Program-made: the position numbers and the translations under genes
The notes under the pieces: model-generated
Databases searched by the model: none
What the model was told of the DNA's origin: nothing
The model's input: only the letters and a program-made list of their open reading frames with translations
In this document: one piece after another, positions 1 to 64,000 of the stretch
Numbering within the stretch: the stretch's first letter is position 1
Layout of the letters: each line of letters opens with the position of its first letter
NCBI RefSeq assembly: GCF_016859125.1
Contig: NZ_CP069338.1
Location: forward strand, 4,403,501 to 4,467,500
DNA: 64,000 nt
Direction of reading: 5' to 3'
Source: Archangium violaceum
GTDB lineage: Bacteria > Myxococcota > Myxococcia > Myxococcales > Myxococcaceae

Positions 1-2
1 TC

Positions 3-107
3 GTCACCCAGCTGCCGCCCATCTTCGAGCGCTTCTACGGCAACCCCGAGCACTGCACCTGCAAGCAGTGCGGCTTCCAGATGACGCGGGAAAAGCGCAC
101 GTCATGA
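3..107 (+). CDS. nbaC: 3-hydroxyanthranilate 3,4-dioxygenase, C-terminal end (partial)
   Basis: Only the last 34 codons are in the window; the gene begins upstream. The tail reads FYGNPEHCTCKQCGFQM, which matches the C-terminal CXXC metal-binding segment of bacterial 3-hydroxyanthranilate dioxygenases. That cytosolic non-haem iron enzyme opens the ring of 3-hydroxyanthranilate to give 2-amino-3-carboxymuconate semialdehyde (ACMS). Its stop (TGA 105-107) overlaps the next start (ATG 104) as ATGA. The next gene decarboxylates ACMS, so the order fits the pathway. The assignment rests on this short tail plus context. Confidence 0.8.
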   Translation, partial: VTQLPPIFERFYGNPEHCTCKQCGFQMTREKRTS

Positions 108-1117
108 AGATCGACATCCACACGCACCTGCTGCCGCCCGAGCTGCCGCGCTTCGCCGAGCGCTACGGTTACGGGGGCTTCATGACGCTGGAGCACCACG
201 CGCCGTGCCGGGCGAGGATGGTGCGCGATGACGGGAAGTTCTTCCGCGAAATCGAGAGCAACTGCTGGGATCCGGTGAAGCGCATCGAGGAGTGCGATGC
301 GTGCGGCGTCAACGTACAGGTGCTGTCCACGGTGCCGGTGATGTTTGGCTACTGGGCGAAGCCGGAGCACGGGTTGGACCTGTCGCGCTTCCTCAATGAC
401 CAGCTCGCCTCGGTGGTGCGGGCGCACCCCAAGCGCTTCGTGGGGCTGGGCACGGTGCCCTTGCAGTCCCCGGAGCTCGCCGTGCGCGAGCTGGAGCGCT
501 GCATGCGCGAGCTGGGGATGGCGGGCGTGCAGGTGGGCTCGCACGTCAACGGCCTCAACCTGGGAGAGCCGGAGCTGTTCCCCTTCTTCGAGGCCGCCGC
601 CGACCTGGGCGCCGCCATCTTCGTCCACCCCTGGGACATGCTGGGCGAGGCGCGGATGAAGAAGTACTGGATGCCGTGGCTCGTGGGCATGCCCGCGGAG
701 GTGGCGCTGGCCCTCTGCTCGCTCCTCTTCTCCGGCACGCTGGAGAAGCTGCCGAAGCTGCGGCTCGCCTTCGCGCACGGCGGTGGCGCCTTCCCGGGAA
801 CCTTCGGCCGCATCGAGCACGGCTTCCAGGTGCGGCCGGATCTGGTGGCGGTGGACAACCCCGTGTCGCCCCGCGACTACCTGGGACGCTTCTGGGTGGA
901 CTCGCTGGTGCACGACCCGGACATGCTGCGCTTCATCGTGCGGCTGTTCGGCCCGGAGAAGGTGGCCCTGGGCAGTGACTATCCGTTCCCACTGGGCGAG
1001 GACCGGCCGGGCGCGTTGGTGGAGTCCCTCGTGGACTTCGATGCCGCCACCCGGGAGAGATTGTTGTGGCGTAACGCGCTCGAGTGGCTCGGGCGTTCGT
1101 CCGAGGAGTTCAAGTAG
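104..1117 (+). CDS. nbaD: 2-amino-3-carboxymuconate-6-semialdehyde decarboxylase (ACMSD)
   Basis: A 337-residue amidohydrolase-superfamily protein. It starts MKIDIHTHLLPPE, carrying the HxH metal pair (His6, His8) of ACMSD and related decarboxylases. A later FAHGGGAFP segment and a C-terminal LGSDYPFPLGE supply the other expected His and Asp. The family decarboxylates ACMS to 2-aminomuconate semialdehyde with one Zn2+, diverting the pathway from quinolinate and NAD toward full catabolism. I chose the ATG at 104 because the protein begins at the HxH strand and the codon overlaps the dioxygenase stop; 12 further upstream codons are open but belong to the other gene. The stop TAG abuts the kynureninase ATG. 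Confidence 0.93.
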   Translation: MKIDIHTHLLPPELPRFAERYGYGGFMTLEHHAPCRARMVRDDGKFFREIESNCWDPVKRIEECDACGVNVQVLSTVPVMFGYWAKPEHGLDLSRFLNDQLASVVRAHPKRFVGLGTVPLQSPELAVRELERCMRELGMAGVQVGSHVNGLNLGEPELFPFFEAAADLGAAIFVHPWDMLGEARMKKYWMPWLVGMPAEVALALCSLLFSGTLEKLPKLRLAFAHGGGAFPGTFGRIEHGFQVRPDLVAVDNPVSPRDYLGRFWVDSLVHDPDMLRFIVRLFGPEKVALGSDYPFPLGEDRPGALVESLVDFDAATRERLLWRNALEWLGRSSEEFK

Positions 1118-2398
1118 ATGAGCGGTGAAGGCGTGCGGTTCGAGGCCAGTGAGGAGTTCGCCCGGCGGATGGACGCGGAGGATGCGCTGCGTCCCTTCCG
1201 CGACGAGTTCCTCTTCCCCGCTCACGAGGGCGAGCCCTCCCTTTATTTCGTGGGCAACTCGCTGGGGCTCCAGCCGCGCAAGGCGAAGACCTACGTCCTG
1301 GAGGCGCTGGAGGACTGGGAGAAGCTGGGCGTGGAGGGCCACTTCCGCGGGTCGCGTCCGTGGCTGCCCTACCACGAGATGCTCACCGAGCAGACGGCCC
1401 GGCTGGTGGGCGCGCACCCCATCGAAGTCGTGGTGATGAACACCCTCACGGTGAACCTGCACCTGATGATGGTGTCCTTCTACCAGCCCACGCGCGAGCG
1501 CCCGAAGATCCTCATGGAGGCCGGCGCCTTCCCGTCGGACCAGTATGCGGTGGCCTCGCAGGTGCGCTTCCACGGCTACGACCCGGACAAGGACATCCTC
1601 CGCCTCTCCCCGCGCGAGGGCGAGGAGACGCTGCGCACCGAGGACATCCTCGACACCCTCGAGCGGCATGGGCGGGAGATCGCCCTGGTGCTGCTCGGCA
1701 ACGTGAACTACCTCACCGGCCAGGCGTTCGACATGGCCACCATCACCCGGGCCGCGCACAAGCAGGGCTGCCGGGTGGGCTTCGACCTGGCGCACGGGGC
1801 GGGCAACCTCCAGCTCTCGCTACACGATGACGGGCCGGACTTCGCCGTGTGGTGCTCTTACAAGTACCTCAACGGTGGCCCGGGCACGCTCGGCGGTGTC
1901 TTCGTTCACGAGCGCCACGCACACGACAAGGCGCTGCCGCGCTTCGCGGGCTGGTGGGGCCACGACAAGCAGACGCGCTTCCAGATGGGGCCGGACTTCG
2001 AGCCCATTCCAGGCGCCGAGGGTTGGATGATGTCCAACCCGCCCATCCTCCAGCTCGCGGCACTGCGTGCGTCCCTGGAGCTGTTCGACCGCGCGACGAT
2101 GCCCGCGCTGCGCCGCAAGAGCGAGCGCCTCACCGGCTACCTGGAGTTCCTGTTGGACCGGCTCCCTCCCGGGGTCGTGCGCATCACCACGCCGCGAGAC
2201 CCGAAGCAGCGGGGCGCCCAGCTCTCGCTGCGCTTCAGCAAGGAGCCGCGGCGCCTGTTGGAGAAGCTCACCGCGGCGGGAGTCCACTGCGACTTCCGTT
2301 CACCGGACATCATCCGCGCCGCTCCGGCGCCGCTCTACAACAGCTTCCAGGACGTATACCGATTCGTGGGGGTACTCGAAAGGCATGCACGAGATTGA
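1118..2398 (+). CDS. kynU: Kynureninase
   Basis: A 426-residue PLP-dependent fold-type I enzyme of normal length for kynureninase. It hydrolyses kynurenine or 3-hydroxykynurenine to (3-hydroxy)anthranilate plus alanine. Visible motifs are YFVGNSLGLQP near residue 43, the PLP-Asp strand GFDLAHGAGN (about 221-230) and the Schiff-base lysine in CSYKYLNGGPG (Lys249). The ATG directly follows the ACMSD stop, so the two are translationally coupled. The 3' end overlaps the monooxygenase start by 14 bp. Its neighbours supply the preceding and following steps, so 3-hydroxykynurenine is the likely substrate. Confidence 0.95.
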   Translation: MSGEGVRFEASEEFARRMDAEDALRPFRDEFLFPAHEGEPSLYFVGNSLGLQPRKAKTYVLEALEDWEKLGVEGHFRGSRPWLPYHEMLTEQTARLVGAHPIEVVVMNTLTVNLHLMMVSFYQPTRERPKILMEAGAFPSDQYAVASQVRFHGYDPDKDILRLSPREGEETLRTEDILDTLERHGREIALVLLGNVNYLTGQAFDMATITRAAHKQGCRVGFDLAHGAGNLQLSLHDDGPDFAVWCSYKYLNGGPGTLGGVFVHERHAHDKALPRFAGWWGHDKQTRFQMGPDFEPIPGAEGWMMSNPPILQLAALRASLELFDRATMPALRRKSERLTGYLEFLLDRLPPGVVRITTPRDPKQRGAQLSLRFSKEPRRLLEKLTAAGVHCDFRSPDIIRAAPAPLYNSFQDVYRFVGVLERHARD

Positions 2399-3782
2399 GC
2401 GGACGGAGCGTGTGACGGTGGTGGGGGCGGGCCTGGTGGGCTCGCTCCTGTCGATGTACCTGGCGAGGCGCGGCTTCCATGTGGACGTCCTGGAGCGGCG
2501 CCCGGACATGCGGCGCGAGTCCATTGGCGCGGGCCGCTCCATCAACCTCGCCATCTCCACCCGGGGGCTGCACGCCCTGCGGCAGGTGGGGCTGGAGGAG
2601 GAGGCGCTGCGCCACGCCATTCCCATGCGCGGGCGGATGATCCACCCCGTCTCGGGAGGGCTGGCCTTCCAGGCGTACGGCAAGGACGAGTCCCAGCACA
2701 TCAACAGCCTGTCGCGAGCGTGGTTGAACGCGTTCCTCATGACGCACGCGGAGGGCACGGGCAAGGTGCGCATCGGGTTCAAGCAGCGCGTGCAGCACCT
2801 GGACCTCGAGACGGGCACGCTCGGCGTGCTGGACGAGCCGAGCGGAACCACGCGCGAGGTGCGCACCCCGGTGGTGTTCGGCACGGACGGCTCGGGCTCG
2901 GCGGTGCGGCACGAGGTGGAGAAGCAGCCGGGTCACGCGACGACGCAGGAGCACCTCAGCCACGGCTACAAGGAGCTGACGATTCCCGCGGGCCCGGGTG
3001 GCGCCTTCCGCATGGAGAAGCACGCGCTGCACATCTGGCCGCGGGGCGCGTACATGTTGATCGCCCTGCCGAACGAGGACGGCAGCTTCACCTGCACGCT
3101 CTTCCTGCCCTTCCAGGGCCCGGTGAGCTTCGAGTCCCTGGACTCGCCCTCGCGGGTGGTGGCCTTCTTCCAGGAGCAGTTCCCGGACGCGCTGCCGCTG
3201 ATTCCCGACCTGGTGCACGACTTCTTCCACCACCCCACGGGGACGATGGTGACGGTGAAGAGCGCGCCATGGCACGTGGGCGGCAGGGCCCTGCTGCTGG
3301 GAGACGCGGCGCACGCCATCGTGCCGTTCTTCGGGCAGGGGATGAATTGCGGCTTCGAGGACTGCGTGGTGCTGGACGAGTGCCTCGGGCGACATACGCG
3401 GTGGGCGGAGGCCTTCGAGGCGTTCTCCCGGCTGCGCAAGACGAACGCGGATGCCATCGCGGACATGGCGGTGGAGAACTTCGTGGAGATGCGGGACAAG
3501 ACGGCGGACCCGCGCTTCCTGTTGGAGAAGGCGGTGGAGAAGGCGCTGCTCAATGCCTTCCCGGGCGAGTTCATCAGCCGCTACTCGCTGGTGAGCTTCA
3601 GCCGGGTGCCGTACCGCCTGGCGTACGAGGTGGGGGCCCTGGCGAGCGGTATCGTGGCCGAGCTGAGCGAGGGCCTCACGCGAGCGGAAGACGTGGACAT
3701 GAACCGGGCCCGTACGCTCATCCACGAGCGGCTGGTGCCCTTCGTGAAGGAGCATTCGGATGGATTTGGGCTTGAGAGGTAG
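2385..3782 (+). CDS. kmo: Kynurenine 3-monooxygenase (FAD-dependent)
   Basis: A 465-residue flavoprotein hydroxylase that converts kynurenine to 3-hydroxykynurenine with NADPH and O2. The N-terminal Rossmann motif is VVGAGLVGSLLSMYLARRG. RSINLAISTRG follows, and the second FAD motif is LLLGDAAHAIVPFFGQGMNC, whose FFGQGMNCGFEDC continuation is diagnostic for KMO. The frame is open far upstream inside kynU, but homology begins at ATG 2385 (MHEIERTERVTVVG). The end overlaps the SDR start by 23 bp, so the genes form one compact operon. The C-terminal hydrophobic stretch seen in eukaryotic KMO is not obvious. Confidence 0.94.
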   Translation: MHEIERTERVTVVGAGLVGSLLSMYLARRGFHVDVLERRPDMRRESIGAGRSINLAISTRGLHALRQVGLEEEALRHAIPMRGRMIHPVSGGLAFQAYGKDESQHINSLSRAWLNAFLMTHAEGTGKVRIGFKQRVQHLDLETGTLGVLDEPSGTTREVRTPVVFGTDGSGSAVRHEVEKQPGHATTQEHLSHGYKELTIPAGPGGAFRMEKHALHIWPRGAYMLIALPNEDGSFTCTLFLPFQGPVSFESLDSPSRVVAFFQEQFPDALPLIPDLVHDFFHHPTGTMVTVKSAPWHVGGRALLLGDAAHAIVPFFGQGMNCGFEDCVVLDECLGRHTRWAEAFEAFSRLRKTNADAIADMAVENFVEMRDKTADPRFLLEKAVEKALLNAFPGEFISRYSLVSFSRVPYRLAYEVGALASGIVAELSEGLTRAEDVDMNRARTLIHERLVPFVKEHSDGFGLER

Positions 3783-4497
3783 GCGGGCGCTGGTGCTGGG
3801 CGCCTCGAGTGGACTGGGGTACGCCATTGCCTCGCAGCTGGTGAAGGAGGGCGCGCAGGTGGCCATCTGCTCGCGCGACGAGGGCCGCATCCGCGAGGCC
3901 GCCCGGAAGATGGGCGCGGCGCTCGCGGTGACGGCGGATCTGACGAAGCCGGGCACGACGAAGGAGCTGGTGGAGAAGGTCATCGAGGCCATGGGCGGCG
4001 TGGACATCCTGGTGGCGAACACGGGAGGGCCGCCGAAGGGCAGCATCGAGAAGCTCACCGCCGAGCAGTGGCAGGAAGGCTTCCAGAGCCTGTGGATGAG
4101 CGTGGTGGAGGGACTCCAGGCGGCGCTGCCGGGGATGAAGGATCGGCGCTGGGGGCGCATCATCCTGGTGACGTCGGTGGCTGCGCGCGAGGCGATGCCG
4201 CTGCTGACCATCTCCAACGGGCTGCGCGCGGGGCTCATGGGCCTGGTGAAGACGGTGAGCAACGAGGTGGCGGAGCACGGCGTCACCATCAACGGAGTAC
4301 AACCGGGCTACCACGCGACGGAGCGGCTCAAGGAACTGGGCGTGCCCGAGGACAAGATCACGTCCGCGATTCCAGCGCGCCGGCTGGGCAAGCCCGAGGA
4401 GTTGGGGGCGCTGGTGACGTTCCTGGCGTCGGAGCAGGCGGGTTACATCACGGGCCAGTCCATCGTCATCGACGGCGGCTGGATGCGCGGCTTCTAA
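3760..4497 (+). CDS. Short-chain dehydrogenase/reductase-like protein lacking the catalytic Tyr and Lys
   Basis: A 245-residue SDR-fold protein, last gene of the kynurenine operon. The nucleotide-binding motif GASSGLG (residues 14-20), the structural ANTGG (about 86-90) and the active-site serine (Ser139 in LVTSVA) are present. At the canonical S-x12-Y-x3-K positions it has Ser152 and Arg156 (ISNGLRAG) instead of Tyr and Lys. NAD(P) binding is likely; classic dehydrogenase chemistry is doubtful. The C-terminal YITGQSIVIDGGW is normal for SDRs. The start overlaps kmo. It may act on a later muconate intermediate or be a non-classical reductase; substrate unknown. Confidence 0.85.
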   Translation: MDLGLRGRRALVLGASSGLGYAIASQLVKEGAQVAICSRDEGRIREAARKMGAALAVTADLTKPGTTKELVEKVIEAMGGVDILVANTGGPPKGSIEKLTAEQWQEGFQSLWMSVVEGLQAALPGMKDRRWGRIILVTSVAAREAMPLLTISNGLRAGLMGLVKTVSNEVAEHGVTINGVQPGYHATERLKELGVPEDKITSAIPARRLGKPEELGALVTFLASEQAGYITGQSIVIDGGWMRGF

Positions 4498-4511
4498 CGC
4501 CACCAATCCCT

Positions 4512-4532
4512 CCCTCTCCCTCTGGGAGAGGG
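4512..4532. repeat. Palindromic intergenic repeat, copy 1
   Basis: A perfect 9-bp stem, CCCTCTCCC, a 3-nt loop TCT, then GGGAGAGGG. It lies 14 bp past the SDR stop, so it may act as a transcription terminator. An element with the same stem and a different loop occurs at 23938-23958, which points to a dispersed repeat. The rest of the 4498-4724 gap shows no gene. Confidence 0.7.
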
Positions 4533-4724
4533 TCGGGGTGAGGGTATTTCCTCCCCGTGCCACAACAGGGAACCCACCGCTGTCGCTTTCCTCCAGGCTC
4601 CCCCAGGCTGGGTCGAAGGAATCCATCGAGATTATCTGTGCCTGGAACCAGCGACCTTGCTCTAGGTACAGGTGTCTCGTGGGGTGCTCCGGCGATGAAG
4701 CCTGGACCCAATCGGAGGGCAGGT

Positions 4725-5528
4725 ATGTTCAAGAAGTTGTTGGCGAGCATGGGGGCTGGTTCGGCGCAGGTCGACACCAGGCTGGTCAATGACCGCGTGG
4801 TGCCGGGAGGTACGCTTCGCGGCGAGGTGCACATCACCGGAGGCGAGGTGTCGCAGGAAATCGAGGAGGTCTCGCTCTTCCTCATGACGCAGGTGGAGGT
4901 GGAGTCGGGCGACAGTGAGTACAGGCAGAACTTCGTCATTTCGCGCGCGCCACTCGCGCGCGACTTCCGCGTCGGGGAGAAAGAGCGTGTCTCCATTCCC
5001 TTCGAGATGTACGTCCACCTCGAGACGCCGGTGACGGCGCTCTCGTCCCAGGGCGGGAGCTCGGCGAAGCTGTCGTACACCCACTCCCGGCCGCACCACG
5101 GGCGCGGGGCGAAGGTGTGGCTGGACACCGGACTGGAGATCGACAAGGGCGTCGACTCGACCGACCGCGACGCGCTCATCGTGGAGCCCACGCCTCCCAT
5201 GCAGCGCGTGCTCTCGGCGCTCGAGGAACTGGGCTTCCGGATGGTGTCTGCGGATGTCGAGAAGGGCACCCTGCGAGGGAAGGGGTTCCAGTCGACCGCC
5301 GGCTTCTACCAGGAGATCGAGTTCCGGCCGCAGCACGGGCCCTATGCGAGACGCATCAACGAGCTGGAGCTGTCCTTCGTTCCGCGCGTCCAGGACACTG
5401 GCGTGCTGATCGAGGTCGACCGGCGCTTCTCCTCGCGCGACTCGTATCGCTCGCTGCTCGTGAACCACGGAAACTTCGAGCGCGTCAATTGGGTGCGCGA
5501 GCTCTCCGAACTGCTCGGGTCGATCTGA
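4725..5528 (+). CDS. Spo0M-like sporulation-control protein
   Basis: A 267-residue protein beginning MFKKLLASMGAG. The family (SpoOM/Spo0M, arrestin-like beta-sandwich) is known from Bacillus, where it modulates sporulation, and is common in other bacteria including myxobacteria. The body has the typical pattern: TRLVNDRVVPGG, repeated beta strands, a middle IPFEMYVHLETPVT segment and an L-x-ALEELGFRM motif in the C-terminal half. There is no signal peptide, so it is cytosolic. The ATG at 4725 has a purine-rich GGAGGGCAGG just upstream; the frame is open further upstream but that part lacks homology. The role here is unproven. Confidence 0.8.
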   Translation: MFKKLLASMGAGSAQVDTRLVNDRVVPGGTLRGEVHITGGEVSQEIEEVSLFLMTQVEVESGDSEYRQNFVISRAPLARDFRVGEKERVSIPFEMYVHLETPVTALSSQGGSSAKLSYTHSRPHHGRGAKVWLDTGLEIDKGVDSTDRDALIVEPTPPMQRVLSALEELGFRMVSADVEKGTLRGKGFQSTAGFYQEIEFRPQHGPYARRINELELSFVPRVQDTGVLIEVDRRFSSRDSYRSLLVNHGNFERVNWVRELSELLGSI

Positions 5529-5741
5529 GCTCGCTCACAAGAGGGATACCTCCGCCTTCACGACCCGCGGCCACTCCCCGGGGGTCATTGGTCCGCTCCT
5601 CTATGCGTTTCCTGGCGGAGCGGACCGTCCTTTCTATACCGTTTCCCTCCCCTCACCATGCATTCGAAGGTGTGCGCCTGTTCGAGCGAAAACCTGGCGC
5701 GGCTCGTACCTTGAACTCAATGCCTCGGAGAGAGACGACTG

Positions 5742-6698
5742 TCATAAATCTTCGCAATGAAGGTATGGCGATGTCGGGAAGTAGGACTCGCACTCGGTGG
5801 ATGGGGTCGGCATCTCCGCGGCTTCATCGGAGCAGTGTTTGACCAGGGGGCCGGCAGTGGTATGGCTGTTGCCCAGACAGAGATGACCGGGCATGCAAAT
5901 GCCGTTGCAGTAGCGGTAGCAGGTATAGGTTTGGGTTGGCGTGCACTGCTCCGGCCAATACTTGTCAAACTCCGTCACATATACGTCACGCCATTCCGCC
6001 GTTGAGTGCGGTATCAGTAGAATACCGCGATACGCGACTCCGTCGTGGGTCGCCTCATGGAACGTTGGCAGGCCACCGGCATAGCCTCGTGCCGTGGCAT
6101 AGTCATGGGCTGCCGTCATCATCTCGCGCACGTTGGCTACGCTGAAGCTGTAGTTACGAAGCTGGTTCGTGGGCACGTCCACCCAACTGACAGATCCGGG
6201 ACGGAAGAAGTACACGCCTCGTACTTCACCCTGCTCATTTGTCCCTCTATGAAAGGTCGGAAGCCCTCCGGCGAACCCATGGTTGTACGCGTAATCCGTC
6301 GCTCGCTTGAACATCTCCGGGATGTCGTCTATGTCTGCATTTCCCAGCTCGGACAGGGGCACGTCACGCCACTCCACGGCATGGGAATTGATATTGATGA
6401 GGATGGTCCCAAGAAGGAGACCCGAGCCGTAGTCCGCGTAGTGGTAGTTGTTGAATCCGGCGGCGAATCCGTTCGCATAGGAATACTCAGTCACGCGACG
6501 CCAGCGAAGCGACGGTCTCAGAGTATCGATCAACTCCACCTCACTCTGTGTGGGGCCGGACAGCTGTTGTTCGAGCGCGTCCGAATCCGACGCCAACGAA
6601 GGCGCCAGTTCCGGGTCCGCCGGGCCACAAGCAGTCACCGCGGCAGCCGCCAGCAACATCATCAAGCGCAGCGAACCCACTGCATTATTCCTGAACAT
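5742..6698 (-). CDS. Lipoprotein with three internal GFAGGLPTFH-type repeats
   Basis: A 318-residue predicted outer-surface or periplasmic lipoprotein. The N-terminus MFRNNAVGSLRLMMLL ends in a lipobox-like VTAC. Three repeats of roughly 55-60 residues follow, each with a Tyr-rich start, a GFAGG/GYAGGLPTFH core and a closing hydrophobic strand ending in EWRDV or WVDV. The last ~70 residues are Cys-rich with CYRYCNGICMPGH. I know no assigned function. The start is the ATG at 6698, which places the signal peptide at the N-terminus; 34 upstream codons are open but unconvincing. It stands alone, facing away from the Spo0M-like gene. Confidence 0.75.
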   Translation of the reverse strand: MFRNNAVGSLRLMMLLAAAAVTACGPADPELAPSLASDSDALEQQLSGPTQSEVELIDTLRPSLRWRRVTEYSYANGFAAGFNNYHYADYGSGLLLGTILININSHAVEWRDVPLSELGNADIDDIPEMFKRATDYAYNHGFAGGLPTFHRGTNEQGEVRGVYFFRPGSVSWVDVPTNQLRNYSFSVANVREMMTAAHDYATARGYAGGLPTFHEATHDGVAYRGILLIPHSTAEWRDVYVTEFDKYWPEQCTPTQTYTCYRYCNGICMPGHLCLGNSHTTAGPLVKHCSDEAAEMPTPSTECESYFPTSPYLHCEDL

Positions 6699-6827
6699 CA
6701 CTTCCTTCACGAAATACTCCTTGGATGCCGGTTTGGTCCGCTTTGGAATTGCGCAGGACGTCCCCGGGGCGGGGCCTCTTAGCAATCCAAGAGCATACAT
6801 TCCAGCCAGAACCGCCTGGCCCCGGAG

Positions 6828-7634
6828 TCACAGGAGGGAAGCCACCGCCTCCAGGACTCGTGGCCACTCCTGTGCACGCGGGTCGATGACCTCGAAGTGC
6901 TCCGCTCCAGGTAGGCTCACGAGTTGGACGAAGTCACCGAGCGCGGAGGCCCGGGCGTGATACCCGGTGCTGATGCTGAACGGAACGGTGGTGTCCTCGG
7001 TTCCATGCACCAGCACCTGCTTCACCCCGAGGGGTAGCAACGCGGCGGGTGACGCGAGCGCATACCGCTCGGGGACCTGCTCGGGAGAGCCGCCGAGGAA
7101 CGACTCGACGATGCCGTCCCCGAGGCGCAGGGCGGCAGCGCGCTCCAGGTCCGCCACGCCCGCGAGCGACACCGCGCCGCGGAGCTCGAGGGGCTTCTCG
7201 ACGTACAGGGGCAGCCCGGGCTTTAGCCGCCCGCGCCCCGCGAGCCACAGCGCCAGGTGTCCCCCGGCCGAGTGCCCCAGGGTGATCACGCGCTCGAGGT
7301 TCAGCGGGTACCTGGCCGACAGGGAACGGAGATGGTCCGTGCCCCGAGCCACGTCCTCGAAGGTGCCTGTCCAACCACCGCCCGGGTGGCCCACGCGCCG
7401 GTATTCGAGGCTCCAGGTGGCGTAGCCCCGCTGCGTGAGGTCCGCGCACAGGTGGCCCACGTGCTCGAGGTCATACTTCGCCCGCCAGAAGCCGCCGTGC
7501 ACCACCACGACGACCGGGTGCGGACCCTCTCCGGGAGGCAGGCGCAGGTCTCCGAACTGGTGGGGACCATCACCATAGGGAATGCGCAGGTCGGCGGGCG
7601 GAGCGGGCGTCTCGAGCATCCAGGGCTGGCTCAT
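6828..7634 (-). CDS. Alpha/beta hydrolase (esterase/lipase/peptidase-like)
   Basis: A 268-residue hydrolase with the BD-FAE/esterase-type oxyanion motif VVHGGFWRAKYD near residue 45 and the nucleophile elbow GHSAGGH. The later VLVHGTEDTTVPF strand supplies the Asp, and the His is in LPGAEHFEV near the C-terminus, completing a Ser-Asp-His triad. The layout resembles kynurenine formamidase-like hydrolases and carboxylesterases. Kynurenine formamidase is otherwise missing from the nearby kyn operon, so that activity is possible but not shown. The start is ATG 7634; the frame stays open far upstream only as the antisense of pgi. No signal peptide is visible. Confidence 0.85.
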   Translation of the reverse strand: MSQPWMLETPAPPADLRIPYGDGPHQFGDLRLPPGEGPHPVVVVVHGGFWRAKYDLEHVGHLCADLTQRGYATWSLEYRRVGHPGGGWTGTFEDVARGTDHLRSLSARYPLNLERVITLGHSAGGHLALWLAGRGRLKPGLPLYVEKPLELRGAVSLAGVADLERAAALRLGDGIVESFLGGSPEQVPERYALASPAALLPLGVKQVLVHGTEDTTVPFSISTGYHARASALGDFVQLVSLPGAEHFEVIDPRAQEWPRVLEAVASLL

Positions 7635-7778
7635 GGCGGGGGGATGATGGGGTGGGGCCGGCGCGTGTATCAAGCTGAGTGTCATTCCCCGGGCGTGGCG
7701 CGCATCAAACCCATTTCCCCGCCCCCGGCATGGCGGTAGGAACGGGCGGCACAAGGAACTCCAGAAGAGGGAGACGAG

Positions 7779-9368
7779 ATGAGCGAGCGCCAACTGTGGG
7801 AGCGCTACAAGAAGTACCTGTGTGGAGTGGAGTCGGTCGGGCTGACGCTCGATGTGTCGCGGATGAACTTCGCCGATGACTTCTTCGAGCGGATGCGCGG
7901 CCCGATGGAGAAGGCCTTCGACGCGATGGAGGCCCTGGAGAAGGGAGCCATCGCCAACCCCGACGAGAAGCGGATGGTGGGGCACTACTGGCTGCGAGCC
8001 CCCGAGCGCGCGCCGGAGCCGGGCATCACGAAGGAGGTCCAGGACACGGTGGCGGCGGTGCGCTCCTTCGCGGATGACGTGCACGCCGGCCGCGTGAAGC
8101 CCCCGAAGGCGGACCGCTTCACTCGCGTGTTGCTGGTGGGCATTGGCGGCTCGGCGCTGGGGCCGCAGCTCGTGGCGGACGCGCTCGGCACGGCGGCGGA
8201 CCGGATGCAGGTGTTCTTCTTCGACAACACGGATCCGGACGGGATGGACCGGGTGCTGGCGCAGCTCGGGGACAAGCTCTCCGAGACGCTGACCGTGGTC
8301 ATCAGCAAGTCGGGCGGAACGAAGGAGACGCGCAACGGCATGGTGGAGGCCGAGCGCGCGTACCAGCAGAAGGGCCTGGACTTCGGCCGGCATGCGGTGG
8401 CGGTGACGGGCGAGGGCAGCGAGCTGGACCGGTACGCGAAGAAGGGCAACTGGCTGAAGACGTTCCCCATGTGGGACTGGGTTGGCGGACGGACCTCGGT
8501 GCTGTCGGCGGTGGGCCTGCTGCCGGCGCGGCTGCAGGGGCTGGACATCGACGGGATGCTGGCGGGGGCGCGTGACATGGACGTGGCGACGCGCGAGCGG
8601 GACGCGCTGCGCAACCCGGCGGCGCTGATGGCGCTCATGTGGTTCCACGCGGGCAACGGGCGCGGCGCGAAGGACATGGTCATCCTGCCGTACAAGGATC
8701 GGCTGATGCTGCTGTCGCGCTACCTCCAGCAGCTCGTGATGGAGTCGCTGGGCAAGGAGAAGGACCTGGACGGCAAGGAGGTGAACCAGGGCATCGCCGT
8801 CTACGGCAACAAGGGCTCCACGGACCAGCACGCGTACGTGCAGCAGCTGCGCGAGGGCGTGAACAACTTCTTCGCCACCTTCCTGGAGGTGCTGAAGGAC
8901 CGGGACGGCGAGTCGATGCAGGTGGAGCCGGACATCACGAGCGGGGACTACCTGCTGGGCTTCTTCCTGGGCACGCGCAAGGCGTTGTTCGAGAAGGGCC
9001 GCGAGTCGATGACGCTCTCGGTGCCGGACGTGAGCGCGCGCACGCTGGGAGCGCTGATCGCTTTGTACGAGCGGGCGGTGGGTTTCTACGCGACGCTGGT
9101 GAACATCAACGCGTACCACCAGCCGGGTGTGGAGGCGGGGAAGAAGGCGGCGGGGGTGGTGCTGGAACTGCAGCGCAAGGTGCTCGCGAAGCTGCGCGAG
9201 GACAAGGCGAAGGGCCATACCGCCGAGGAGATGGCCACGACCGTGGGCGCGCCGGACGAGGTGGAGACGGTGTTCAAGGTGCTGGAGCACCTGGCCGCCA
9301 ACACGACGCACGGTGTGAAGCGCGAGCAGGGTGCCACCCGCTTCGACACGCGCTTCCGCGCGGGCTGA
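7779..9368 (+). CDS. pgi: Glucose-6-phosphate isomerase
   Basis: A 529-residue cytosolic enzyme interconverting glucose-6-phosphate and fructose-6-phosphate. The sugar-phosphate (SIS) motifs are [13 protein letters not shown] near residue 118 and [14 protein letters not shown] near 172. The TEG-like active-site segment and the [14 protein letters not shown]-x-NQG loop match the cyanobacterial/myxobacterial-type Pgi. The ATG at 7779 is preceded by AGAGGGAGACGAG, a good ribosome binding site. It is divergent from the hydrolase gene and ends in a strong hairpin at 9388-9424. Confidence 0.95.
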
Positions 9369-9387
9369 TCCGCGGAGGTTGCCCCTT

Positions 9388-9424
9388 GTCCCCTGGAGGT
9401 CCGGTGTCAGGGCCTCCAGGGGAC
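9388..9424 (+). terminator. Rho-independent-type hairpin after pgi
   Basis: A perfect 12-bp inverted repeat, GTCCCCTGGAGG ... CCTCCAGGGGAC, with a 13-nt loop, 19 bp past the pgi stop. No T-run follows, as is common in high-GC genomes. Confidence 0.65.
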
Positions 9425-9606
9425 GACCCCACGTTCGCGTGCATCCGCGAAATGGGACGCCCCCTCCATCTCATGAGCGGTGGTGCGCGAGCCGTCTGGC
9501 CTCCGTGCACTCGGGGCCATGCCTTTTGTCCACTCGGCCCGCTCCTTGCTGAGAAGTTGCCTCGGGGAGATTGACCCAAGAGGTCACCCGTCGCAGGCTT
9601 GAGTGC

Positions 9607-10464
9607 ATGGGACGGCACAGGAACGAGGATGGGGACGCCTTTCCCCGGGCGCCCACACAAGAGGAGTGGGAGGCGATGGGGCCGGAGGAGCGGGCTCGGG
9701 TGGTGGAGTCACTGCCCGGGGAGGTGACGTGGGACGAGATGGCCATGCCGGAGGGCGACCGGCATTTCCAGGCCAAGGTGCGAACGCTGGATGTGCTGCG
9801 CGGCTACTTCCGCCATCAGCGACGCAAGGTGTACCTGGGCGCGGAGCTGCCCGTGTACTACCCGGGCGAGCGGCGTTTCGCGCCGGACCTGCTGGCGGTG
9901 CTGGAGGTGGAACAGCATGAGCGGGACAAGTGGGTGGTGAGCCACGAGGGTAGGGGGCTGGACTGGGTGATGGAGGTGCACGTGGGCGGCGATCGGAAGA
10001 AGGACGCCGAGTACAACGTGGAGCGCTATGCCCGCGTGGGTATCCCCGAGTACTTCATCTACGACCGGTCTCGGCAACGGCTGGAGGTCTACCGGTTGCC
10101 GGAGCCCGGGGCGAAGAAGTACGAGCGGGTGGAGGCGAAGGAGGGGCGCTACTCCTCGGAAGTGTTGGGGTTGGAGTTCGAGGTGGTGGGGGAAAAGTTG
10201 CAGGTGTGGGCGGGCAACGCGCTGCTGCTGGAATCGGAGGAACTGGTGGCGCGGCTGCAGGAGAAGCTGGAAGCGGTGCAGCAGCGTGCGGATGAGGATG
10301 CCCGGCGGTTGGCGGTGGAAACCCGACGGCGAGAAGAGGAAACACGACGGCGAGAAGAGGAAGCACGACGGCGAGAAGAAGAGGTCCGGCGTCGGGAAGA
10401 GGCAGAGCGCCGTCTGGCGCAACTCCAGGCCGAACTGGAGCGCCTTCAGCATCGGGGGAAGTGA
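9607..10464 (+). CDS. Uma2-family (DUF820) putative endonuclease with charged coiled-coil tail
   Basis: A 285-residue protein. Residues ~40-190 form the PD-(D/E)XK-like Uma2 fold: VYLGAELPVYYPGERRFAPDL carries the catalytic Asp, DWVMEVHVGG gives the Glu strand, and YARVGIPEYFIYD is the family hallmark. The last ~80 residues are a helical tail of RREEE-type heptads encoded by imperfect 21-bp repeats (10321-10403). Uma2 proteins are abundant in myxobacteria and cyanobacteria and are nuclease-like, but their biological role is unclear. The start ATG 9607 gives MGRHRNEDGD; a TTG 36 bp upstream is in frame but lacks conservation that I can see. Confidence 0.85.
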   Translation: MGRHRNEDGDAFPRAPTQEEWEAMGPEERARVVESLPGEVTWDEMAMPEGDRHFQAKVRTLDVLRGYFRHQRRKVYLGAELPVYYPGERRFAPDLLAVLEVEQHERDKWVVSHEGRGLDWVMEVHVGGDRKKDAEYNVERYARVGIPEYFIYDRSRQRLEVYRLPEPGAKKYERVEAKEGRYSSEVLGLEFEVVGEKLQVWAGNALLLESEELVARLQEKLEAVQQRADEDARRLAVETRRREEETRRREEEARRREEEVRRREEAERRLAQLQAELERLQHRGK

Positions 10465-10562
10465 GCGCTCCCGGGTCTGCCTGCTCCACCGTTCGCTTCA
10501 GTTCCCCTGCTCCGTGGGACGACCGACATTGAGTCGGAGGGTCCACCGCGGAGGAGCGCGCC

Positions 10563-11798
10563 ATGGAGAACGCCGAGGTCGTGGCCATGCTCGGGGAGAT
10601 CGCCGACCTCCTGGAGCTCACGAACGAGAACCCCTTCAAGGTCCGCGCCTACCGGCGCGCGGCGCAGGTGGTGGACACGCTCCCCGTTCCCATCTCCGAG
10701 CTGGTGCGCAAGGGAGAGCTCGGTGGCCTGCCCGGTGTAGGAGTCCACACCGCCGAGCGCATCGCCCAGCTCGTCGAGTCGGGCACCTGTGACGTGCTCG
10801 AACGTCTGCGCGGCAAGGTTCCCCCGGGCGTCATGGAGTTGCTCCGCGTCGAGAGCGTGGGCCCGAAGACGGCCGCGCTCGTGTGGAAGGGACTGGGCGT
10901 CACCTCCGTGGACGCACTCGAGGAGGCCGCGCTCAGCGGTCGTCTGGCCTCATTGCCTCGTATGGGCGCCAGACGCGCGGAGGCCATCGTCTCGGCGATT
11001 GCGCGTCACCGCTCCCGTCAGGGGCGAGTCCCTCTGCACCGCGCCCTCCCGTACGCCGAGGACCTCGTGGCGCGCCTGCGCGCGATTCCAGGTGTGAGGC
11101 AGGCCATCGCCGCGGGCAGTCTGCGGCGCCACAAGGAGACGGTGGGGGACCTGGATCTGCTCGTGTCCTCGACGGACCCCGAGCGCGTGGTGAGCGCCTT
11201 CCCGAAGCTGCCCGGACGCTGGATGGACCGGGAGCTGCGCGGGCGGCCCCACCTGCTCGCCGGCATCGAGGTGGACATCCTCTCCACTGGCGCGCTGGAC
11301 CTCGACGCCGGGGTGCTCTCGGAGCTCGACTGCGTGGTGGCCAGCGTGCACTCGCGCTTCAACATGTCCTCGGAGGAGATGACGGAGCGCATCGTTCGCG
11401 CGCTGCGCAGCGGACTCGTGCACGTGCTGGGACACCCGAGTGGGCGGCTCATCGGGAGCAGGGACCCCTACCCGTATGACCTCGAGCGGGTGCTGGAGGT
11501 GGCGCGCGAGGAGGGCGTGGCGCTGGAGGTGAACGCGCAGCCCGAGCGGCTCGACCTGACGGACGCGGCGTGCCGGCGGGCGAAGGAGGCGGGGGTGAAG
11601 CTCGTCATCTCCAGTGACTCACACAACGCGCAACACCTGGACAACCTGCGCCACGGTGTCTGGGTGGCGCGGCGGGGTTGGCTGGAGGCGGAGGATGTGC
11701 TCAACACCCTGCCGCTGTCCGAGCTTCGGCGTCATTTCCGCCGCTCGCGCCGCGTGTCCTCCTCCTGGACGAGCGAGGCTCCTGGACTCTCTCCTTGA
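10563..11798 (+). CDS. polX: PolX-family DNA polymerase/PHP protein with a large internal deletion
   Basis: A 411-residue protein, whereas bacterial PolX is normally about 570. Residues 1-150 hold the helix-hairpin-helix 8-kDa-like region. GSLRR (185-189) and DLD (196-198) are the palm motif with two of three catalytic Asp. After about residue 218 the sequence jumps to the late PHP domain (LLAGIEVDIL at 231-240, then ASVHSRFN, HPSGRLIGSR and SSDSHNAQ). Missing are the third palm Asp (VDFR region), the thumb, and the first PHP metal motif (HxHT...SDG). About 170 residues are absent in frame, so polymerase and likely exonuclease activities are lost. Gap-filling repair polymerase is the ancestral role. 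Confidence 0.8.
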   Translation: MENAEVVAMLGEIADLLELTNENPFKVRAYRRAAQVVDTLPVPISELVRKGELGGLPGVGVHTAERIAQLVESGTCDVLERLRGKVPPGVMELLRVESVGPKTAALVWKGLGVTSVDALEEAALSGRLASLPRMGARRAEAIVSAIARHRSRQGRVPLHRALPYAEDLVARLRAIPGVRQAIAAGSLRRHKETVGDLDLLVSSTDPERVVSAFPKLPGRWMDRELRGRPHLLAGIEVDILSTGALDLDAGVLSELDCVVASVHSRFNMSSEEMTERIVRALRSGLVHVLGHPSGRLIGSRDPYPYDLERVLEVAREEGVALEVNAQPERLDLTDAACRRAKEAGVKLVISSDSHNAQHLDNLRHGVWVARRGWLEAEDVLNTLPLSELRRHFRRSRRVSSSWTSEAPGLSP

Positions 11799-11931
11799 GC
11801 CAGACATTCAGACATGGGAGGCGGCGTCAATCACCCCCCGGTGCCATGGATGCGGTCTGGGGATGGGGCATTGTAGCGAGGTGGATGGACTCGGGGAATG
11901 GAACGAATCCACGCGAAGCGAGGGGGCTCCT

Positions 11932-12333
11932 GTGACACCTACCGTGCTACTCGTCGAGGACAGCAACACCATCCGGCACATCCTCAAGGTCTATCTGATG
12001 AAGTTGAAGTTGAACTTCCTCGATGCGGACCGGGCCGAGCGGGGGCTGGAGTTGCTGCAGACGCATCTGGTGCATCTCGTCATCGCGGACGTCAACATGC
12101 CGGGGGGAATGGATGGGCTGGAGTTCGTGCGCCAGGTGCGCTCGAGTGCGCGCGAGCCGATGCGGCGGCTGCCCATCGTACTGCTCACCGGTGGCAAGGA
12201 TCCGGACCTCGAGGCCAGGGGGCTGCAGGCCGGTGCCTCCGAGTTCGTGCGCAAGCCCGTCTCCATCGATGCGCTCGCCTCCGTGGTGCGCCGGCAGCTC
12301 GGATTGCCCGCGGGGGTGGAGCTCGTCGCCTGA
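11932..12333 (+). CDS. CheY-like single-domain response regulator, copy 1
   Basis: A 133-residue receiver domain with no output domain. The acidic pair is Glu9/Asp10 (LLVEDS), the phospho-acceptor Asp53 sits in VIADVNMPGGMDG, the Thr switch is in VLLTGGKDP, and the conserved Lys is in FVRKP. The best start is GTG 11932, which follows a GCGAGGGGGCTCC purine-rich site. The N-terminal SNTIRHILKVYLMKLK is nearly shared with the second copy at 12505, so the two arose by tandem duplication. It is probably a phosphorelay or chemotaxis-type signalling protein; no kinase lies nearby. Confidence 0.88.
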   Translation: MTPTVLLVEDSNTIRHILKVYLMKLKLNFLDADRAERGLELLQTHLVHLVIADVNMPGGMDGLEFVRQVRSSAREPMRRLPIVLLTGGKDPDLEARGLQAGASEFVRKPVSIDALASVVRRQLGLPAGVELVA

Positions 12334-12504
12334 TCCACCGCAGTCGGGTGTTGAACATGCTCCTGCTTTCATCCGCTTGGTCTGTTCAATGTTGATCGCG
12401 CGGGTGCCCGCGGCGAATGACCTCGGGTCGACACACGTGGGAGCTTCCGGAATCCTTTCTTCCACGGCTTCCCGTTTGTGGCTGGATTCGCCGAGGGGAA
12501 TTCA

Positions 12505-12909
12505 ATGAAGCGCACCGTGCTGCTCGTCGATGACAGCGACACCATCCGGCACATCATCAAGGTCTACTTGATGAAGTTGAAGCAGGTGGAGTTCCTCGAC
12601 GCGGACCGTTCCGATCGGGGATTGAAGTTGCTGGGAGCGAATCCCGTGGACCTCGTCATCGCGGACTTCAACATGCCGGGGATGAATGGGCTGGAGTTCG
12701 TGCGCGAGGTGCGCTCGGACAAACGGCACGAGGTGAGCCGCGTGCCGCTCGTGCTGCTCACCGGTGGCAAGGCGCCGGACCTCGAGAAACGTGCGCTGGA
12801 GTCGGGGGTCTCCGAGTTCGTGCGCAAGCCCATCTCCAGCGCGGCGCTCACGGCCGTGGCGCGCCGGCACCTCGGGTTGCCCGAGGACGTGGACGACCTC
12901 GTCGCCTGA
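12505..12909 (+). CDS. CheY-like single-domain response regulator, copy 2
   Basis: A 134-residue receiver domain, paralogue of the preceding gene. The acidic pair is Asp9/Asp10 (LLVDDSDTIRHI), Asp54 in VIADFNMPGMNG is the phosphorylation site, and FVRKP carries the Lys. The ATG at 12505 follows GAGGGGAATTCA. The 171-bp gap to copy 1 argues for separate expression, or at least no translational coupling. Differences cluster in the alpha4-alpha5 surface, suggesting distinct partners. Confidence 0.88.
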   Translation: MKRTVLLVDDSDTIRHIIKVYLMKLKQVEFLDADRSDRGLKLLGANPVDLVIADFNMPGMNGLEFVREVRSDKRHEVSRVPLVLLTGGKAPDLEKRALESGVSEFVRKPISSAALTAVARRHLGLPEDVDDLVA

Positions 12910-12999
12910 GCCGCGCGCCTCGCGAGTGAGCTGTCCGCCGAGGCGTGTGGAGGGCGTATGCTCTCGCGGGTGGAGGGCTCATTCAGGAGGAAGCCGGGA

Positions 13000-13281
13000 A
13001 TGCAGCTTCGGAGGATGACGAGGGTGCTCGTCGTGCTGGGGGCGATGGGCCTGGCGCTGACGGCCTGCAAGGGAGGAATCGACCTGTCGTGCTCGGTGGA
13101 CAAGGACTGTCTGGAGTCCGAGCTCTGCCATCCGGACGACAAGGTGTGCATGCAGCTCTGCAGATCGACCGATGATTGCCCCGAGTCCGCCGATACCTGC
13201 GAGGCATTGACGGACACGAACGCCTCGAGGGTCTGCAAGTGCAAGAATCCAGAAGGGTGTAGAGGCGGAACGAGCCCGTAG
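13000..13281 (+). CDS. Small Cys-rich lipoprotein
   Basis: A 93-residue protein starting MQLRRMTRVLVVLG, with a lipobox LTAC and then about ten cysteines in a pattern such as CSVDKDCLESELCHPDDKVC and LCRSTDDC. The spacing resembles the Cys-rich repeats common in secreted myxobacterial proteins (Dickkopf/EGF-like). Function unknown. A GGAGGAAGCCGGGA site precedes ATG 13000. An ATG at 12958 in the same frame would give a longer, less typical signal peptide. The 194 bp to the next gene hold no visible feature. Confidence 0.75.
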   Translation: MQLRRMTRVLVVLGAMGLALTACKGGIDLSCSVDKDCLESELCHPDDKVCMQLCRSTDDCPESADTCEALTDTNASRVCKCKNPEGCRGGTSP

Positions 13282-13475
13282 TGGCTCGAGGCCGCGCGAC
13301 AGCGAGCCCTCCGGCCAGGGCGAGCGCGGGACGGCGGACTCCCGAGGCAACTCGGTGGGACGGCGGCATGGGGGTTTTCCTGAGAGGAAGGGTCGCGGCG
13401 GGGGTGTCACCTCGCCGCGCCCGGGCCCATGATACCGCCAGGTGAGGAGTGCCCTGGGAGTCCCCCCTGGCTGCC

Positions 13476-14306
13476 TCAGGGGGCGCCCGGGGAGCTCCGA
13501 GCGAGGAGGAAGTCGAGGACGATGCGGTTGAAGTCCTCGGGGCGCTCGAGGTTGGGCAGGTGTCCCACGCCCGGGAGGGTGACGCGGGTGAGGGCGGGCA
13601 CGCGCCGCGCCAGCTCCTCCGCGTTCCTCGACATCACCGGGTTGTCCTTGTCCCCCACGACGACGAGCGTGGGCATGAGGAGCTGTTCCAGCCGGCCATA
13701 TGCCGCGGGCTCCAGGGCCTGGGGGAGGTTGGCGCCGGGTCTCATGCTCGCCAGGTTGTCGAGCGTCCACTGCCGCACCACGGGCGCCAGGTCGGGACGC
13801 GCCATGGCGGCGGCGAGGTAGTCGCCGCCGAGCCACGCCTCGACGAGGGCCTGGGGATCCTTCTCCCTCCCCGAGCCCAGGAGGGACATGTACCAGGCGT
13901 GCTCCTCGGGAGAGGGCGGGGCGCCATTGATGCCGGGGGCCACGAGGACGAGGCAGGAGACGCGCTCGGGGAAGGCCAGGGCGAAGTCGAGCGCGAAGCG
14001 TCCGCCGAGCGAGTGGCCGATGACATGGACGCGGTCCATGGAGAAGTGGTCGAGCAGGGCGCGCAGGTCCTCGTAAGGCGCGTAGGGCTGTCCGACGGGG
14101 GCCTGCGTCTTGCCGAAGCCACGCAGGTCGTAGCGGAGGGTCGTGAAGTGCCGCGAGAGCGGTCCGGCCTGACCGTCCCACATGCGCAGATCGAGCAGTC
14201 CGCCATGGAGCAGCACGACGGGGAATCCATCACCCTGGAGCTCGTAGTGCAGACGAGCCCCGTTCACCGCGGCGAAATCCCGGACGGGAGGAGGAGGGGT
14301 GGTCAT
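13476..14306 (-). CDS. Alpha/beta hydrolase fold protein
   Basis: A 276-residue soluble hydrolase with the classic order: HGG oxyanion (VVLLHGGLLD, ~30), nucleophile elbow VIGHSLGGRF (Ser ~98), acid in VVVGDKDNPV, and histidine in LPGVGHLPNLE. It looks like the haloperoxidase/3-oxoadipate-enol-lactonase-like group, but the substrate cannot be told. Its ATG at 14306 overlaps the stop of the frameshifted lipoprotein gene (ATGA), so it was the second gene of a two-gene operon. Confidence 0.87.
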   Translation of the reverse strand: MTTPPPPVRDFAAVNGARLHYELQGDGFPVVLLHGGLLDLRMWDGQAGPLSRHFTTLRYDLRGFGKTQAPVGQPYAPYEDLRALLDHFSMDRVHVIGHSLGGRFALDFALAFPERVSCLVLVAPGINGAPPSPEEHAWYMSLLGSGREKDPQALVEAWLGGDYLAAAMARPDLAPVVRQWTLDNLASMRPGANLPQALEPAAYGRLEQLLMPTLVVVGDKDNPVMSRNAEELARRVPALTRVTLPGVGHLPNLERPEDFNRIVLDFLLARSSPGAP

Positions 14307-14796
14307 GGCTGGGGGCCTATGCGTGTCTTGAGCTGGGGCGGAATCGTCTTGGCGTCATACACGAGATGAACCCGGGACACGGGCACGTCCTGCCCGAAGA
14401 GCGGATGGCCAGGGCGGCGTACCTGCACGGTACCTCCGTACTTCATACGGGCTTCGTATGCGTCGGCCCGTGCTTGAGCGCTGATGCCATCCAAACTCCA
14501 GCCCTTGAAGTCGCGGCTCTTGTTGCTGAACGTCTCCAGGCGAGTGCCCGGGCGCGCGCCTCGCCGTGCTGCGCATCCGTGTACACCCGCTCCAGGTGCG
14601 AAGGCCGCCGCACGAGGAGTACGGCGGAGTCCTCACCCACCAGTCGTCCCCGCGCGTCGCAGTACAGCTCGTAGTCGAAGGGGGGCTCGTCGACGGGCGA
14701 AAGGGCTCGGACGTAGGGCTCGTCCTCGGTGCAGCCCATACCCGGAGCGACAAGGGCCAGCACCAGCGGAAAGACGAGCAATCGAAGCCATCTCAT
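14303..14796 (-). pseudogene. Frameshifted lipoprotein gene
   Basis: The front half (from ATG 14796) encodes MRWLRLLVFPLVLALVAPGMGC, a lipoprotein signal, and runs to about DAQHGEARARALA. The sensible continuation, LETFSNKSRDFKGWSLDG and on to KTRIGPQP, lies in a different frame and ends at 14303. The switch falls near 14535-14550. The full span of 494 nt is not a multiple of three, consistent with a single-base indel. Whether this is a true mutation or a sequencing error cannot be decided here. The original product would be a ~164-residue lipoprotein of unknown function, co-transcribed with the downstream hydrolase. Confidence 0.65.
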
Positions 14797-14981
14797 CCCT
14801 CCATGCTTTCACATCCCTCTCCTCGGGATGTGCGCGTCCATGAGTCAAACCCACTCCCACCCGGAGTGCGGAGGATTGCGCTGATCCAATCGGGGGTTCT
14901 TCCGTCAAACAAATCACGAGCGCTCGTACCGGAGCCTGGCCGGAAGGCCGGACGTGGCGCCTCGCGACTGAGGAGACAACC

Positions 14982-16373
14982 TTGAAGACGACAACGCTTC
15001 GCAACCTCTGGGCGGCAGTGGTGGTGCTGGGTCTGGCCACGGGGTGTGGCGGCAACACGGTGCAGGTGAAGGGGCGGGTGACGGACGGCGAAGGCACGCA
15101 GCAGCAGGCGCTGGTCTCGGGCGCGGACCGGCTCGGTGGTTCGGGAACGGTGGCGGCGGCGACGCAGGTGCGCGCCAGCACCGTGGGGCAGGATGGCAAA
15201 CTGACGGTGGTGGCCGAGGGCGAGCTGGAGGCGCAGGGGCGCTACACGCTCGACGTGCCCGCGGGAGAGGAGCGCCTGGTGCTGGAGGCCGTGGACGCCT
15301 CGGGCCAGGTGGTGGCCTCGGCGCTGCTCGAGGCGACCGCCGAGGGCCAGGACGCGGTGGCTCCTCCCATGGACGGGGAGAGCTCGCTCGAGGCCGAGGT
15401 CTTCCTGCAGATGGCGGCGGATGCTCGGGCGGAGACGGTGGACATGGTGGACGTGCGCGCCCGCATCAACGCCAACATGGCGGCGGCGGCGCGGCAGCAG
15501 TCCTCCACGAGCGAGGACTTCCGCTCGCGGGTGAAGGCGCTGGCGGATGCGGTGCGCGCGGCGCAGCAGGCGGAGCTGGAGATGTACGCGAAGGCAGGCG
15601 TGCAGACGAGCCAGTCCGCGCTCTTCCAGCAGGAGCTCGCGGCGGCGGCGGCGCTGAACGTGGCGCTGGACGCGGGCTCCTCGGTGGAGCAGGCCTATGA
15701 CACGTTCCATGCGGAGCTGCGGGCGGCGGCCGAGCGGCTGGGCGCGAAGGTGGAGGAGCAGGCGCAGGCCGAGCGCGCGGCGAGTGCGTCCTTCCGGGCG
15801 ACGGTGAAGGCGCGGCTGTCCGCGGAGGACGCGCAGCCGTTGGTGGACGCGGCGCTTCGGGCCTCGGCGGGGCTGGAGGCGCGGGCCTCGGGGGCGGCGC
15901 TGTCCGCCATCCTCGCGGCGGCCAACGCGGCGGATGACGTGCAGCAGCAGGCGGTGACGGCGAGCACCACGCTGCGTGCCCAGGTGCGCGCGTCGACGAG
16001 CGCCGCGGCGGCGGCGCAGGCCTTCGCGAGCTTCGGTGCGAGCGTGGCGGGAAGCACGAACGTGCAGGCCTCCGTGCTGGGGAACTACCTCGGAGTGAAC
16101 GCCACCAACCAGCTCGCGGTGAGCACGGCGGTGCAGGCGACGGCGACTGCGGCGGCGACGTTGGATGCGACGTTGGACGCGGCGATCTCGGCGGCGGTGT
16201 CGTCGAACGCCGTCGATGTCACGCTGCTGGCCACGAAGACGGCGGAGGCCTACCAGGCCTATGCGACGGCGGTCCGTGCGCAGGCCACCGCGCTGTCCGC
16301 CTTCGGCGCGAAGGCCGCGCCCGCGGTGGAGCTGCTGCTGGTGGCCGAGGGCTCCTTCCAGCTCGGTCAGTAG
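14982..16373 (+). CDS. Ala-rich lipoprotein with long helical region
   Basis: A 463-residue protein starting at TTG 14982, preceded by CTGAGGAGACAA. The N-terminus MKTTTLRNLWAAVVVLG with LATGC is a lipoprotein signal. Residues ~25-115 form a beta-rich carboxypeptidase-regulatory-like region (VQVKGRVTDGEG, GRYTLDVPAGEERLVL). The remaining ~330 residues are extremely Ala-rich and helical, probably a long coiled coil. Function unknown; many myxobacteria have such lipoproteins. It ends in a terminator-like hairpin. Confidence 0.75.
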   Translation: MKTTTLRNLWAAVVVLGLATGCGGNTVQVKGRVTDGEGTQQQALVSGADRLGGSGTVAAATQVRASTVGQDGKLTVVAEGELEAQGRYTLDVPAGEERLVLEAVDASGQVVASALLEATAEGQDAVAPPMDGESSLEAEVFLQMAADARAETVDMVDVRARINANMAAAARQQSSTSEDFRSRVKALADAVRAAQQAELEMYAKAGVQTSQSALFQQELAAAAALNVALDAGSSVEQAYDTFHAELRAAAERLGAKVEEQAQAERAASASFRATVKARLSAEDAQPLVDAALRASAGLEARASGAALSAILAAANAADDVQQQAVTASTTLRAQVRASTSAAAAAQAFASFGASVAGSTNVQASVLGNYLGVNATNQLAVSTAVQATATAAATLDATLDAAISAAVSSNAVDVTLLATKTAEAYQAYATAVRAQATALSAFGAKAAPAVELLLVAEGSFQLGQ

Positions 16374-16403
16374 CTCCCCAGACGGGCCGGGACGCACGCC
16401 TGC

Positions 16404-16433
16404 CTGCTCACGGAGCGAGGGCTCCGTGGGCAG
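16404..16433 (+). terminator. Hairpin after the Ala-rich lipoprotein gene
   Basis: A 13-bp stem with one wobble pair (CTGCTCACGGAGC / GCTCCGTGGGCAG) and a 4-nt loop, 30 bp past the stop codon. Confidence 0.65.
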
Positions 16434-16508
16434 GGGGCCGCGACCCGAGGTCCCCTGCCCTCCAGGTCACGAAATGGTTACTCCTCCTCCCACTGCAGGG
16501 GAGGGGAC

Positions 16509-18221
16509 ATGGATGGGAGGGGGCGGTGGATCCGGCGCACGCTGGCGCTGATGGCGTGTCTCGGGGCGATCGGGTGTGGGTCCTCGGGCGGAACGGGCGA
16601 CACATCCGGAGCCGGAGTGGACACCGAGACCCCCTCGACTCCGGGAGCACAGACGCCCACGGACGGCACGCCGCCTTCCCCACCCTCGGACGGTTATCAA
16701 CCTCCGCTCCCACCTGACGCGGGCACGCCAGGGCACGGCGAGGGCACATCGCCTCCGAGGCCTGCTGTCTGCGCGCCCACTGGAGCGGGTCCTCACTGGC
16801 TCCAGGAAGGCGAGCCGCTGACGGTCACGCTCCGTTGCGGCACGGGTTACTCGGCGGCGGGGCTGCGCTTCACCGTGTCGCCCCTGCCGGACGGGGCGCG
16901 CGTGGACGAGGCGAGCGGCACCTTTACCTGGACACCCGGGAAGGCCCAGGCGGCCGTGTGGTTGCTCACCATCACCGAGCACAGCACGGGCGAGACGGGC
17001 ACCCTCGAGGTGGGTGTGGCCGACAACTGGCAGGCGCCGGGCAACGTCCGCGAGTTGGATCCATCCACGTACACCGAGGAGTACGGGCTGCCGGTGATGC
17101 ACCTGTTCTTCGAGGGGCAGCTCACCGCCGGTGGCTACCGCCCGGTGGAGCTCGTCTACCGCGGACACCGCTACACCGCGGAGGCCAAGTACCGCGGGGC
17201 CACCTCCAGCATCTTCCCCAAGCGCAACTACACCTTCAAATTCGCAAAGGAAGATCCGTTCAACGAGCCGGAGCTCGCGGGGGGGTTCACCGGCCGGCGC
17301 AAGCTGGTGCTCATCACCAGCTTCAATGACAACTCATACATCCGGCCGAGGCTCGCCTTCGAGCTGTGGAACCGGATGTCCCCGGACCACATCCAGGTGA
17401 AGACCTTCAGCGCGGTGCTCTACGTGAACGGACGCTTCTGGGGCCTCTTCACCGTGGCGGACCACGTGGACGAGCACCTGATGGAGCGGCACGGCCTCTC
17501 CGATGATGGAGACCTCTTCAAGGCGGTGGAGGCGGACGCGAACTTCTCGCGGCTCGACAAGAATGGCGCGCCCAAGGAGCCGCTCCAGCTCGGCTTCGAG
17601 AAGAAGGAGGGCAAGCCCAAGGACGGTTGGGTCGGCGCCTATGACACGCTGAACGACCTCATCGCCTTCGTCGCGGACTCGGATGCGCAGACCTTCCGCT
17701 CGCGGTGGGGCTCCCGGCTGAACACCCGGGACTACGAGGACTGGTGGATCTTCAATACGGCCATTCTCGGCACGGACTCGAGCGCGAAGAACGCCTACCA
17801 CTATTATGATCCGGCGACGCGGGCCCCCTGGCGCTTCATCCCGTGGGACCTCGACGCGAGCTTCGGACAGGGCTGGGACACGCGCCGGACCGGGTCCACG
17901 GTCCTCACGGACTTCACCGGGGCCAACCACCTCTTCGCCCGCATGCTGGCCGAGCCCACCATCGCCACGCCCATGCGCGAGCGCTACCGGGAGTTGCTGC
18001 GCGGCCCGCTGGCGAAGGAGGAGGTGCTGAAGCTCATCGACGGCTACATGCGGGAGATTCACGCCGTGGCCCTGCGCGACGAGGCGCGGTGGCTCCAGCA
18101 GTACCGCGCCTTCGAGCGCTGGAGCGACCGGACCGACTTCACCACCCACGAGCAGGAGGTGGAATACCTCCGCCAGTGGGTGGACGAGCGGTGGGAGCTG
18201 CTGGAGCGGCAGCTGCCGTAG
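16509..18221 (+). CDS. CotH-kinase-like lipoprotein
   Basis: A 570-residue exported protein. A signal sequence ends in AIGC (lipobox), followed by a Gly/Pro/Thr-rich linker to ~95 and an Ig-like putative domain (~100-175). From ~200 to the end is a CotH domain: KYRGATSSIFPKRNYTFKF near 220, then NTAILGTDSSAKN and FIPWDLDASFGQGW near 415-455. In Bacillus, CotH phosphorylates spore-coat proteins; similar secreted proteins occur in myxobacteria and many Gram-negatives. The WDLD and asparagine/lysine residues match the atypical kinase active site. A role in spore or cell-surface modification is inference. The start is ATG 16509. Confidence 0.85.
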   Translation: MDGRGRWIRRTLALMACLGAIGCGSSGGTGDTSGAGVDTETPSTPGAQTPTDGTPPSPPSDGYQPPLPPDAGTPGHGEGTSPPRPAVCAPTGAGPHWLQEGEPLTVTLRCGTGYSAAGLRFTVSPLPDGARVDEASGTFTWTPGKAQAAVWLLTITEHSTGETGTLEVGVADNWQAPGNVRELDPSTYTEEYGLPVMHLFFEGQLTAGGYRPVELVYRGHRYTAEAKYRGATSSIFPKRNYTFKFAKEDPFNEPELAGGFTGRRKLVLITSFNDNSYIRPRLAFELWNRMSPDHIQVKTFSAVLYVNGRFWGLFTVADHVDEHLMERHGLSDDGDLFKAVEADANFSRLDKNGAPKEPLQLGFEKKEGKPKDGWVGAYDTLNDLIAFVADSDAQTFRSRWGSRLNTRDYEDWWIFNTAILGTDSSAKNAYHYYDPATRAPWRFIPWDLDASFGQGWDTRRTGSTVLTDFTGANHLFARMLAEPTIATPMRERYRELLRGPLAKEEVLKLIDGYMREIHAVALRDEARWLQQYRAFERWSDRTDFTTHEQEVEYLRQWVDERWELLERQLP

Positions 18222-18224
18222 GGC

Positions 18225-18611
18225 TCAGGTGCCCTGCTGGATGAGCTCCACCCGGTAGCCGTCCGGGTCCTCGACGAAGGCGATGACCGTGGTGCCGTGC
18301 TTCATGGGACCCGGCTCGCGCACCACCTTGCCACCGGCCTTGCGGATGGCGTCGCAGGTGGCGTGGATGTCCGTCACGCCGAGGGCGACGTGGCCGTAGG
18401 CGTTGCCCAGCTCGTACTTCGAGGTGTCCCAGTTATGGGTGAGCTCCAGGGCGGGGTGGGTGTCCTCGGGGCCATAGCCCACGAAGGCCAGGGTGAACTT
18501 GCCGTCCGGGTAGTCCTTGCGGCGCAGCAGCTGCATTCCGAGGACGCGGGTGTAGAAGTCGAGCGACTTCTCGAGGTCTCCGACGCGGAGCATCGTGTGG
18601 AGGATTCGCAT
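18225..18611 (-). CDS. gloA: Lactoylglutathione lyase (glyoxalase I)
   Basis: A 128-residue VOC-fold enzyme of standard GloA length. [20 protein letters not shown] gives the first metal His, ALELTHNW the Glu, GHVALGVTD the second His, and the C-terminal GYRVELIQ the second Glu. It isomerises the methylglyoxal-glutathione hemithioacetal to S-lactoylglutathione. It follows the HEAT-like gene by 5 bp on the same strand, so they probably share an mRNA. Its stop is only 3 bp from the convergent CotH-like gene. Confidence 0.93.
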
Positions 18612-18616
18612 GCGCC

Positions 18617-19360
18617 CTACATAGCGGGCTCATGCGCGGGTGTCTCGGGCTTCCAGGCCTGCAATCGTCGCTGCAGGGCGGTGAGCGCCCAGAGGTCCGC
18701 GGGGTTGTCCGGCGCCACGGCCGAGAGGGCGCGCTCCAGGTGGGGCAGGGCGCCTGGCTCGCCCCACTCGGACAACCGGCGAAGGGCGGACAGCGAGGGA
18801 CCTACTTCGAGTGCGGCCAGCAACGTGTGCACCACGCGGGGACTGCGCTCGCGGCACAGCCGGTCCACCGCCTCGTGCCGCTCCTCGAAGGAGGCGTGAG
18901 GGTCCACCAGGACCGCGGAGAGCGCCTGGAACGTCTCCTCCGGCAGCAGGGGCTGGGGCACCGGGGGCGGCCAGTGCTCGAGCGTGATGCCGGTGGCGCC
19001 CGCCACGCTGCACTCGCGCTTCACCCCGTCCGCGCCGAACAGCTCGAGCAGCCGTCCCGGGGAGGGCATGCCCGCGTCCAGGACCCGCTGGGCCCGTTCG
19101 GCGAGGGTGGCCGAGTGCCCGAGCAGGTGGATGCGCAGCACGGACACCTCTTCCCGTGCGCAGGCCTCCTTCTCCACCCGCTTCCATTTCACGAAGACTT
19201 CCGCGAGCCCCCGCCCGTGCACGTACCACCGGTACTCCAGCCACACGGCGCTCAGGCGCTCGTCGAAGCGGGAGTCCTCGGGTTCGTACATCCTGGGCGC
19301 ACCCTCCCTCACATCCTGGAAGGAGGCGTCCAGCAGCGCCTGCACGTCGCTCAGTCGCAT
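18617..19360 (-). CDS. Hypothetical protein with HEAT-like C-terminal helices
   Basis: A 247-residue cytosolic protein that I do not recognise. The first ~125 residues look like a mixed alpha/beta domain ([37 protein letters not shown]). The last ~100 contain paired helices ([41 protein letters not shown]) resembling HEAT/PBS-lyase repeats, which usually mediate protein contacts. It is the first gene of a likely two-gene unit with gloA. Confidence 0.7.
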
Positions 19361-19503
19361 GGGAGTCAGGCGCAGTGTGTCACGCCCGAGCGGTGGAGGA
19401 GAAGCGGACCCGGGGACGAGTTGGCTCGACGTGGCCGGGCGGGACGGCTTTACTTCGCACAGGTGGCACGGTGGTGGTGCCCTTCACTCCCAGGAGGAAC
19501 TCG

Positions 19504-19986
19504 ATGGCGGATGGCGACAACGTGAATCTGGCGACGCTCGGCGCGGAGGCGGAGTTGGTGCGGCTCGGGACGGCGGTGGCCGACGTGCTGGCGAAGCTGA
19601 ACGATGTCACCGCGCAGCAGCAGCGAAGCATCCTGCAACTCGTCGTGGACTCGCGGATGGCCTGCGAGGCCGTGCGCGGTTCCTCCCCCGAGCCGAAGTC
19701 CGCCTCGCTCCCGCCCATCGAGCCGGCGCAGGCCGTGTCCCCGGCGGAGAAGTCCGCGGAGTCCGCCTCGCGGGCCGTCCACCCCGACGAGGTGCGCGCG
19801 CGGGCCCTGGCCGCCGTCTACGAGGCGGCGGCGCAGGCGCTCGGCCTGGCGTTCCACAACGCGGTGGCCAATCAGCAGCAGCTCAACGTCCTGGGTCAGG
19901 CGGCCTTGAGCCAGTCGGCCGTCCTCGTGCTCTCGGCGGGCTCCTCGAGCGAGTCGTCGCCGGCGGGTGCCCTCAAGGCGGGCTGA
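19504..19986 (+). CDS. RebB-like R-body family protein
   Basis: A 160-residue protein. The C-terminal half holds AAAQALGLAFHNAVANQQQ then LNVLGQAALSQSAVLVLS, which matches the RebB pattern (helix with NAVxxQQxxN...GQAA.. then a short hydrophobic end). R-body proteins of this family polymerise into extendable ribbons in Caedibacter, and Reb homologues occur in many proteobacteria. The N-terminal half is a separate helix with LNDVTAQQQRSILQL. It stands alone here; R-body loci usually hold several reb genes. The start ATG 19504 follows an AGGAGGAAC site. Confidence 0.6.
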   Translation: MADGDNVNLATLGAEAELVRLGTAVADVLAKLNDVTAQQQRSILQLVVDSRMACEAVRGSSPEPKSASLPPIEPAQAVSPAEKSAESASRAVHPDEVRARALAAVYEAAAQALGLAFHNAVANQQQLNVLGQAALSQSAVLVLSAGSSSESSPAGALKAG

Positions 19987-20002
19987 GTCGGAGTGGTTAC
20001 AC

Positions 20003-20037
20003 CCGGGGTCTGGCGAATGGCGTGCGCCGGACCCCGG
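20003..20037 (+). terminator. Hairpin after the RebB-like gene
   Basis: An inverted repeat CCGGGGTC ... GACCCCGG with a 19-nt spacer that itself can pair (TGGCG/CGCCG), 17 bp past the stop. The rest of 20038-20255 shows no convincing gene. Confidence 0.55.
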
Positions 20038-20255
20038 TGCCGGGCGAGGCCTTCTTCAGGAGATGGACGAGGCGCGGCGCGAGGAGATGTGAGGTGGAGG
20101 GCGCTCAGCGCCGGGTGACGGGAGCCGGGGCAGCGCGTGCACCGTGCCGCTCAGTACGTCGTAGTGCGCCGCGCCCAGCAGTGTTCCCACCAGCGCACCG
20201 CGGGGCCCGTGGACGGGTGTGTTCGTCCCACGAGGCCCCGGTGGGACGTCCGGGA

Positions 20256-20804
20256 CTACTCGGCGAGCGCCTTGTCGATGGCGGTCTTGAGCTCGGCGCT
20301 CTCCGGCGTCACCGAGCTGGGGAAGGCGGCGCGCACCTGGCCGTCCTTGCCGACCAGGTACTTGTGGAAGTTCCACTTGGGCTCGCCGTGCTTGCGCGCG
20401 AGGAACTCGTAGATGGGGGACTGGCCCTCGCCCTTGGTCTTCACCTTCTCGAGCATGGGGAAGGTGACCTTGTAGCGGAGCTCGCAGAACTTCGCGATCT
20501 GCTCGGCGCTGCCGGGCTCCTGGCCGCCGAAGTCGTTGGAGGGGATGCCGAGCACCACCACGCCCTTGTCCTTGTACTGGCCCCAGAGCTTCTCGAGGCC
20601 CGCGTACTGGGGCGTGTAACCGCATTCGGAGGCGGTGTTCACGACGAGCACCACCTTGCCCTTGTACTCGGAGAGGTTCACGGGCTGGCCATTGAGCTGC
20701 TTGGACTGCAGGTCATGAAAGGACATCGCACGCTCCGCGGAAACGGCGGCGGTGCCCAGCAGGAGGACCGCCGCGGTGAGGGAAATCATCAGTCGGTTGG
20801 ACAT
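20256..20804 (-). CDS. Glutathione peroxidase, exported
   Basis: A 182-residue thioredoxin-fold peroxidase. The signal peptide MSNRLMISLTAAVLLLG ends near VSAERA, suggesting the periplasm. Peroxidatic Cys lies in NTASECGYTPQY, FPSNDFGGQE-like GIPSNDFGGQEPG supplies Gln, and WNFHKYLVGKDG supplies Trp/Asn, the GPx catalytic tetrad. It reduces hydroperoxides using thioredoxin or glutathione. ATG 20804 is chosen because it gives a clean signal peptide; an earlier in-frame codon at 20840 would overlap the immunity gene. Confidence 0.92.
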   Translation of the reverse strand: MSNRLMISLTAAVLLLGTAAVSAERAMSFHDLQSKQLNGQPVNLSEYKGKVVLVVNTASECGYTPQYAGLEKLWGQYKDKGVVVLGIPSNDFGGQEPGSAEQIAKFCELRYKVTFPMLEKVKTKGEGQSPIYEFLARKHGEPKWNFHKYLVGKDGQVRAAFPSSVTPESAELKTAIDKALAE

Positions 20805-20836
20805 GCCGCCCCAGATGCCCGAGTCGGCGCCGCGTT

Positions 20837-21550
20837 TCAACGTGCTTGCAGGGGGAGGAAGGTCACACCGTCGAGTCCCAGGCGCTGGCAGGCTTCCGCG
20901 AAGCGCTCGGTGCAGACGATGACGGAGAAGTCCACCAGGCGGAAGATGTTCAGGTGGGCCGGTAGGGTGGTTGCATCCAACAGGAGGTCATCGGGCAGCC
21001 TGAGTCCGAAACGGCCACAGCGAGGGCAAGGAGGTTTTCGGTCTGGGGGGAGACAGTCCGGGTGGGCGTGGCCCACGGGCAGGAGCTCCAACTCGAAGAA
21101 CTCGGGCGATGCCCGCTGGCGGAAGCGCAGTTGGGTCGGGCAACCCTTGAGGTCTCGCAAACCCTCGTTCTTCAGTCTGTCGAGCGCTTCGCGCTGCACG
21201 AGCGGCCACCAGGGAGAGTGGACCGCGAGCTGTCCGAAGCGGCCCTGGGCCTTTCCCACGAGCGGGCCAAGGGCGGCACCAGGCTGCAGTAACGCACCTG
21301 GAGGTAGGAAGGGACGGACCAGCTCGCACATTCTTTCATATTCATCGATGGGCTCGGCGCGGGCCTCCTCGAAGTCGGCCTGGGCTGTGACCGGGGTGAG
21401 GTCCACCGAAGGATACGCTCTGGAATTGTCACCCCAGGTGGCTTTACAGGCAGGGCAACCAAGAACGCCCGGAATCTTCCACCTGTGTGTGGCGTCAATG
21501 TCCCCGGTGTAGTCCGACGCCCTGTCCTTCTTGATTCTGAAATATCGCAT
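20837..21550 (-). CDS. SitI-type double-CXXCG immunity protein
   Basis: A 237-residue protein with two CXXC pairs (Cys32/Cys35 in GCPACKATWG; Cys175/Cys178 in PCPRCGRFG), the hallmark of the myxobacterial paralogous TIGR02264/SitI6-like family. The C-terminus VIVCTERFAEAC..LGLDGVTFLPL resembles the ends of the other immunity proteins in this window. Known members protect cells from cognate SitA lipoprotein toxins passed between kin by TraA/TraB outer-membrane exchange. ATG 21550 is preceded by GAGGAA at a good distance, 14 bp after the toxin stop; an in-frame TTG overlapping that stop is the alternative. Confidence 0.82.
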   Translation of the reverse strand: MRYFRIKKDRASDYTGDIDATHRWKIPGVLGCPACKATWGDNSRAYPSVDLTPVTAQADFEEARAEPIDEYERMCELVRPFLPPGALLQPGAALGPLVGKAQGRFGQLAVHSPWWPLVQREALDRLKNEGLRDLKGCPTQLRFRQRASPEFFELELLPVGHAHPDCLPPDRKPPCPRCGRFGLRLPDDLLLDATTLPAHLNIFRLVDFSVIVCTERFAEACQRLGLDGVTFLPLQAR

Positions 21551-21564
21551 CGTTGTTCCTCGGC

Positions 21565-22314
21565 TCAATCCTGGCAGTACGGCACGAGCGGACCATTCAC
21601 CTTGAACAAGAACATGAGCTCGAATGCGAACCGCCAGATCTCCTTCGTGGTGGCTCCTTGGTTCTGCTCCTGGAACTGACGCCAGGCCTCATTCCACTGG
21701 CCACCCGAGGGCCCGCCACTGTGCAGCCATCGGTGGAAGCTCCTGGGGAGGCTGACCGTGAAGGCGTGAATGTCGATGTGCCTGCTCGTGAACCAATCGG
21801 CGAGATCCCGGGCCTGAGGGAAGATGTGGTGCTTCTCGAGCGGCTCGGGCGGGAGCATGCACGCGAGCGGGTGCCTCGGCGGATGCGTGCCCTGCTCGCG
21901 GGCCTTCCAGTTGTGCCAGGGGATTTCGAAGACGGGTTCTTCGTAGGTGGGCGCGGCCAGGGTGCGTCCCCACCAGCGGCTGGGGCTGCCCACCAGGGGA
22001 GGACGCATCGCCTGGGGCATGGGCCCGCGCGCCAGCACCACGGATGGGGACGCGTCCACCTCCACCAGGTTCCGGCAGCGCCACAGGGCGCAGCGTGCCT
22101 CGTCGCACAGCGGCACCACGCAGCTCGGGTCCGCACGGGCTTCCTCCCACGAGGACACGGCATCCGGCGCTTCGTCGTCCTCGCGCACGCCTGGCGCTGA
22201 AGTGGCACACGCGGCCAGCAGCACGCAGAGGAGCGCGAGCCATCGTGTAGCGGGCAGAAGGCTCAAGCTGAGCAGGTAGAAGCCGAGCACCCGCTGCGTG
22301 CCGTGGTCCGCCAT
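21565..22314 (-). CDS. SitA-type polymorphic toxin lipoprotein (TIGR02269-like)
   Basis: A 249-residue lipoprotein. RWLALLCVLLAAC is a lipobox signal. The C-terminal ~90 residues carry the toxin domain with KHHIFPQARDLADWF, LPRSFHRWLHSGG and a WNEAW segment, the pattern of the myxobacterial TIGR02269/SitA6-like family (His-rich, nuclease-like). Sit toxins are delivered cell to cell by outer-membrane exchange and kill siblings lacking the matching SitI. The immunity gene follows by 14 bp. Start: ATG 22314 puts the Cys near residue 36; an in-frame TTG at 22266 would give a more typical 20-residue signal. Neither has a strong ribosome site. Confidence 0.8.
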   Translation of the reverse strand: MADHGTQRVLGFYLLSLSLLPATRWLALLCVLLAACATSAPGVREDDEAPDAVSSWEEARADPSCVVPLCDEARCALWRCRNLVEVDASPSVVLARGPMPQAMRPPLVGSPSRWWGRTLAAPTYEEPVFEIPWHNWKAREQGTHPPRHPLACMLPPEPLEKHHIFPQARDLADWFTSRHIDIHAFTVSLPRSFHRWLHSGGPSGGQWNEAWRQFQEQNQGATTKEIWRFAFELMFLFKVNGPLVPYCQD

Positions 22315-22618
22315 GAAGTGCCCCAGCAGCCGCGGGGTGTATACTGCGTGGAGGCCGGAACGAGAGGCTCGCCTGGAGGGAGTTCCAAAGCTTCGCCAGA
22401 CGCGGTGACATCGATGGTCCTCTGGCGAGGGAGGGCTCCTGCATGGGCCATGTGGGTCCTCTCCACGAGCGTGGAGATGCATGCGGACAGCCGCAAGCCG
22501 CTCCCCAGCAACGGAGTCCCCGCACCGGAAGGTCCGCCCGGTGACCCGTACCCTCGGCCATGTCCTCCAGGATATGGGGGACTGTCCTCCAGGCCGCCCG
22601 CTCGGCTAGCGTGAGAGC
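22315..22618. other. 304-bp divergent intergenic region
   Basis: Lies between the SitA-like gene (minus) and the CapA-like gene (plus), so it should hold promoters for both. I see no coding sequence, hairpin or recognisable operator. Confidence 0.4.
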
Positions 22619-23917
22619 GTGTCCGTCGCTGCGTTCCTGCTCGTTCCGTTGTTGTGTGCCACCCCATCCCAGCGCGTGGAGCTCGTCTTCGGAGGAGATG
22701 TCATCCCCCATGGCGAGGTGAAGGAGGCCGCGGCCGACCACGCGCGCGTCGATTCGGGCGATGCCGGCCCGGCCCGCTCGATCAACAACGAGGGCTGGGA
22801 CCACATCTTCGGTCCCATCTCCAACGCGTTGCGCTCCGCCGACGTCGCGATGGTGAACCTGGAGACGCCCGTCAGTGGGGACCCCCGGGCCTCCACCGCG
22901 CCCCTACGCTTCGACGCACCGCCCGCCATGCTGCACGCGCTGGCCGCCGCTGGGGTGGACGTGGTGTCGCTCGCCAACAACCACGCCTTCGACCAGCGCC
23001 GCGCGGGCATCCAGGCCACCTGGGCGCACCTGGCCGAGGCGGGCCTCCAGGGTGTCGGCTCGGGTCCCTCCGAGGCCGCGGCGTGGGAGCCCCTCATCCT
23101 CGAGAAGCGCGGGATGCGGATCGGCTTCCTGGCCTTCACCCGGTGGCTCAACGGCGCTCGCAATCCGGTGGACCCGGATGTCTCTCCCCATGTCGCCTTC
23201 GTGCCCTATCCCTCGAGGTCCGCCAGGCTCGGTCTCGGTCCCGAGTCGGCCGTGGAGCTGGTGCGAGCCGCGGCCCGTCGCTGTGACGCGCTCATCGTCT
23301 CCATCCACTGGGGCATCGAGTACTCCCACGCACCGCAACCCGATGACCGCAAGCTGGCCCGGGCCCTCCTGGAGGCCGGAGCGCTCGCCATCATCGGCCA
23401 CCATCCCCACGTGCTGCAGCCCATCGAGTCGTACCGCACCACCTCCGGGCGCGACACGCTCATCGCCTTCTCCCTGGGCAACCTCATCGCGAACCAGGAC
23501 CGGCATTTCATCCAGGGCCGTCATATGGAGGAGGACGGCAGGAAGCGGGACTCGATGCTGTTGAAGCTCTCGCTCTCACGTCCCTCTCCGGGTGCGTCCG
23601 TGTCGCTGGAGGGCATGTCCGTCCTGCCGGTGTGGATCGAGAACAACCACTACGTCGCGCTCGGCAAGCGCAACGTGCCGCGCCACATCCAGCCCGTGCT
23701 GCTCGATGAGGAATTGCAGGCCATCAACGAGCGGCTCCTGGCGATCTCCGCGCGGGCCCTCACCGAGCCACAGGAGGTCCGTCAGGAGCGCACGGCGCTC
23801 GAACGCCGGTTGGAGCTGGCGCGGCGCCGGCGCGGACTCATCCTCCAGATCGCACTGCCCGCCGGCTCCGACGTGGGCACGGCGGAGTCCGGGACGCGTC
23901 CGGCTGGAGCGGGTTGA
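22619..23917 (+). CDS. CapA-family (poly-gamma-glutamate capsule type) metallophosphatase-like protein
   Basis: A 432-residue protein. The N-terminal hydrophobic MSVAAFLLVPLLCAT looks like a signal peptide; start GTG 22619. The CapA/calcineurin-like motifs are ELVFGGDVIPHG (metal Asp), MVNLETPVSG, VVSLANNHAFDQ, VSIHWGIEY and IIGHHPHVLQPIE. CapA proteins take part in making or exporting anionic surface polymers, but the enzymatic role is not settled. The last ~110 residues are outside the core domain and end in a charged helix. A palindromic repeat follows the stop. Confidence 0.88.
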   Translation: MSVAAFLLVPLLCATPSQRVELVFGGDVIPHGEVKEAAADHARVDSGDAGPARSINNEGWDHIFGPISNALRSADVAMVNLETPVSGDPRASTAPLRFDAPPAMLHALAAAGVDVVSLANNHAFDQRRAGIQATWAHLAEAGLQGVGSGPSEAAAWEPLILEKRGMRIGFLAFTRWLNGARNPVDPDVSPHVAFVPYPSRSARLGLGPESAVELVRAAARRCDALIVSIHWGIEYSHAPQPDDRKLARALLEAGALAIIGHHPHVLQPIESYRTTSGRDTLIAFSLGNLIANQDRHFIQGRHMEEDGRKRDSMLLKLSLSRPSPGASVSLEGMSVLPVWIENNHYVALGKRNVPRHIQPVLLDEELQAINERLLAISARALTEPQEVRQERTALERRLELARRRRGLILQIALPAGSDVGTAESGTRPAGAG

Positions 23918-23937
23918 GCCCCTCGGGGATTGATACT

Positions 23938-23958
23938 CCCTCTCCCGAAGGGAGAGGG
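23938..23958. repeat. Palindromic intergenic repeat, copy 2
   Basis: The same 9-bp stem as at 4512-4532 (CCCTCTCCC / GGGAGAGGG), with loop GAA, 20 bp after the CapA-like stop and between convergent genes. It could terminate transcription from both sides. Confidence 0.7.
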
Positions 23959-23995
23959 GAGCGTGCCGCGGTTGTCAGCGCATGTGCCCAGGGGC

Positions 23996-24400
23996 TCATC
24001 TGCCTGAAGCGGATTGGTCCTCGGGCTGCGCGCGCGTGCCCGGTTCCACGGTGTCCTGGTCGGCCTGTCCCTGGTCGGAGTCGAGCCCCTCGTCGTTCAC
24101 GCCCGGCTGGAGGACGCCCTCATCCTCGTCGAGCACGCCGGTGTCACCCGTGCCGCCGGTGCCGGGCTCGTTCGTCATGCCCTCGGTGCCGCCGGTGCCA
24201 GCGCCGCCGGTGCCGGGCTCGTCGAGCGTGTCCTGGTCCTCGGTGGTCGTGTCGGTGTTCTCCTGGGTGGTCTCCTCCTGCTGCTGCTGGAGGAGATCCT
24301 GCGGACGTGCCTCGGCGCGCTGGCTTCCAACGGTGCCCAGCGCCAGGGCCGCCGCGAACAGTCCCGCCAGGGTGAGACGCGTCTTCATTTTTCCGGCCAT
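23996..24400 (-). CDS. Secreted acidic Gly/Thr/Gln-rich low-complexity protein
   Basis: A 134-residue protein. MAGKMKTRLTLAGLFAAALALG is a signal peptide, probably cleaved near AEA. The mature part is low complexity: poly-Gln, then Glu/Asp/Thr, then repeats of the type GTGGAGTGGTEG. No folded domain is visible and I do not recognise it. ATG 24400 follows GGAGATGAAACG. ATG 24388 is an equally possible start. Confidence 0.65.
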   Translation of the reverse strand: MAGKMKTRLTLAGLFAAALALGTVGSQRAEARPQDLLQQQQEETTQENTDTTTEDQDTLDEPGTGGAGTGGTEGMTNEPGTGGTGDTGVLDEDEGVLQPGVNDEGLDSDQGQADQDTVEPGTRAQPEDQSASGR

Positions 24401-24500
24401 CGTTTCATCTCCGTCGGTTGGGGTGTCAGCTGCTTGACCCCGAACGTGGGCACGCGGGCTCCGACCCCGCAGGAGGCGCCTGCTCACCCGAACCCTCTCC

Positions 24501-24524
24501 GTCCCCTCGGGCGGCGAGGGGGAC
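24501..24524. promoter_or_regulatory. Imperfect inverted repeat in a divergent intergenic region
   Basis: GTCCCCTCG ... CGAGGGGGAC with one bulged base, between the secreted-protein gene (minus) and the XRE regulator gene (plus). It could be an operator or an attenuator-like hairpin; nothing else in 24401-24662 stands out. Confidence 0.25.
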
Positions 24525-24662
24525 TCCCGAGGTCATGGGGAATACATGGTGGAGGGGACCGGAGCGGTGGGGCTTCCGAGTGGGAGGGGATTCCGCAAGT
24601 CCCTAGGCGCGGGTTGGCCTCTCGGGTAATGTCCTCCAACGTCTCTTTGGACGTCAGGCACC

Positions 24663-25064
24663 ATGGCATCGAAACGTACCCCTCCCCCCACTTCGCAGCA
24701 GCGCATGGACGACAAGCTGGCTCTGGCCCTGGGAGCGGCGGCACGTGCCGCCCGGCTGCGCGCGGGGCTCACCCAGGCGGAGGCGGCCGAGAAGGTCGGC
24801 CTGGCCCCGGGCGTCTACGGTCGCATCGAGCGTGGAGGAATGATGCCCAGCGTCCCCACGCTGCGCCGTCTGAGCATCGTCCTGAAGATTCCCTCGGACA
24901 CGCTGCTGAGCCTGAGTCACTCGGAGGTGACGGCCTGGGTGGACTCGCTACCGCCCCGGGAGGAGCGCTCCCCGGATCTGCGGCGGCTCGCGCGCTCGTT
25001 GCGCAACCTGTCCCCGGCCCAGCTCAAGGTGCTCAACATCATCGCCACCGCGCTCACGCGCTGA
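24663..25064 (+). CDS. XRE-family helix-turn-helix regulator
   Basis: A 133-residue DNA-binding protein. The HTH spans about residues 24-77: AARAARLRAGLTQAEAAEKVG, PGVYGRIERGGMMPSVPTLRRL, typical of Cro/CI/XRE. The C-terminal ~50 residues (LRRLARSLRNLSPAQLKVL) form helices that may dimerise. The start ATG 24663 gives MASKRTPPPTSQQ. Targets unknown. It is the plus-strand partner of the convergent PLP enzyme. Confidence 0.88.
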   Translation: MASKRTPPPTSQQRMDDKLALALGAAARAARLRAGLTQAEAAEKVGLAPGVYGRIERGGMMPSVPTLRRLSIVLKIPSDTLLSLSHSEVTAWVDSLPPREERSPDLRRLARSLRNLSPAQLKVLNIIATALTR

Positions 25065-25118
25065 GCCAGGTCGGGAAGGCCATCCCGACCCGATGGGGCA
25101 GGTTGGCCCGTTTCCAGC

Positions 25119-26309
25119 TCAGGGCAGGGTGTCCAGTCCGGCGAGGAGCCGGTCCACGTCCTCGAGCGTGTTGTAGTGCAGCAGCGAGACGCGCACCGCG
25201 CCCTCGGGCATGAGGCCCAGCCCCTGCATGGCCAGGGTGGCGTAGTAGTGGCCCGCGGCCACGCCCACCTCGTGGCGGGCCAGGTGCTCGGCGACGGCGC
25301 GCGGCGCGAGTCCCGGCACGTTGAAGCAGAAGGTGGCCACCCTTCCCCGCGGCTCGGGGATGCCGTACAGCCGCACGCGCGGGTGGGTGCGCAGCCGCTC
25401 CAGTGTGGACTCCAGCAGCGGGCGCTCGAGCGACTCGATGCGACGGAAGGCCTGCTCCAGCCCCGCGCGCCCGGGCTGCCCGCCGCCGAGCACCTCGCGC
25501 ACGTAGCGCAGCGACCCCAGCCAGCCGGCGAGGCCCTCGTGGTTGGCGGTGCCGGGCTCGAACTTCTGCGGGCTGTCCTCGGGCACGAACCACAGCTTGT
25601 CCGCGGGCAGTGTGGGCAGCAGCTCGCGGCGCACGTACAGGCAGCCCAGGTGGGGGCCGAAGACCTTGTAGGGAGAGAACGTCGCGAAGTCCGCGCCCCA
25701 GGCCTTCACGTCGGGCAGCAGGTGCGGGCTAGAGTGCACCGCGTCGACGATGAGCCACGCCCCCACGGAGTGGGCGAGCTCTCCAGCGGCGGCCACGTCG
25801 GGCGTGGTACCCACGGAGTTGGCGGCGGCGGTGACGGCGACGAGCCGGGTACGCGGGGTGAGCAGCGGGCGCAGGTCGGCCGGCTCCAGGCGTCCCTCGG
25901 GCCAGCGCGCGCGCCACACCTTCACCACCGCGCCCTGGGCCTCCAGCCAGCGCCAGGGACTGGCGTTGGACTCGTGCTCCAGCTCCGAGATGATGACTTC
26001 ATCGCCGGGCTGGAACAGGCGCGAGAAGGCGCGCGAGAGCTGGAAGGTGAGGGCGGTCGCGCTGGTGCCCAGCATGACCTCCTCGGGCTGGCAGTGGAGG
26101 AACTCGGCGGTGGCGGCGCGGGCCTGGGCCTTCACCTCGGTGGCGCGCACGGAGGCGGCGTAGGGTTGGCCCACGTTGCAGCTCCCACTGGCGAGGAACT
26201 GGGTGAGGGCGTCGATGGCGTGGGTGGGCACCTGGGCCCCCGCGGCGTTGTCGAGGTAGCTGAAACCCGACCGCAGGGCGGGGAAGTGCTCGGCGAAGGT
26301 GGAGGTCAT
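25119..26309 (-). CDS. Cysteine desulfurase-like aminotransferase class V protein
   Basis: A 396-residue PLP enzyme of the SufS-like group (VC1184 subfamily pattern). YLDNAAGAQVP is the N-terminal signature, ELEHESNASPW gives the PLP-stacking His region, WLIVDAVHSSPHLLPD the Asp, and FSPYKVFGPHLG the Schiff-base lysine. The FEPGTANHE segment and GVAAGHYY near the C-terminus fit the family. The usual mobile-loop Cys of true SufS is not evident, so desulfurase activity is not certain. It may be a selenocysteine lyase-like or other lyase. ATG 26309 preferred over the listed upstream alternative at 26342. Confidence 0.87.
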   Translation of the reverse strand: MTSTFAEHFPALRSGFSYLDNAAGAQVPTHAIDALTQFLASGSCNVGQPYAASVRATEVKAQARAATAEFLHCQPEEVMLGTSATALTFQLSRAFSRLFQPGDEVIISELEHESNASPWRWLEAQGAVVKVWRARWPEGRLEPADLRPLLTPRTRLVAVTAAANSVGTTPDVAAAGELAHSVGAWLIVDAVHSSPHLLPDVKAWGADFATFSPYKVFGPHLGCLYVRRELLPTLPADKLWFVPEDSPQKFEPGTANHEGLAGWLGSLRYVREVLGGGQPGRAGLEQAFRRIESLERPLLESTLERLRTHPRVRLYGIPEPRGRVATFCFNVPGLAPRAVAEHLARHEVGVAAGHYYATLAMQGLGLMPEGAVRVSLLHYNTLEDVDRLLAGLDTLP

Positions 26310-26365
26310 GACGCCGCGCAGCATAGCGCGAAAGACCTCCACCCGCCGGGAGCGACGGGGCCGCG

Positions 26366-26893
26366 TCAGTGCAGCGCGGGGCCGGACTCGTCGAGGTTCA
26401 CCTTCTCGTTCTCACCCGGGCGGAACTGCTCGCCGGTGAGGACGCTCTTCACGAAGCCCACGAGCTGCACCATGCGCTTGTTGGGCGTGTCCCAGTACTC
26501 GGCCTTGTTCACCGTCACGCACAGCAGCGCGAGCTCGGGGTCATCCACGCCCAGGGGGAACCAGGCCTTGAGGGTGGGGTTCCACAGCTCGCGGGCCTTG
26601 TCCTTGTCGAGCACCAGCCGCGCCATGCCACTCACCGACACATAGCGATCCTTGCCGGGCTCCGAATAGGAGAGGTTGACGTGGTGGTCTCGCTCCACCT
26701 CGTCCACCTTGGGCGAGTGCTCGCGGGTGAAGAACCACAGCTCCCCATCGAAGTCCCGGTCGTGCGTCCACATGGGACGGCTGCGCAGGGTGCCGTCCTC
26801 CTCCACCGTCGTCATCATCGCGACCTTGATGCCGTGGATGAGCTCGCCCAGATGCGCGATGGGATTCTTCTTCTCCGTCTTCTTCGTGGCCAT
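26366..26893 (-). CDS. Pyridoxamine 5'-phosphate oxidase-fold general stress protein
   Basis: A 175-residue split-barrel flavin-binding-type protein. AMMTTVEEDGTLRSRPM is the characteristic strand-loop-strand, LWFFTREHSPKVDEV and VNLSYSEPGKDRYVSVSG follow. It resembles the general-stress-protein-26 group that binds FMN/FAD without known catalysis. The N-terminal MATKKTEKK is basic and not a signal. ATG 26893 is chosen; a long upstream open frame is not homologous. Confidence 0.88.
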   Translation of the reverse strand: MATKKTEKKNPIAHLGELIHGIKVAMMTTVEEDGTLRSRPMWTHDRDFDGELWFFTREHSPKVDEVERDHHVNLSYSEPGKDRYVSVSGMARLVLDKDKARELWNPTLKAWFPLGVDDPELALLCVTVNKAEYWDTPNKRMVQLVGFVKSVLTGEQFRPGENEKVNLDESGPALH

Positions 26894-27277
26894 GCCTGCC
26901 TCCCGGCCCTTCACGGTAAGCAGGGGGAATGGGCGTGGCACGTGCGCGGATGTCGCTCCCTCGTCCGCCCGCTCGTAAGGGGTGATGCCGTGTCCAACGT
27001 TCACGTAGAGACATTGGCGTGTTGCGTCCAAAGCAACACACTGAACTTCCGTGTGCTGTCTGGGAGATGCTGTTCTCAGACTCTGAGAGTCGCACTCTTC
27101 ACCAATGAGAGTCGTTACAGGATTGCACCTGTACGCGGAGTATTGGGGCCCTCTTTCTTGTCGTGGTGTCACGCCTCTTCTTTCTCTGCGTGACTGTGCA
27201 GCCGCATCTTCGCCATGTACCGTGTGACAGTCTGTTCTTCGCGGCTCAGGCCGCAATCTCGGACAACAGGGGGCTGT
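26894..27277. other. 384-bp lower-GC divergent intergenic region
   Basis: Between the stress-protein gene (minus) and a small membrane-protein gene (plus). It is visibly richer in A+T than its surroundings and contains short inverted pieces such as CTCTGAGAGTC near 27082. No gene or RNA recognised; promoters for both sides are expected here. Confidence 0.4.
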
Positions 27278-27619
27278 ATGGCTGGCATCCTCGGTATGGA
27301 GGGCCTGTCCACGGCGCAAGTCGAGGATGAGCTGCGCCGCGGCGGCAGGTTCGTGGTCTTCGAGTACTGCGTCTCCTTCTTCGTCACGACCACGAAACGC
27401 TCGTCGGACGTGTACTTCGTCCGGGCGGGACAGGGCACGTTCATCTTGAGTCTGGGCTACACCCTGCTCTCACTGCTCCTCGGCTGGTGGGGGCTGCCCT
27501 GGGGCTTCATCTACACACCCCGGTGCCTCGCCACGAACCTGCAGGGGGGCAAGGACGTGACGGAGATGGTGGTGCTCTCGCTGCTGGCGCCCCGGTACGA
27601 TCCAAGCCTGGGGTACTAG
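27278..27619 (+). CDS. Small membrane-associated hypothetical protein
   Basis: A 113-residue protein, unrecognised. Residues 1-45 are soluble ([20 protein letters not shown]), then a segment [17 protein letters not shown], and then a hydrophobic span [20 protein letters not shown] that could cross the membrane, with a Cys in [12 protein letters not shown]. The start ATG 27278 follows ACAGGGGGCTGT. Its 3' end overlaps, antisense, the extended tail of the HxlR regulator by 113 bp. Confidence 0.6.
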
Positions 27620-28064
27620 TCCCCGCGGGGAGCGTCATCCAGGGAGGGTGGCCCGGCGACGTCCAGGGGACACGGGCTGCTTCGCGCGAGGTGGCGGGCG
27701 CTGTGCCCCGCTCGGCTTCACCCGCCTCCGTTCGCAGGCGCTGCTCCTGGCGGCGGCCCCACTCGAGCATGAGGCGGATGATGGGCCCGAGACTCCTACC
27801 GAGCTCGGTGAGGGAGTACTCCACCTTGGGTGGCACCTGAGGGTAGACCTCCCGGTGAACCACCCCGTCCGCCTCGAGCTCGCGCAGCTGGTTGGTGAGC
27901 ATCTGTAGCGTGATCCGCGGCATGAGCCGCTGGAACTCGCCGAAGCGCAGCGTCTCGCTCTCGAGCAGGTGGTAGAGGATGACGCCCTTCCACTTCCCAC
28001 CGATGACATCCAGGGTCAGCTCCACCGGACACTCGAAGTCCGAGGGCTCGCGCTGTTTCTTCAT
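27507..28064 (-). CDS. HxlR-family transcriptional regulator with an anomalous C-terminal extension
   Basis: A 185-residue protein; the family is usually 100-130. Residues 10-105 are a normal HxlR winged helix: [46 protein letters not shown], and the wing [15 protein letters not shown]. After about residue 120 the sequence becomes Pro/Ser/Ala/Arg-rich and low complexity and runs antisense through the 3' end of the neighbouring gene. This suggests loss of the original stop. HxlR proteins often sense redox or aldehydes. The start is ATG 28064. Confidence 0.82.
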
Positions 28065-28102
28065 GCGTCACCCATACTCTGCTTTTGATGACTATAGCGG
28101 GG

Positions 28103-30004
28103 CTAGAGCGCGGCCTCCCACGAGAAGTGGGACATGAACATGGAGCGCCGGCCGAGGTGGTAGGTGAGCGCGAAGTCCGCGTAGTCGTACGCCCCCGCCC
28201 GAGGCAGCTGGAAGCTCCGGCCCGCGGAGAGCTGCGCGCAGGAGGCGACCAGCGCCATGTGCGTGAAGGCCTGCGGGAAGTTGCCCAGCGCCTCGCCCGT
28301 ACCCGGCACCGCCTCCTCCGCGTAGAGGCCCACATCGTTGGACAGGCTCAGCAGGTGCCGCAGCAGATCCTCCGCTTCCCCCGTCCTGCCCGAGTGCACC
28401 AGCACGTCGTGCAGCCAGAAGGAGCACAGGAGGAAGGTGCCCTCTCCGCCGCTCAATCCGTCCGGAGCGTGGTAGCGGAAGAGCAGCCCGTCCTTCTCCA
28501 GCCGTTTGCGCACCTCCTTCACGGTGCGGCTCACCAGCGGGTGGGCCGAGGGCAGGAAGCCCAACGCGGGGAGCTGCAGCACCGAGGCATCCGGTGTGTC
28601 CGAGCCCACCGATTGGGAGAACCACCCGAGGCGCGTCCCCTCCTTCAGGAGGTACTCGCGTAGCAGCGCGCGCTCGCGGGCCCAGACGCCCACGGGGGCG
28701 GGGAGCCGCCGCGTTCGAGCGATGCGGATGGCCCTGTCCAACGCCACCCAGCACAGCAGCTTCGAGTGGATGAAGTGCCGGGGTTCGTCCCTTATCTCCC
28801 ACAGTCCCTGGTCCGGCTGACGCCAGCGCACGCATACGTCATCCACCAGCCCGCGCAGGAAGTCCCAGTGCCGCTGTGACATCCTTCCGCCCATCTTCGA
28901 GAAGAGCCACGCCCCCTCGAGTAGCTCCCCGAAGACGTCGAGCTGGAGCTGCTTCACCGCTCCGTTGCCGGCCCGCACGGGCCGCGAGCCCTGGTGGCCC
29001 TCCAGGTGGGGCAGCTCCACCTCGGGCAGATGCCGGTGGCCGCGGATGCTGTACATGATTTGAACGTCCTCGGCCCGGCCCGCGCTGGTGCGCTCCAGCC
29101 AGCGCTGGAAGGCGAGTGTCTCCTCCTGGTAGCCCAGCAGCATCAGTGAGTTGAGCGTGAGCGTGGTGTCCCGCAGCCAGGTGTAGCGGTAGTCCCAGTT
29201 GCGCACGCCGCCGGGCTCCTCGGGGAGGGACGTGGTGGGGGCGGCCACGATGGCGCCCGAGGGCGCGTACGTGAGCGCCTTGAGCACCAGCGCCGAGCGG
29301 CGCACCTCGCGGGTGTACTCGCCCTCGTAGGCGCAGTGGGAGATCCAATCGCGCCAGAAGAACACCGTGTCCTCCAGCCGCCGGCGCAGCGTCGCCAGGT
29401 CCGGCATCTCCGCCGGAGTGCGCTCGACGAGCGAGGGAGTCCACGCCGCCTCCACCCAGGCCTCGTCCCCGGCACGCATGCGCCAGCGCGCGCGCAGGGC
29501 GTTGTCGTGCGCCGTCAGCGGGCGCGTGGCCGTCACCCACAGCGCATCCGCGCCGCCCACCAGTTCGGCCGTATGGGGTGAGGTGAGGCGGATGCGCGGA
29601 ACGAAGGCCCCGTACTCGAAGCGAGGCGCCATCACCACGCGTGCGTGCACCTCCCCGCTCGTGCAGCGCAGCCGTCGCAACAACGAGTGCCGGGTTCCCA
29701 CGCGGGAGCTGCGGGCCAGGCCGGTGCGGATGGGCATGCAGTCCGTCACCTCCAGCACGCCGGTGGGCGTGGTGAAGGTGGTGATGAGCACGTTGGTGTC
29801 GTCGATGTACCGGCGCTTGGACTGGAAGGGACCATCGGGGCTCACCCGGAAGGAGCCGCCCCGTCGCACGTCCAGGATGCGGCAGAACACCGCGGCCGAG
29901 TCGAAGCGGGGGAAGCAGGCCCAGTCGATGGAGCCATCACGGCCCACCAGGGCCGCCGAGTGGCAGTCGCCCAGGAGGGCGTAGTCGTCGATACGCTGCC
30001 GCAT
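28103..30004 (-). CDS. Glycoside hydrolase family 15 protein (trehalase/glucoamylase type)
   Basis: A 633-residue GH15 enzyme. N-terminal DYALLGDCHSAALVGRDGSI and WACFPRFDSAAVFCRILD are typical of the GH15 N-domain. The (alpha/alpha)6 barrel shows VRNWDYRYTWLRDTTLTL, then QPDQGLWEIRDEPRHFIHSK with a likely catalytic Glu, and AVPGTGEALGNFPQAFTH with the other. It hydrolyses alpha-glucosidic bonds; mycobacterial relatives are trehalases, so trehalose is a fair guess. No signal peptide. ATG 30004 has GGGAGACTCC upstream; an in-frame ATG 24 bp earlier is possible. Confidence 0.92.
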   Translation of the reverse strand: MRQRIDDYALLGDCHSAALVGRDGSIDWACFPRFDSAAVFCRILDVRRGGSFRVSPDGPFQSKRRYIDDTNVLITTFTTPTGVLEVTDCMPIRTGLARSSRVGTRHSLLRRLRCTSGEVHARVVMAPRFEYGAFVPRIRLTSPHTAELVGGADALWVTATRPLTAHDNALRARWRMRAGDEAWVEAAWTPSLVERTPAEMPDLATLRRRLEDTVFFWRDWISHCAYEGEYTREVRRSALVLKALTYAPSGAIVAAPTTSLPEEPGGVRNWDYRYTWLRDTTLTLNSLMLLGYQEETLAFQRWLERTSAGRAEDVQIMYSIRGHRHLPEVELPHLEGHQGSRPVRAGNGAVKQLQLDVFGELLEGAWLFSKMGGRMSQRHWDFLRGLVDDVCVRWRQPDQGLWEIRDEPRHFIHSKLLCWVALDRAIRIARTRRLPAPVGVWARERALLREYLLKEGTRLGWFSQSVGSDTPDASVLQLPALGFLPSAHPLVSRTVKEVRKRLEKDGLLFRYHAPDGLSGGEGTFLLCSFWLHDVLVHSGRTGEAEDLLRHLLSLSNDVGLYAEEAVPGTGEALGNFPQAFTHMALVASCAQLSAGRSFQLPRAGAYDYADFALTYHLGRRSMFMSHFSWEAAL

Positions 30005-30170
30005 GGAGTCTCCCGGAGGCCGTTCCAATCCCTGGGGCCTCTCCCGTCATTGAGTATGGGAGACCGGTGTTGCAACCACGCGAGTGACGCGGCCGGCTCG
30101 GGTGTGTCTCGTCTCCGAGCAGGAGACCATGCGCTGCCCGCGATAGTCCCCATGCGTCACCGTCTTCCAA

Positions 30171-30857
30171 TCAGTCGTCGTGTACCTGGGCGAGCAGCCG
30201 GCGAGTGGCCTCGTGCCGGGGCGCGTCCAGCACCTGCTCTGGTGGGCCCTGCTCGACGAGATGACCGTGGTCCAGCACCATGACCCGCTCGGCGGCGCGT
30301 GCGAGCTGCACGTCGTGCGTCACCACGAGCTGGGTCATTCCCAGCGAGCCCACGCGGCGCAGCGTCTCGACCACTTCGCGGCGCAGGGAGGGATCCAACG
30401 CGCTCGTCGGCTCGTCATACAGGAGCACCGCGGGCTCCATGGCCAGGGCGCGAGCGATGGCCACGCGCTGCCGTTGCCCGCCCGAGAGCATCTCCGGGTA
30501 GGCATCCAGCCGCTGCCCCAGCCCCAGAGCCTCCAGGAGCCGGCGAGCCCGTGCCTCGGCCTCCTCCCGCGAGCGCCTGGCCACCAACCGCTGCGCCAGC
30601 GTGCAGTTTCCCAATGCGGTGAGGTGCGGAAACAGCTCGAAGGACTGGAACACCAGCCCCGCCTGCCCGCCCAGGTGGATGGAGCCCGAGTCCAGCCGCT
30701 CCAGGCCCACGATGCAGCGCAGCAGCGTGGACTTGCCCGAGCCACTCGGCCCGAGGATGGCCGCCAGCCGCCCCGTCTCCAGCGTGAAGGACACACCGTC
30801 CAGGGTGGCCGAGCCCGCGCCGGGGAAGCGCTTGCGCACGTCCTCGACGCGGATCAT
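30171..30857 (-). CDS. Amino acid ABC transporter, ATP-binding protein
   Basis: A 228-residue ATPase of the GlnQ/HisP polar amino acid type. Walker A GPSGSGKST (~35), signature LSGGQRQRVAIARAL (~125), Walker B VLLYDEPTSALDP and the H-loop VVTHDVQLA are all intact. Its ATG overlaps the permease stop (ATGA at 30854-30857), so both are made together. It energises uptake of a polar amino acid across the inner membrane. Confidence 0.93.
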   Translation of the reverse strand: MIRVEDVRKRFPGAGSATLDGVSFTLETGRLAAILGPSGSGKSTLLRCIVGLERLDSGSIHLGGQAGLVFQSFELFPHLTALGNCTLAQRLVARRSREEAEARARRLLEALGLGQRLDAYPEMLSGGQRQRVAIARALAMEPAVLLYDEPTSALDPSLRREVVETLRRVGSLGMTQLVVTHDVQLARAAERVMVLDHGHLVEQGPPEQVLDAPRHEATRRLLAQVHDD

Positions 30858-32404
30858 CGCGCCACCCCCTTGAGGTGCCGTCCGAGCCGGGCCTCCACGG
30901 TGCGCGCCAGGTGCGCGAAGGGCAGGCCGATCAGCAGGTAGATGAGGGCCACGAGGAGTCCCAGGCCCAGATGGTCGCGCATGGCGTTGGCCAGGTTGAG
31001 GTAGGTGCGCGTGAGCTCGGTGAGCGTCACCAGGGAAACGAGCGAGCTGTCCTTGAGCAGCGCGATGAAGTCATTCGTCATCGGCGGCAGGGAGACGCGC
31101 ACGGCCTGGGGCATCACCACGTGGCGCAGCGTCTGCCACCGCGAGAGGCCGAGCACCTTGGCCGCCTCGTGCTGGCCCGCGGGCACGCTGGACAACCCGG
31201 CCCGGTAGTTCTCCGCCTCGGCCGCCGCGTAGTTGAGCCCGAGCGTCAGCACGCCCGCCGTCAGAGGCTCCAGGCTCAGGCCGAGCTGGGGCAGCCCGAA
31301 GTACACCAGCGTGAGCTGCACCAGCAGCGGGGTGCCGCGCACCACCTCGATGTAGGCCATGGCCAGCCAGCGCAGGGGCCCGGGGCCGTAGACGCGCGTC
31401 ACCGCCAGCACCACGCCCGCCACCACCGCCAGCGCCATGGACAGCAGGGACACGCCCAGCGTCATCAACGCCCCGCGCGCGAACAGCATCAGCGTGCTCG
31501 GATAGCGCTCCCTCACCCGCTCGAGGAAGGGCGGAATCTTCCCCACCGAGGCCCGCCAGGCCTCGTACTGCTCCGGTACGCCCCGGGGGCTCGGGTTCGG
31601 GTCGCCCAGCAGCTCCGCCGTCTCCGCGTTCCACAGACCCCAGCGCTCGTAGAGGGTCCGCAGCGTGCCCTCGCGCCGCAGCTCCTCCAGGGCGGTGTCG
31701 ATGGCCCGGCGCAGCTCCTCCTCGCCCTTGCGCACCGCCACCGCGTACCGCACCTCGCCGAAGGTGCCCGGCACCACCTCCAGCTCCGGATCGATGGCGC
31801 CGTAGTAGCGGGTGATGGGCTCGTCCAGCAGCACCGCGTCCGTGCGACCCAGCTTCAGGTCCGCGTAGATTTCATCCTGGCCGCCCTCGTACGTCTTCAC
31901 CAGGGCGCCCTCGCGGCGGAGGATGCGCTCGGCCAGCGAGCCCGGCAGGGTTCCCACCGGACGCCCCTTCACCTGGGCCAGCGAGTGCGGCGCGCGAGCG
32001 TCTCCCCGGCGGACCGTGAGGCGCTCGGCGGCGGTGTAATAGGGCCGCGAGAGATCGCAGACGCGCTTCTTCTCCTCGGCCACCTCGATGCCGTTGAGCG
32101 CCACGTCGAAGTCGCCGCGGGCCAGCAGCTCCAGCAGGGAGTCCCAGGGGCCGAGCACGGGCCTGGCGCGTACGCCCAGCTTTCCGGCGATCGCCTCGGC
32201 CAGGTCCACCTCGAAACCGATGAGGCGGTTGGGGTCCATCGGATCCTGGAAGACGTAGGGGGCGCCGCCCTGCGCGTCGGCACCCCACAACAACTCCCCG
32301 CGGGCCTTCACCGCCGCGAGACCGTCGGGCTCGGGGGCGGGAGGCTCCTGCGCGAAGCCAGGCAGACAGAAGAGGACGAGGCCGAGGAACAGGGCTCTGG
32401 TCAG
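30854..32404 (-). CDS. Amino acid ABC transporter, substrate-binding/permease fusion
   Basis: A 516-residue fusion. Residues ~32-270 are a periplasmic binding protein type 3 (GFEVDLAEAIAGKLGV, FDVALNGIEVAEEKKR, GTLRTLYERWG). Residues ~300-510 are a HisM-type permease (TPLLVQLTLVYFGLPQ, then the EAA loop near AAKVLGLSRWQTLRHVVMPQA) with several TM spans. The GTG at 32311 would cut off a clear signal peptide that the open frame encodes upstream (LFLGLVLFCLPGFAQEPP). No ATG, GTG or TTG precedes it, but a CTG at 32404 with AGGGAG six bases ahead fits, so I use that non-standard start. Confidence 0.85.
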   Translation of the reverse strand: MTRALFLGLVLFCLPGFAQEPPAPEPDGLAAVKARGELLWGADAQGGAPYVFQDPMDPNRLIGFEVDLAEAIAGKLGVRARPVLGPWDSLLELLARGDFDVALNGIEVAEEKKRVCDLSRPYYTAAERLTVRRGDARAPHSLAQVKGRPVGTLPGSLAERILRREGALVKTYEGGQDEIYADLKLGRTDAVLLDEPITRYYGAIDPELEVVPGTFGEVRYAVAVRKGEEELRRAIDTALEELRREGTLRTLYERWGLWNAETAELLGDPNPSPRGVPEQYEAWRASVGKIPPFLERVRERYPSTLMLFARGALMTLGVSLLSMALAVVAGVVLAVTRVYGPGPLRWLAMAYIEVVRGTPLLVQLTLVYFGLPQLGLSLEPLTAGVLTLGLNYAAAEAENYRAGLSSVPAGQHEAAKVLGLSRWQTLRHVVMPQAVRVSLPPMTNDFIALLKDSSLVSLVTLTELTRTYLNLANAMRDHLGLGLLVALIYLLIGLPFAHLARTVEARLGRHLKGVAR

Positions 32405-32437
32405 TGCGGGCTCCCTGCGGGAACGGGGGGCGCGAGT

Positions 32438-33502
32438 CTAATCACCTTTCCGCGCGTCCGTCTTCCACACCAGCGGCGTGAGCGAGCCCACCAGCACGAA
32501 GAGCACCTGCACCACGTGGGCGAGCAGCGCGATGGACACGGCCTTGGCCGTGGTGGTGCCGAAGACCTGGGCCGACAGCGCGAAGGCTCCGTCGCTCACA
32601 CCGAATTGTCCCGGCACCAGCGTGCCCACCGCCAGCGCCACCATGTTGAGCCCCTGGGCGACGAGCGCCTGCAACGAGCTCGTGTCGATGCCCACCGCCA
32701 CCGCCAGGGTGCCGTACTGCACCACCTGCAGCACGCGGCCGAGGAAGGTGGCCACGATGGGCCGGGCCGGTAGCAGCCCGTCGCCGCGAGCCGACTCCTG
32801 GAAGGTCTCCGTGTGCGTGGCGATGCGGTGGAAGCGGCGCTTCAACCACGCCCCGAGCTTCTGTGCCCGCATGCCCGCGCGCATTCCCATGCCCACGAGC
32901 ACCAGCGCCACCGTGTGCACCCCGAGCGCCAGTGTCAGCCACGAGGTCCCCGTCAACAGGTACGCCGCGAGCGCGCACGGAATGGAGATGAGGCCACCCG
33001 ACACCAGCGAGGCCGCCTGTGACGTGGCCGCCGCCGCCGCCGCCGTGGCACCTCCCGTGTAGCGGCTGACCAGTGCCGCCTTCATCGCCTCGCCCGCGGT
33101 CCGCCCCGCGGGCGCCAGGGTGGACACCGGGGTGCTGATGAGCTGCGCGCGGAGCAGGGAGCGGAAGGGGACCTCCTCGGCCCGGCTGCCATACGCCACC
33201 CACGTGCCCACCGCGTCCAGTGCGAGGCGGGCCGCCTCGAGCAGGAGCACCAGGGGCAGCCAGGGGGCCGCTCGGGACAGGACCTTCCCCAGTTCCTCGG
33301 TCCCCACGTCCCGCACGAGCAGGACGAGCACGCCCAGGCCCACCACCGCGAACGCCGGGCGTAGCATCGCCAGGAGCCTCGCCCGTGTGGGCTTGCGCAT
33401 CGCCAGGGGGATGCTCACGGTGGGCGCGCTTCCCGTCGGTCTCGCCAGGGGGATTGCCGGGGGCCCATTCAGGCTCAGTTCCTGTCGCTCGCTGCCCACC
33501 AT
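32438..33502 (-). CDS. Lysylphosphatidylglycerol synthase TM-domain-type membrane protein
   Basis: A 354-residue integral membrane protein of the UPF0104/LPG-synthase-TM family with about seven or eight hydrophobic spans. The STLAPAGRTAGEAMKAAL loop after the second span and PGQFGVSDGAFAL near residue 300 are the conserved family motifs. Family members transport or flip lipids, or belong to glycosyl/aminoacyl-lipid pathways; here there is no fused synthase domain. ATG 33502 follows GGAAGGAGGCGG. It is 33 bp upstream of the transporter gene on the same strand and may be co-transcribed. Confidence 0.82.
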   Translation of the reverse strand: MVGSERQELSLNGPPAIPLARPTGSAPTVSIPLAMRKPTRARLLAMLRPAFAVVGLGVLVLLVRDVGTEELGKVLSRAAPWLPLVLLLEAARLALDAVGTWVAYGSRAEEVPFRSLLRAQLISTPVSTLAPAGRTAGEAMKAALVSRYTGGATAAAAAATSQAASLVSGGLISIPCALAAYLLTGTSWLTLALGVHTVALVLVGMGMRAGMRAQKLGAWLKRRFHRIATHTETFQESARGDGLLPARPIVATFLGRVLQVVQYGTLAVAVGIDTSSLQALVAQGLNMVALAVGTLVPGQFGVSDGAFALSAQVFGTTTAKAVSIALLAHVVQVLFVLVGSLTPLVWKTDARKGD

Positions 33503-33781
33503 CCGCCTCCTTCCGCCGCGTGAGCGGCGGTGTCCGTGAAGGTGGTCAGTGCCCCGCCATCTGGCGAGCACGGGCGCTGCTCGCTCTGTTGGCTGCCGGG
33601 GAGCTCCCCGGCGCGCGTTCACCGGCGGACAGGGGCGTTGTACGGCGGTCCAAGGGGGGGCCGCTCTTGCGCGTTGCAAGGGGGAACCCCCTGGAGAAGG
33701 AACGTGATAGGGGGGCACCCGCCCTGACCGCGGGAAGTCCCCGGGAGTGGATGGCGGGCCGGACGTGGCCCGAGGAGATGG

Positions 33782-34285
33782 ATGGCGATGCTGAAGACGG
33801 CGATGAACGATTGGGCCCTGAAGGCAATCCAGCTGGAGACGGCGCTGATGGCGCTGGACGAGGTGGGGCTGCCCGCGAGCATGAAGGGACTGCAGGACAA
33901 GGCCGAGCAGGCCATGAGGGAGCTGGTGCGGGGCTGGCTCGCGCAGAAGCCCAAGGCCGACGAGCGCACGTGGAAGGTGGAGCCGGCCAAGGAGGGGGGC
34001 ACGCCCCAGGACGAGGAGCTCGCCGAGGTGGTGTCCGAGATGAAGGAGGAGGGCGTGGAGTGGAGTGTCTACCGGGCCACCAGCGACAAGGGCGAAACGG
34101 TGGAGACGCTCGTCTCGGGAGATCGCGCGTGGATGGCGGCCGGTGGCGAGTACTACGTGGGCCAGTGGGACGAGGAGACGCAGCAGCTCGACGTGGGCCG
34201 TGACGACGAGGAGGGCGAGCTGGGCACCGGCCTCGTCCTCACGCTCAAGGGCGAGCTCGTCTACGAGTCCCAGCTCGAGGACTGA
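33782..34285 (+). CDS. Hypothetical protein with helical front and beta-rich acidic tail
   Basis: A 167-residue cytosolic protein, unrecognised. Residues 1-55 are helical (LKAIQLETALMALDEVG, LQDKAEQAMRELVRGW); 60-165 alternate strands and acidic turns (EWSVYRATSDKGETVETLV, EYYVGQWDEETQQLDVG). The ATG at 33782 follows CGAGGAGATGG; a second in-frame ATG is two codons later. It is divergent from the membrane-protein gene across about 280 bp. Confidence 0.65.
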   Translation: MAMLKTAMNDWALKAIQLETALMALDEVGLPASMKGLQDKAEQAMRELVRGWLAQKPKADERTWKVEPAKEGGTPQDEELAEVVSEMKEEGVEWSVYRATSDKGETVETLVSGDRAWMAAGGEYYVGQWDEETQQLDVGRDDEEGELGTGLVLTLKGELVYESQLED

Positions 34286-34303
34286 GCACCAGCTCGCGCG
34301 CGG

Positions 34304-35125
34304 CTACAGGCCGAGCAGCTCCACCATGCGGGCCCGGGTCTTCGTGTCGGGCAGGCGCCCGGTGCCCGCGCGGAGGTTGTCCTCGAGGTGGCGCGGGTTG
34401 CTGGTGGCGGGAATGGGACACGTCACCGCCGGGTGTCCCAGGATGTACTTGAGGAAGAACTCCGCCCAGCTCTTGCAGTCGAAGTCGGCGGCCCAGGGCG
34501 GCAGCGACCTGCCCTTCACCCGGCGGAAGAGCTCTCCGCTCTCGAAGGGGCGCATCACCAGCACCGCGGTGCCGTGCTCGGCGGCCGCAGGCAGCAGCCG
34601 CTCCTCCGCGTCGCGCATGGCGATGGAGTAGGGCAACTGAACGAAGTCCAGCGACTCCTCGCGGATGAGCTTCTCCAGGTCGTCGAAGGCACCGCGCAGG
34701 TAGTGGGTGACGCCGAGGTAGCGGATGCGCCCGGCCTTCTTCCACTCGCGCAGGGTGGCCAGGTGGGTGCGCACGTCCACGAGGTTGTGCACCTGCATCA
34801 GATCCAACTGCCCGTGGCCCATCTTGCGCAGCGAATCACGCATCTGCTCCACGCCGGCCTCGCGGCCACTGGTCCACACCTTGGTGGCGAGGAAGGGTGT
34901 GCGCTCCTCGCCGAGCTCCCGGAGCAGGTCCCCCACCACCGTCTCCGCCCGGCCGTACATGGGCGAGGAGTCGATGACCCGGGCTCCGGCCGCGAGGAAG
35001 CGCTTCAACACCTCCTTCTGGTCCTTGCGGTCGCCAGGGGAGGGCCCCACGTCGAATGTCTGCCAGGTCCCGAGCCCGATGACGGGCAGCTTCTCACCGC
35101 TCTTCGGAATGGTGCGCGTCAGCAT
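34304..35125 (-). CDS. Aldo/keto reductase
   Basis: A 273-residue (alpha/beta)8-barrel oxidoreductase. IGLGTWQTFD starts the barrel; the catalytic tetrad is visible as Asp/Tyr in IDSSPMYGRAE, Lys in LATKVWTSG and His in LMQVHNLVD. The C-terminal CPIPATSNPRHLEDN binds the NADP phosphate. It reduces carbonyls with NADPH; the substrate is unknown. ATG 35125 (MLTRTIPKSGE) is preferred; ATG 35149 is possible. Confidence 0.9.
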   Translation of the reverse strand: MLTRTIPKSGEKLPVIGLGTWQTFDVGPSPGDRKDQKEVLKRFLAAGARVIDSSPMYGRAETVVGDLLRELGEERTPFLATKVWTSGREAGVEQMRDSLRKMGHGQLDLMQVHNLVDVRTHLATLREWKKAGRIRYLGVTHYLRGAFDDLEKLIREESLDFVQLPYSIAMRDAEERLLPAAAEHGTAVLVMRPFESGELFRRVKGRSLPPWAADFDCKSWAEFFLKYILGHPAVTCPIPATSNPRHLEDNLRAGTGRLPDTKTRARMVELLGL

Positions 35126-35207
35126 GCACCCGAAAGTAGCAGGTGACACCTCCGCGTCACCCGGGTGTTCCAGTCGCCGAAAGGTTCATTACAAAGAGGG
35201 TTCCGCG

Positions 35208-36377
35208 ATGAATCGCACGGTCTCGGTGTATGCAGGTGTCATGGCGGCGATGGTGTCGTTCTCCGCGGGTGCCCAGGAGCCGGCCCCCGAGGCCCCCCTG
35301 CCGCCCGCCCCGGCCGAGGTCTACAAGCCCGTCAACCTCTCCATCCTGAGCGGTCTCAGCACCAACGGGTTCTCGAGCGGTAACGTGGTGAACAGTCTCT
35401 CGCTCGGCCTGCTCACCACGAATGCGGGGCGGGTGGACGGCCTGGCCATGGCCATGGTGGGCAACTGGATGGAGCGGGAGTCGAGCGGGGCCGCGCTGGC
35501 GATGGTCGCCAACTACGCTGGCCAGGTGAAGGGCGTGCAGATGGCGCTGGGCGTGAACGTGGCGGGTGGCTCCATGCGGGGCTGGCAGACGTCGCTGGGC
35601 GCCAACGTGGCCGCTGGGGAGATGGTGGGCGCGCAGCTCTCCACGGGTGTCAACATCGCGGCGGGAGAGACCCGGGGGCTCCAGGCCGCGGTGGGACTCA
35701 ACATCGCCCAGGACATGGTGGGCGTGCAGACGTCGCCGGGCCTGAGCATCGCGAGCCGCCTCGAGGGGGCCCAGATTTCCATCCTCAACATCGGTGGGGA
35801 CGTGAGCGGCGCGCAGGTGGGCATCATCAACGTCGCGCGGCGGATGAAGGGGCTGCAGCTCGGCCTCCTCAACGTGGCGGGCGAGGCGGAGGGCGCCAAT
35901 ATCGGCATCCTGAGCTTCGTGGGCAACGGCCAGCACCACGTGCAGGCCTGGGTGAGTGAGATGGCCATGGCGAACGTGGCGCTGAAGCTCGGCGGCAAGT
36001 ACTTTCACACGCTGCTGACCGTGGGCATGCGGCCCCCCCACGCTGGCGAGCCGCGCCTCTGGGCGACGGGTCTCGGCTTCGGCGGCCATATCCCCGTCGG
36101 TCTCTTCTTCGTCGACCTGGACGCGCTGGCCAGCTCCATGCGCGAGGGCTCGTTCATCGACTCCGGCCACAACCTGCTAGGCCAATTGCGTCTGGTGGCC
36201 GGCTTCCAGCCGTTCAAGCACTTCGCCATCTTCGGCGGCGTGACGGCCAACACCCTCGTCACCTGGCAGGGCGAGGCTCCGTCGGGAACGGACCGCTTCA
36301 AGCAGGGCCGGATCTACTACTCGGATGACGTCCGCGTGCAGGTGTGGCCGGGGCTCGTCGCCGGCATTCAGATCTGA
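35208..36377 (+). CDS. LA_2272-type surface-repeat outer-membrane protein
   Basis: A 389-residue exported protein. The signal peptide MNRTVSVYAGVMAAMVSFSAGA is followed by a Pro/Ala-rich linker. From ~45 to ~255 it carries short tandem repeats with a V(N/G)xxGxxxGxQxGLxN pattern, for example GLQLGLLNVAGEAEGANIG, as in the Leptospira LA_2272 surface-repeat family. The last ~120 residues look like amphipathic strands of an outer-membrane barrel. Function is unknown. ATG 35208 follows AAAGAGGGTTCC. Confidence 0.78.
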   Translation: MNRTVSVYAGVMAAMVSFSAGAQEPAPEAPLPPAPAEVYKPVNLSILSGLSTNGFSSGNVVNSLSLGLLTTNAGRVDGLAMAMVGNWMERESSGAALAMVANYAGQVKGVQMALGVNVAGGSMRGWQTSLGANVAAGEMVGAQLSTGVNIAAGETRGLQAAVGLNIAQDMVGVQTSPGLSIASRLEGAQISILNIGGDVSGAQVGIINVARRMKGLQLGLLNVAGEAEGANIGILSFVGNGQHHVQAWVSEMAMANVALKLGGKYFHTLLTVGMRPPHAGEPRLWATGLGFGGHIPVGLFFVDLDALASSMREGSFIDSGHNLLGQLRLVAGFQPFKHFAIFGGVTANTLVTWQGEAPSGTDRFKQGRIYYSDDVRVQVWPGLVAGIQI

Positions 36378-36382
36378 GCCGC

Positions 36383-36405
36383 GAGAGGCTTTCCGAGCGC
36401 CTCTC
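36383..36405 (+). terminator. Hairpin after the surface-repeat gene
   Basis: GAGAGGC, 9-nt loop, GCCTCTC, six bases past the stop. A second short hairpin (GCCCGG / CCGGGC) follows at 36415-36429. The remaining gap to 36588 shows no gene. Confidence 0.55.
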
Positions 36406-36588
36406 CTCCTGACGGCCCGGCGGCCGGGCATTCCCCGAGGGGGGGTGGTGCCCGGCCGGAGCGTACCTAGGTTCTAGATGCGTGCCCGGCACGGACGAGA
36501 GTGGGTTTCCGGTGCGGGTCGGGGTGGGTGTGCCGGATGGATGGGTGTGGGGTAGGTGAGCCCGTGCCGGACGCGCTCCTCTTGAATC

Positions 36589-37590
36589 ATGCGAGCCATG
36601 GTGCTTCACGCTCCGGGTCTGCCGCTCCGGTTGGAGGAGAGGCCGATTCCCGAGCCGGGTCCCGAGCAACTCCTGCTGAAGGTGCATGCGTGCGCGGTGT
36701 GCCGCACGGACCTGCACGTGATGGATGGGGAGCTGACGCGCCCCCGGTTGCCGCTGGTGCTGGGGCACGAAATCGTCGGCACGGTGGTGAAGGCGGGTGA
36801 GCGGGCGGGCCTCCTCGGGCCGGGCACGCGGGTAGGCGTGCCCTGGCTGGGATGGAGTGACCGCACCTGCCGCTACTGTCTCTCGGGCCGGGAGAACCTC
36901 TGCGACAACGCGCGCTTCACCGGCTACCAGCTCGACGGGGGCTACGCCGAGTACGCCGTGGCGGACCACCGCTTCTGCTTCCCCATTCCCGAGGGCTACC
37001 CGAACCTGCAGGCCGCGCCGCTCCTGTGCGCGGGGCTCATCGGCTACCGCTGCCTGCGCATGGCCGGAGACGCCGAGCGGCTGGGGTTGTACGGCTTCGG
37101 CGCGGCGGCGCACGTCATCATCCAGGTGGCGCGCTACCAGGGGCGGCGGGTGTTCGGCTTCACGCGTCCGGGAGACGTGGACGCGCGGGACTTCGCGCTG
37201 CGGTTGGGGGCCGAGTGGGCGGGGGACTCGGACGTGCTGCCGCCCGAGCCATTGGACGCGGCCATCCTCTTCGCCCCCGTGGGGAGCCTGGTCCCCGCGG
37301 CTCTGGCCGCCGTGGAGAAGGGCGGCACGGTGGTGTGCGGGGGCATCCACATGAGCGACATCCCCGCCTTTCCCTACTCCCTGCTGTGGGGTGAGCGCAC
37401 CGTGCGCTCCGTGGCGAACCTGACGCGGCAGGACGGGTTGGACTTCCTCGCGCTCGCACCCCGGGTGCCGGTGCGCACCGAGGTGCAACCCTTCCCGCTG
37501 GAGGCCGCCAACGAGGCGCTGGCGGCCCTGCGCGAGGGGCGGATCCGTGGCGCGGCGGTGCTGGAGATGAGCGCCACGGGGGCGGGCTAG
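36589..37590 (+). CDS. Zinc-dependent alcohol dehydrogenase family protein
   Basis: A 333-residue MDR-family oxidoreductase. Catalytic zinc ligands are Cys in ACAVCRTDLHV and His/Glu in GHEIVGTV. The NAD(P) loop is the divergent YGFGAAAHV. The structural zinc lobe reads DRTCRYCLSGRENLC: the first of four usual Cys (normally WTCGECRYC) is replaced, leaving three Cys plus a nearby Asp. The DNARFTGYQLDGGYAEY segment is typical of the group. Its stop overlaps the stop of the convergent MBL gene by 4 bp. A second ATG (36598) is possible. Confidence 0.9.
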   Translation: MRAMVLHAPGLPLRLEERPIPEPGPEQLLLKVHACAVCRTDLHVMDGELTRPRLPLVLGHEIVGTVVKAGERAGLLGPGTRVGVPWLGWSDRTCRYCLSGRENLCDNARFTGYQLDGGYAEYAVADHRFCFPIPEGYPNLQAAPLLCAGLIGYRCLRMAGDAERLGLYGFGAAAHVIIQVARYQGRRVFGFTRPGDVDARDFALRLGAEWAGDSDVLPPEPLDAAILFAPVGSLVPAALAAVEKGGTVVCGGIHMSDIPAFPYSLLWGERTVRSVANLTRQDGLDFLALAPRVPVRTEVQPFPLEAANEALAALREGRIRGAAVLEMSATGAG

Positions 37591-39530
37591 AAGCCGACGC
37601 CGCTCACACGTGTCCCCGGCGACGCGCTCAGCGACGAGAGGCTCGTGTGGAGCACGAAGCTTCCCGTGGCGCTCGCGTCGGGGCTGCGGTTCATCGACAC
37701 GCCGTCCTGGCTGGCCAGCGCGCTCGTGTAGGTGAACATGTCGATCGTCGTCGCGGTCCCGGTGGAAGAGGTCTTCACCGTCACCGTGTCGCCGCCGTTG
37801 TTGAGGCTGAGCGTGCCGGTGGACGCGACCACGGCGTTGGTCGTCCCCGCGGGAATCCCGCTCGCGCCGCCGAACACCACGATGGCCTTGCCCGCGCCGA
37901 GCACCGTCCCCGCCGCGAAGGTGTGCCGCACCGACGTGGCGTCCGACAGGGTCCAACCGCTGATGTCGATGGACGCGCCGCCCACGTTCACCAGCTCCAC
38001 GAACTCGCCATTCGTGGAACTGCCGGGCTCGTTGGCCAGGATCTCATTGAGGATGACCTTCGCCGGGCTGTTGACCATGTTGATGGTGAAGGGGCCATCG
38101 CTCATGTCCCAGTCCGTGCCGAAGGCGTCCTTCACTCGCACCCGGGCCGTCGTGCTGGCCGTGGTCGGGACCGTCCAGGAATAGCTGCCCGTGGACGCGG
38201 CCACGCTGCTGGCGATCACCGTCCACGAGGCGCCGTTGTCGAGCGAGTACTCCAGCTTCACGTTGGAGATGTCCTGGGCCGTCCAGGTGATGTTCTGCGC
38301 CCTACCCCCCGCCCAGCTCTCGCCACCGTTGGGTTTGGTGACGGTGATGCCCGGCGCGGGCGTGCGCGCGGAGGCGCTGCTCGCGGTGGACTCGTTGCCC
38401 GCCGCGTCCACGGCCGTCACCAGGTACTCATACGAGGCGCCGGGCGTCAGGCCCAGGTCCGCGAAGCCCGGGGTGCTCGTGGTTCCGGCGGACGTGTAGG
38501 CGCCGCCGTTGACGCTCCGGTACACCCGGTAGCCCGTCACCTTCACGTTGTCCGTGGAGGCATTCCAGGACAGGTCGATCTCCGTGGAGGACACGGCGCT
38601 GGCCACCAGCGCGCCAGGCGCGGAGGGCGGCTGGAGATCCGGGCCCTTCGAGGCGTACGAGACGTTCACGCTGCCCTGCTTCACCACGAAGGTGCTCCCG
38701 TCCGCGGAGCTCAGCTCGATGTGGCCCCGGACCTTGTTCGTGGCCGGATCCTCCGTCAGCCAGATGTCCGAGGCGCGCGCCGTCAGCCGGTCCAGGCACT
38801 CCTGCGTCGGGTGGCCGTAGGTGTTGTCCTTGCCCACGGAGATGAAGGACACCGTGGGCTTCGTCACATCCAGGAACGAGTCGTTGGACGAGCTGCGCGA
38901 GCCGTGGTGGTGCACCTTGTACAGCTCGATCTCCCCCACGTCGTTGAGGAGGGTGGACTCGATGTCCGGGCTGCCGGTGAGGTCTCCTCCCACGAGGGCG
39001 TCGAACTCGCCATACGAAATCTTCACCGCCACGGATTTGGCGTTCTCGTCCGAGCTGGTGATGCCGTTGCCGTTGGCCGCCACGACGGTGAGCGTCACCT
39101 CGCCGCAGAGCGAGAACGTCTGTCCCCGGAGCGCCGTGAAGCGCCGGCCGCTGAAGTGGCTGACGTAGTCGTCATACGCGTTCGAGTTGTACGTACCCCC
39201 GTGGTCGTACACCGCGTCGATGGAGACCGCGTCCGTGCCCACGTCCACCTCGTCGATGCCGCCCATGTGGTCGGCATGCATGTGCGAGACGAAGACCATG
39301 TCGATGTTCGTCACCCCCAATGACTTCAGGTAGGCCTTGATGGTGGCTCCCGAGCCCGTGGGACCTCCATCGAACAGCGCCACGCAGCCCCCCGGCGCGA
39401 TGAGCACCGCCGAGTCCCCCTGTCCGATGTCCAGGGTGGTGAAGCGCAGGCCCTGCGACCAGGCCAGCGTGGGCAACAAGGCGGTCAGCAGCAGCAGGGA
39501 ACGGACAGCGGTCAGCGGGTGGGTGAGCAT
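37587..39530 (-). CDS. Secreted MBL-fold hydrolase with fibronectin III and lamin-tail domains
   Basis: A 647-residue exported protein. The signal MLTHPLTAVRSLLLL...LAWSQ leads into a ComEC-like metallo-beta-lactamase domain (~25-300): LDIGQGDSAVLI, VSHMHADHMGG, and KVHHHGSRSSSND. An Fn3 domain follows (SAPGALVASAVSSTEIDLSW, ~315-400), then an Ig-like GESWAGGRAQNITW region, and finally a lamin-tail domain (KVILNEILANEPGSSTNGEF, ~510-640). The layout suggests an extracellular nuclease, perhaps used in feeding on released DNA or lysing prey. No partner gene adjoins it. Confidence 0.88.
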   Translation of the reverse strand: MLTHPLTAVRSLLLLTALLPTLAWSQGLRFTTLDIGQGDSAVLIAPGGCVALFDGGPTGSGATIKAYLKSLGVTNIDMVFVSHMHADHMGGIDEVDVGTDAVSIDAVYDHGGTYNSNAYDDYVSHFSGRRFTALRGQTFSLCGEVTLTVVAANGNGITSSDENAKSVAVKISYGEFDALVGGDLTGSPDIESTLLNDVGEIELYKVHHHGSRSSSNDSFLDVTKPTVSFISVGKDNTYGHPTQECLDRLTARASDIWLTEDPATNKVRGHIELSSADGSTFVVKQGSVNVSYASKGPDLQPPSAPGALVASAVSSTEIDLSWNASTDNVKVTGYRVYRSVNGGAYTSAGTTSTPGFADLGLTPGASYEYLVTAVDAAGNESTASSASARTPAPGITVTKPNGGESWAGGRAQNITWTAQDISNVKLEYSLDNGASWTVIASSVAASTGSYSWTVPTTASTTARVRVKDAFGTDWDMSDGPFTINMVNSPAKVILNEILANEPGSSTNGEFVELVNVGGASIDISGWTLSDATSVRHTFAAGTVLGAGKAIVVFGGASGIPAGTTNAVVASTGTLSLNNGGDTVTVKTSSTGTATTIDMFTYTSALASQDGVSMNRSPDASATGSFVLHTSLSSLSASPGTRVSGVGF

Positions 39531-39748
39531 GGGCTCGCCTCCAGGGACAGGGACACCCGTCGTTATCTCAAGCCCTGGGAATCCAGCAAGGCGGTAGGTT
39601 TCGATTTAACTGGAAATTCAAGTTGCCTCGGACGCCTGCGTCCCCTTCCCAGCACGAGGACTTGCGCGGACCGGCCGTTCAGACTACCTGGTCCAACCAG
39701 AGGGTTCGTACTCCCGGTCTACCCCTGGTCCCCGAGGTGCCCGCCGCC

Positions 39749-40387
39749 ATGCCCCGTCCGCGTTTCGAGAAGCTTCCGCCCGAGCGTCGCGTCCACATCC
39801 TGGAGGTGGCGGCGCGCGAGTTCGGCGCGCTCGGCTACGAGGGGGCGTCGCTCAACCGCATCCTGGAGAAGGCGGAGCTGAGCAAGGGGGCCGCCTACTA
39901 CTACTTCGACGACAAGGCGGACCTGTTCCTCGCGGTGCTGCGGCACTGCTGGGAGCACCTGTCGGTCGAGGAGGCGCTACGGCCGGAGGTGCTGCGGGCC
40001 GACACCTTCTGGGAGCACCTGCGTGCCCTCTACCAGCGCCAGTTCATCCTCTTGCGCCAGAGCCCCTGGTTGATGGGCGTGGCGCGGGCCGTATGGACGC
40101 TGCCGCCGCACCTGCGCGAGAGCGGGCCGATGGCGGTCCTCATCGAGCGCGGCCAGGCCCTCATGCGTGGGTTGCTCGTGCGAGGCCGCGAGCTGGGCGT
40201 CATCCGCGAGGACGTGCCCGAGGCGTTGCTCGGCGCCTGGGTGCGCGCCCTCGACAGTGCGGGCGACCAGTGGCTGCTCGCGCACTGGGAGCAACTCGAC
40301 GACGCGGCCATGCGGGAGCACGCGGAGCGTGTCGTGGACGCCATACGCCGGCTGCTCACGCCGGCCCAACCAGGAGGGAAGTCATGA
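39749..40387 (+). CDS. TetR/AcrR-family transcriptional regulator
   Basis: A 212-residue repressor-type protein. The HTH is at about residues 15-55 (ILEVAAREFGALGYEGASLN, LEKAELSKGAAYYYFDDKADLF). The C-terminal ligand domain is helical. Its stop overlaps the monooxygenase ATG (ATGA at 40384-40387), so the pair is translationally coupled and it probably controls its own operon in response to an aromatic or lipophilic ligand. The in-frame region upstream of ATG 39749 lacks homology. Confidence 0.9.
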   Translation: MPRPRFEKLPPERRVHILEVAAREFGALGYEGASLNRILEKAELSKGAAYYYFDDKADLFLAVLRHCWEHLSVEEALRPEVLRADTFWEHLRALYQRQFILLRQSPWLMGVARAVWTLPPHLRESGPMAVLIERGQALMRGLLVRGRELGVIREDVPEALLGAWVRALDSAGDQWLLAHWEQLDDAAMREHAERVVDAIRRLLTPAQPGGKS

Positions 40388-41598
40388 AGCGGGTTCTCAT
40401 CGTCGGAGCGGGACCGGCGGGCGCCGCCCTCGCCTACATTCTCGCGAGCCGGGGCGTGCCGGTGCACCTGTTGGAGCGCCAGCGGGACTTCTCTCGCGAG
40501 TTCCGCGGCGAGGGCTTCCAGCCGAGCGGCCAGGACGTGCTGCGCCAGATGGGGCTGGGCTCGCGCTTCGACGCGCTGCCGTCCGTGAGGATGGAGGCCG
40601 TCTCCGTGTGGCGGGGCTCGCGGAGGCTGCTGTCGGTGGACGTGCCCGAGCAGGCCCGCGACAACGTGGTACGCATCGTGAGCCAGCCGGCGCTGCTGGA
40701 GATGCTGGTGGAGGAGGCGGGACGCTTCCCCCACTTCCGCCTGGAGCGCGGCGTGGCGGTGCGGGACGTGGTGCGCGAGGGCGGGCGCGTGGTGGGCGTG
40801 CGCGTGGAGCGGGACGGGCACGAGGCGGAGCTGCGCGCGGACTTCGTCATCGGCACGGACGGGCGCAACTCGGTGCTGCGCCGCAAGGCGGACCTGCACG
40901 AGGAGCGCATGCCGCAGTCCTTCGACATCCTCTGGTGCAAGGTGCCCGTTCCCGCCTTCTGGCGGCCGGGCGAGGCGGAGATCCACGCCACCACCCAGGG
41001 CGGCCTGTGTCTGGCGTTTCCCTCCTATGACGGGATGCTGCAGCTCGGTTGGAGCATGCGGAAGGGGAAGTTCAAGCAGCTGCGCGGACAGGGCGTGGAG
41101 GCGTGGGTGGAGGAGCTGTCCCGGGCGGTGCGGCCGGAGCTGGGCGCGCACCTGCTTGCCCACCGGGGCGAGGTGAGCCACCCGTTCCTCCTGGATGCCA
41201 TCTGCGATCGGCTCGTGCGCTGGACGGCACCGGGGCTGCTGCTCATCGGGGACGCGGCGCACCCCATGTCTCCGGTGGGGGGGCAGGGGGTGAACGTGGC
41301 CCTGCGCGACGCGCTCGTGGCGGCCAACCACCTGTTCCCCGTGCTCGCGGCGGAGGGCTCGCCCGAGGCACTGGATGCCGCCGCCGCGCGCGTGCAGGCC
41401 GAGCGGCTGCCCGAGGTCTCCGACATCCAGGCCATCCAGACGCGGCAGGCGCGCTTCCTCGTGGGCACGGGGCTGCTGCCGCGGTTGATGTTGGCGGTCC
41501 TGCCGCTGCTCGAGAAGCTGGGCGCCACGCGCAACTTCGCCGTGGGCGGAGACCGGCGCTTCCGCGGCGTGCTGCGCCCGTTGCGACTCGCGGTGTGA
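40384..41598 (+). CDS. FAD-dependent monooxygenase (aromatic hydroxylase type)
   Basis: A 404-residue class A flavoprotein hydroxylase. Rossmann motif VLIVGAGPAGAALAYILASRG, the mid-sequence DG motif VIGTDGRNSVLR, and the GD motif LLIGDAAHPMSPVGGQGVN are all present. It hydroxylates an unknown aromatic or polyketide-like substrate using NAD(P)H and O2. The coupled TetR gene suggests inducible detoxification or catabolism. No membrane anchor seen. Confidence 0.92.
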   Translation: MKRVLIVGAGPAGAALAYILASRGVPVHLLERQRDFSREFRGEGFQPSGQDVLRQMGLGSRFDALPSVRMEAVSVWRGSRRLLSVDVPEQARDNVVRIVSQPALLEMLVEEAGRFPHFRLERGVAVRDVVREGGRVVGVRVERDGHEAELRADFVIGTDGRNSVLRRKADLHEERMPQSFDILWCKVPVPAFWRPGEAEIHATTQGGLCLAFPSYDGMLQLGWSMRKGKFKQLRGQGVEAWVEELSRAVRPELGAHLLAHRGEVSHPFLLDAICDRLVRWTAPGLLLIGDAAHPMSPVGGQGVNVALRDALVAANHLFPVLAAEGSPEALDAAAARVQAERLPEVSDIQAIQTRQARFLVGTGLLPRLMLAVLPLLEKLGATRNFAVGGDRRFRGVLRPLRLAV

Positions 41599-41600
41599 GG

Positions 41601-41870
41601 CTACTTCGTGTCGTCCTCGTCGGGCGAGAGGCGTGCCACCTGCTCCTCGCTGGCGGCCCAGGCGTCCTGGGCGTCACGGGCGTGCACCTCGGAGGCGGCC
41701 TCGTCGTCCTGCTTGCTCGTCCACGAGGAGTGACCACCGGCGAAGCCCTCGAGCGGACGCGGGCCGCGCTTCGCCTCCACCTCCAGGTCCTTGGCCTCCA
41801 GCTCGCGCAACCGCTCCCGCTCCTGTTCCCGCTCGCGCTGGTGCTGCTTCTCCAAAGGGTCGTTCGCCAT
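41601..41870 (-). CDS. Small charged hypothetical protein
   Basis: An 89-residue, highly charged protein: a helix LEKQHQREREQERERLRELE, then a disordered acidic tail ending in ARLSPDEDDTK. No domain recognised. ATG 41870 follows AGAGGAGGTGCCCG, a strong ribosome site. The stop lies 2 bp from that of the convergent monooxygenase gene. Confidence 0.65.
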   Translation of the reverse strand: MANDPLEKQHQREREQERERLRELEAKDLEVEAKRGPRPLEGFAGGHSSWTSKQDDEAASEVHARDAQDAWAASEEQVARLSPDEDDTK

Positions 41871-42015
41871 CGGGCACCTCCTCTGCCCGAAAGTGCGAAC
41901 GATGCGGGCGGGCGTCAGCGGGCGGTGACGGGTTTTCTGGGGCCCGTGTGCCTGGCTGCCTGGCCGAGCGACAGGAGTCTTGTGGGCCTGGGCCTTCCCC
42001 CGGAAGCTGCGCGCC

Positions 42016-43215
42016 ATGAAGACACTCCATGGCTCGCGTTTCCTGTTGGTCCTGCTGGGGGCGGTTCTCGCCGGCTGCTCCGTCGCCCGCGTCACCGTGC
42101 CTCCGCCCATGGGAGACGAGGTCACGATTCTGGTTCCCGGCTACCGCGGCAGCTTCCTCGTCACCGAGGGCCCGGAGCCCGAGCGAGCCTGGCTCACGGT
42201 GGGACAGGCGCTCTCGCGAGGGGAGAAGACACTGGCGATTCCCTTCCCGGGGCAGCGGCCCGTGCCAACCTACGGCACCCTGCGGCCGGATGGACCGCTC
42301 ACCGAGCTGTCGGCGCTCTTCGTGTCGGTGGACGCGTACCGCTCGTTCATGGAGTTTGGCCGGGACCACCTGCCGGGCTTCGTTCCGTTTTCCTATGACT
42401 GGCGGCGGGACATCCGCGAGAGCGCCGGAGCGCTGTGCGCGCGCATCGAGCAGCTCGTGGCGGAAGGGGGAGGGCGGCGCAAGGTGAACATCGTGGCCCA
42501 CAGCATGGGCGGGCTGGTGACGATGCATTGCCTGCTGCACGGTGGAGCGCGGGCTGGCGAGAGGCCGTGGGCTGGAGCCGGGCACGTGAAGCGCGTGGTC
42601 ATCATCGGCACGCCGTTTGGTGGGGGCCCGGGCATGTTCGATGACCTGCAGGTGGGCACGGAGACGATGCGCAACCGGGCGCTGATGGCACCCGAGGCGC
42701 TCTTCACCTTCGCCTCGGCCTTCCAGATGCTGCCCACGCGCAGCGACTTCTTCGTGGACGCGGAGGGCAGGCCGGTGGAGGTGGATGCCTTTGACCCGGC
42801 TGTCTGGCTGAAGGAGGGCTGGGGTCCCTTCGCGGACCCGGCGCTGCGCGAGGACGAGGCCTACCGCGCGCAGCTCGTGCGGATGCTGGACGCGCACCGG
42901 GAGTTCCGTGAGGCGCTCGCGCCACGGCCTGGGTTGCCTTCGCCTGCCTTCGAGACGCTCGTGGTGGTGGGAACGGGGCGGCCCTCGGTGAGCGGGATGC
43001 GGATGGTGGACGGGAAGCTCGACTTGAAGAACCCGCCGCGAGCGGATGGAGATGGCTCGGTGCAGTCGGCGCGAGCGCTGCCCGAGCTGCCCATTGCCTA
43101 TCATCGCTTGGACAGCCCCGCCGAGCACGTGGCGCTCATGTCCGACCGTGACGTGCTCCACGCCGTGGAACGGTTCCTCCGAGGAGAGACGGTGGGGACG
43201 CTCCACCAGCCGTGA
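42016..43215 (+). CDS. LCAT/lipase-like alpha/beta hydrolase lipoprotein
   Basis: A 399-residue exported protein. The signal MKTLHGSRFLLVLLGAVL ends with the lipobox LAGC. The hydrolase domain shows ILVPGYRGSFLV (oxyanion), FSYDWRRDIRESAG, and the elbow NIVAHSMGGLV (Ser ~169), as in lecithin:cholesterol acyltransferase-like lipases. GDGSVQSARALP and the late EHVALMSD give candidate acid and His positions. It probably acts on phospholipids or other lipids at the cell surface. ATG 42016. Confidence 0.85.
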   Translation: MKTLHGSRFLLVLLGAVLAGCSVARVTVPPPMGDEVTILVPGYRGSFLVTEGPEPERAWLTVGQALSRGEKTLAIPFPGQRPVPTYGTLRPDGPLTELSALFVSVDAYRSFMEFGRDHLPGFVPFSYDWRRDIRESAGALCARIEQLVAEGGGRRKVNIVAHSMGGLVTMHCLLHGGARAGERPWAGAGHVKRVVIIGTPFGGGPGMFDDLQVGTETMRNRALMAPEALFTFASAFQMLPTRSDFFVDAEGRPVEVDAFDPAVWLKEGWGPFADPALREDEAYRAQLVRMLDAHREFREALAPRPGLPSPAFETLVVVGTGRPSVSGMRMVDGKLDLKNPPRADGDGSVQSARALPELPIAYHRLDSPAEHVALMSDRDVLHAVERFLRGETVGTLHQP

Positions 43216-43239
43216 TGCGGTAATTCAAGATTCGAATCG

Positions 43240-43791
43240 TTGCCCGGGAGGAGTCACCTGCTTGCGATGGTGCTGGTGCTGCTCGCCGGGATTCCGTGCG
43301 AGCCGTACGAGGGGTCGATCGTATGTCACTGCAAGGCGGGGATGGTCAGTGCATGCGTGGCACTGCGGGAGAGCAATCCGGAGCTGGCCAAGAAGGTGGA
43401 CGCCGCGATTCAAGCGGCGAAGGTGCTGGAGGAGGCGGGCCGGAAAACGGAGGAGGCGTTCGATGCCGAGGCCCTGGCGTCCTCCGCTTCACCCGAGCCC
43501 CCTGAGTGCAAGGGGCAGGAGCACCACGTCATCTCCCGGCCCATCGCCAAGAGGTTGGAAAGTCATGAGACGCTGAGTGGTCGTTACAAGCCGCGCGACC
43601 CACGCTTCGTCGCCCGAGCCGTGGATGAGAAGGCCCATTGCGGTTATCAGGAGTGGCACCGCAAAGTGGATGATGAGGTCATCGCATGGCTTCGGCGATA
43701 CCCCAAGGCGACAGTGGAGCAGTTCGAGTCATACCTCCGAGAGATTTACAGTAGGCCCGACATGCTCAAGAGGTTCCCCCATGGTTTCTGA
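43240..43791 (+). CDS. Short HNH-type polymorphic toxin (orphan toxin tail)
   Basis: A 183-codon frame from TTG 43240; ATG 43267 gives 174 residues. The front is a short hydrophobic VLVLLAGIPCEPYEG with Cys-rich CHCKAGMVSAC. The C-terminal ~95 residues form the toxin: GQEHHVISRPIAK (HH at 95-96), SGRYKPRDPRFVA, and YQEWHRKVDDEV, a pattern found at the ends of larger myxobacterial toxins. It is probably a nuclease of the HNH/ENDO VII group. The product is much shorter than full-length relatives, so it may be an exchangeable toxin module. The immunity gene overlaps its last 11 bp. Confidence 0.7.
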   Translation: MPGRSHLLAMVLVLLAGIPCEPYEGSIVCHCKAGMVSACVALRESNPELAKKVDAAIQAAKVLEEAGRKTEEAFDAEALASSASPEPPECKGQEHHVISRPIAKRLESHETLSGRYKPRDPRFVARAVDEKAHCGYQEWHRKVDDEVIAWLRRYPKATVEQFESYLREIYSRPDMLKRFPHGF

Positions 43792-44473
43792 ACCCTCTAC
43801 CTGCTCACGCTTTTTCGTCCTGGAGAAAGATGTCCTCGGGTCCCGTTACGATGCAGAGGTCGATGAGGTCGAGCCCCGTAACATTGGAAAAGCGCCCCGT
43901 TGCCCTCAGTGCGGCGAACCCATCGGGATGAGGCCATGGCTTCCTCCCTATCGTACCGAGTTGGTGCTGCACGGAGAGGAGCTCGGGGACTTCATCGAGG
44001 CTTCAGGGTACGACATCCTGGTGTCCGAGAGGTTCGCACAGGCCTTCCGGGAAGAGGGACTCACTGGGCTGGAGGGCTTCCATCCGGTGGAGGTTCTCCG
44101 GGTGCGTGGGAGGCGACGAGGCACCGGGCCCTCTCCTATTCCCCACTATCTGCTCGTCAGGCCGTGCTTCGGCCGCGCGGCGGTGGATCTTGCTCGCAGC
44201 CGTATTCGTTATGGAAAGTCCCCCACCTGCGATGAATGCCGTTGCGATGGCCTGGATGCCATCCACGGATTTTCTCTGGAGGCGGGCAGCTGGAGGGGAG
44301 AGGACATCTTCCACCCTCGGGGGCTGCAGGGCGTGCTGACCGTGTCCGAACGTTTCGAGCGCTTCGTGGCGCGGCACGGTTTCACCAACATGAGGCTGAC
44401 GCTCAGTGAGGAATATGTGTGGAATCCACGGGGTCTCGAACCGTTGCCCACGACGAAGCCGGGTTCCGCGTGA
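43781..44473 (+). CDS. Double-CXXC immunity protein
   Basis: A 230-residue cytosolic protein with two CXXC pairs (Cys41/Cys44 in RCPQCGEP; Cys150/Cys153 in TCDECRCDG), like TIGR02264/Imm11-type immunity proteins. Two ILVSERFAQAF / LTVSERFERF segments followed by GLTG or GFTN repeat the motif seen in the other immunity families here. Overlap with the toxin gene and order toxin-immunity support the role. ATG 43781. Confidence 0.75.
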   Translation: MVSEPSTCSRFFVLEKDVLGSRYDAEVDEVEPRNIGKAPRCPQCGEPIGMRPWLPPYRTELVLHGEELGDFIEASGYDILVSERFAQAFREEGLTGLEGFHPVEVLRVRGRRRGTGPSPIPHYLLVRPCFGRAAVDLARSRIRYGKSPTCDECRCDGLDAIHGFSLEAGSWRGEDIFHPRGLQGVLTVSERFERFVARHGFTNMRLTLSEEYVWNPRGLEPLPTTKPGSA

Positions 44474-44496
44474 AACGAACCGTTGGAGGGATGTCC

Positions 44497-44922
44497 ATGA
44501 GACGGGTCTTCTCTGTCGTTACTTCTTTTTGTTTGATGACCCTGTCGGGTTGCTCGTTCTTCGGATATGGCTTGTACAAGAAGGCGGAGTGGGCACCTCC
44601 GGAAATGGCCGCCAGGGTGAAGTTCCCCAATTCATATGAGAAGGGTGCCCACCTCGAGGGACCCATGGTGGTAGCGCTGGCAGCGGCCATGAATGACTTC
44701 CTGCCACCTGGAACGGTACCTCGGAAGGGTGATGATCCCGTGGCGCGGTGCCTATCCCTTCGAGAGACGTTTCAAGTGTCTGTCTGGCAGCCGAACGACA
44801 ACAACATCTTCTTCGTTCGTTTCACTCCAGACCTGTCGCGATGTGCCCCTGGTGCCATCATCACTGACGGAGGCGCGGAGTACGCCGTCGATGCTGAAGG
44901 ACGTATTCTCGCCAGGAAGTGA
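44497..44922 (+). CDS. Hypothetical lipoprotein of the toxin locus
   Basis: A 141-residue lipoprotein: MRRVFSVVTSFCLMTLSGC is the signal. The mature part has AAMNDFLPPGTVPRKGDDPV and paired Cys (ARCLSLRETF, SRCAPGAII), with a beta-rich end. It follows the immunity gene by 23 bp and is probably co-transcribed. ATG 44497 is preferred, with GGAGGG eight bases ahead; ATG 44491 sits too close to it. Its role in the toxin locus, if any, is unknown. Confidence 0.65.
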   Translation: MRRVFSVVTSFCLMTLSGCSFFGYGLYKKAEWAPPEMAARVKFPNSYEKGAHLEGPMVVALAAAMNDFLPPGTVPRKGDDPVARCLSLRETFQVSVWQPNDNNIFFVRFTPDLSRCAPGAIITDGGAEYAVDAEGRILARK

Positions 44923-44946
44923 TGCGATTTGCCCCTCGTGCGGTCC

Positions 44947-45408
44947 CTACCAGACGAGCCGTGGTCCTTCTGTGCGCAGCCGCTCCCGTCTTGCTTCGTA
45001 ATCCGGGAGCAGCCGCCCCAGCGCCGCCCAGAACTCCTTCCCGTGGTCGTCATGGACGAGATGGACGACCTCATGGGCCACCACGTAGTCCACGAGCCGC
45101 ATCGGTGCCTGGATGATGCGCCAGTTGAAGCGCACCACCCCGGCACTGCAACTCCCCCAGCGCCGCTCCTGCTCGCGGACGAGCACCCGGGGCTCCGGTA
45201 GGCCCACCCTTTGAGCCCACCAGGTGGTTCGTTCGGTCAGGCGCTCTCGGGCGTGTTCCCGGTACCAACCGACGAACGCCTCCCGGATAGCCCCTGCCTG
45301 TACTTCTCTCGTGCGTGCCCCGGGGATGACGACCCGGAGCCGGCCGCGAGCGAGCCGCACCTCGGGGGCCGTACCTCCACGACGGACTTCCAACCGGTAC
45401 TGCCTCCC
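44947..45408 (-). pseudogene. M48/YgjP-like metallopeptidase, C-terminal remnant
   Basis: About 150 codons in one frame. YRLEVRRGG-x-EVRLARGRLRVVIPG begins partway into the protein, WWAQRVGLPEPRVLVREQE follows, and YVVAHEVVHLVHDDHGKEFW is the HExxH zinc site of the YgjP/DUF45 family. Such peptidases commonly sit at the end of type I restriction operons. The normal N-terminal ~40-60 residues and start codon are missing; instead the frame abuts truncated hsdM at ~45405-45410. A TTG at 45393 could serve as a start, so a shortened product is possible. Confidence 0.7.
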
Positions 45409-46300
45409 CGAGGTACTCGTAGGCGCGCCCGAGCATGTCGGGTTCGGACAGCGCCGCGTTGCGCAGGTTCAGCTTCGCGAAGTGCTGCACCAGCTTCGAG
45501 AGCACCGTGTCCCGGTTCTTCCCATCCCCGAGCTTGCGCTCGTCGTTGAAGTCGATGCCCGCGAGGATGCCGTCCAGGCTGCTGTTCTGTTCCTCCAGCG
45601 CCGCGCACGCCTTGTTGAGCGCCTCGCCGATGTTCGTGGAGACCTTCTGGATTTCGCTCCACCGGGCGCGCTTGGGGACGAAGAACCGGTGCGAGTCGTG
45701 GTCCTCCCACGCCACGTCCTCGGGCTCGCCCTGGTCGAGCAGCTTCTGGGCCTCCTCCTCGAACACATCCGACAGGCGCTTCAGGAAGAGCAGCCCGAAG
45801 ATGTAGTTCTTGTAGTCGGACGAGTCGATGGAGCCCCGGAGGATGTCGGCGGCGCTCCAGAGATACCGCTCGAGCTGATCCACGGTGAGCCTGGCCGTCG
45901 AGGGCAGGTCGAGGCTCGTCTGCTCCGGAGGGGCGCTCTCGCGGGCGGGGCGTTTTTTCGGTGCGGCCGGAGCGGGCTCGGCCCCGCCGTCCCCGGCGCC
46001 GAGGATGCGCTGCACCAGCACGCCCTTCTCCCGGCCGCCGCGGTCCAGTCTGAGGGCATCGCAGATGGACTGGAGCTCCTCGCGCTTGAGGCCGCCGAGC
46101 AGCTCGGCGAAGTCCACCGACTTCGCGCTGACGAGGGCCTCGGCGTGGTGCTCGGGGACGCGGCGGTCGGCCACGTCGAGCGCGTACTGTTGCGTCAATT
46201 CGTTGAGGCGGGCCCGCCCGAGCTGCAAGAGGGCGAGACGGCGCTTCGCTGGAGATAGACCCGTGCTTCCCAAGACTTCCTCCCCAACAGGTGCGGTCAC
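45409..46300 (-). pseudogene. hsdM: Type I restriction-modification HsdM, N-terminal remnant
   Basis: About 297 codons from GTG 46300 (a TTG near 46270 is an alternative). The front ~120 residues are a SAP-like/linker region; LDQLERYLWSAADILRGS-type sequence begins the HsdM N-domain, with IFGLLFLKRLSDVFEEE and FNDERKLGD following. It stops at MLGRAYEYL, just before the catalytic methyltransferase domain, where the frame passes into the M48 remnant. So the catalytic half of hsdM and any hsdS/hsdR are gone. The protein cannot methylate DNA. Confidence 0.8.
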
Positions 46301-46319
46301 GGAGGACCGGAGTGCCAGG

Positions 46320-46360
46320 GTGTCTATCTCGAGGGAGAATCCCCGAACGAGCCCGCGCGC
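46320..46360. repeat. Remnant of the toxin-array spacer
   Basis: TGTCTATCTCGAGGGAGAAT and the following CCCCGAACGAGCCCGCG match, with few changes, the 58-bp spacers inside the toxin array (for example 54259-54295). It lies outside the array, next to hsdM, and suggests the array was once longer or was moved by recombination in the spacer. Confidence 0.6.
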
Positions 46361-46439
46361 TTCGCTGGGAGTGTGAGCCGGGCGTGCTCCCAGGCGAGCC
46401 CCGAGCTGTCTACACGAGGGGTACTCCTCTGCACGCCCG

Positions 46440-47021
46440 TCAGACCTCGAGGAACTTGATGCCGGTGATGCCCTCTTGCTCCAGGGCCCGCTTGACGTGC
46501 TCGGAGACGATGAGGACGACCTTCCAGCCCCAGGGGCGGAAGATGTGGGCCCCTCCGATCTTCGCCGGGTCCACCTTCAGCCCCGCGACGTTACGGTATT
46601 GGCCCAGCTTCTCCGGGCGGTTGTCCTCCGGGAGCCAGTAGAGCACCTCCTCACATCGGGCGTCGTCGATGCACCGGATGATTTGCAGGGCATTGAGGAT
46701 GAACCAGGGCTCCGTTTGCCCCTCCACCTCCACGGGGATGAACTGGACTTCCTTCTGGAGACCCAGACGCTCGAACAGAGCGACGACCCGGCGGTGGACG
46801 ATGGGAATCCCCATGGAGTGAGAGAACTCGATCGGAATGCCTGCCGGCTCCACGGATAAGCGAATCGGCTTCTCGATGTCCAGGACCCGGCCCTCGTTGA
46901 ATCGCCAGACGTCGAACAATTCTTCCCGGCCTTCTTCGTCATCAAGAGGCATTCTTACGTGCCATCGCCCTGGAATGTACTTGTCGTCGTAGAGTTCGTA
47001 ATACTTCATGTGCGCGGTCAT
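46440..47021 (-). CDS. Imm11-like immunity protein 1
   Basis: A 193-residue cytosolic protein of the Imm11/DUF1629 type. It begins MTAHMKYYELYDDKYIPGRW; HIFRPWGWKVVLIVSEHVKR near the end is the family-like C-terminal strand-helix. It should neutralise the AHH toxin encoded just upstream (47018-48355), whose stop overlaps its ATG as ATGA. It is the last gene of the array. It differs from the other copies mostly in residues 1-75 and around 130-150. Confidence 0.8.
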   Translation of the reverse strand: MTAHMKYYELYDDKYIPGRWHVRMPLDDEEGREELFDVWRFNEGRVLDIEKPIRLSVEPAGIPIEFSHSMGIPIVHRRVVALFERLGLQKEVQFIPVEVEGQTEPWFILNALQIIRCIDDARCEEVLYWLPEDNRPEKLGQYRNVAGLKVDPAKIGGAHIFRPWGWKVVLIVSEHVKRALEQEGITGIKFLEV

Positions 47022-48355
47022 GGTTGTCTCGTAGCAAGCCTGTTGAGCCGGGAGCCGGGGGTGCATATCTCTCCTGCGAGCTTGTCGAGTTCTTCCACGA
47101 GTCTGGCTCGGCATTCGACCCTGGTTCTACACAGCTCGAGTGCTTCCCTCAGCCGCTTGAAGATCTCGCTGTGATACTCCTCGGGATGGGGCCCCTTGTG
47201 GCCTCGCAGATAGACGATGTTCGCTGGATCCTCCAGGCTCATCCCCGCTCGTGCGAAGAGAGTCTTGAACTCCGGCGTCCAGGGACCACCACGGCTCTCG
47301 GACTTGTCATTCTTATTGGTGGCAAGGTGGTGGGCGTGGTGGTCATCCCTCTTCGACTCGGCACACGCGCCCGTCGTCCGTGCCGAGGACGCCGCCGTAG
47401 TGATCACAGAGGCGGTCGTGCTCGCCGACACGCCCATGAACACCACCGTGCCGTCCGCCACGCTCACCCGCGCGCGCGTTTCCCCGCCCACCTTGAAGCC
47501 ACCCCGCCCTCCCGCGAAGGCGAATCGCGGAGGAGACAGCCGCGCCCACAGCCCGCCCCGGGGCACCTCTGGCAGTCCTCGGGCCAGCTTCGCTCCCGCC
47601 ACCGTCACCAGCACGCGCAACCCCACACCCCCAAGCGACTTGCCGAAGCGCTCGGCCACCGCTTCCAACTGCGCTTGCGTCCTCGCGGCCTCCGCCTCCC
47701 GGTATAGGTTCAGACAAGACAGCCCCACGGAGTAGAGTTCCGCCGCCGTGTACGTCATCAGGAGCCCCAGCGACACCGCTGCCGCGAAGGCTTTCGAGAA
47801 GACGGGGTCTGGCGCCGCCCACGCCATCATGTAGAGCATCATCGACAGGCCCACCGACAGCAGCACGGCGGGAGAGCTGAACATCTCCACGGCGGCCTCG
47901 CGGACCCCGTCGCCCATGTAGCGAGGGGAGAGCGCGAGCGCCTGAAACCACCTGGCGCTCTCCAGCGAGCCCGGTAGCTCCACCAGAGCAGGCCCATACA
48001 GCGCCTCGTACGCCTCGCGCGTGCGTCTCTCCATGTCCGAGCGCCGGGAGTCTGGTGGATGCCCGACCAGGCTGCCTGCAACCACCACGGTCGGGTGGGC
48101 CGTCCTTGGTGGCGAGCCGTCCCCCAGCGCCGCCACCGCCTCCCTCGCGTCCTCCAGCGTGAACAGAGACAAAGCCGGATTGGGTCCGAGCGGCTTGAAG
48201 CTGAGCTTCAGTCCATGGCCTTCATCGCCTCGGTACTTGCTCACTGCCACGGGCTCCAACACCTGGAGCCGCGATTCGGTTGCGGGCGGAGCGGCCTGAG
48301 CGGAAACAGGCACCCACAGCCACACGCAGGAGGCGAGGAGGAGACGTAAGAGCAT
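47018..48355 (-). CDS. AHH-nuclease toxin 1
   Basis: A 445-residue exported toxin. The signal peptide MLLRLLLASCVWLWVPVSAQA is probably cut near residue 21; an early LASC is unlikely to be a true lipobox since it is absent in copies 4 and 5. Residues ~160-215 are hydrophobic (SVGLSMMLYMMAWA and LGLLMTYTAAELY) and could insert in a membrane. The AHH nuclease core is at 339-395: HHAHHLATNKNDKSES, then GPHPEEYHSEIF. The last ~48 residues vary between copies. The AHH domain belongs to the HNH/ENDO VII nuclease group. Delivery route is not evident. Confidence 0.85.
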   Translation of the reverse strand: MLLRLLLASCVWLWVPVSAQAAPPATESRLQVLEPVAVSKYRGDEGHGLKLSFKPLGPNPALSLFTLEDAREAVAALGDGSPPRTAHPTVVVAGSLVGHPPDSRRSDMERRTREAYEALYGPALVELPGSLESARWFQALALSPRYMGDGVREAAVEMFSSPAVLLSVGLSMMLYMMAWAAPDPVFSKAFAAAVSLGLLMTYTAAELYSVGLSCLNLYREAEAARTQAQLEAVAERFGKSLGGVGLRVLVTVAGAKLARGLPEVPRGGLWARLSPPRFAFAGGRGGFKVGGETRARVSVADGTVVFMGVSASTTASVITTAASSARTTGACAESKRDDHHAHHLATNKNDKSESRGGPWTPEFKTLFARAGMSLEDPANIVYLRGHKGPHPEEYHSEIFKRLREALELCRTRVECRARLVEELDKLAGEICTPGSRLNRLATRQP

Positions 48356-48413
48356 GAGTGGTTCCGGGGTCTACCACGAGGGCAAATCTCCGAACGAGCC
48401 CGCGTGCCGCCCG

Positions 48414-48995
48414 TCAGACCTCGAGGAACTTGATGCCGGTGATGCCCTCTTCCTCCAGGGCCCGCTTGAGGTGCTCGGAGACGATGAGGACCACTGGCCA
48501 GCCCCAGGGCCGGAAGATGTGGGCCTCTCCAATCTTCGTGGGGTCCACCTTCAGTCCACGAACGTTTCGGTACTGGCCCAGCACGTCAGGGCGGTTGTCC
48601 TCCGGGAGCCAGTAGAGCACCTCCTCACACCGGGCGTCGTCGATGCACCGGATGACTTGGAGGGCATTGAGGATGAACCAGGGCTCCGTCTGTCCCTCCA
48701 CCTCCACGGGGATGAACTGGACCTCCTTCTGGAGACCCAGACGCTCGAAGAGCGCGACGACCCGGCGGTGGACGATGGGAATCCCCAGCGCGTGAGAGAA
48801 CTCGATTGGAATGCCTGCCGGCTTCACGGACAAGTGAATCGGTTTCTCGATGTTCAGGACCCGGCCCTCGTTGAATCGCCAGACGTCGAACAGTTCTTCG
48901 CGGCCTTCCTCATCATCAAGAGGCATCCTCACATGCCATCGCCCTGGAATGTACTTGTCGTCGTATAGTTTGTAATATTTCGTTTGCGCCATCAT
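48414..48995 (-). CDS. Imm11-like immunity protein 2
   Basis: 193 residues, starting MMAQTKYYKLYDD. It overlaps the stop of toxin 2 by ATGA. The body is almost the same as in immunity protein 3, including the LPEDNRPDVLGQYRNVRG segment, but the first 30 residues differ. GWPVVLIVSEHLKRALEEEG ends the protein. Expected partner: toxin 2. A 58-bp spacer separates it from toxin 1. Confidence 0.8.
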   Translation of the reverse strand: MMAQTKYYKLYDDKYIPGRWHVRMPLDDEEGREELFDVWRFNEGRVLNIEKPIHLSVKPAGIPIEFSHALGIPIVHRRVVALFERLGLQKEVQFIPVEVEGQTEPWFILNALQVIRCIDDARCEEVLYWLPEDNRPDVLGQYRNVRGLKVDPTKIGEAHIFRPWGWPVVLIVSEHLKRALEEEGITGIKFLEV

Positions 48996-50329
48996 GGTTT
49001 GCTCGTGACAAGCTTGTTGAGCTTGGAGCCGGGCGTACACACGTCCCCTGCGAGCTTGTCGAGCTCTTCCACGAGTTGGGCTCGACACTCGGACCGACGC
49101 CTGCAGTTCACAATCGCCCTGCTCAGTCGCTCGAAGATCTCGCTGTGGTACTCCTCGGGATGAGGCCCCTTGTGGCCTCGCAGATAGACGATGTTCGCTG
49201 GATCCTCCAGGCTCATCCCCGCTCGTGCGAAGAGAGTCTTGAACTCCGGCGTCCAGGGACCACCACGGCTCTCGGACTTGTCATTCTTATTGGTGGCAAG
49301 GTGGTGGGCGTGGTGGTCATCCCTCTTCGACTCGGCACACGCGCCCGTCGTCCGTGCCGAGGACGCCGCCGCCGTGACCGCGGAGGCGCTCGTGCTCGCC
49401 GACACGCCCATGAGCACCACGGTGCCGTCCGCCACATTCACCCGCGCGCGAGTCCCCGCGCTCACCTTGAAGCCACCCCGCCCTCCCGCGAAGGCGAATC
49501 GCGGAGGAGACAGCCGCGCCCACAGCCCGCCCCGGGGCACCTCTGGCAGTCCTCGGGCCAGCTTCGCTCCCGCCACCGTCACCAGCACGCGCAACCCCAC
49601 TCCTCCCAGCGCCTTGCCGAAGCGCTCGGCCACCGCCTCCAACTGCTCCTGCGTCCTCGCGGCCTCCGCCTCCCGGTATAGGTTCAGACAAGACAGCCCC
49701 ACGGAGTAGAGTTCCGCCGCCGTGTACGTCATCAGCAGCCCCAGCGACACCGCTGCCGCGAAGGCTTTCGAGAAGACGGGGTCTGGCGCCGCCCACGCCA
49801 TCATGTAGAGCATCATCGACAGGCCCACCGACAGCAGCACGGCGGGAGAGCTGAACATCTCCACGGCGGCCTCGCGGACCCCGTCGCCCATGTAGCGAGG
49901 GGAGAGCGCGAGCGCCTGAAACCACCTGGCGCTCTCCAGCGAGCCCGGTAGCTCCACCAGAGCAGGCCCATACAGCGCCTCGTACGCCTCGCGCGTGCGT
50001 CTCTCCATGTCCGAGCGCCGGGAGTCTGGTGGATGCCCGAGCAGGCTGCCTGCAACCACCACGGTCGGGTGGGCCGTCCTTGGTGGCGAGCCGTCCCCCA
50101 GCGCCGCCACCGCCTCCCTCGCGTCCTCCAGCGTGAACAGAGACAAAGCCGGATTGGGTCCGAGCGGCTTGAAGCTGAGCTTCAGTCCATGGCCTTCATC
50201 GCCTCGGTACTTGCTCACTGCCACGGGCTCCAACACCTGGAGCCGCGATTCGGTTGCGGGCGGAGCGGCCTGGGCGGAAACAGGCACCCACAGCCACACG
50301 CAGGAGGCGAGGAGGAGACGTAAGAGCAT
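48992..50329 (-). CDS. AHH-nuclease toxin 2
   Basis: 445 residues. The first ~280 residues are nearly identical to toxin 1, signal peptide and hydrophobic region included, with changes at about 288-320 (KVSAGTRARVNVADGTVVLM against KVGGETRARVSV). The catalytic HHAHHLATNKND block is the same as in toxin 1. The tail after residue 397 is its own: ERLSRAIVNCRRRSEC..LVTSKP. The near identity to toxin 1 points to recent duplication or gene conversion. Confidence 0.85.
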   Translation of the reverse strand: MLLRLLLASCVWLWVPVSAQAAPPATESRLQVLEPVAVSKYRGDEGHGLKLSFKPLGPNPALSLFTLEDAREAVAALGDGSPPRTAHPTVVVAGSLLGHPPDSRRSDMERRTREAYEALYGPALVELPGSLESARWFQALALSPRYMGDGVREAAVEMFSSPAVLLSVGLSMMLYMMAWAAPDPVFSKAFAAAVSLGLLMTYTAAELYSVGLSCLNLYREAEAARTQEQLEAVAERFGKALGGVGLRVLVTVAGAKLARGLPEVPRGGLWARLSPPRFAFAGGRGGFKVSAGTRARVNVADGTVVLMGVSASTSASAVTAAASSARTTGACAESKRDDHHAHHLATNKNDKSESRGGPWTPEFKTLFARAGMSLEDPANIVYLRGHKGPHPEEYHSEIFERLSRAIVNCRRRSECRAQLVEELDKLAGDVCTPGSKLNKLVTSKP

Positions 50330-50387
50330 GAGTGGTTCCGGGGTCTACCACGAGGGCAAATCTCCGAACGAGCCCGCGTGCCGCCCG

Positions 50388-50969
50388 TCAGACCTCGAGG
50401 AACTTGATGCCGGTGATGCCCTCTTCCTCCAGGGCCCGCTTGAGGTGCTCGGAGACGATGAGGACCACTGGCCAGCCCCAGGGCCGGAAGATGTGGGCCT
50501 CTCCAATCTTCGTGGGGTCCACCTTCAGTCCACGAACGTTTCGGTACTGGCCCAGCACGTCAGGGCGGTTGTCCTCCGGGAGCCAGTAGAGCACCTCCTC
50601 ACACCGGGCGTCGTCGATGCACCGGATGACTTGGAGGGCATTGAGGATGAACCAGGGCTCCGTCTGTCCCTCCACCTCCACGGGGATGAACTGGACCTCC
50701 TTCTGGAGACCCAGACGCTCGAAGAGCGCGACGACCCGGCGGTGGACGATGGGACCCCCCAGGGAATGAGAGAACTCGATTGGAATGCCCGCTGGCTTCA
50801 CGGACAAGCGAATCGGCTTCTCGATGTTCAGGACACGCCCCTCCTTGAATTGCCAGACGTCGAACAACTCCTCCCGGCCCTCTTCGGCGTAGAGCGGCAT
50901 TCTCAGGTGCCACCGCCCTGGGATGTACACGTCATCGTATATTTCGTAATACCTTGCCTGTGTTGTCAT
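50388..50969 (-). CDS. Imm11-like immunity protein 3
   Basis: 193 residues, starting MTTQARYYEIYDDVYIPGRW, overlapping the toxin 3 stop by ATGA. It differs from copy 2 mainly in the first half (LRMPLYAEEGREELFDVWQF, FSHSLGGPIVHRR). The second half, from about residue 90, matches copy 2 almost exactly, a mosaic pattern. Expected partner: toxin 3. Confidence 0.8.
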   Translation of the reverse strand: MTTQARYYEIYDDVYIPGRWHLRMPLYAEEGREELFDVWQFKEGRVLNIEKPIRLSVKPAGIPIEFSHSLGGPIVHRRVVALFERLGLQKEVQFIPVEVEGQTEPWFILNALQVIRCIDDARCEEVLYWLPEDNRPDVLGQYRNVRGLKVDPTKIGEAHIFRPWGWPVVLIVSEHLKRALEEEGITGIKFLEV

Positions 50970-52303
50970 GGTCTCCTCGATGCGAGCTTGTTGAGCTTGG
51001 AGCCTGGCGTACACACTTCTCCTGCAATCTTGTCGAGCGCGCGCATGAGCCTGACTCGACAGTCAGCTTGAGTCCTACAGATTCCGAGTTCCCCCTCCAA
51101 TTGTTTGAAGATCTCACGGTGATACTCCTCTGGATGGGGTCCCCTGTGGTCTCGCAAATAGACGATGTTCGCTGGATCCTCCAGGCTCATCCCCGCCCGT
51201 TCGAAGAGCACCTCGAACCGTGGCGTCCAGGGGCCACCACTGCTCTCGGACTTGTCGTTCTTGTTGGTGCACAGGTGATGGGCGTGGTGGTCATCCCTCT
51301 TCGAATCGGCACACGCGCCCGTCGTCCGTGCCGAGGATGCCGCTGCAGTGACCGCGGAGGCGCTCGTGCTCGCCGACACGCCCATGAGCACCACGATGCC
51401 GTCCGCCACATTCACCCGCGCGCGCGTCCCCGCGCTCACCTTGAAGCCACCCCGCCCTCCCGCGAAGGCGAAGCGCGGAGGAGACAGCCGCGCCCACAGC
51501 CCGCCCTGGGGAACCTCCGGCAGTCCCCGGGCCAGCTTCGCTCCCGCCACCGTCACCAGCACGCGCAGCCCCACACCCCCAAGCGACTTGCCGAAGCGCT
51601 CGGCCACCGCTTCCAACTGCGCTTGCGTCCTCGCTGCCTCCGCCTCCCGGTACAGGTGCAGGCACGCCAGCCCCACGGCGTAGAGCTCCGCGGCCGAGTA
51701 CGTCATCAGCAGCCCCAGCGACACCGCTGCCGCGAAGGCTTTCGAGATGACGGGGTCTGGCGCCGCCCACGCCATCATGTAGAGCATCATCGACAGGCCC
51801 ACCGACAGCAGCACGGCGGGCGAGCTGAACAGCTCCACGGCGGCCTCGCGGACGCCGTCGCCCATGTAGCGCGGGGAGAGCGCGAGCGCTTGAAACCACC
51901 TGGCTCTCTCCAGCGAGCCCGGTAGCTCCACCAGGGCAGGCCCATACAGCGCCTCGTACGCCTCGCGCGCACGGCTCTCCAGGTCCGAGCGCCGGGAGTC
52001 TGGTGGATGCCCGAGCAGGCTGCCTGCAACCACCACGGTCGGGTGGGCTTTCCTCGGTGTCCAGCCGTCCCCCAACGCCGCCACCACCTCCCGTGCATCC
52101 TCCCGCGAGAACAGAGACAAAGCCGGATTGGGTCCGAGCGGTTTGAAGCTGAGCCTCAGTCCATGCCCCTCATCACCTTGGTACTCGCTCACCACCACGG
52201 CTTCCAACACATGGAGCCGCGCTTCGGTTGCGGGCGGAGCAGCCTGGGCGAAAACAGGCACCCACAGCCACACGCAGAAGGCGAGCAGGAGACGTGTTTG
52301 CAT
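50966..52303 (-). CDS. AHH-nuclease toxin 3
   Basis: 445 residues beginning MQTRLLLAFCVWLWVPVFAQA. The N-terminal third carries changes shared with toxins 4 and 5 (LEAVVVSEY, GDGWTPRKAHPTV). The AHH core reads HHAHHLCTNKNDKSESSGG, with Cys in place of Ala after the motif. The variable tail is KQLEGELGICRTQADCRVRL...LASRRP. Preceded by the shortest spacer in the array (34 bp rather than 58). Confidence 0.85.
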   Translation of the reverse strand: MQTRLLLAFCVWLWVPVFAQAAPPATEARLHVLEAVVVSEYQGDEGHGLRLSFKPLGPNPALSLFSREDAREVVAALGDGWTPRKAHPTVVVAGSLLGHPPDSRRSDLESRAREAYEALYGPALVELPGSLERARWFQALALSPRYMGDGVREAAVELFSSPAVLLSVGLSMMLYMMAWAAPDPVISKAFAAAVSLGLLMTYSAAELYAVGLACLHLYREAEAARTQAQLEAVAERFGKSLGGVGLRVLVTVAGAKLARGLPEVPQGGLWARLSPPRFAFAGGRGGFKVSAGTRARVNVADGIVVLMGVSASTSASAVTAAASSARTTGACADSKRDDHHAHHLCTNKNDKSESSGGPWTPRFEVLFERAGMSLEDPANIVYLRDHRGPHPEEYHREIFKQLEGELGICRTQADCRVRLMRALDKIAGEVCTPGSKLNKLASRRP

Positions 52304-52337
52304 GAGTGGTTCCTTGGAGGGCGACTCTACTCGCCGG

Positions 52338-52916
52338 TCAAACCTCGAGGAACTTGATGCCGGTGATGCCCGCTTGCTCCAGGGCCCGCTTGACGTGCTC
52401 GGAGACGATGAGGACGACCTTCCAGCCCCAGGGGCGGAAGATGTGGGCCTCTCCGATTTTCATGGGGTCCACCTTCAGCCCCGCGACGTTGCGGTATTGG
52501 CCCAGCTTGTCCGGGCGGTTGTCCTCCGGGAGCCAGTAGAGCACCTCCTCACACCGGGCGTCGTCGATGCACCGGATGATTTGCAGGGCATTGAGGATGA
52601 ACCAGGGCTCCGTCTGTCCTTCCACCTCCACGGGAATGAACTGGACCTCCTTCTGGAGACCCAGACGCTCGAACAGCGCGACGACCCGGTGGTGAACGAC
52701 AGGAATCGCAAAGGAGGCAAGGGAGAACTCGAGGGCCTCACCCGCGGGATTCACCGGGAAGCGAATCAGTCCCTTGATATCCAGGACTCTTCCTTCCTTG
52801 AACTGGCCGGTATCGAGCCATTGACCTTGCACATCGATAGGGCGCCTCAAGTGCCAGCGTCCAGGAAATTGCATATCATCAAAAATGTCGTAATACCTTA
52901 CGGGCATGGTGGTCAT
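52338..52916 (-). CDS. Imm11-like immunity protein 4 (most divergent array copy)
   Basis: 192 residues, starting MTTMPVRYYDIFDDMQFPGRW. Its first ~75 residues differ strongly from the other array copies (RRPIDVQGQWLDTGQFKEG, NPAGEALEFSLASFAIPVVH) and resemble the plus-strand immunity gene at 58591. The second half (RNVAGLKVDPMKIGEAHIF, GWKVVLIVSEHVKRALEQAG) matches copy 1. This is a clear mosaic. It overlaps the toxin 4 stop by ATGA. Confidence 0.8.
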   Translation of the reverse strand: MTTMPVRYYDIFDDMQFPGRWHLRRPIDVQGQWLDTGQFKEGRVLDIKGLIRFPVNPAGEALEFSLASFAIPVVHHRVVALFERLGLQKEVQFIPVEVEGQTEPWFILNALQIIRCIDDARCEEVLYWLPEDNRPDKLGQYRNVAGLKVDPMKIGEAHIFRPWGWKVVLIVSEHVKRALEQAGITGIKFLEV

Positions 52917-54247
52917 CGCTGCCTCGTGGCGAGCTTGTTGAGTCTAGAACCCGGCGTACACACGTCCCCTGCGATTCTATCGAGCTCTTCCATCAGTCTG
53001 GCTCGACACTCATCCACAGGCCTGCAGGTCCCAATCGCCTCTTCCAATCGCCTGAATATCTCGCGGTGGTACTCCTCGGGATGAGGCCCCTTGTGGCCTC
53101 GCAGATAGACGATGTTCGCCGGGTCCTCGAGGCTCATTCCCGCGAGTGCGAAGAATTCCTCGAATTGTGGCGTCCAGGGGCCACCACTGCTCTCGGACTT
53201 GTCGTTCTTGTTGGTGCACAGGTGGTGGGCGTGGTGGCCATCCCGCTTCGATTCGGCACACGCGCCCGTCGTCCTTGCCGAGGACGCCGCCGCCGTGACC
53301 GCGGAGGCGCTCGTGCTCGCCGACACGCCCATGAGCACCACGATGCCGTCCGCCACATTCACCCGCGCGCGAGTCCCCGCGCTCACCTTGAAGCCACCCC
53401 GCCCTCCCGCGAAGGCGAAGCGCGGAGGAGACAGCCGCGCCCACAGCCCGCCCCGGGGCACCTCTGGTAGTCCTCGGGCCAGCTTCGCTCCCGCCACCGT
53501 CACCAGCACGCGCAACCCCACTCCTCCCAGCGCCTTGCCGAAGCGCTCGGCCACCGCCTCCAACTGCTCCTGCGTCCTCGCTGCCTCCGCCTCCCGGTAC
53601 AGGTGCAGGCACGCCAGCCCCACGGCGTAGAGCTCCGCGGCCGAGTACGTCATCAGCAGCCCCAGCGACACCGCTGCCGCGAACGCCTTGCTGAAGAGCG
53701 GCTCGGGCGCCGCCCAGGCCAGCGTGTAGAGCATCATCGACAGGCCCACCGACAGCAGCACGGCGGGAGAGCTGAACAGCTCCACGGCGGCCTCGCGGAC
53801 GCCGTCGCCCATGTAGCGCGGGGAGAGCGCGAGCGCTTGAAACCACCTGGCTCTCTCCAGCGAGCCCGGTAGCTCCACCAGGGCAGGCCCATACAGCGCC
53901 TCGTACGCCTCGCGCGCACGGCTCTCCAGGTCCGAGCGCCGGGAGTCTGGTGGATGCCCGAGCAGGCTGCCTGCAACCACCACGGTCGGGTGGGCTTTCC
54001 TCGGTGTCCAGCCGTCCCCCAACGCCGCCACCACCTCCCGTGCATCCTCCAGCGAGAACAGAGACAACGCCGGGTTGGGTCCGAGCGGCTTGAAGCTGAG
54101 CCTCAGTCCAAGGCCTTCATCGCCTCGGTACTCGCTCACCACCACGGCTTCCAACACATGGAGCCGCGATTCGGTTGCGGGCGGAGCGGCCTGGGCGGAA
54201 ACAGGCACCCACAGCCACACGCAGAAGGCGAGGAGACGTAAGAGCAT
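52913..54247 (-). CDS. AHH-nuclease toxin 4
   Basis: 444 residues. Signal MLLRLLAFCVWLWVPVSAQA. The hydrophobic region differs slightly (MMLYTLAWAAPEPLFSKAF). The AHH core is DGHHAHHLCTNKND, where the Asp before the first His is Gly in this copy. The tail RRLEEAIGTCRPVDECRARL...LATRQR is unique. The partner immunity gene is also the most divergent, which fits co-variation. Confidence 0.85.
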   Translation of the reverse strand: MLLRLLAFCVWLWVPVSAQAAPPATESRLHVLEAVVVSEYRGDEGLGLRLSFKPLGPNPALSLFSLEDAREVVAALGDGWTPRKAHPTVVVAGSLLGHPPDSRRSDLESRAREAYEALYGPALVELPGSLERARWFQALALSPRYMGDGVREAAVELFSSPAVLLSVGLSMMLYTLAWAAPEPLFSKAFAAAVSLGLLMTYSAAELYAVGLACLHLYREAEAARTQEQLEAVAERFGKALGGVGLRVLVTVAGAKLARGLPEVPRGGLWARLSPPRFAFAGGRGGFKVSAGTRARVNVADGIVVLMGVSASTSASAVTAAASSARTTGACAESKRDGHHAHHLCTNKNDKSESSGGPWTPQFEEFFALAGMSLEDPANIVYLRGHKGPHPEEYHREIFRRLEEAIGTCRPVDECRARLMEELDRIAGDVCTPGSRLNKLATRQR

Positions 54248-54305
54248 GAGTGGTTCCGGGGTCTACCACGAGGGCGAATCCCCGAACGAGCCCGCGTGCC
54301 GCCCG

Positions 54306-54890
54306 TCAGACCTCGAGGAACTTGATGCCGGTGATGTCCTCTTCCTCCAGGGCTCGCTTGACGTGCTCGGAGACGATGAGGACCACTGGCCAGCCCCAGG
54401 GCCGGAAGATGTGGGCCTCTCCGATCTTCGTGGGGTCCACCTTCAGTCCTTGAACGTTCTGGTATTCACCCACCCTGTCCGGCTGACCGTCTTCCGGTCC
54501 CCAATACAGCACCTCCTCACTCCGGGCATCGTCGATGCACCGGATGACTTGGAGGGCATTGAGGATGAACCAGGGCTCCGTTTGTCCCTCCACCTCCACG
54601 GGGATGAACTGGACCTCCTTCTGGAGGCCCAGACGCTCGAACAGCGCGACGACCCGGCGGTGGACGATGGGAGTCCCCAGAGCATGAGAGAACTCGATTG
54701 GAATGCCCGCTGGTTTCACGGATAAGCGAATCGGCTTCTCGATATTCAGAACCCGCCCTTCCTTGAATTGCCAGACGTCGAACGATAATTCTTCCCGACC
54801 CTCCTCATCATCACGAGGCATTCTCAGGTGCCATCGCCCTGGAATGTACTTGTCGTCGTATATTTTGTAATAGCTTGTTTGCGCCATCAT
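54306..54890 (-). CDS. Imm11-like immunity protein 5
   Basis: 194 residues, starting MMAQTSYYKIYDDKYIPGRW, one residue longer than most through an extra Ser in EELSFDVWQF. The segment LYWGPEDGQPDRVGEYQNVQ is shared only with immunity protein 6. It overlaps the toxin 5 stop by ATGA and is separated from toxin 4 by 58 bp. Confidence 0.8.
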   Translation of the reverse strand: MMAQTSYYKIYDDKYIPGRWHLRMPRDDEEGREELSFDVWQFKEGRVLNIEKPIRLSVKPAGIPIEFSHALGTPIVHRRVVALFERLGLQKEVQFIPVEVEGQTEPWFILNALQVIRCIDDARSEEVLYWGPEDGQPDRVGEYQNVQGLKVDPTKIGEAHIFRPWGWPVVLIVSEHVKRALEEEDITGIKFLEV

Positions 54891-56221
54891 GGTTTCCTCG
54901 TGGCAAGCTTGTTGAGTTTGGAGCCGGGCGTACACACGTCCCCTGCGATCTTGTCGAGAGCCCTCATGAGCCTGGCTCGACAGTCAGCTATAGGCCTACA
55001 GCCATCAAGTGCTCCCTCCAATCGTTCGAAGATCTCGCTGTGGTACACCTCGGGATGGGGCCCTTTGTGGCCTCGTAGGTAGACGATGTTCGCCGGGTCC
55101 TCGAGGCTCATTCCCGCGAGTGCGAAGAGTTCCTCGAACTCCGGCGTCCAGGGGCCACCACGGCTCTCGGACTTGTCGTTCTTGTTGGTGCACAGGTGGT
55201 GGGCGTGGTGGTCATCCCGCTTCGATTCGGCACACGCGCCCGTCGTCCTTGCCGAGGACGCCGCCGCAGTGACCGAGGCGGCGGTCGTGCTCGCCGACAC
55301 GCCCATGAGCACCACGGTGCCGTCAGCCACACTCACCCGCGTGCGCGTCCCCGCGCTCACCTTGAAGCCACCCCGCCCTCCCGCGAAGGCGAAGCGCGGA
55401 GGAGACAGCCGCGCCCACAGCCCGCCCCGGGGCACCTCTGGCAGTCCTCGGGCCAGCTTCGCTCCCGCCACCGTCACCAGCACGCGCAACCCCACTCCTC
55501 CCAGCGCCTTGCCGAAGCGCTCGGCCACCGCTTCCAACTGCGCTTGCGTCCTCGCTGCCTCCGCCTCCCGGTACAGGTGCAGGCACGCCAGCCCCACGGC
55601 GTAGAGCTCCGCGGCCGAGTACGTCATCAGCAGCCCCAGCGTCACAGCCGCCGCGAACGCCTTGCTGAAGAGCGGCTCGGGCGCCGCCCACGCCATCATG
55701 TAGAGCATCATCGACAGGCCCACCGACAGCAGCACGGCGGGAGAGCTGAACATCTCCACGGCGGCCTCGCGGACCCCGTCGCCCATGTAGCGAGGGGAGA
55801 GCGCGAGCGCCTGAAACCACCTGGCGCTCTCCAGCGAGCCCGGTAGCTCCACCAGAGCAGGCCCATACAGCGCCTCGTACGCCTCGCGCGTGCGTCTCTC
55901 CATGTCCGAGCGCCGGGAGTCTGGTGGATGCCCGACAAGGCTGCCTGCAACCACCACGGTCGGGTGGGCTTTCCTCGGTGTCCAGCCGTCCCCCAACGCC
56001 GCCACCACCTCCCGTGCATCCTCCCGCGAGAACAGAGACAAAGCCGGATTGGGTCCGAGCGGCTTGAAGCTGAGCCTCAGTCCATGGCCTTCATCGCCTT
56101 GGTACTCGCTCACCACCACGGCTTCCAACACATGGAGCCGCGATTCGGTTGCGGGCGGAGCGGCCTGGGCGGAAACAGGCACCCACAGCCACACGCAGAA
56201 GGCGAGGAGACGTAAGAGCAT
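54887..56221 (-). CDS. AHH-nuclease toxin 5
   Basis: 444 residues. Signal MLLRLLAFCVWLWVPVSAQA. The middle mixes stretches typical of toxins 1/2 (LVGHPPDSRRSDMERRTREAY) with others typical of 3/4 (GDGWTPRKAHPTV, AELYAVGLACLHLY), again a mosaic. The AHH core is HHAHHLCTNKND; PHPEVYHSEIF has Val in place of Glu. The tail is ERLEGALDGCRPIADC...LATRKP. It is the most upstream intact toxin in the array. Confidence 0.85.
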   Translation of the reverse strand: MLLRLLAFCVWLWVPVSAQAAPPATESRLHVLEAVVVSEYQGDEGHGLRLSFKPLGPNPALSLFSREDAREVVAALGDGWTPRKAHPTVVVAGSLVGHPPDSRRSDMERRTREAYEALYGPALVELPGSLESARWFQALALSPRYMGDGVREAAVEMFSSPAVLLSVGLSMMLYMMAWAAPEPLFSKAFAAAVTLGLLMTYSAAELYAVGLACLHLYREAEAARTQAQLEAVAERFGKALGGVGLRVLVTVAGAKLARGLPEVPRGGLWARLSPPRFAFAGGRGGFKVSAGTRTRVSVADGTVVLMGVSASTTAASVTAAASSARTTGACAESKRDDHHAHHLCTNKNDKSESRGGPWTPEFEELFALAGMSLEDPANIVYLRGHKGPHPEVYHSEIFERLEGALDGCRPIADCRARLMRALDKIAGDVCTPGSKLNKLATRKP

Positions 56222-56279
56222 GAGTGGTTCCGGGGTCTACCACGAGGGCGAATCCCCGAACGAGCCCGCGTGCCGCCCG

Positions 56280-56861
56280 TCAGACCTCGAGGAACTTGAT
56301 GCCGGTGATGCCTTCTTTCTCCTGGGCCCGCTTGACGTGCTCGGAGACGATGAGGACCACCTTCCAGCCCCAGGGCCGGAAGATGTGGGCCTCTCCAATC
56401 TTCGTGGGGTCCACCTTCAGTCCTTGAACGTTCTGGTATTCACCCACCCTGTCCGGCTGACCGTCTTCCGGTCCCCAATACAGCACCTCCTCACTTCGGG
56501 CATCGTCGATGCACCGGATGACTTGGAGGGCATTGAGGATGAACCAGGGCTCCGTCTGCCCCTCCACCTCTACGGGGATGAACTGGACCTCTTTCTGGAG
56601 ACCCAGACACTCGAAGAGCGCGACGACCCGGCGATGGACGATGGGAATCCCCAGAGCGTGAGAGAACTCGATTGGAGTGCCCGTTGGCTTCACGGACAAG
56701 CGAATCGGCTTCTCGATGTTCAGGACCCGGCCCTCGTTGAATCGCCAGACGTCGAACAGTTCTTCCCGGCCGTCCTCATCATTACGAGGCATTCTCACGT
56801 GCCATCGCCCTGGAATGTACTTGTCGTCGTAGAGATCGTAGTACTTCATCTGCGCGGTCAT
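56280..56861 (-). CDS. Imm11-like immunity protein 6 (orphan)
   Basis: 193 residues, starting MTAQMKYYDLYDDKYIPGRW. Intact, and ends like the others (GWKVVLIVSEHVKRAQEKEG). It has no whole toxin: only the last ~43 codons of one precede it, overlapping by ATGA as usual. It is the first complete gene of the minus-strand array. It may protect against toxins of other strains. Confidence 0.8.
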   Translation of the reverse strand: MTAQMKYYDLYDDKYIPGRWHVRMPRNDEDGREELFDVWRFNEGRVLNIEKPIRLSVKPTGTPIEFSHALGIPIVHRRVVALFECLGLQKEVQFIPVEVEGQTEPWFILNALQVIRCIDDARSEEVLYWGPEDGQPDRVGEYQNVQGLKVDPTKIGEAHIFRPWGWKVVLIVSEHVKRAQEKEGITGIKFLEV

Positions 56862-56990
56862 GATTGCCTCGTAGCAGGCCTGTTGAGCCGGGAGCCGGGC
56901 GTACACTCGTCCCCTGCGATCTCGTCGAGTTCTTCCACGAGCTGGGCTCGACACTCGGACCGGGTTCTACACAGGTCTTGATTCCCCACG
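56858..56990 (-). pseudogene. AHH toxin tail fragment
   Basis: About 43 codons encode CRTRSECRAQLVEELDEIAG then DECTPGSRLNRPATRQS and a stop, matching only the toxin C-terminus downstream of the AHH core. The rest of the toxin gene is absent. The break lies near 56990. Confidence 0.75.
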
Positions 56991-57231
56991 GAAGGACCAC
57001 CTGGGGCGTCACCCCTCTGGTCCACCCTCTACGGTGGGGTACTCCGACAAGCTCCCGGCATGAGTCGGTGGGGGCCCGAGTGTCGCAAGGTGCTTTTCCG
57101 CGAGTGCGACCCGAGTCCCCGTCCGGGTGGGGTCTCCCTCATGGGATCCGGCTGGTTCTGGCTCTCCGTTACCTGGGGATGGACAATGACGTTCGACGCC
57201 CCAGAATGAGCAGGGGCCGCCGGAGTCGGTC
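56991..57231. promoter_or_regulatory. Divergent intergenic region between array and plus-strand pair
   Basis: 241 bp between the toxin-tail fragment (minus) and the plus-strand toxin. It is the only stretch able to hold promoters for both transcripts. No clear -35/-10 or operator seen. GGGGTACTCC at 57038 recurs near the other array edge at 46417 as GGGGTACTCC, which may mark a shared recombination border. Confidence 0.4.
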
Positions 57232-58594
57232 ATGAACTCGCGAGTCTTCTCCGTCCTTTGCTCGTGGCTGTTGCTACCGCTGGTGGTGTGGGCAACCCCG
57301 TCCGAAGGTCAATCACGGCTGCGGATGTTGGAGCCGGTGCGGGTGGAGGAATACCGCGGAGATGAAGGGGTCGGAGTGCGGCTTGGCTTCAAGGCGCTGG
57401 AAGCGGAGCCAACTCTGGCCCTGTGGACGCTGGAGGAGGCGCGGGAGGTGGTGGCGGCGCTGGAGGAAGAGTTCGGGTGGGAGGGAAGGGCAGGGACGAG
57501 GGGGAAGAAGGCCAGCCCGAGAGCGGAGGTGGTAGGCATGGCGTCCCTGCTGTCGCCGCATAGTTCGCCGCCAGCATTGGAGCGGCGGGTACGCGAGGCG
57601 TACGAGTCGCTGTATGGGCCTGCCCATGTGGAGTTGCCGGGCTCGCTGGAAAGGGCCAGGTGGTTTCAGGCGCTCGCGCTCTCACCGCGCTACATGGGAG
57701 ACGGGGTCCGCGAGGCCGCCGTGGAGATGTTCAGCTCTCCCGCCGTGCTGCTGTCGGTGGGCCTGTCGATGATGCTCTACATGATGGCGTGGGCGGTGCC
57801 CGAGCCTATTTTCTCGAAGGCCTTCGCGGCAGCGGTGACCGTTGGGACTGCTGATGACGTACACGGCGGCGGAACTGTACGCCGTGGGGCTGGCGTGCCT
57901 GCACCTGTACCGGGATGCGGAAGCGGCGAGGACGCAGGCGCAGTTGGAGGCGGTGGCCGAGCGCTTCGGAAAGGCGCTGGGAGGAGTGGGGCTGCGCGTA
58001 CTGGTGACGGTGGCGGGAGCGAAGCTGGCCAGGGGGTTGCCAGAGGTGCCCCAGGGCGGGCTGTGGGCGCGGCTGTCGCCTCCGCGCTTCGCCTTCGCGG
58101 GAGGGCAGGGTGGCTTCAGGGTGAGTGCGGGGACGCGCGCGCGGGTGAATGTGGCGGACGGCACGGTGGTGCTCATGGGCGTTTCGGCGAGCACGAGCGC
58201 CTCCGCGGTCACCACGGCGGCGTCCTCGGCACGGACGACGGGCGCGTGTGCCGAGTCGAAGAGGGATGACCACCACGCCCACCACCTGTGCACCAACAAG
58301 AACGACAAGTCCGAGAGCAGTGGTGGCCCCTGGACGCCACGGTTCGAGGTGCTCTTCGAACGGGCGGGGATGAGCCTGGAGGATCCAGCGAACATCGTTT
58401 ATTTGCGAGGCCACAAGGGGCCGCATCCCGAGGAGTATCACAGCGAAATCTTCAAACGGCTGAGGGAGGTGCTTGAGTTCTGTAGGCCTGGAGCTGATTG
58501 TCGAGCCAAGCTCGTGGATGAGCTCGACAGGATCTCAGGGGAGGTGTGTACGCCCGGCTCCACACTCAACAAGCTTGCCACGAGGAGACCGTGA
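57232..58594 (+). pseudogene. AHH-nuclease toxin 7, frameshifted, opposite strand
   Basis: Starts MNSRVFSVLCSWLLLPLVVW (signal peptide). Residues ~20-115 are much diverged from the array toxins (EEFGWEGRAGTRGKK, MASLLSPHSSPP), but from VELPGSLERARWFQ on it matches closely. Near 57842 the reading frame breaks: GTGACCGTTGGGACTGCTG has one extra T against the expected ...GTGGGACTGCTG. The second frame (from ~57842) gives LLMTYTAAELYAVG through HHAHHLCTNKND to the tail KRLREVLEFCRPGADC. A product with the nuclease could arise only by frameshifting or an internal start at ATG 57842. Confidence 0.8.
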
Positions 58595-59166
58595 CAGCAC
58601 AAATGAAGTATTACGAGTTATACGACGACGTGTATATCCCAGGACGTTGGCACTTGAAGATGCCTGTTGATGGTCGGGGTGAGTGGATCGACACCTGGCG
58701 GTTCAACGAGGGAAGAGTTCTCGATATTGAGGAGTCGATCCGCTTTCCCTTGAAGCTTGCGGGCGTTGCCCTGGAATTCACCCTTTGTTCCATGGGGGTT
58801 CCCGTCGTTCACCGCCGGGTCGTCTCGCTGTTCGAACGTCTGGGTCTCCAGAAGGAGGTCCAGTTCATTCCCGTGGAGGTGGATGGGCAGACGGAGCCTT
58901 GGTTCATTCTCAATACCTTGTACGTCATCCGATGCATCGACGACGCCAGGTGTGAGGAGGTTTTCTATTGGCTACCGGAGGACAACCGCCCGGACAAGTT
59001 GGGTGGATACAGGAATGTTCGGGGGCTGAAGGTGAACCCGGCGAAGATTGGGAATGCCAATATCTTCCGCCCCTGGGGCTGGAAGGTCGTCCTCATCGTC
59101 TCCGAGCGCATCAAGCAAGCCCTGGAAGAAGAGGGCATCACCGGCACGAAATTCATCGAGGTTTGA
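58591..59166 (+). CDS. Imm11-like immunity protein 7
   Basis: 191 residues, starting at GTG 58591, which overlaps the toxin stop as GTGA, the counterpart of ATGA in the array; ATG 58603 is an alternative. It reads V/MTAQMKYYELYDDVYIPG, then LKMPVDGRGEWIDTWRF and LEFTLCSMGVPVVH, similar to immunity 4. The C-terminal VVLIVSERIKQALEEEGITG is intact. It stays open although its toxin is broken, so it may be selected on its own. Confidence 0.8.
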   Translation: MTAQMKYYELYDDVYIPGRWHLKMPVDGRGEWIDTWRFNEGRVLDIEESIRFPLKLAGVALEFTLCSMGVPVVHRRVVSLFERLGLQKEVQFIPVEVDGQTEPWFILNTLYVIRCIDDARCEEVFYWLPEDNRPDKLGGYRNVRGLKVNPAKIGNANIFRPWGWKVVLIVSERIKQALEEEGITGTKFIEV

Positions 59167-59179
59167 AGCCTCGCGCCTC

Positions 59180-60088
59180 TCAGCCCGTGGGGCTCGCGCC
59201 GGGTGGCTCGGGAATCTCTTCCTCCGGCGGCAGCACGTAGGGCTCGAGCGTATCGCGGTACTCGCTCACCAGCGTCTCCGGGGCGTGCACCTTCCGGCCC
59301 GTGAGCATCGCTTGCAACATCATCGCGTTGGCGACGCCCTTGCCCCTTACGTGGTTGTTGGTGACCACGTACACATCACTCACGCGCGGGTGTGCGGCGA
59401 TCTCCTTCGTGCGCTCGGCCCAGGGTTTCAGCTCCTTCGCCGAGTACAGGTAGTCGTAGCGCTCCATCGCGTTCGCCGTCTTGCGGAACCAATTGCGGTA
59501 GTTGCGCCCGTGCACCCGCACGTAGCCCACCGACGACGTCGCCCGCGCGCTCGGCGCTATCGAGTCGTGGAAGAGCGGCTGGTCGATGTTCACGAAGCCC
59601 ACGCCGCGCTCGGCCAGCTCCGCGAACACGTCCGGGACATTCCAGGACTCGTGCCGCACCTCGAGCACCAGTGGCCAGTCGGAGAACGTGGACACGATTT
59701 CGTCCAGCCAGTCCCGGTTCTCCTCGTCGTTGCGGAACGACCAGGGGAACTGTACCAGCACCGCTCCCAGCCTCCCGGCGTCATGGAGGGTGTCGAGCCC
59801 CTCGCGTGTCTGTCGCACCTCGTCCGCCGTCCACACCGCGTTGCGCTCGTGGGTGAAGCGCCGCCACAGCTTCGCGGTGAAGCGGAAGTCCGGGTTGAAG
59901 TCCGTGCGCTCCACCCAGAGTGCCGCGTTGCGGCGGCTGATGGGCCGGTAGAAGCTGGTGTTCAGCTCCAGCGCGTCGAAGTACCCCGCCAGGAAGGCCA
60001 GCGGGTCGAACCCCCTCGGCTTCGGCTTCGGGTACACCACTCCCGCCCAGTCGTCATAGCTCCACCCCGCGGGGCCGATGCGAATCAC
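59180..60088 (-). CDS. DUF72 family protein
   Basis: A 302-residue TIM-barrel-like protein. IGPAGWSYDDWAGVVYPK opens the family, then LELNTSFYRPIS, FTAKLWRRFTH, GAVLVQFPWSFRND, LEVRHESWNVPDV, and VYVVTNNHVRGKGVANA near the end. DUF72 proteins are widespread; no activity is well established, though sugar-isomerase-like and nucleic-acid roles have been proposed. The start GTG 60088 begins at the first conserved strand. Convergent with the immunity gene, 13 bp apart. Confidence 0.88.
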   Translation of the reverse strand: MIRIGPAGWSYDDWAGVVYPKPKPRGFDPLAFLAGYFDALELNTSFYRPISRRNAALWVERTDFNPDFRFTAKLWRRFTHERNAVWTADEVRQTREGLDTLHDAGRLGAVLVQFPWSFRNDEENRDWLDEIVSTFSDWPLVLEVRHESWNVPDVFAELAERGVGFVNIDQPLFHDSIAPSARATSSVGYVRVHGRNYRNWFRKTANAMERYDYLYSAKELKPWAERTKEIAAHPRVSDVYVVTNNHVRGKGVANAMMLQAMLTGRKVHAPETLVSEYRDTLEPYVLPPEEEIPEPPGASPTG

Positions 60089-60204
60089 GCGCGCTCCTCC
60101 ACCCGCACAGGGTGCGCACCGCCTTGATGCTCCGCAGCATGTGCCCGCCCGGCCGCCCCTCGGGTTGCCGGTCCGTGTAGAGCCCCCGACGCGCTGTGCG
60201 TCCA

Positions 60205-60248
60205 CCGCAAAGGCTGCGTGCCCCTCGAGGGCCTCCGCAAAGGCTGCG
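60205..60248. repeat. Direct repeat upstream of hpf
   Basis: CCGCAAAGGCTGCG occurs twice, at 60205-60218 and 60235-60248, a 30-bp period (about three helical turns). It could be a binding site for an activator of the sigma-54-like promoter 45 bp downstream. Confidence 0.4.
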
Positions 60249-60292
60249 CGACTTTCGGGGCCCAACCCCCTGGTTTCCGAGGGAAGAGGTGT

Positions 60293-60308
60293 TGGCTTCC
60301 CGTATGCA
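60293..60308 (+). promoter_or_regulatory. Candidate sigma-54 (-24/-12) promoter for hpf
   Basis: TGGCTTCCCGTATGCA has the invariant GG and GC at exactly the -24/-12 spacing (ten bases between them). It matches TGGC and TGCA of the consensus but not the AC and TT in between. The predicted start would be ~40-45 bp before the hpf ATG. Confidence 0.4.
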
Positions 60309-60363
60309 ATGGAGAGAGGTCGTCACGACGGCTCCAACGGTGAGCCAATCAAGAGGCGCGAAG

Positions 60364-60696
60364 ATGAAGCGAAACCTGCAGATCACCTTCCGTGGAATGA
60401 GTCCCAGCGATGCCCTCTCGGAGCACATCCGCGACAACGCGGAGAAGCTCGAGCAGTTCTTCGACGGCATCACTGGCTGCCACGTGGTGGTGGAGGAGCC
60501 GCACCGGCATCATCAGCAGGGCAAGCATTTCCACGTCCGTCTGGACCTGCACGTCCCGGGCAAGAACATCGTGGTCGACCGCGACAACGCGGAGAAGGCC
60601 GCCCACGAGGACGCCTACCAGGCCGTGAACGATGCCTTCGATGCCGCCCGGCGCCAGTTGCAGCACTACGCTGAAGGGCTCCGCGCCCACCGTTGA
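60364..60696 (+). CDS. hpf: Ribosome hibernation-promoting factor (HPF/YfiA family)
   Basis: A 110-residue protein beginning MKRNLQITFRGMSPSDALSE. LSEHIRDNAEKLEQFF, CHVVVEEPHRHHQQG and VRLDLHVPGKNIVVDRD fit the RaiA/HPF N-terminal fold. It lacks the extra C-terminal dimerisation domain of long HPF, so it is the short type. The family binds the 30S decoding site and stabilises or inactivates ribosomes in stationary phase. ATG 60364 is the conserved start. A strong hairpin follows. Confidence 0.92.
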   Translation: MKRNLQITFRGMSPSDALSEHIRDNAEKLEQFFDGITGCHVVVEEPHRHHQQGKHFHVRLDLHVPGKNIVVDRDNAEKAAHEDAYQAVNDAFDAARRQLQHYAEGLRAHR

Positions 60697-60705
60697 AGCA
60701 CGTGA

Positions 60706-60734
60706 GGGGGAGGGCTCCATCCGAGCCCTCCCCC
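60706..60734 (+). terminator. Terminator hairpin after hpf
   Basis: A perfect 12-bp stem, GGGGGAGGGCTC / GAGCCCTCCCCC, with loop CATCC, 9 bp after the stop. It also lies 26 bp from the stop of the convergent lipoprotein gene and could serve both. Confidence 0.75.
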
Positions 60735-60760
60735 GTGTCGTCCCCGGGCTCCCACCCGGC

Positions 60761-61312
60761 TCACGGCGGGCCGTTGTAGGTGGGGTCGTCACCCGGTACG
60801 AAGTTCTTGCCGCGCACGTCGTAGGTGCACTCGAGGTGGGAGCCGTCCTCGAACAGCGCGTCGAGCTTCCCCTCGAGGTTGTTGGCGTCCGCGAGCTTCA
60901 CGGTGACCGTGCCGCCGCTCAGGGCCGGCGCGTTCGCGGGTGTCTCGAGCTTCCAGATGGACACTCCGCCATTCTGGGGCGGTCTCCGGTGCCACTCCTC
61001 CTCGGTCATGACGAGGGGGAGCTCCGTCGTGTCCTGCTCCGCCGGAAGCTTGATTTCCATCAGCAGCCGCAGCGCGCCCTCTCCGTAGGAGAGCTGGAGC
61101 CATGCGCCCCGGACGTGCGCGGACTGGTTGGCGCTGAAGGTCGTCGGTTGGATGGTGAGCGAGCTGTCGCCGTCGATGTCGCCCTGGATGCGTGTGCCGC
61201 CCACGGTGCCATCACACCTGCCGCTCGGTCCACATCCGGTGAGCAGCCCCGCTCCGAGGAGAAGGCAGAGGACGCCGCGGCGGACACCCGGAGGGTCGAA
61301 GAAGGGGGCCAT
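60761..61312 (-). CDS. Hypothetical lipoprotein
   Basis: A 183-residue lipoprotein. The signal VLCLLLGAGLLTGC ends in a clear lipobox. The mature protein is beta-rich: CDGTVGGTRIQGDIDGDSSL, then WLQLSYGEGALRLLMEIKL and GTVTVKLADANNLEGKLDAL, ending in LECTYDVRGKNF, with two likely disulphide cysteines. Unrecognised. It follows another lipoprotein gene on the same strand by 80 bp. Confidence 0.72.
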   Translation of the reverse strand: MAPFFDPPGVRRGVLCLLLGAGLLTGCGPSGRCDGTVGGTRIQGDIDGDSSLTIQPTTFSANQSAHVRGAWLQLSYGEGALRLLMEIKLPAEQDTTELPLVMTEEEWHRRPPQNGGVSIWKLETPANAPALSGGTVTVKLADANNLEGKLDALFEDGSHLECTYDVRGKNFVPGDDPTYNGPP

Positions 61313-61392
61313 CCAGTTCTCCAGTCAGAAGAGGTCGTCCCGCCATCCTCACAAGGCGGTGCCCATGACTCAAGCCGGCGCCGCGGCTCCTG

Positions 61393-61884
61393 TCACGGCA
61401 GCGACGGGTTGTCGCATGCGCGAACCTCGACGGGACCCAGGACGGGTCCACCATCGGGGTTCTTGCACACGGGGCAGACCCCGCCTCGGGGCCAGCGCTG
61501 TGTGGACGAGCCATCACTGGCCAGCACGGGGCCGTTGGCGATGAGTCCATCGAAGTCGGTGGCTCGCTCCAGCGTCACCGTGGAGCCACCCGCTCCGTTC
61601 GTCAGCACCAGCTTTCCGTCACGCACCTCCCACTGTTTATGCCCTTGTCCGAAGGAGTCGCAGCCGTTGATCGACCAGCGCACCCGTCCTCCCGGTTCGA
61701 TGGACAGGTTGTAGGCATCGGGCTTGCCCTCCCAGTGGAACACTCCGGCGAAGCCTTCCGGTGGGAGGTCCTCATTCGAGGGAGCATCCGGCTCCGAAGT
61801 GGGCTCGTCCCGCGAACCGTCACAACCCGCGCCCCACAGCAAAACGGCGACCCACACGCTCCAGACACCACGTACGAGAGACAC
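61393..61884 (-). CDS. Hypothetical lipoprotein with a CPVC motif
   Basis: A 163-residue lipoprotein. GTG 61884 is preceded by AAGGAGGACCAGAC, an unusually good ribosome site that decides the start. The signal MSLVRGVWSVWVAVLLWGAGC leads to an acidic linker (EPTSEPDAPSNEDLPPEG), then a beta-rich domain (GVFHWEGKPDAYNLSIEPGG) and a terminal GGVCPVCKNPDGG with another Cys in ACDNPSLP. Function unknown. The region 61885-62157 upstream shows no gene. Confidence 0.72.
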   Translation of the reverse strand: MSLVRGVWSVWVAVLLWGAGCDGSRDEPTSEPDAPSNEDLPPEGFAGVFHWEGKPDAYNLSIEPGGRVRWSINGCDSFGQGHKQWEVRDGKLVLTNGAGGSTVTLERATDFDGLIANGPVLASDGSSTQRWPRGGVCPVCKNPDGGPVLGPVEVRACDNPSLP

Positions 61885-62157
61885 GTCTGGTCCTCCTTGT
61901 TGAAGAAATAGTGGCCCCCGGGCAGCAAGCCACACGCCAGATGGGGGACTCCGGCGCGAGGCCCAGAAGACGAGGACTTGCGCCGGCTCGCGCCACCCGT
62001 TCCCTCTGGAGTTCGTGGGAGCCCCTCGGTTTTCCGAGCCGGGGCTTGTCTGGATGCCCGCCCGGGGAACCGGCAATCAGGGGGGTTCCCGCGCCCGGGT
62101 TCCAGCAATTCCTTGAGGGGATGCGCGGGATGTGGCGGGGTGGTGCCGAGGTGCTTC

Positions 62158-62460
62158 ATGCGTGACGAGAGCTCACAGGACATGCAGGCCCAGGTCTGTC
62201 ACCGCTGCCTGATGCGGCTCGACACGAGCGTGGGGGGCGTGGACCTGCCACGCCGCATTCGAGACACGCTCGCCGCGCGGGGTTGCGCCGGGTCTGTCCG
62301 GGTGAGCCTCACCGGGTGCCTGGGTTACTGCCCCGTGGGGCTCGTGAGTGTCCAGCTCCGGCGCAACGGCGAGTTCTCGGATGTGGTGTTGATCGACCCG
62401 GCGAGGGATGGCGCGGAGCTGATCGCTCACCTTTCTTGCCCATCTTCGGAAACGCCGTAG
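62158..62460 (+). CDS. Small Cys-rich thioredoxin-like ferredoxin-type protein
   Basis: A 100-residue protein. Cysteines in QVCHRCLMRL, ARGCAGSV and SLTGCLGYCPVG follow the pattern of (2Fe-2S) thioredoxin-like ferredoxins and the DUF1636 group: a first Cys pair, then CxGYC. It probably binds an iron-sulfur cluster or metal. The start ATG 62158 fits the domain start; longer in-frame upstream sequence has no homology. No redox partner nearby. Confidence 0.72.
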   Translation: MRDESSQDMQAQVCHRCLMRLDTSVGGVDLPRRIRDTLAARGCAGSVRVSLTGCLGYCPVGLVSVQLRRNGEFSDVVLIDPARDGAELIAHLSCPSSETP

Positions 62461-62656
62461 TCCGGTTGTCCAGGGGTTTGGACCTGCCAGGGATTTGGAG
62501 TCGTCCAGAGCAGAACTTTCCTTCACGGGAAGCGCTCGGAAGTGAAAAGAACCGCTCGCGCCCGGGAATGTGAATCCTGGCTGGGGCGTCGGACGTCCTT
62601 AGCTTGAGGCCCGAGCTGACCCAACGTCTGGGCAGCAGGGGCCGGTTGGAGGGCGT

Positions 62657-64000
62657 GTGGACGGGAACCATTCGAGCAGCGAGGGCGATTCCATTTCTCG
62701 TGCGGGCAACGGGGCTCAACCCCCGCGGCTCTCTCAGTCCGAGCCCGAGGCGCCACCCAGCGTCCAGTCCGCCCTGCGTGAAGTGAGGCCGGATGACCTG
62801 GATGCCATCTTCGATGGCGCGCTCTTCGGGCCGCCGACCCTGGAGACGGTTCAGGCGGAGGAGGTCTCCGACGGACGGGCCGTCGCGGCTCCCGTGCCCG
62901 TGGGCGCCATGGATTGGTACATGGAGCGCAACGGGCAGCCGGCGGGTCCGTTCCGTCTGGAACGCCTGCGCGAGCTGTGGCACCAGGGCGAGTTCGACCC
63001 CGACACCCTCTTCTGGTGCGAGGCGTGGACGAACTGGAGGCCGCTGTCCCACGTGCCCGAGCTCGTCGCCGCGATGACCATCTCGGGGCTGCCCACGGTG
63101 GCCGCGGACGCGAGCGTCTCCTCGGCTTCGGTGCGCACGAAGGCGCCCGGCTCGGAGAAGAAGGTCGTCTCCGCGTTGCACTCGCTCGTGCAGCAGGAGG
63201 AGTCGTGGCTGCGCAAGCAGGAGGAGGTGAAGGAGCAGGCGAAGGAAGAGGCCCGCCAGGCCATGCTGGACGCGCCGAGCGCTCCCGTGCCGGTGGTGGC
63301 CCCGGTGGCTCCCGTGGTGCCGGTGGCTCCGCCCATGCAGCCCGTGGTGGCTCCGGTGGCTCCTGTGGCGACGGGGGGGCTGCTGGGGCCGATTCCCGTT
63401 CCTCCCCAGATGGGGGGACCGGTCGCGCAGTATCCGGGGATGCCCATGGCGCCTCCCCTCGTTCCCGCCATGATGGCCGCCCCCGTTCCTCCGGAGGCGC
63501 TCGCGCCTTCGCGGCGGGGGAGGACGTTCCTGGTCGGGGCGCTCATCGGTTCGGCGACAGCGGGCGTCATCCTGGGGGCGATGCTCCTGTTGCCCCAGGT
63601 CCGTCGCGCGCCCGAGCAGGTGCCCGTGGCTTCCGCGCAGCCCCTTGTGTCCTCCGGGCAGGCCGCGTCTCCGAGTGCCCCGGTCGTGGCCCAGACCGCT
63701 CCGCCCGCGCCCGCGCCCGTGCCCGCGCCCGCGCCCGTGGTCGCGGCGGCTCCGGCGGTGCAGCCCGCGGCGCCAGCCGTACAGCCCTCGGCTCCGGTGG
63801 CGCAGCCTCCGGCGCCTCGGCCCGAGGTCGTCGCGTCGAAGGTCGTCGCCGCTCCAGCTCGGCACGAGAAGCCGAAGTCCGTGGTGGTGGCCGCGTCTGC
63901 CTCGGAGGAGCGGGTCGCCGGGTCCGCCCCGCAGCGCCGCCAGCAGCCTCCGCCCGCGCCCGTGGCTCCGGTCACCACGGCGCGGCGCGAGGCGCCGTCC
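62657..64000 (+). CDS. GYF-domain membrane protein (3' end outside window)
   Basis: Runs off the window after 448 codons. From GTG 62657 (TTGGAGGGC just before it): an acidic ~85-residue front with DLDAIFDGALFGPPTLET; then a GYF_2-type domain at ~85-135 starting MDWYMERNGQPAGPF with LFWCEAWTNWRPL; a charged helix; a Pro/Val/Ala-rich linker; one TM helix (FLVGALIGSATAGVILGAML, ~292-311); then a long Pro/Ala tail. GYF domains bind Pro-rich peptides. Similar layouts occur in myxobacterial gliding/secretion proteins of the AgmX type, but that link is tentative. Confidence 0.78.
   Translation, partial: MDGNHSSSEGDSISRAGNGAQPPRLSQSEPEAPPSVQSALREVRPDDLDAIFDGALFGPPTLETVQAEEVSDGRAVAAPVPVGAMDWYMERNGQPAGPFRLERLRELWHQGEFDPDTLFWCEAWTNWRPLSHVPELVAAMTISGLPTVAADASVSSASVRTKAPGSEKKVVSALHSLVQQEESWLRKQEEVKEQAKEEARQAMLDAPSAPVPVVAPVAPVVPVAPPMQPVVAPVAPVATGGLLGPIPVPPQMGGPVAQYPGMPMAPPLVPAMMAAPVPPEALAPSRRGRTFLVGALIGSATAGVILGAMLLLPQVRRAPEQVPVASAQPLVSSGQAASPSAPVVAQTAPPAPAPVPAPAPVVAAAPAVQPAAPAVQPSAPVAQPPAPRPEVVASKVVAAPARHEKPKSVVVAASASEERVAGSAPQRRQQPPPAPVAPVTTARREAPS

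Follow-up and report, generated by a model that had tools for sequence, protein, structure and literature searches.

Canonical bacterial PolX, as known from Thermus thermophilus (3AU2) and Bacillus subtilis, has the same domain order as the full-length orthologue of the gene described here, which aligns with 3AU2 over residues 1-566 (E 2.7e-143). Shortened or altered relatives have been reported in two forms: (i) noncanonical PolX, which according to Prostova et al. 2022 (PMC9226535) carries changes in palm and fingers but keeps functional nuclease domains, the shortest-palm group having palm or fingers deletions of 13-26 aa; and (ii) PolX-like proteins without a polymerase region, which PMC12926913 places almost exclusively in Actinobacteria. 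The latter source also defines a nine-letter PHP motif, HHDHEH[C/H]DH, and gives the PHP site as conserved in 95% of the main PolX group, versus 75% for the polymerase site. In B. subtilis PolX, substitutions in the PHP motifs impaired both phosphodiester and phosphoester hydrolysis, as stated in PMC6616362.

We analysed a window of 64,000 nucleotides from Archangium violaceum, which is part of a 12.68-Mb single-contig genome assembly. It contains an open reading frame, without stop or frameshift, for a truncated PolX paralogue (Table 1). The gene is a PolX by descent, as shown by orthology (87-89% identity) and synteny with the Archangium lansinium locus L033. When the 411-aa protein was compared with Pfam, RecR_HhH and the palm matched below their cut-offs and neither a thumb nor a PHP domain was found; a thumb was recognised in L033 only. 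The NCBIfam PolX model (NF006375) matched in two stretches, again below its cut-off (320.7 vs 426 bits). The ribosome-binding-like GGAGGAG is common to L033 and L034, with GAGGAG in L035, and a promoter and terminator scan found nothing.

Table 1. Features of the truncated PolX gene and its synteny anchors, in window coordinates
Feature	Coordinates	Strand	Basis
Truncated PolX paralogue, 411 aa, ATG start	10563..11798	+	ORF and comparison with full-length orthologues
N-terminal 8-kDa HhH domain, residues 1-76	10563..10790	+	Pfam HHH_8, 4.3e-21
Second HhH region, residues 92-146	10836..11000	+	Pfam HHH_5, 1e-11
Palm remnant with D196 and D198 retained, third Asp gone	11073..11216 (approximate limits)	+	Pfam match below cut-off
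C-terminal PHP part with E236, H263, H291, D352 and H354 (E412, H439, H467, D528 and H530 in L033); motifs I and II gone	11217..11747	+	
GGAGGAG, ribosome-binding-like, ahead of ATG	10550..10556	+	
Deletion junction, 528 bp (176 codons) of L033 missing	11216..11217	+	Breakpoint scoring, no tie
Glucose-6-phosphate isomerase-like gene (presumed Pgi), upstream synteny anchor	7779..9368	+	
Response-regulator gene, second of tandem pair, downstream synteny anchor	12478..12909	+	

We used the syntenic 586-aa orthologue of A. lansinium (L033:10001-11758) as the reference for the deletion. The left and right parts of the window gene are 87% and 89% identical to it, and because both parts match one orthologous gene at these levels, a chance match is unlikely. 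Each junction from CDS base 600 to 759 was scored; the single best breakpoint fell after CDS base 654, at an offset of exactly 528 bp and without a tie at neighbouring points, so that orthologue residues 219-394 are missing from the window protein. A preliminary description of the window had read the gene as a PolX that lost about 170 residues and passes from the palm to the late PHP domain at about 11220. Alignment with full-length PolX bears this out: the loss is in frame and, at 176 codons, slightly larger than that figure, its two flanks match one orthologue, and the exact break lies within 5 bp of the estimated position.

The segment that went carries the third palm Asp (D241, L033 numbering throughout), the thumb (Pfam 253-314), and four of the nine PHP ligands, namely H341 and H343 of motif I, D349, and H374 of motif II. 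Counterparts of H341, H343 and H374 are named in PMC6616362, and D349 was assigned through the motif given in PMC12926913. The lost ligands are the first four (HHDH), and EHHDH is retained. The absence of the third catalytic Asp and of the first PHP metal motif had thus been noted correctly; the second motif is gone too. Loss of all four ligands should abolish nuclease activity, and since the third palm Asp and the thumb have gone with them, the 411-aa protein is predicted from its sequence to have neither polymerase nor PHP nuclease activity.

Set against canonical bacterial PolX, the truncated protein lacks 176 residues that held the thumb, PHP motifs I and II and the last of the three palm Asp; the other two palm Asp remain. 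With noncanonical PolX, as portrayed in PMC9226535, it shares a degraded polymerase site (here through absence of the third Asp) that arises partly by palm deletion; those deletions are small and leave the nuclease in place, whereas in our gene the PHP site is broken too. Like the PolX-like proteins in PMC12926913, it is a shortened PolX relative, but those have no polymerase region and keep PHP, while here the HhH modules and half of the palm are retained and the PHP site is partly lost, leaving a palm remnant and an incomplete PHP domain. Because both active sites are hit, the truncated PolX fits neither kind.

We considered whether the deletion could have arisen outside the biology of the strain. 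No bases are shared at the exact deletion ends in the breakpoint scoring against L033. In the 80-base stretches around the deletion ends in genome G003, of the same genus and taken as a stand-in for the strain's own ancestor, the longest shared words measured 8 and 6 bases and did not line up in register, and on these grounds we rejected a repeat-mediated deletion or an assembly collapse. Relocation of the missing segment within the genome was also rejected, as only three matches of 33 to 38 bases were found. An assembly or culture artefact, in which the gene is in truth full length in the strain or the segment disappeared during subculture, would account for a junction seen in this one assembly only; nevertheless we regard it as unlikely, given a single-contig 12.68-Mb assembly, no repeats at the ends in the G003 sequence, missing DNA that is not misplaced in the genome, and a loss exactly in frame, as a random error would be about one time in three. 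The preliminary description had proposed that a full-length gene in other assemblies might expose an assembly deletion. A full-length gene is indeed present at the same locus, but in other species. The deletion itself is probably real and is precisely placed, and its biological meaning is most likely an ordinary one.

The same genome encodes an intact canonical PolX of 580 aa at about 11.60 Mb (G000:C1; loci L002 and L003). It belongs to the same family as the truncated gene but is a full-length, separate paralogue, 40% identical to it in the N-terminal part and 50% in the PHP part. The idea that the truncated gene is an allele of this complete PolX, which the preliminary description had raised, was rejected, as the two are different paralogues at different places on the chromosome with 40-50% identity.

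We next give the distribution of the paralogue and of the short form. Some PolX match was present in 91 of 96 family genomes, and a closer paralogue (at least 53% identity) in at least nine of the 96, the window's own among them. Among the matches listed, this paralogue is full length in all eight other family genomes: whole proteins were read for six (G003, G080, G051, G043, G067 and G040), and G047 and G081 align in one piece over orthologue residues 1-583 and 1-572. A search of 195 phylum genomes with 150 aa around the junction gave a match in 132, and among the matches listed the full query was covered by the window's own genome only. Matches crossing the junction point came from G155 (query residues 1-139), G001 (8-117), G013 and G014 (4-117), and G049 (40-150), while a few others overran it by about 20 residues. 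G001, G013, G014 and G155 have separate PHP-part matches at the spacing of a full-length gene, and G049 aligns in one piece over residues 2-566. G088 shows the PHP part only, because its contig ends there. The short form, which the preliminary description had suggested looking for in related genomes, was thus not seen as a conserved form among the matches listed for the 96 family and 195 phylum genomes.

Contig scans with six peptide patterns, including the junction KLPGRWMD, gave 12 loci in genome contigs, none with the short form, and no loci in viral contigs; both scans may leave out records of the window's own genome. At L042, L043 and L044 the matches run past the junction point into palm and thumb (to residue 315 in L042 and L044, and to 371 in L043). 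As a separate observation, the PolX-like matches in L042 and L044 (Peregrinibacteria, Peribacteraceae), which run from position 10001, stop after the thumb at orthologue residue 315, and these may be PolX proteins in which no PHP domain can be recognised. We also note that the order has a closer second PolX paralogue in scattered genomes (for example G128, G131, G134 and G155), with many genomes listing the canonical gene only.

Synteny allowed us to follow the site itself. The upstream anchor is a gene that we take, from its sequence, to be Pgi. The response regulators adjoin PolX in L033, and Pgi lies directly upstream of PolX in L034. Each of the six genus genomes gave matches to Pgi and to the regulators. 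The gap between the two is shortest in G004 and G006 (0.2 kb), followed by G005 (0.9 kb), the window genome (about 2.5 kb), G002 (2.6 kb) and G003 (about 18 kb). The PolX paralogue is absent from this site in four of the five other genus genomes (G002, G004, G005 and G006); in these four, all listed PolX matches belong to the canonical gene. A tblastn search of their Pgi-regulator regions with the L033 protein for a decayed remnant returned chance-level hits (best E 0.13), and the G002 gap holds other reading frames. That the paralogue adjoins Pgi in L034 suggests that it is ancestral. If so, it would have been lost whole at least twice and truncated once, because Pgi differences (counts of differing codons, not a tree) put G003 nearer to G002 and G005 and group G004 with G006.

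Taken together, these data probably reflect the recent loss of an internal segment from a second PolX gene that is dispensable and has been repeatedly lost in the genus. An accessory paralogue would have taken a single internal 176-codon deletion in this strain's lineage, the cell would depend on the intact canonical enzyme, and the short gene would be a disappearing remnant that serves no selected function. This reading draws on the sharp 528-bp deletion relative to a syntenic orthologue 87-89% identical, the presence of the canonical gene, the absence of the deleted DNA elsewhere in the genome, and the empty site in four sister genomes. The locus would then be a clean example of the loss of an accessory repair polymerase, by whole-gene absence in sister species and by internal deletion here.

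The pattern of substitution counts against that reading. We compared the window gene with G003 over 393 retained codons, using G080 as the outgroup and omitting the 18 codons nearest the stop, where the C-terminal tail aligns poorly. There were 15 amino-acid changes on the window branch and 13 on the G003 branch, with 16 unassigned, and 28 synonymous codon changes on each. The dN/dS between window and G003 was 0.18 in the left part and 0.16 in the right part. These data speak against an old, unconstrained pseudogene, and they are the main result against calling the gene simply dead. In a crude model of neutral drift after the deletion, the probability was 0.10 if the deletion fell at the start of the last 20% of the branch, 0.06 for 25%, 0.03 for 30% and 0.004 for 50%; this crude model therefore rejects neutral change only for a deletion that predates roughly the final 30% of the branch. 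A remnant without excess amino-acid change, with GGAGGAG kept and the frame free of stops and frameshifts, would look the same under continued constraint; recent deletion and continued constraint both fit, and the data do not separate them.

The unraised amino-acid change and the retained ribosome-binding-like sequence also bear on whether the short protein has been kept as a non-catalytic binder of DNA ends or gaps, whose two HhH modules would attach to repair intermediates, either competing with the canonical PolX or recruiting it. The HhH matches are strong (Table 1), and in the predicted structure residues 1-150 have block pLDDT values of 85-94. We nevertheless consider such a role improbable: among the matches listed no second genome has the short form, four sister genomes lack the gene altogether, and nothing dates the deletion as old. 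Moreover, the model drops to block pLDDT 61 and 52 around the junction (residues 211-230), and the deletion takes away two strands (338-342 and 368-375) that the full-length model has in its PHP domain. Mean pLDDT was 83.9 for the short form and 90.2 for the full form. We did not take the partial PHP model as evidence of folding, because full-length homologues in the alignment lend support to the partial domain. The preliminary description had seen in the open frame and good codon use a hint of a new structural or DNA-binding role; this found no positive support, since both are inherited from the full-length gene and about one in three random internal deletions would preserve the frame.

We also compared the position taken as equivalent to the lyase nucleophile Lys72 of Pol beta (window 10758-10760). 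It holds Arg here and in L033 (AERI) and in L034 and L035 (AARI), whereas 3AU2 (AEKI) and this genome's canonical PolX (ADKV) keep Lys. Because this position is Arg, lyase chemistry is unlikely for the truncated PolX. If the protein is made, DNA binding through its two HhH modules could be the function that remains. That a PolX lost both active sites in one step and was kept as a non-catalytic modulator of canonical PolX strikes us as quite unlikely; a short protein both made and kept would be a PolX reduced to DNA binding, contrary to the trend of better-conserved PHP sites reported in PMC12926913.

A Uma2-family gene (putative restriction endonuclease by Pfam) with a repetitive, charged C-terminal tail lies at 9571-10464, between Pgi and the truncated PolX. 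The two tandem response-regulator genes (11900-12910) cross-match the copies of relatives at about 75-78% DNA identity. In G003, about 16 kb separates Pgi from the PolX paralogue (L063 2500-18300), compared with about 1.2 kb in the window, as if there had been an insertion between them, and that interval includes a 61-bp duplicate of the 3' end of Pgi (L063 5035-5095).
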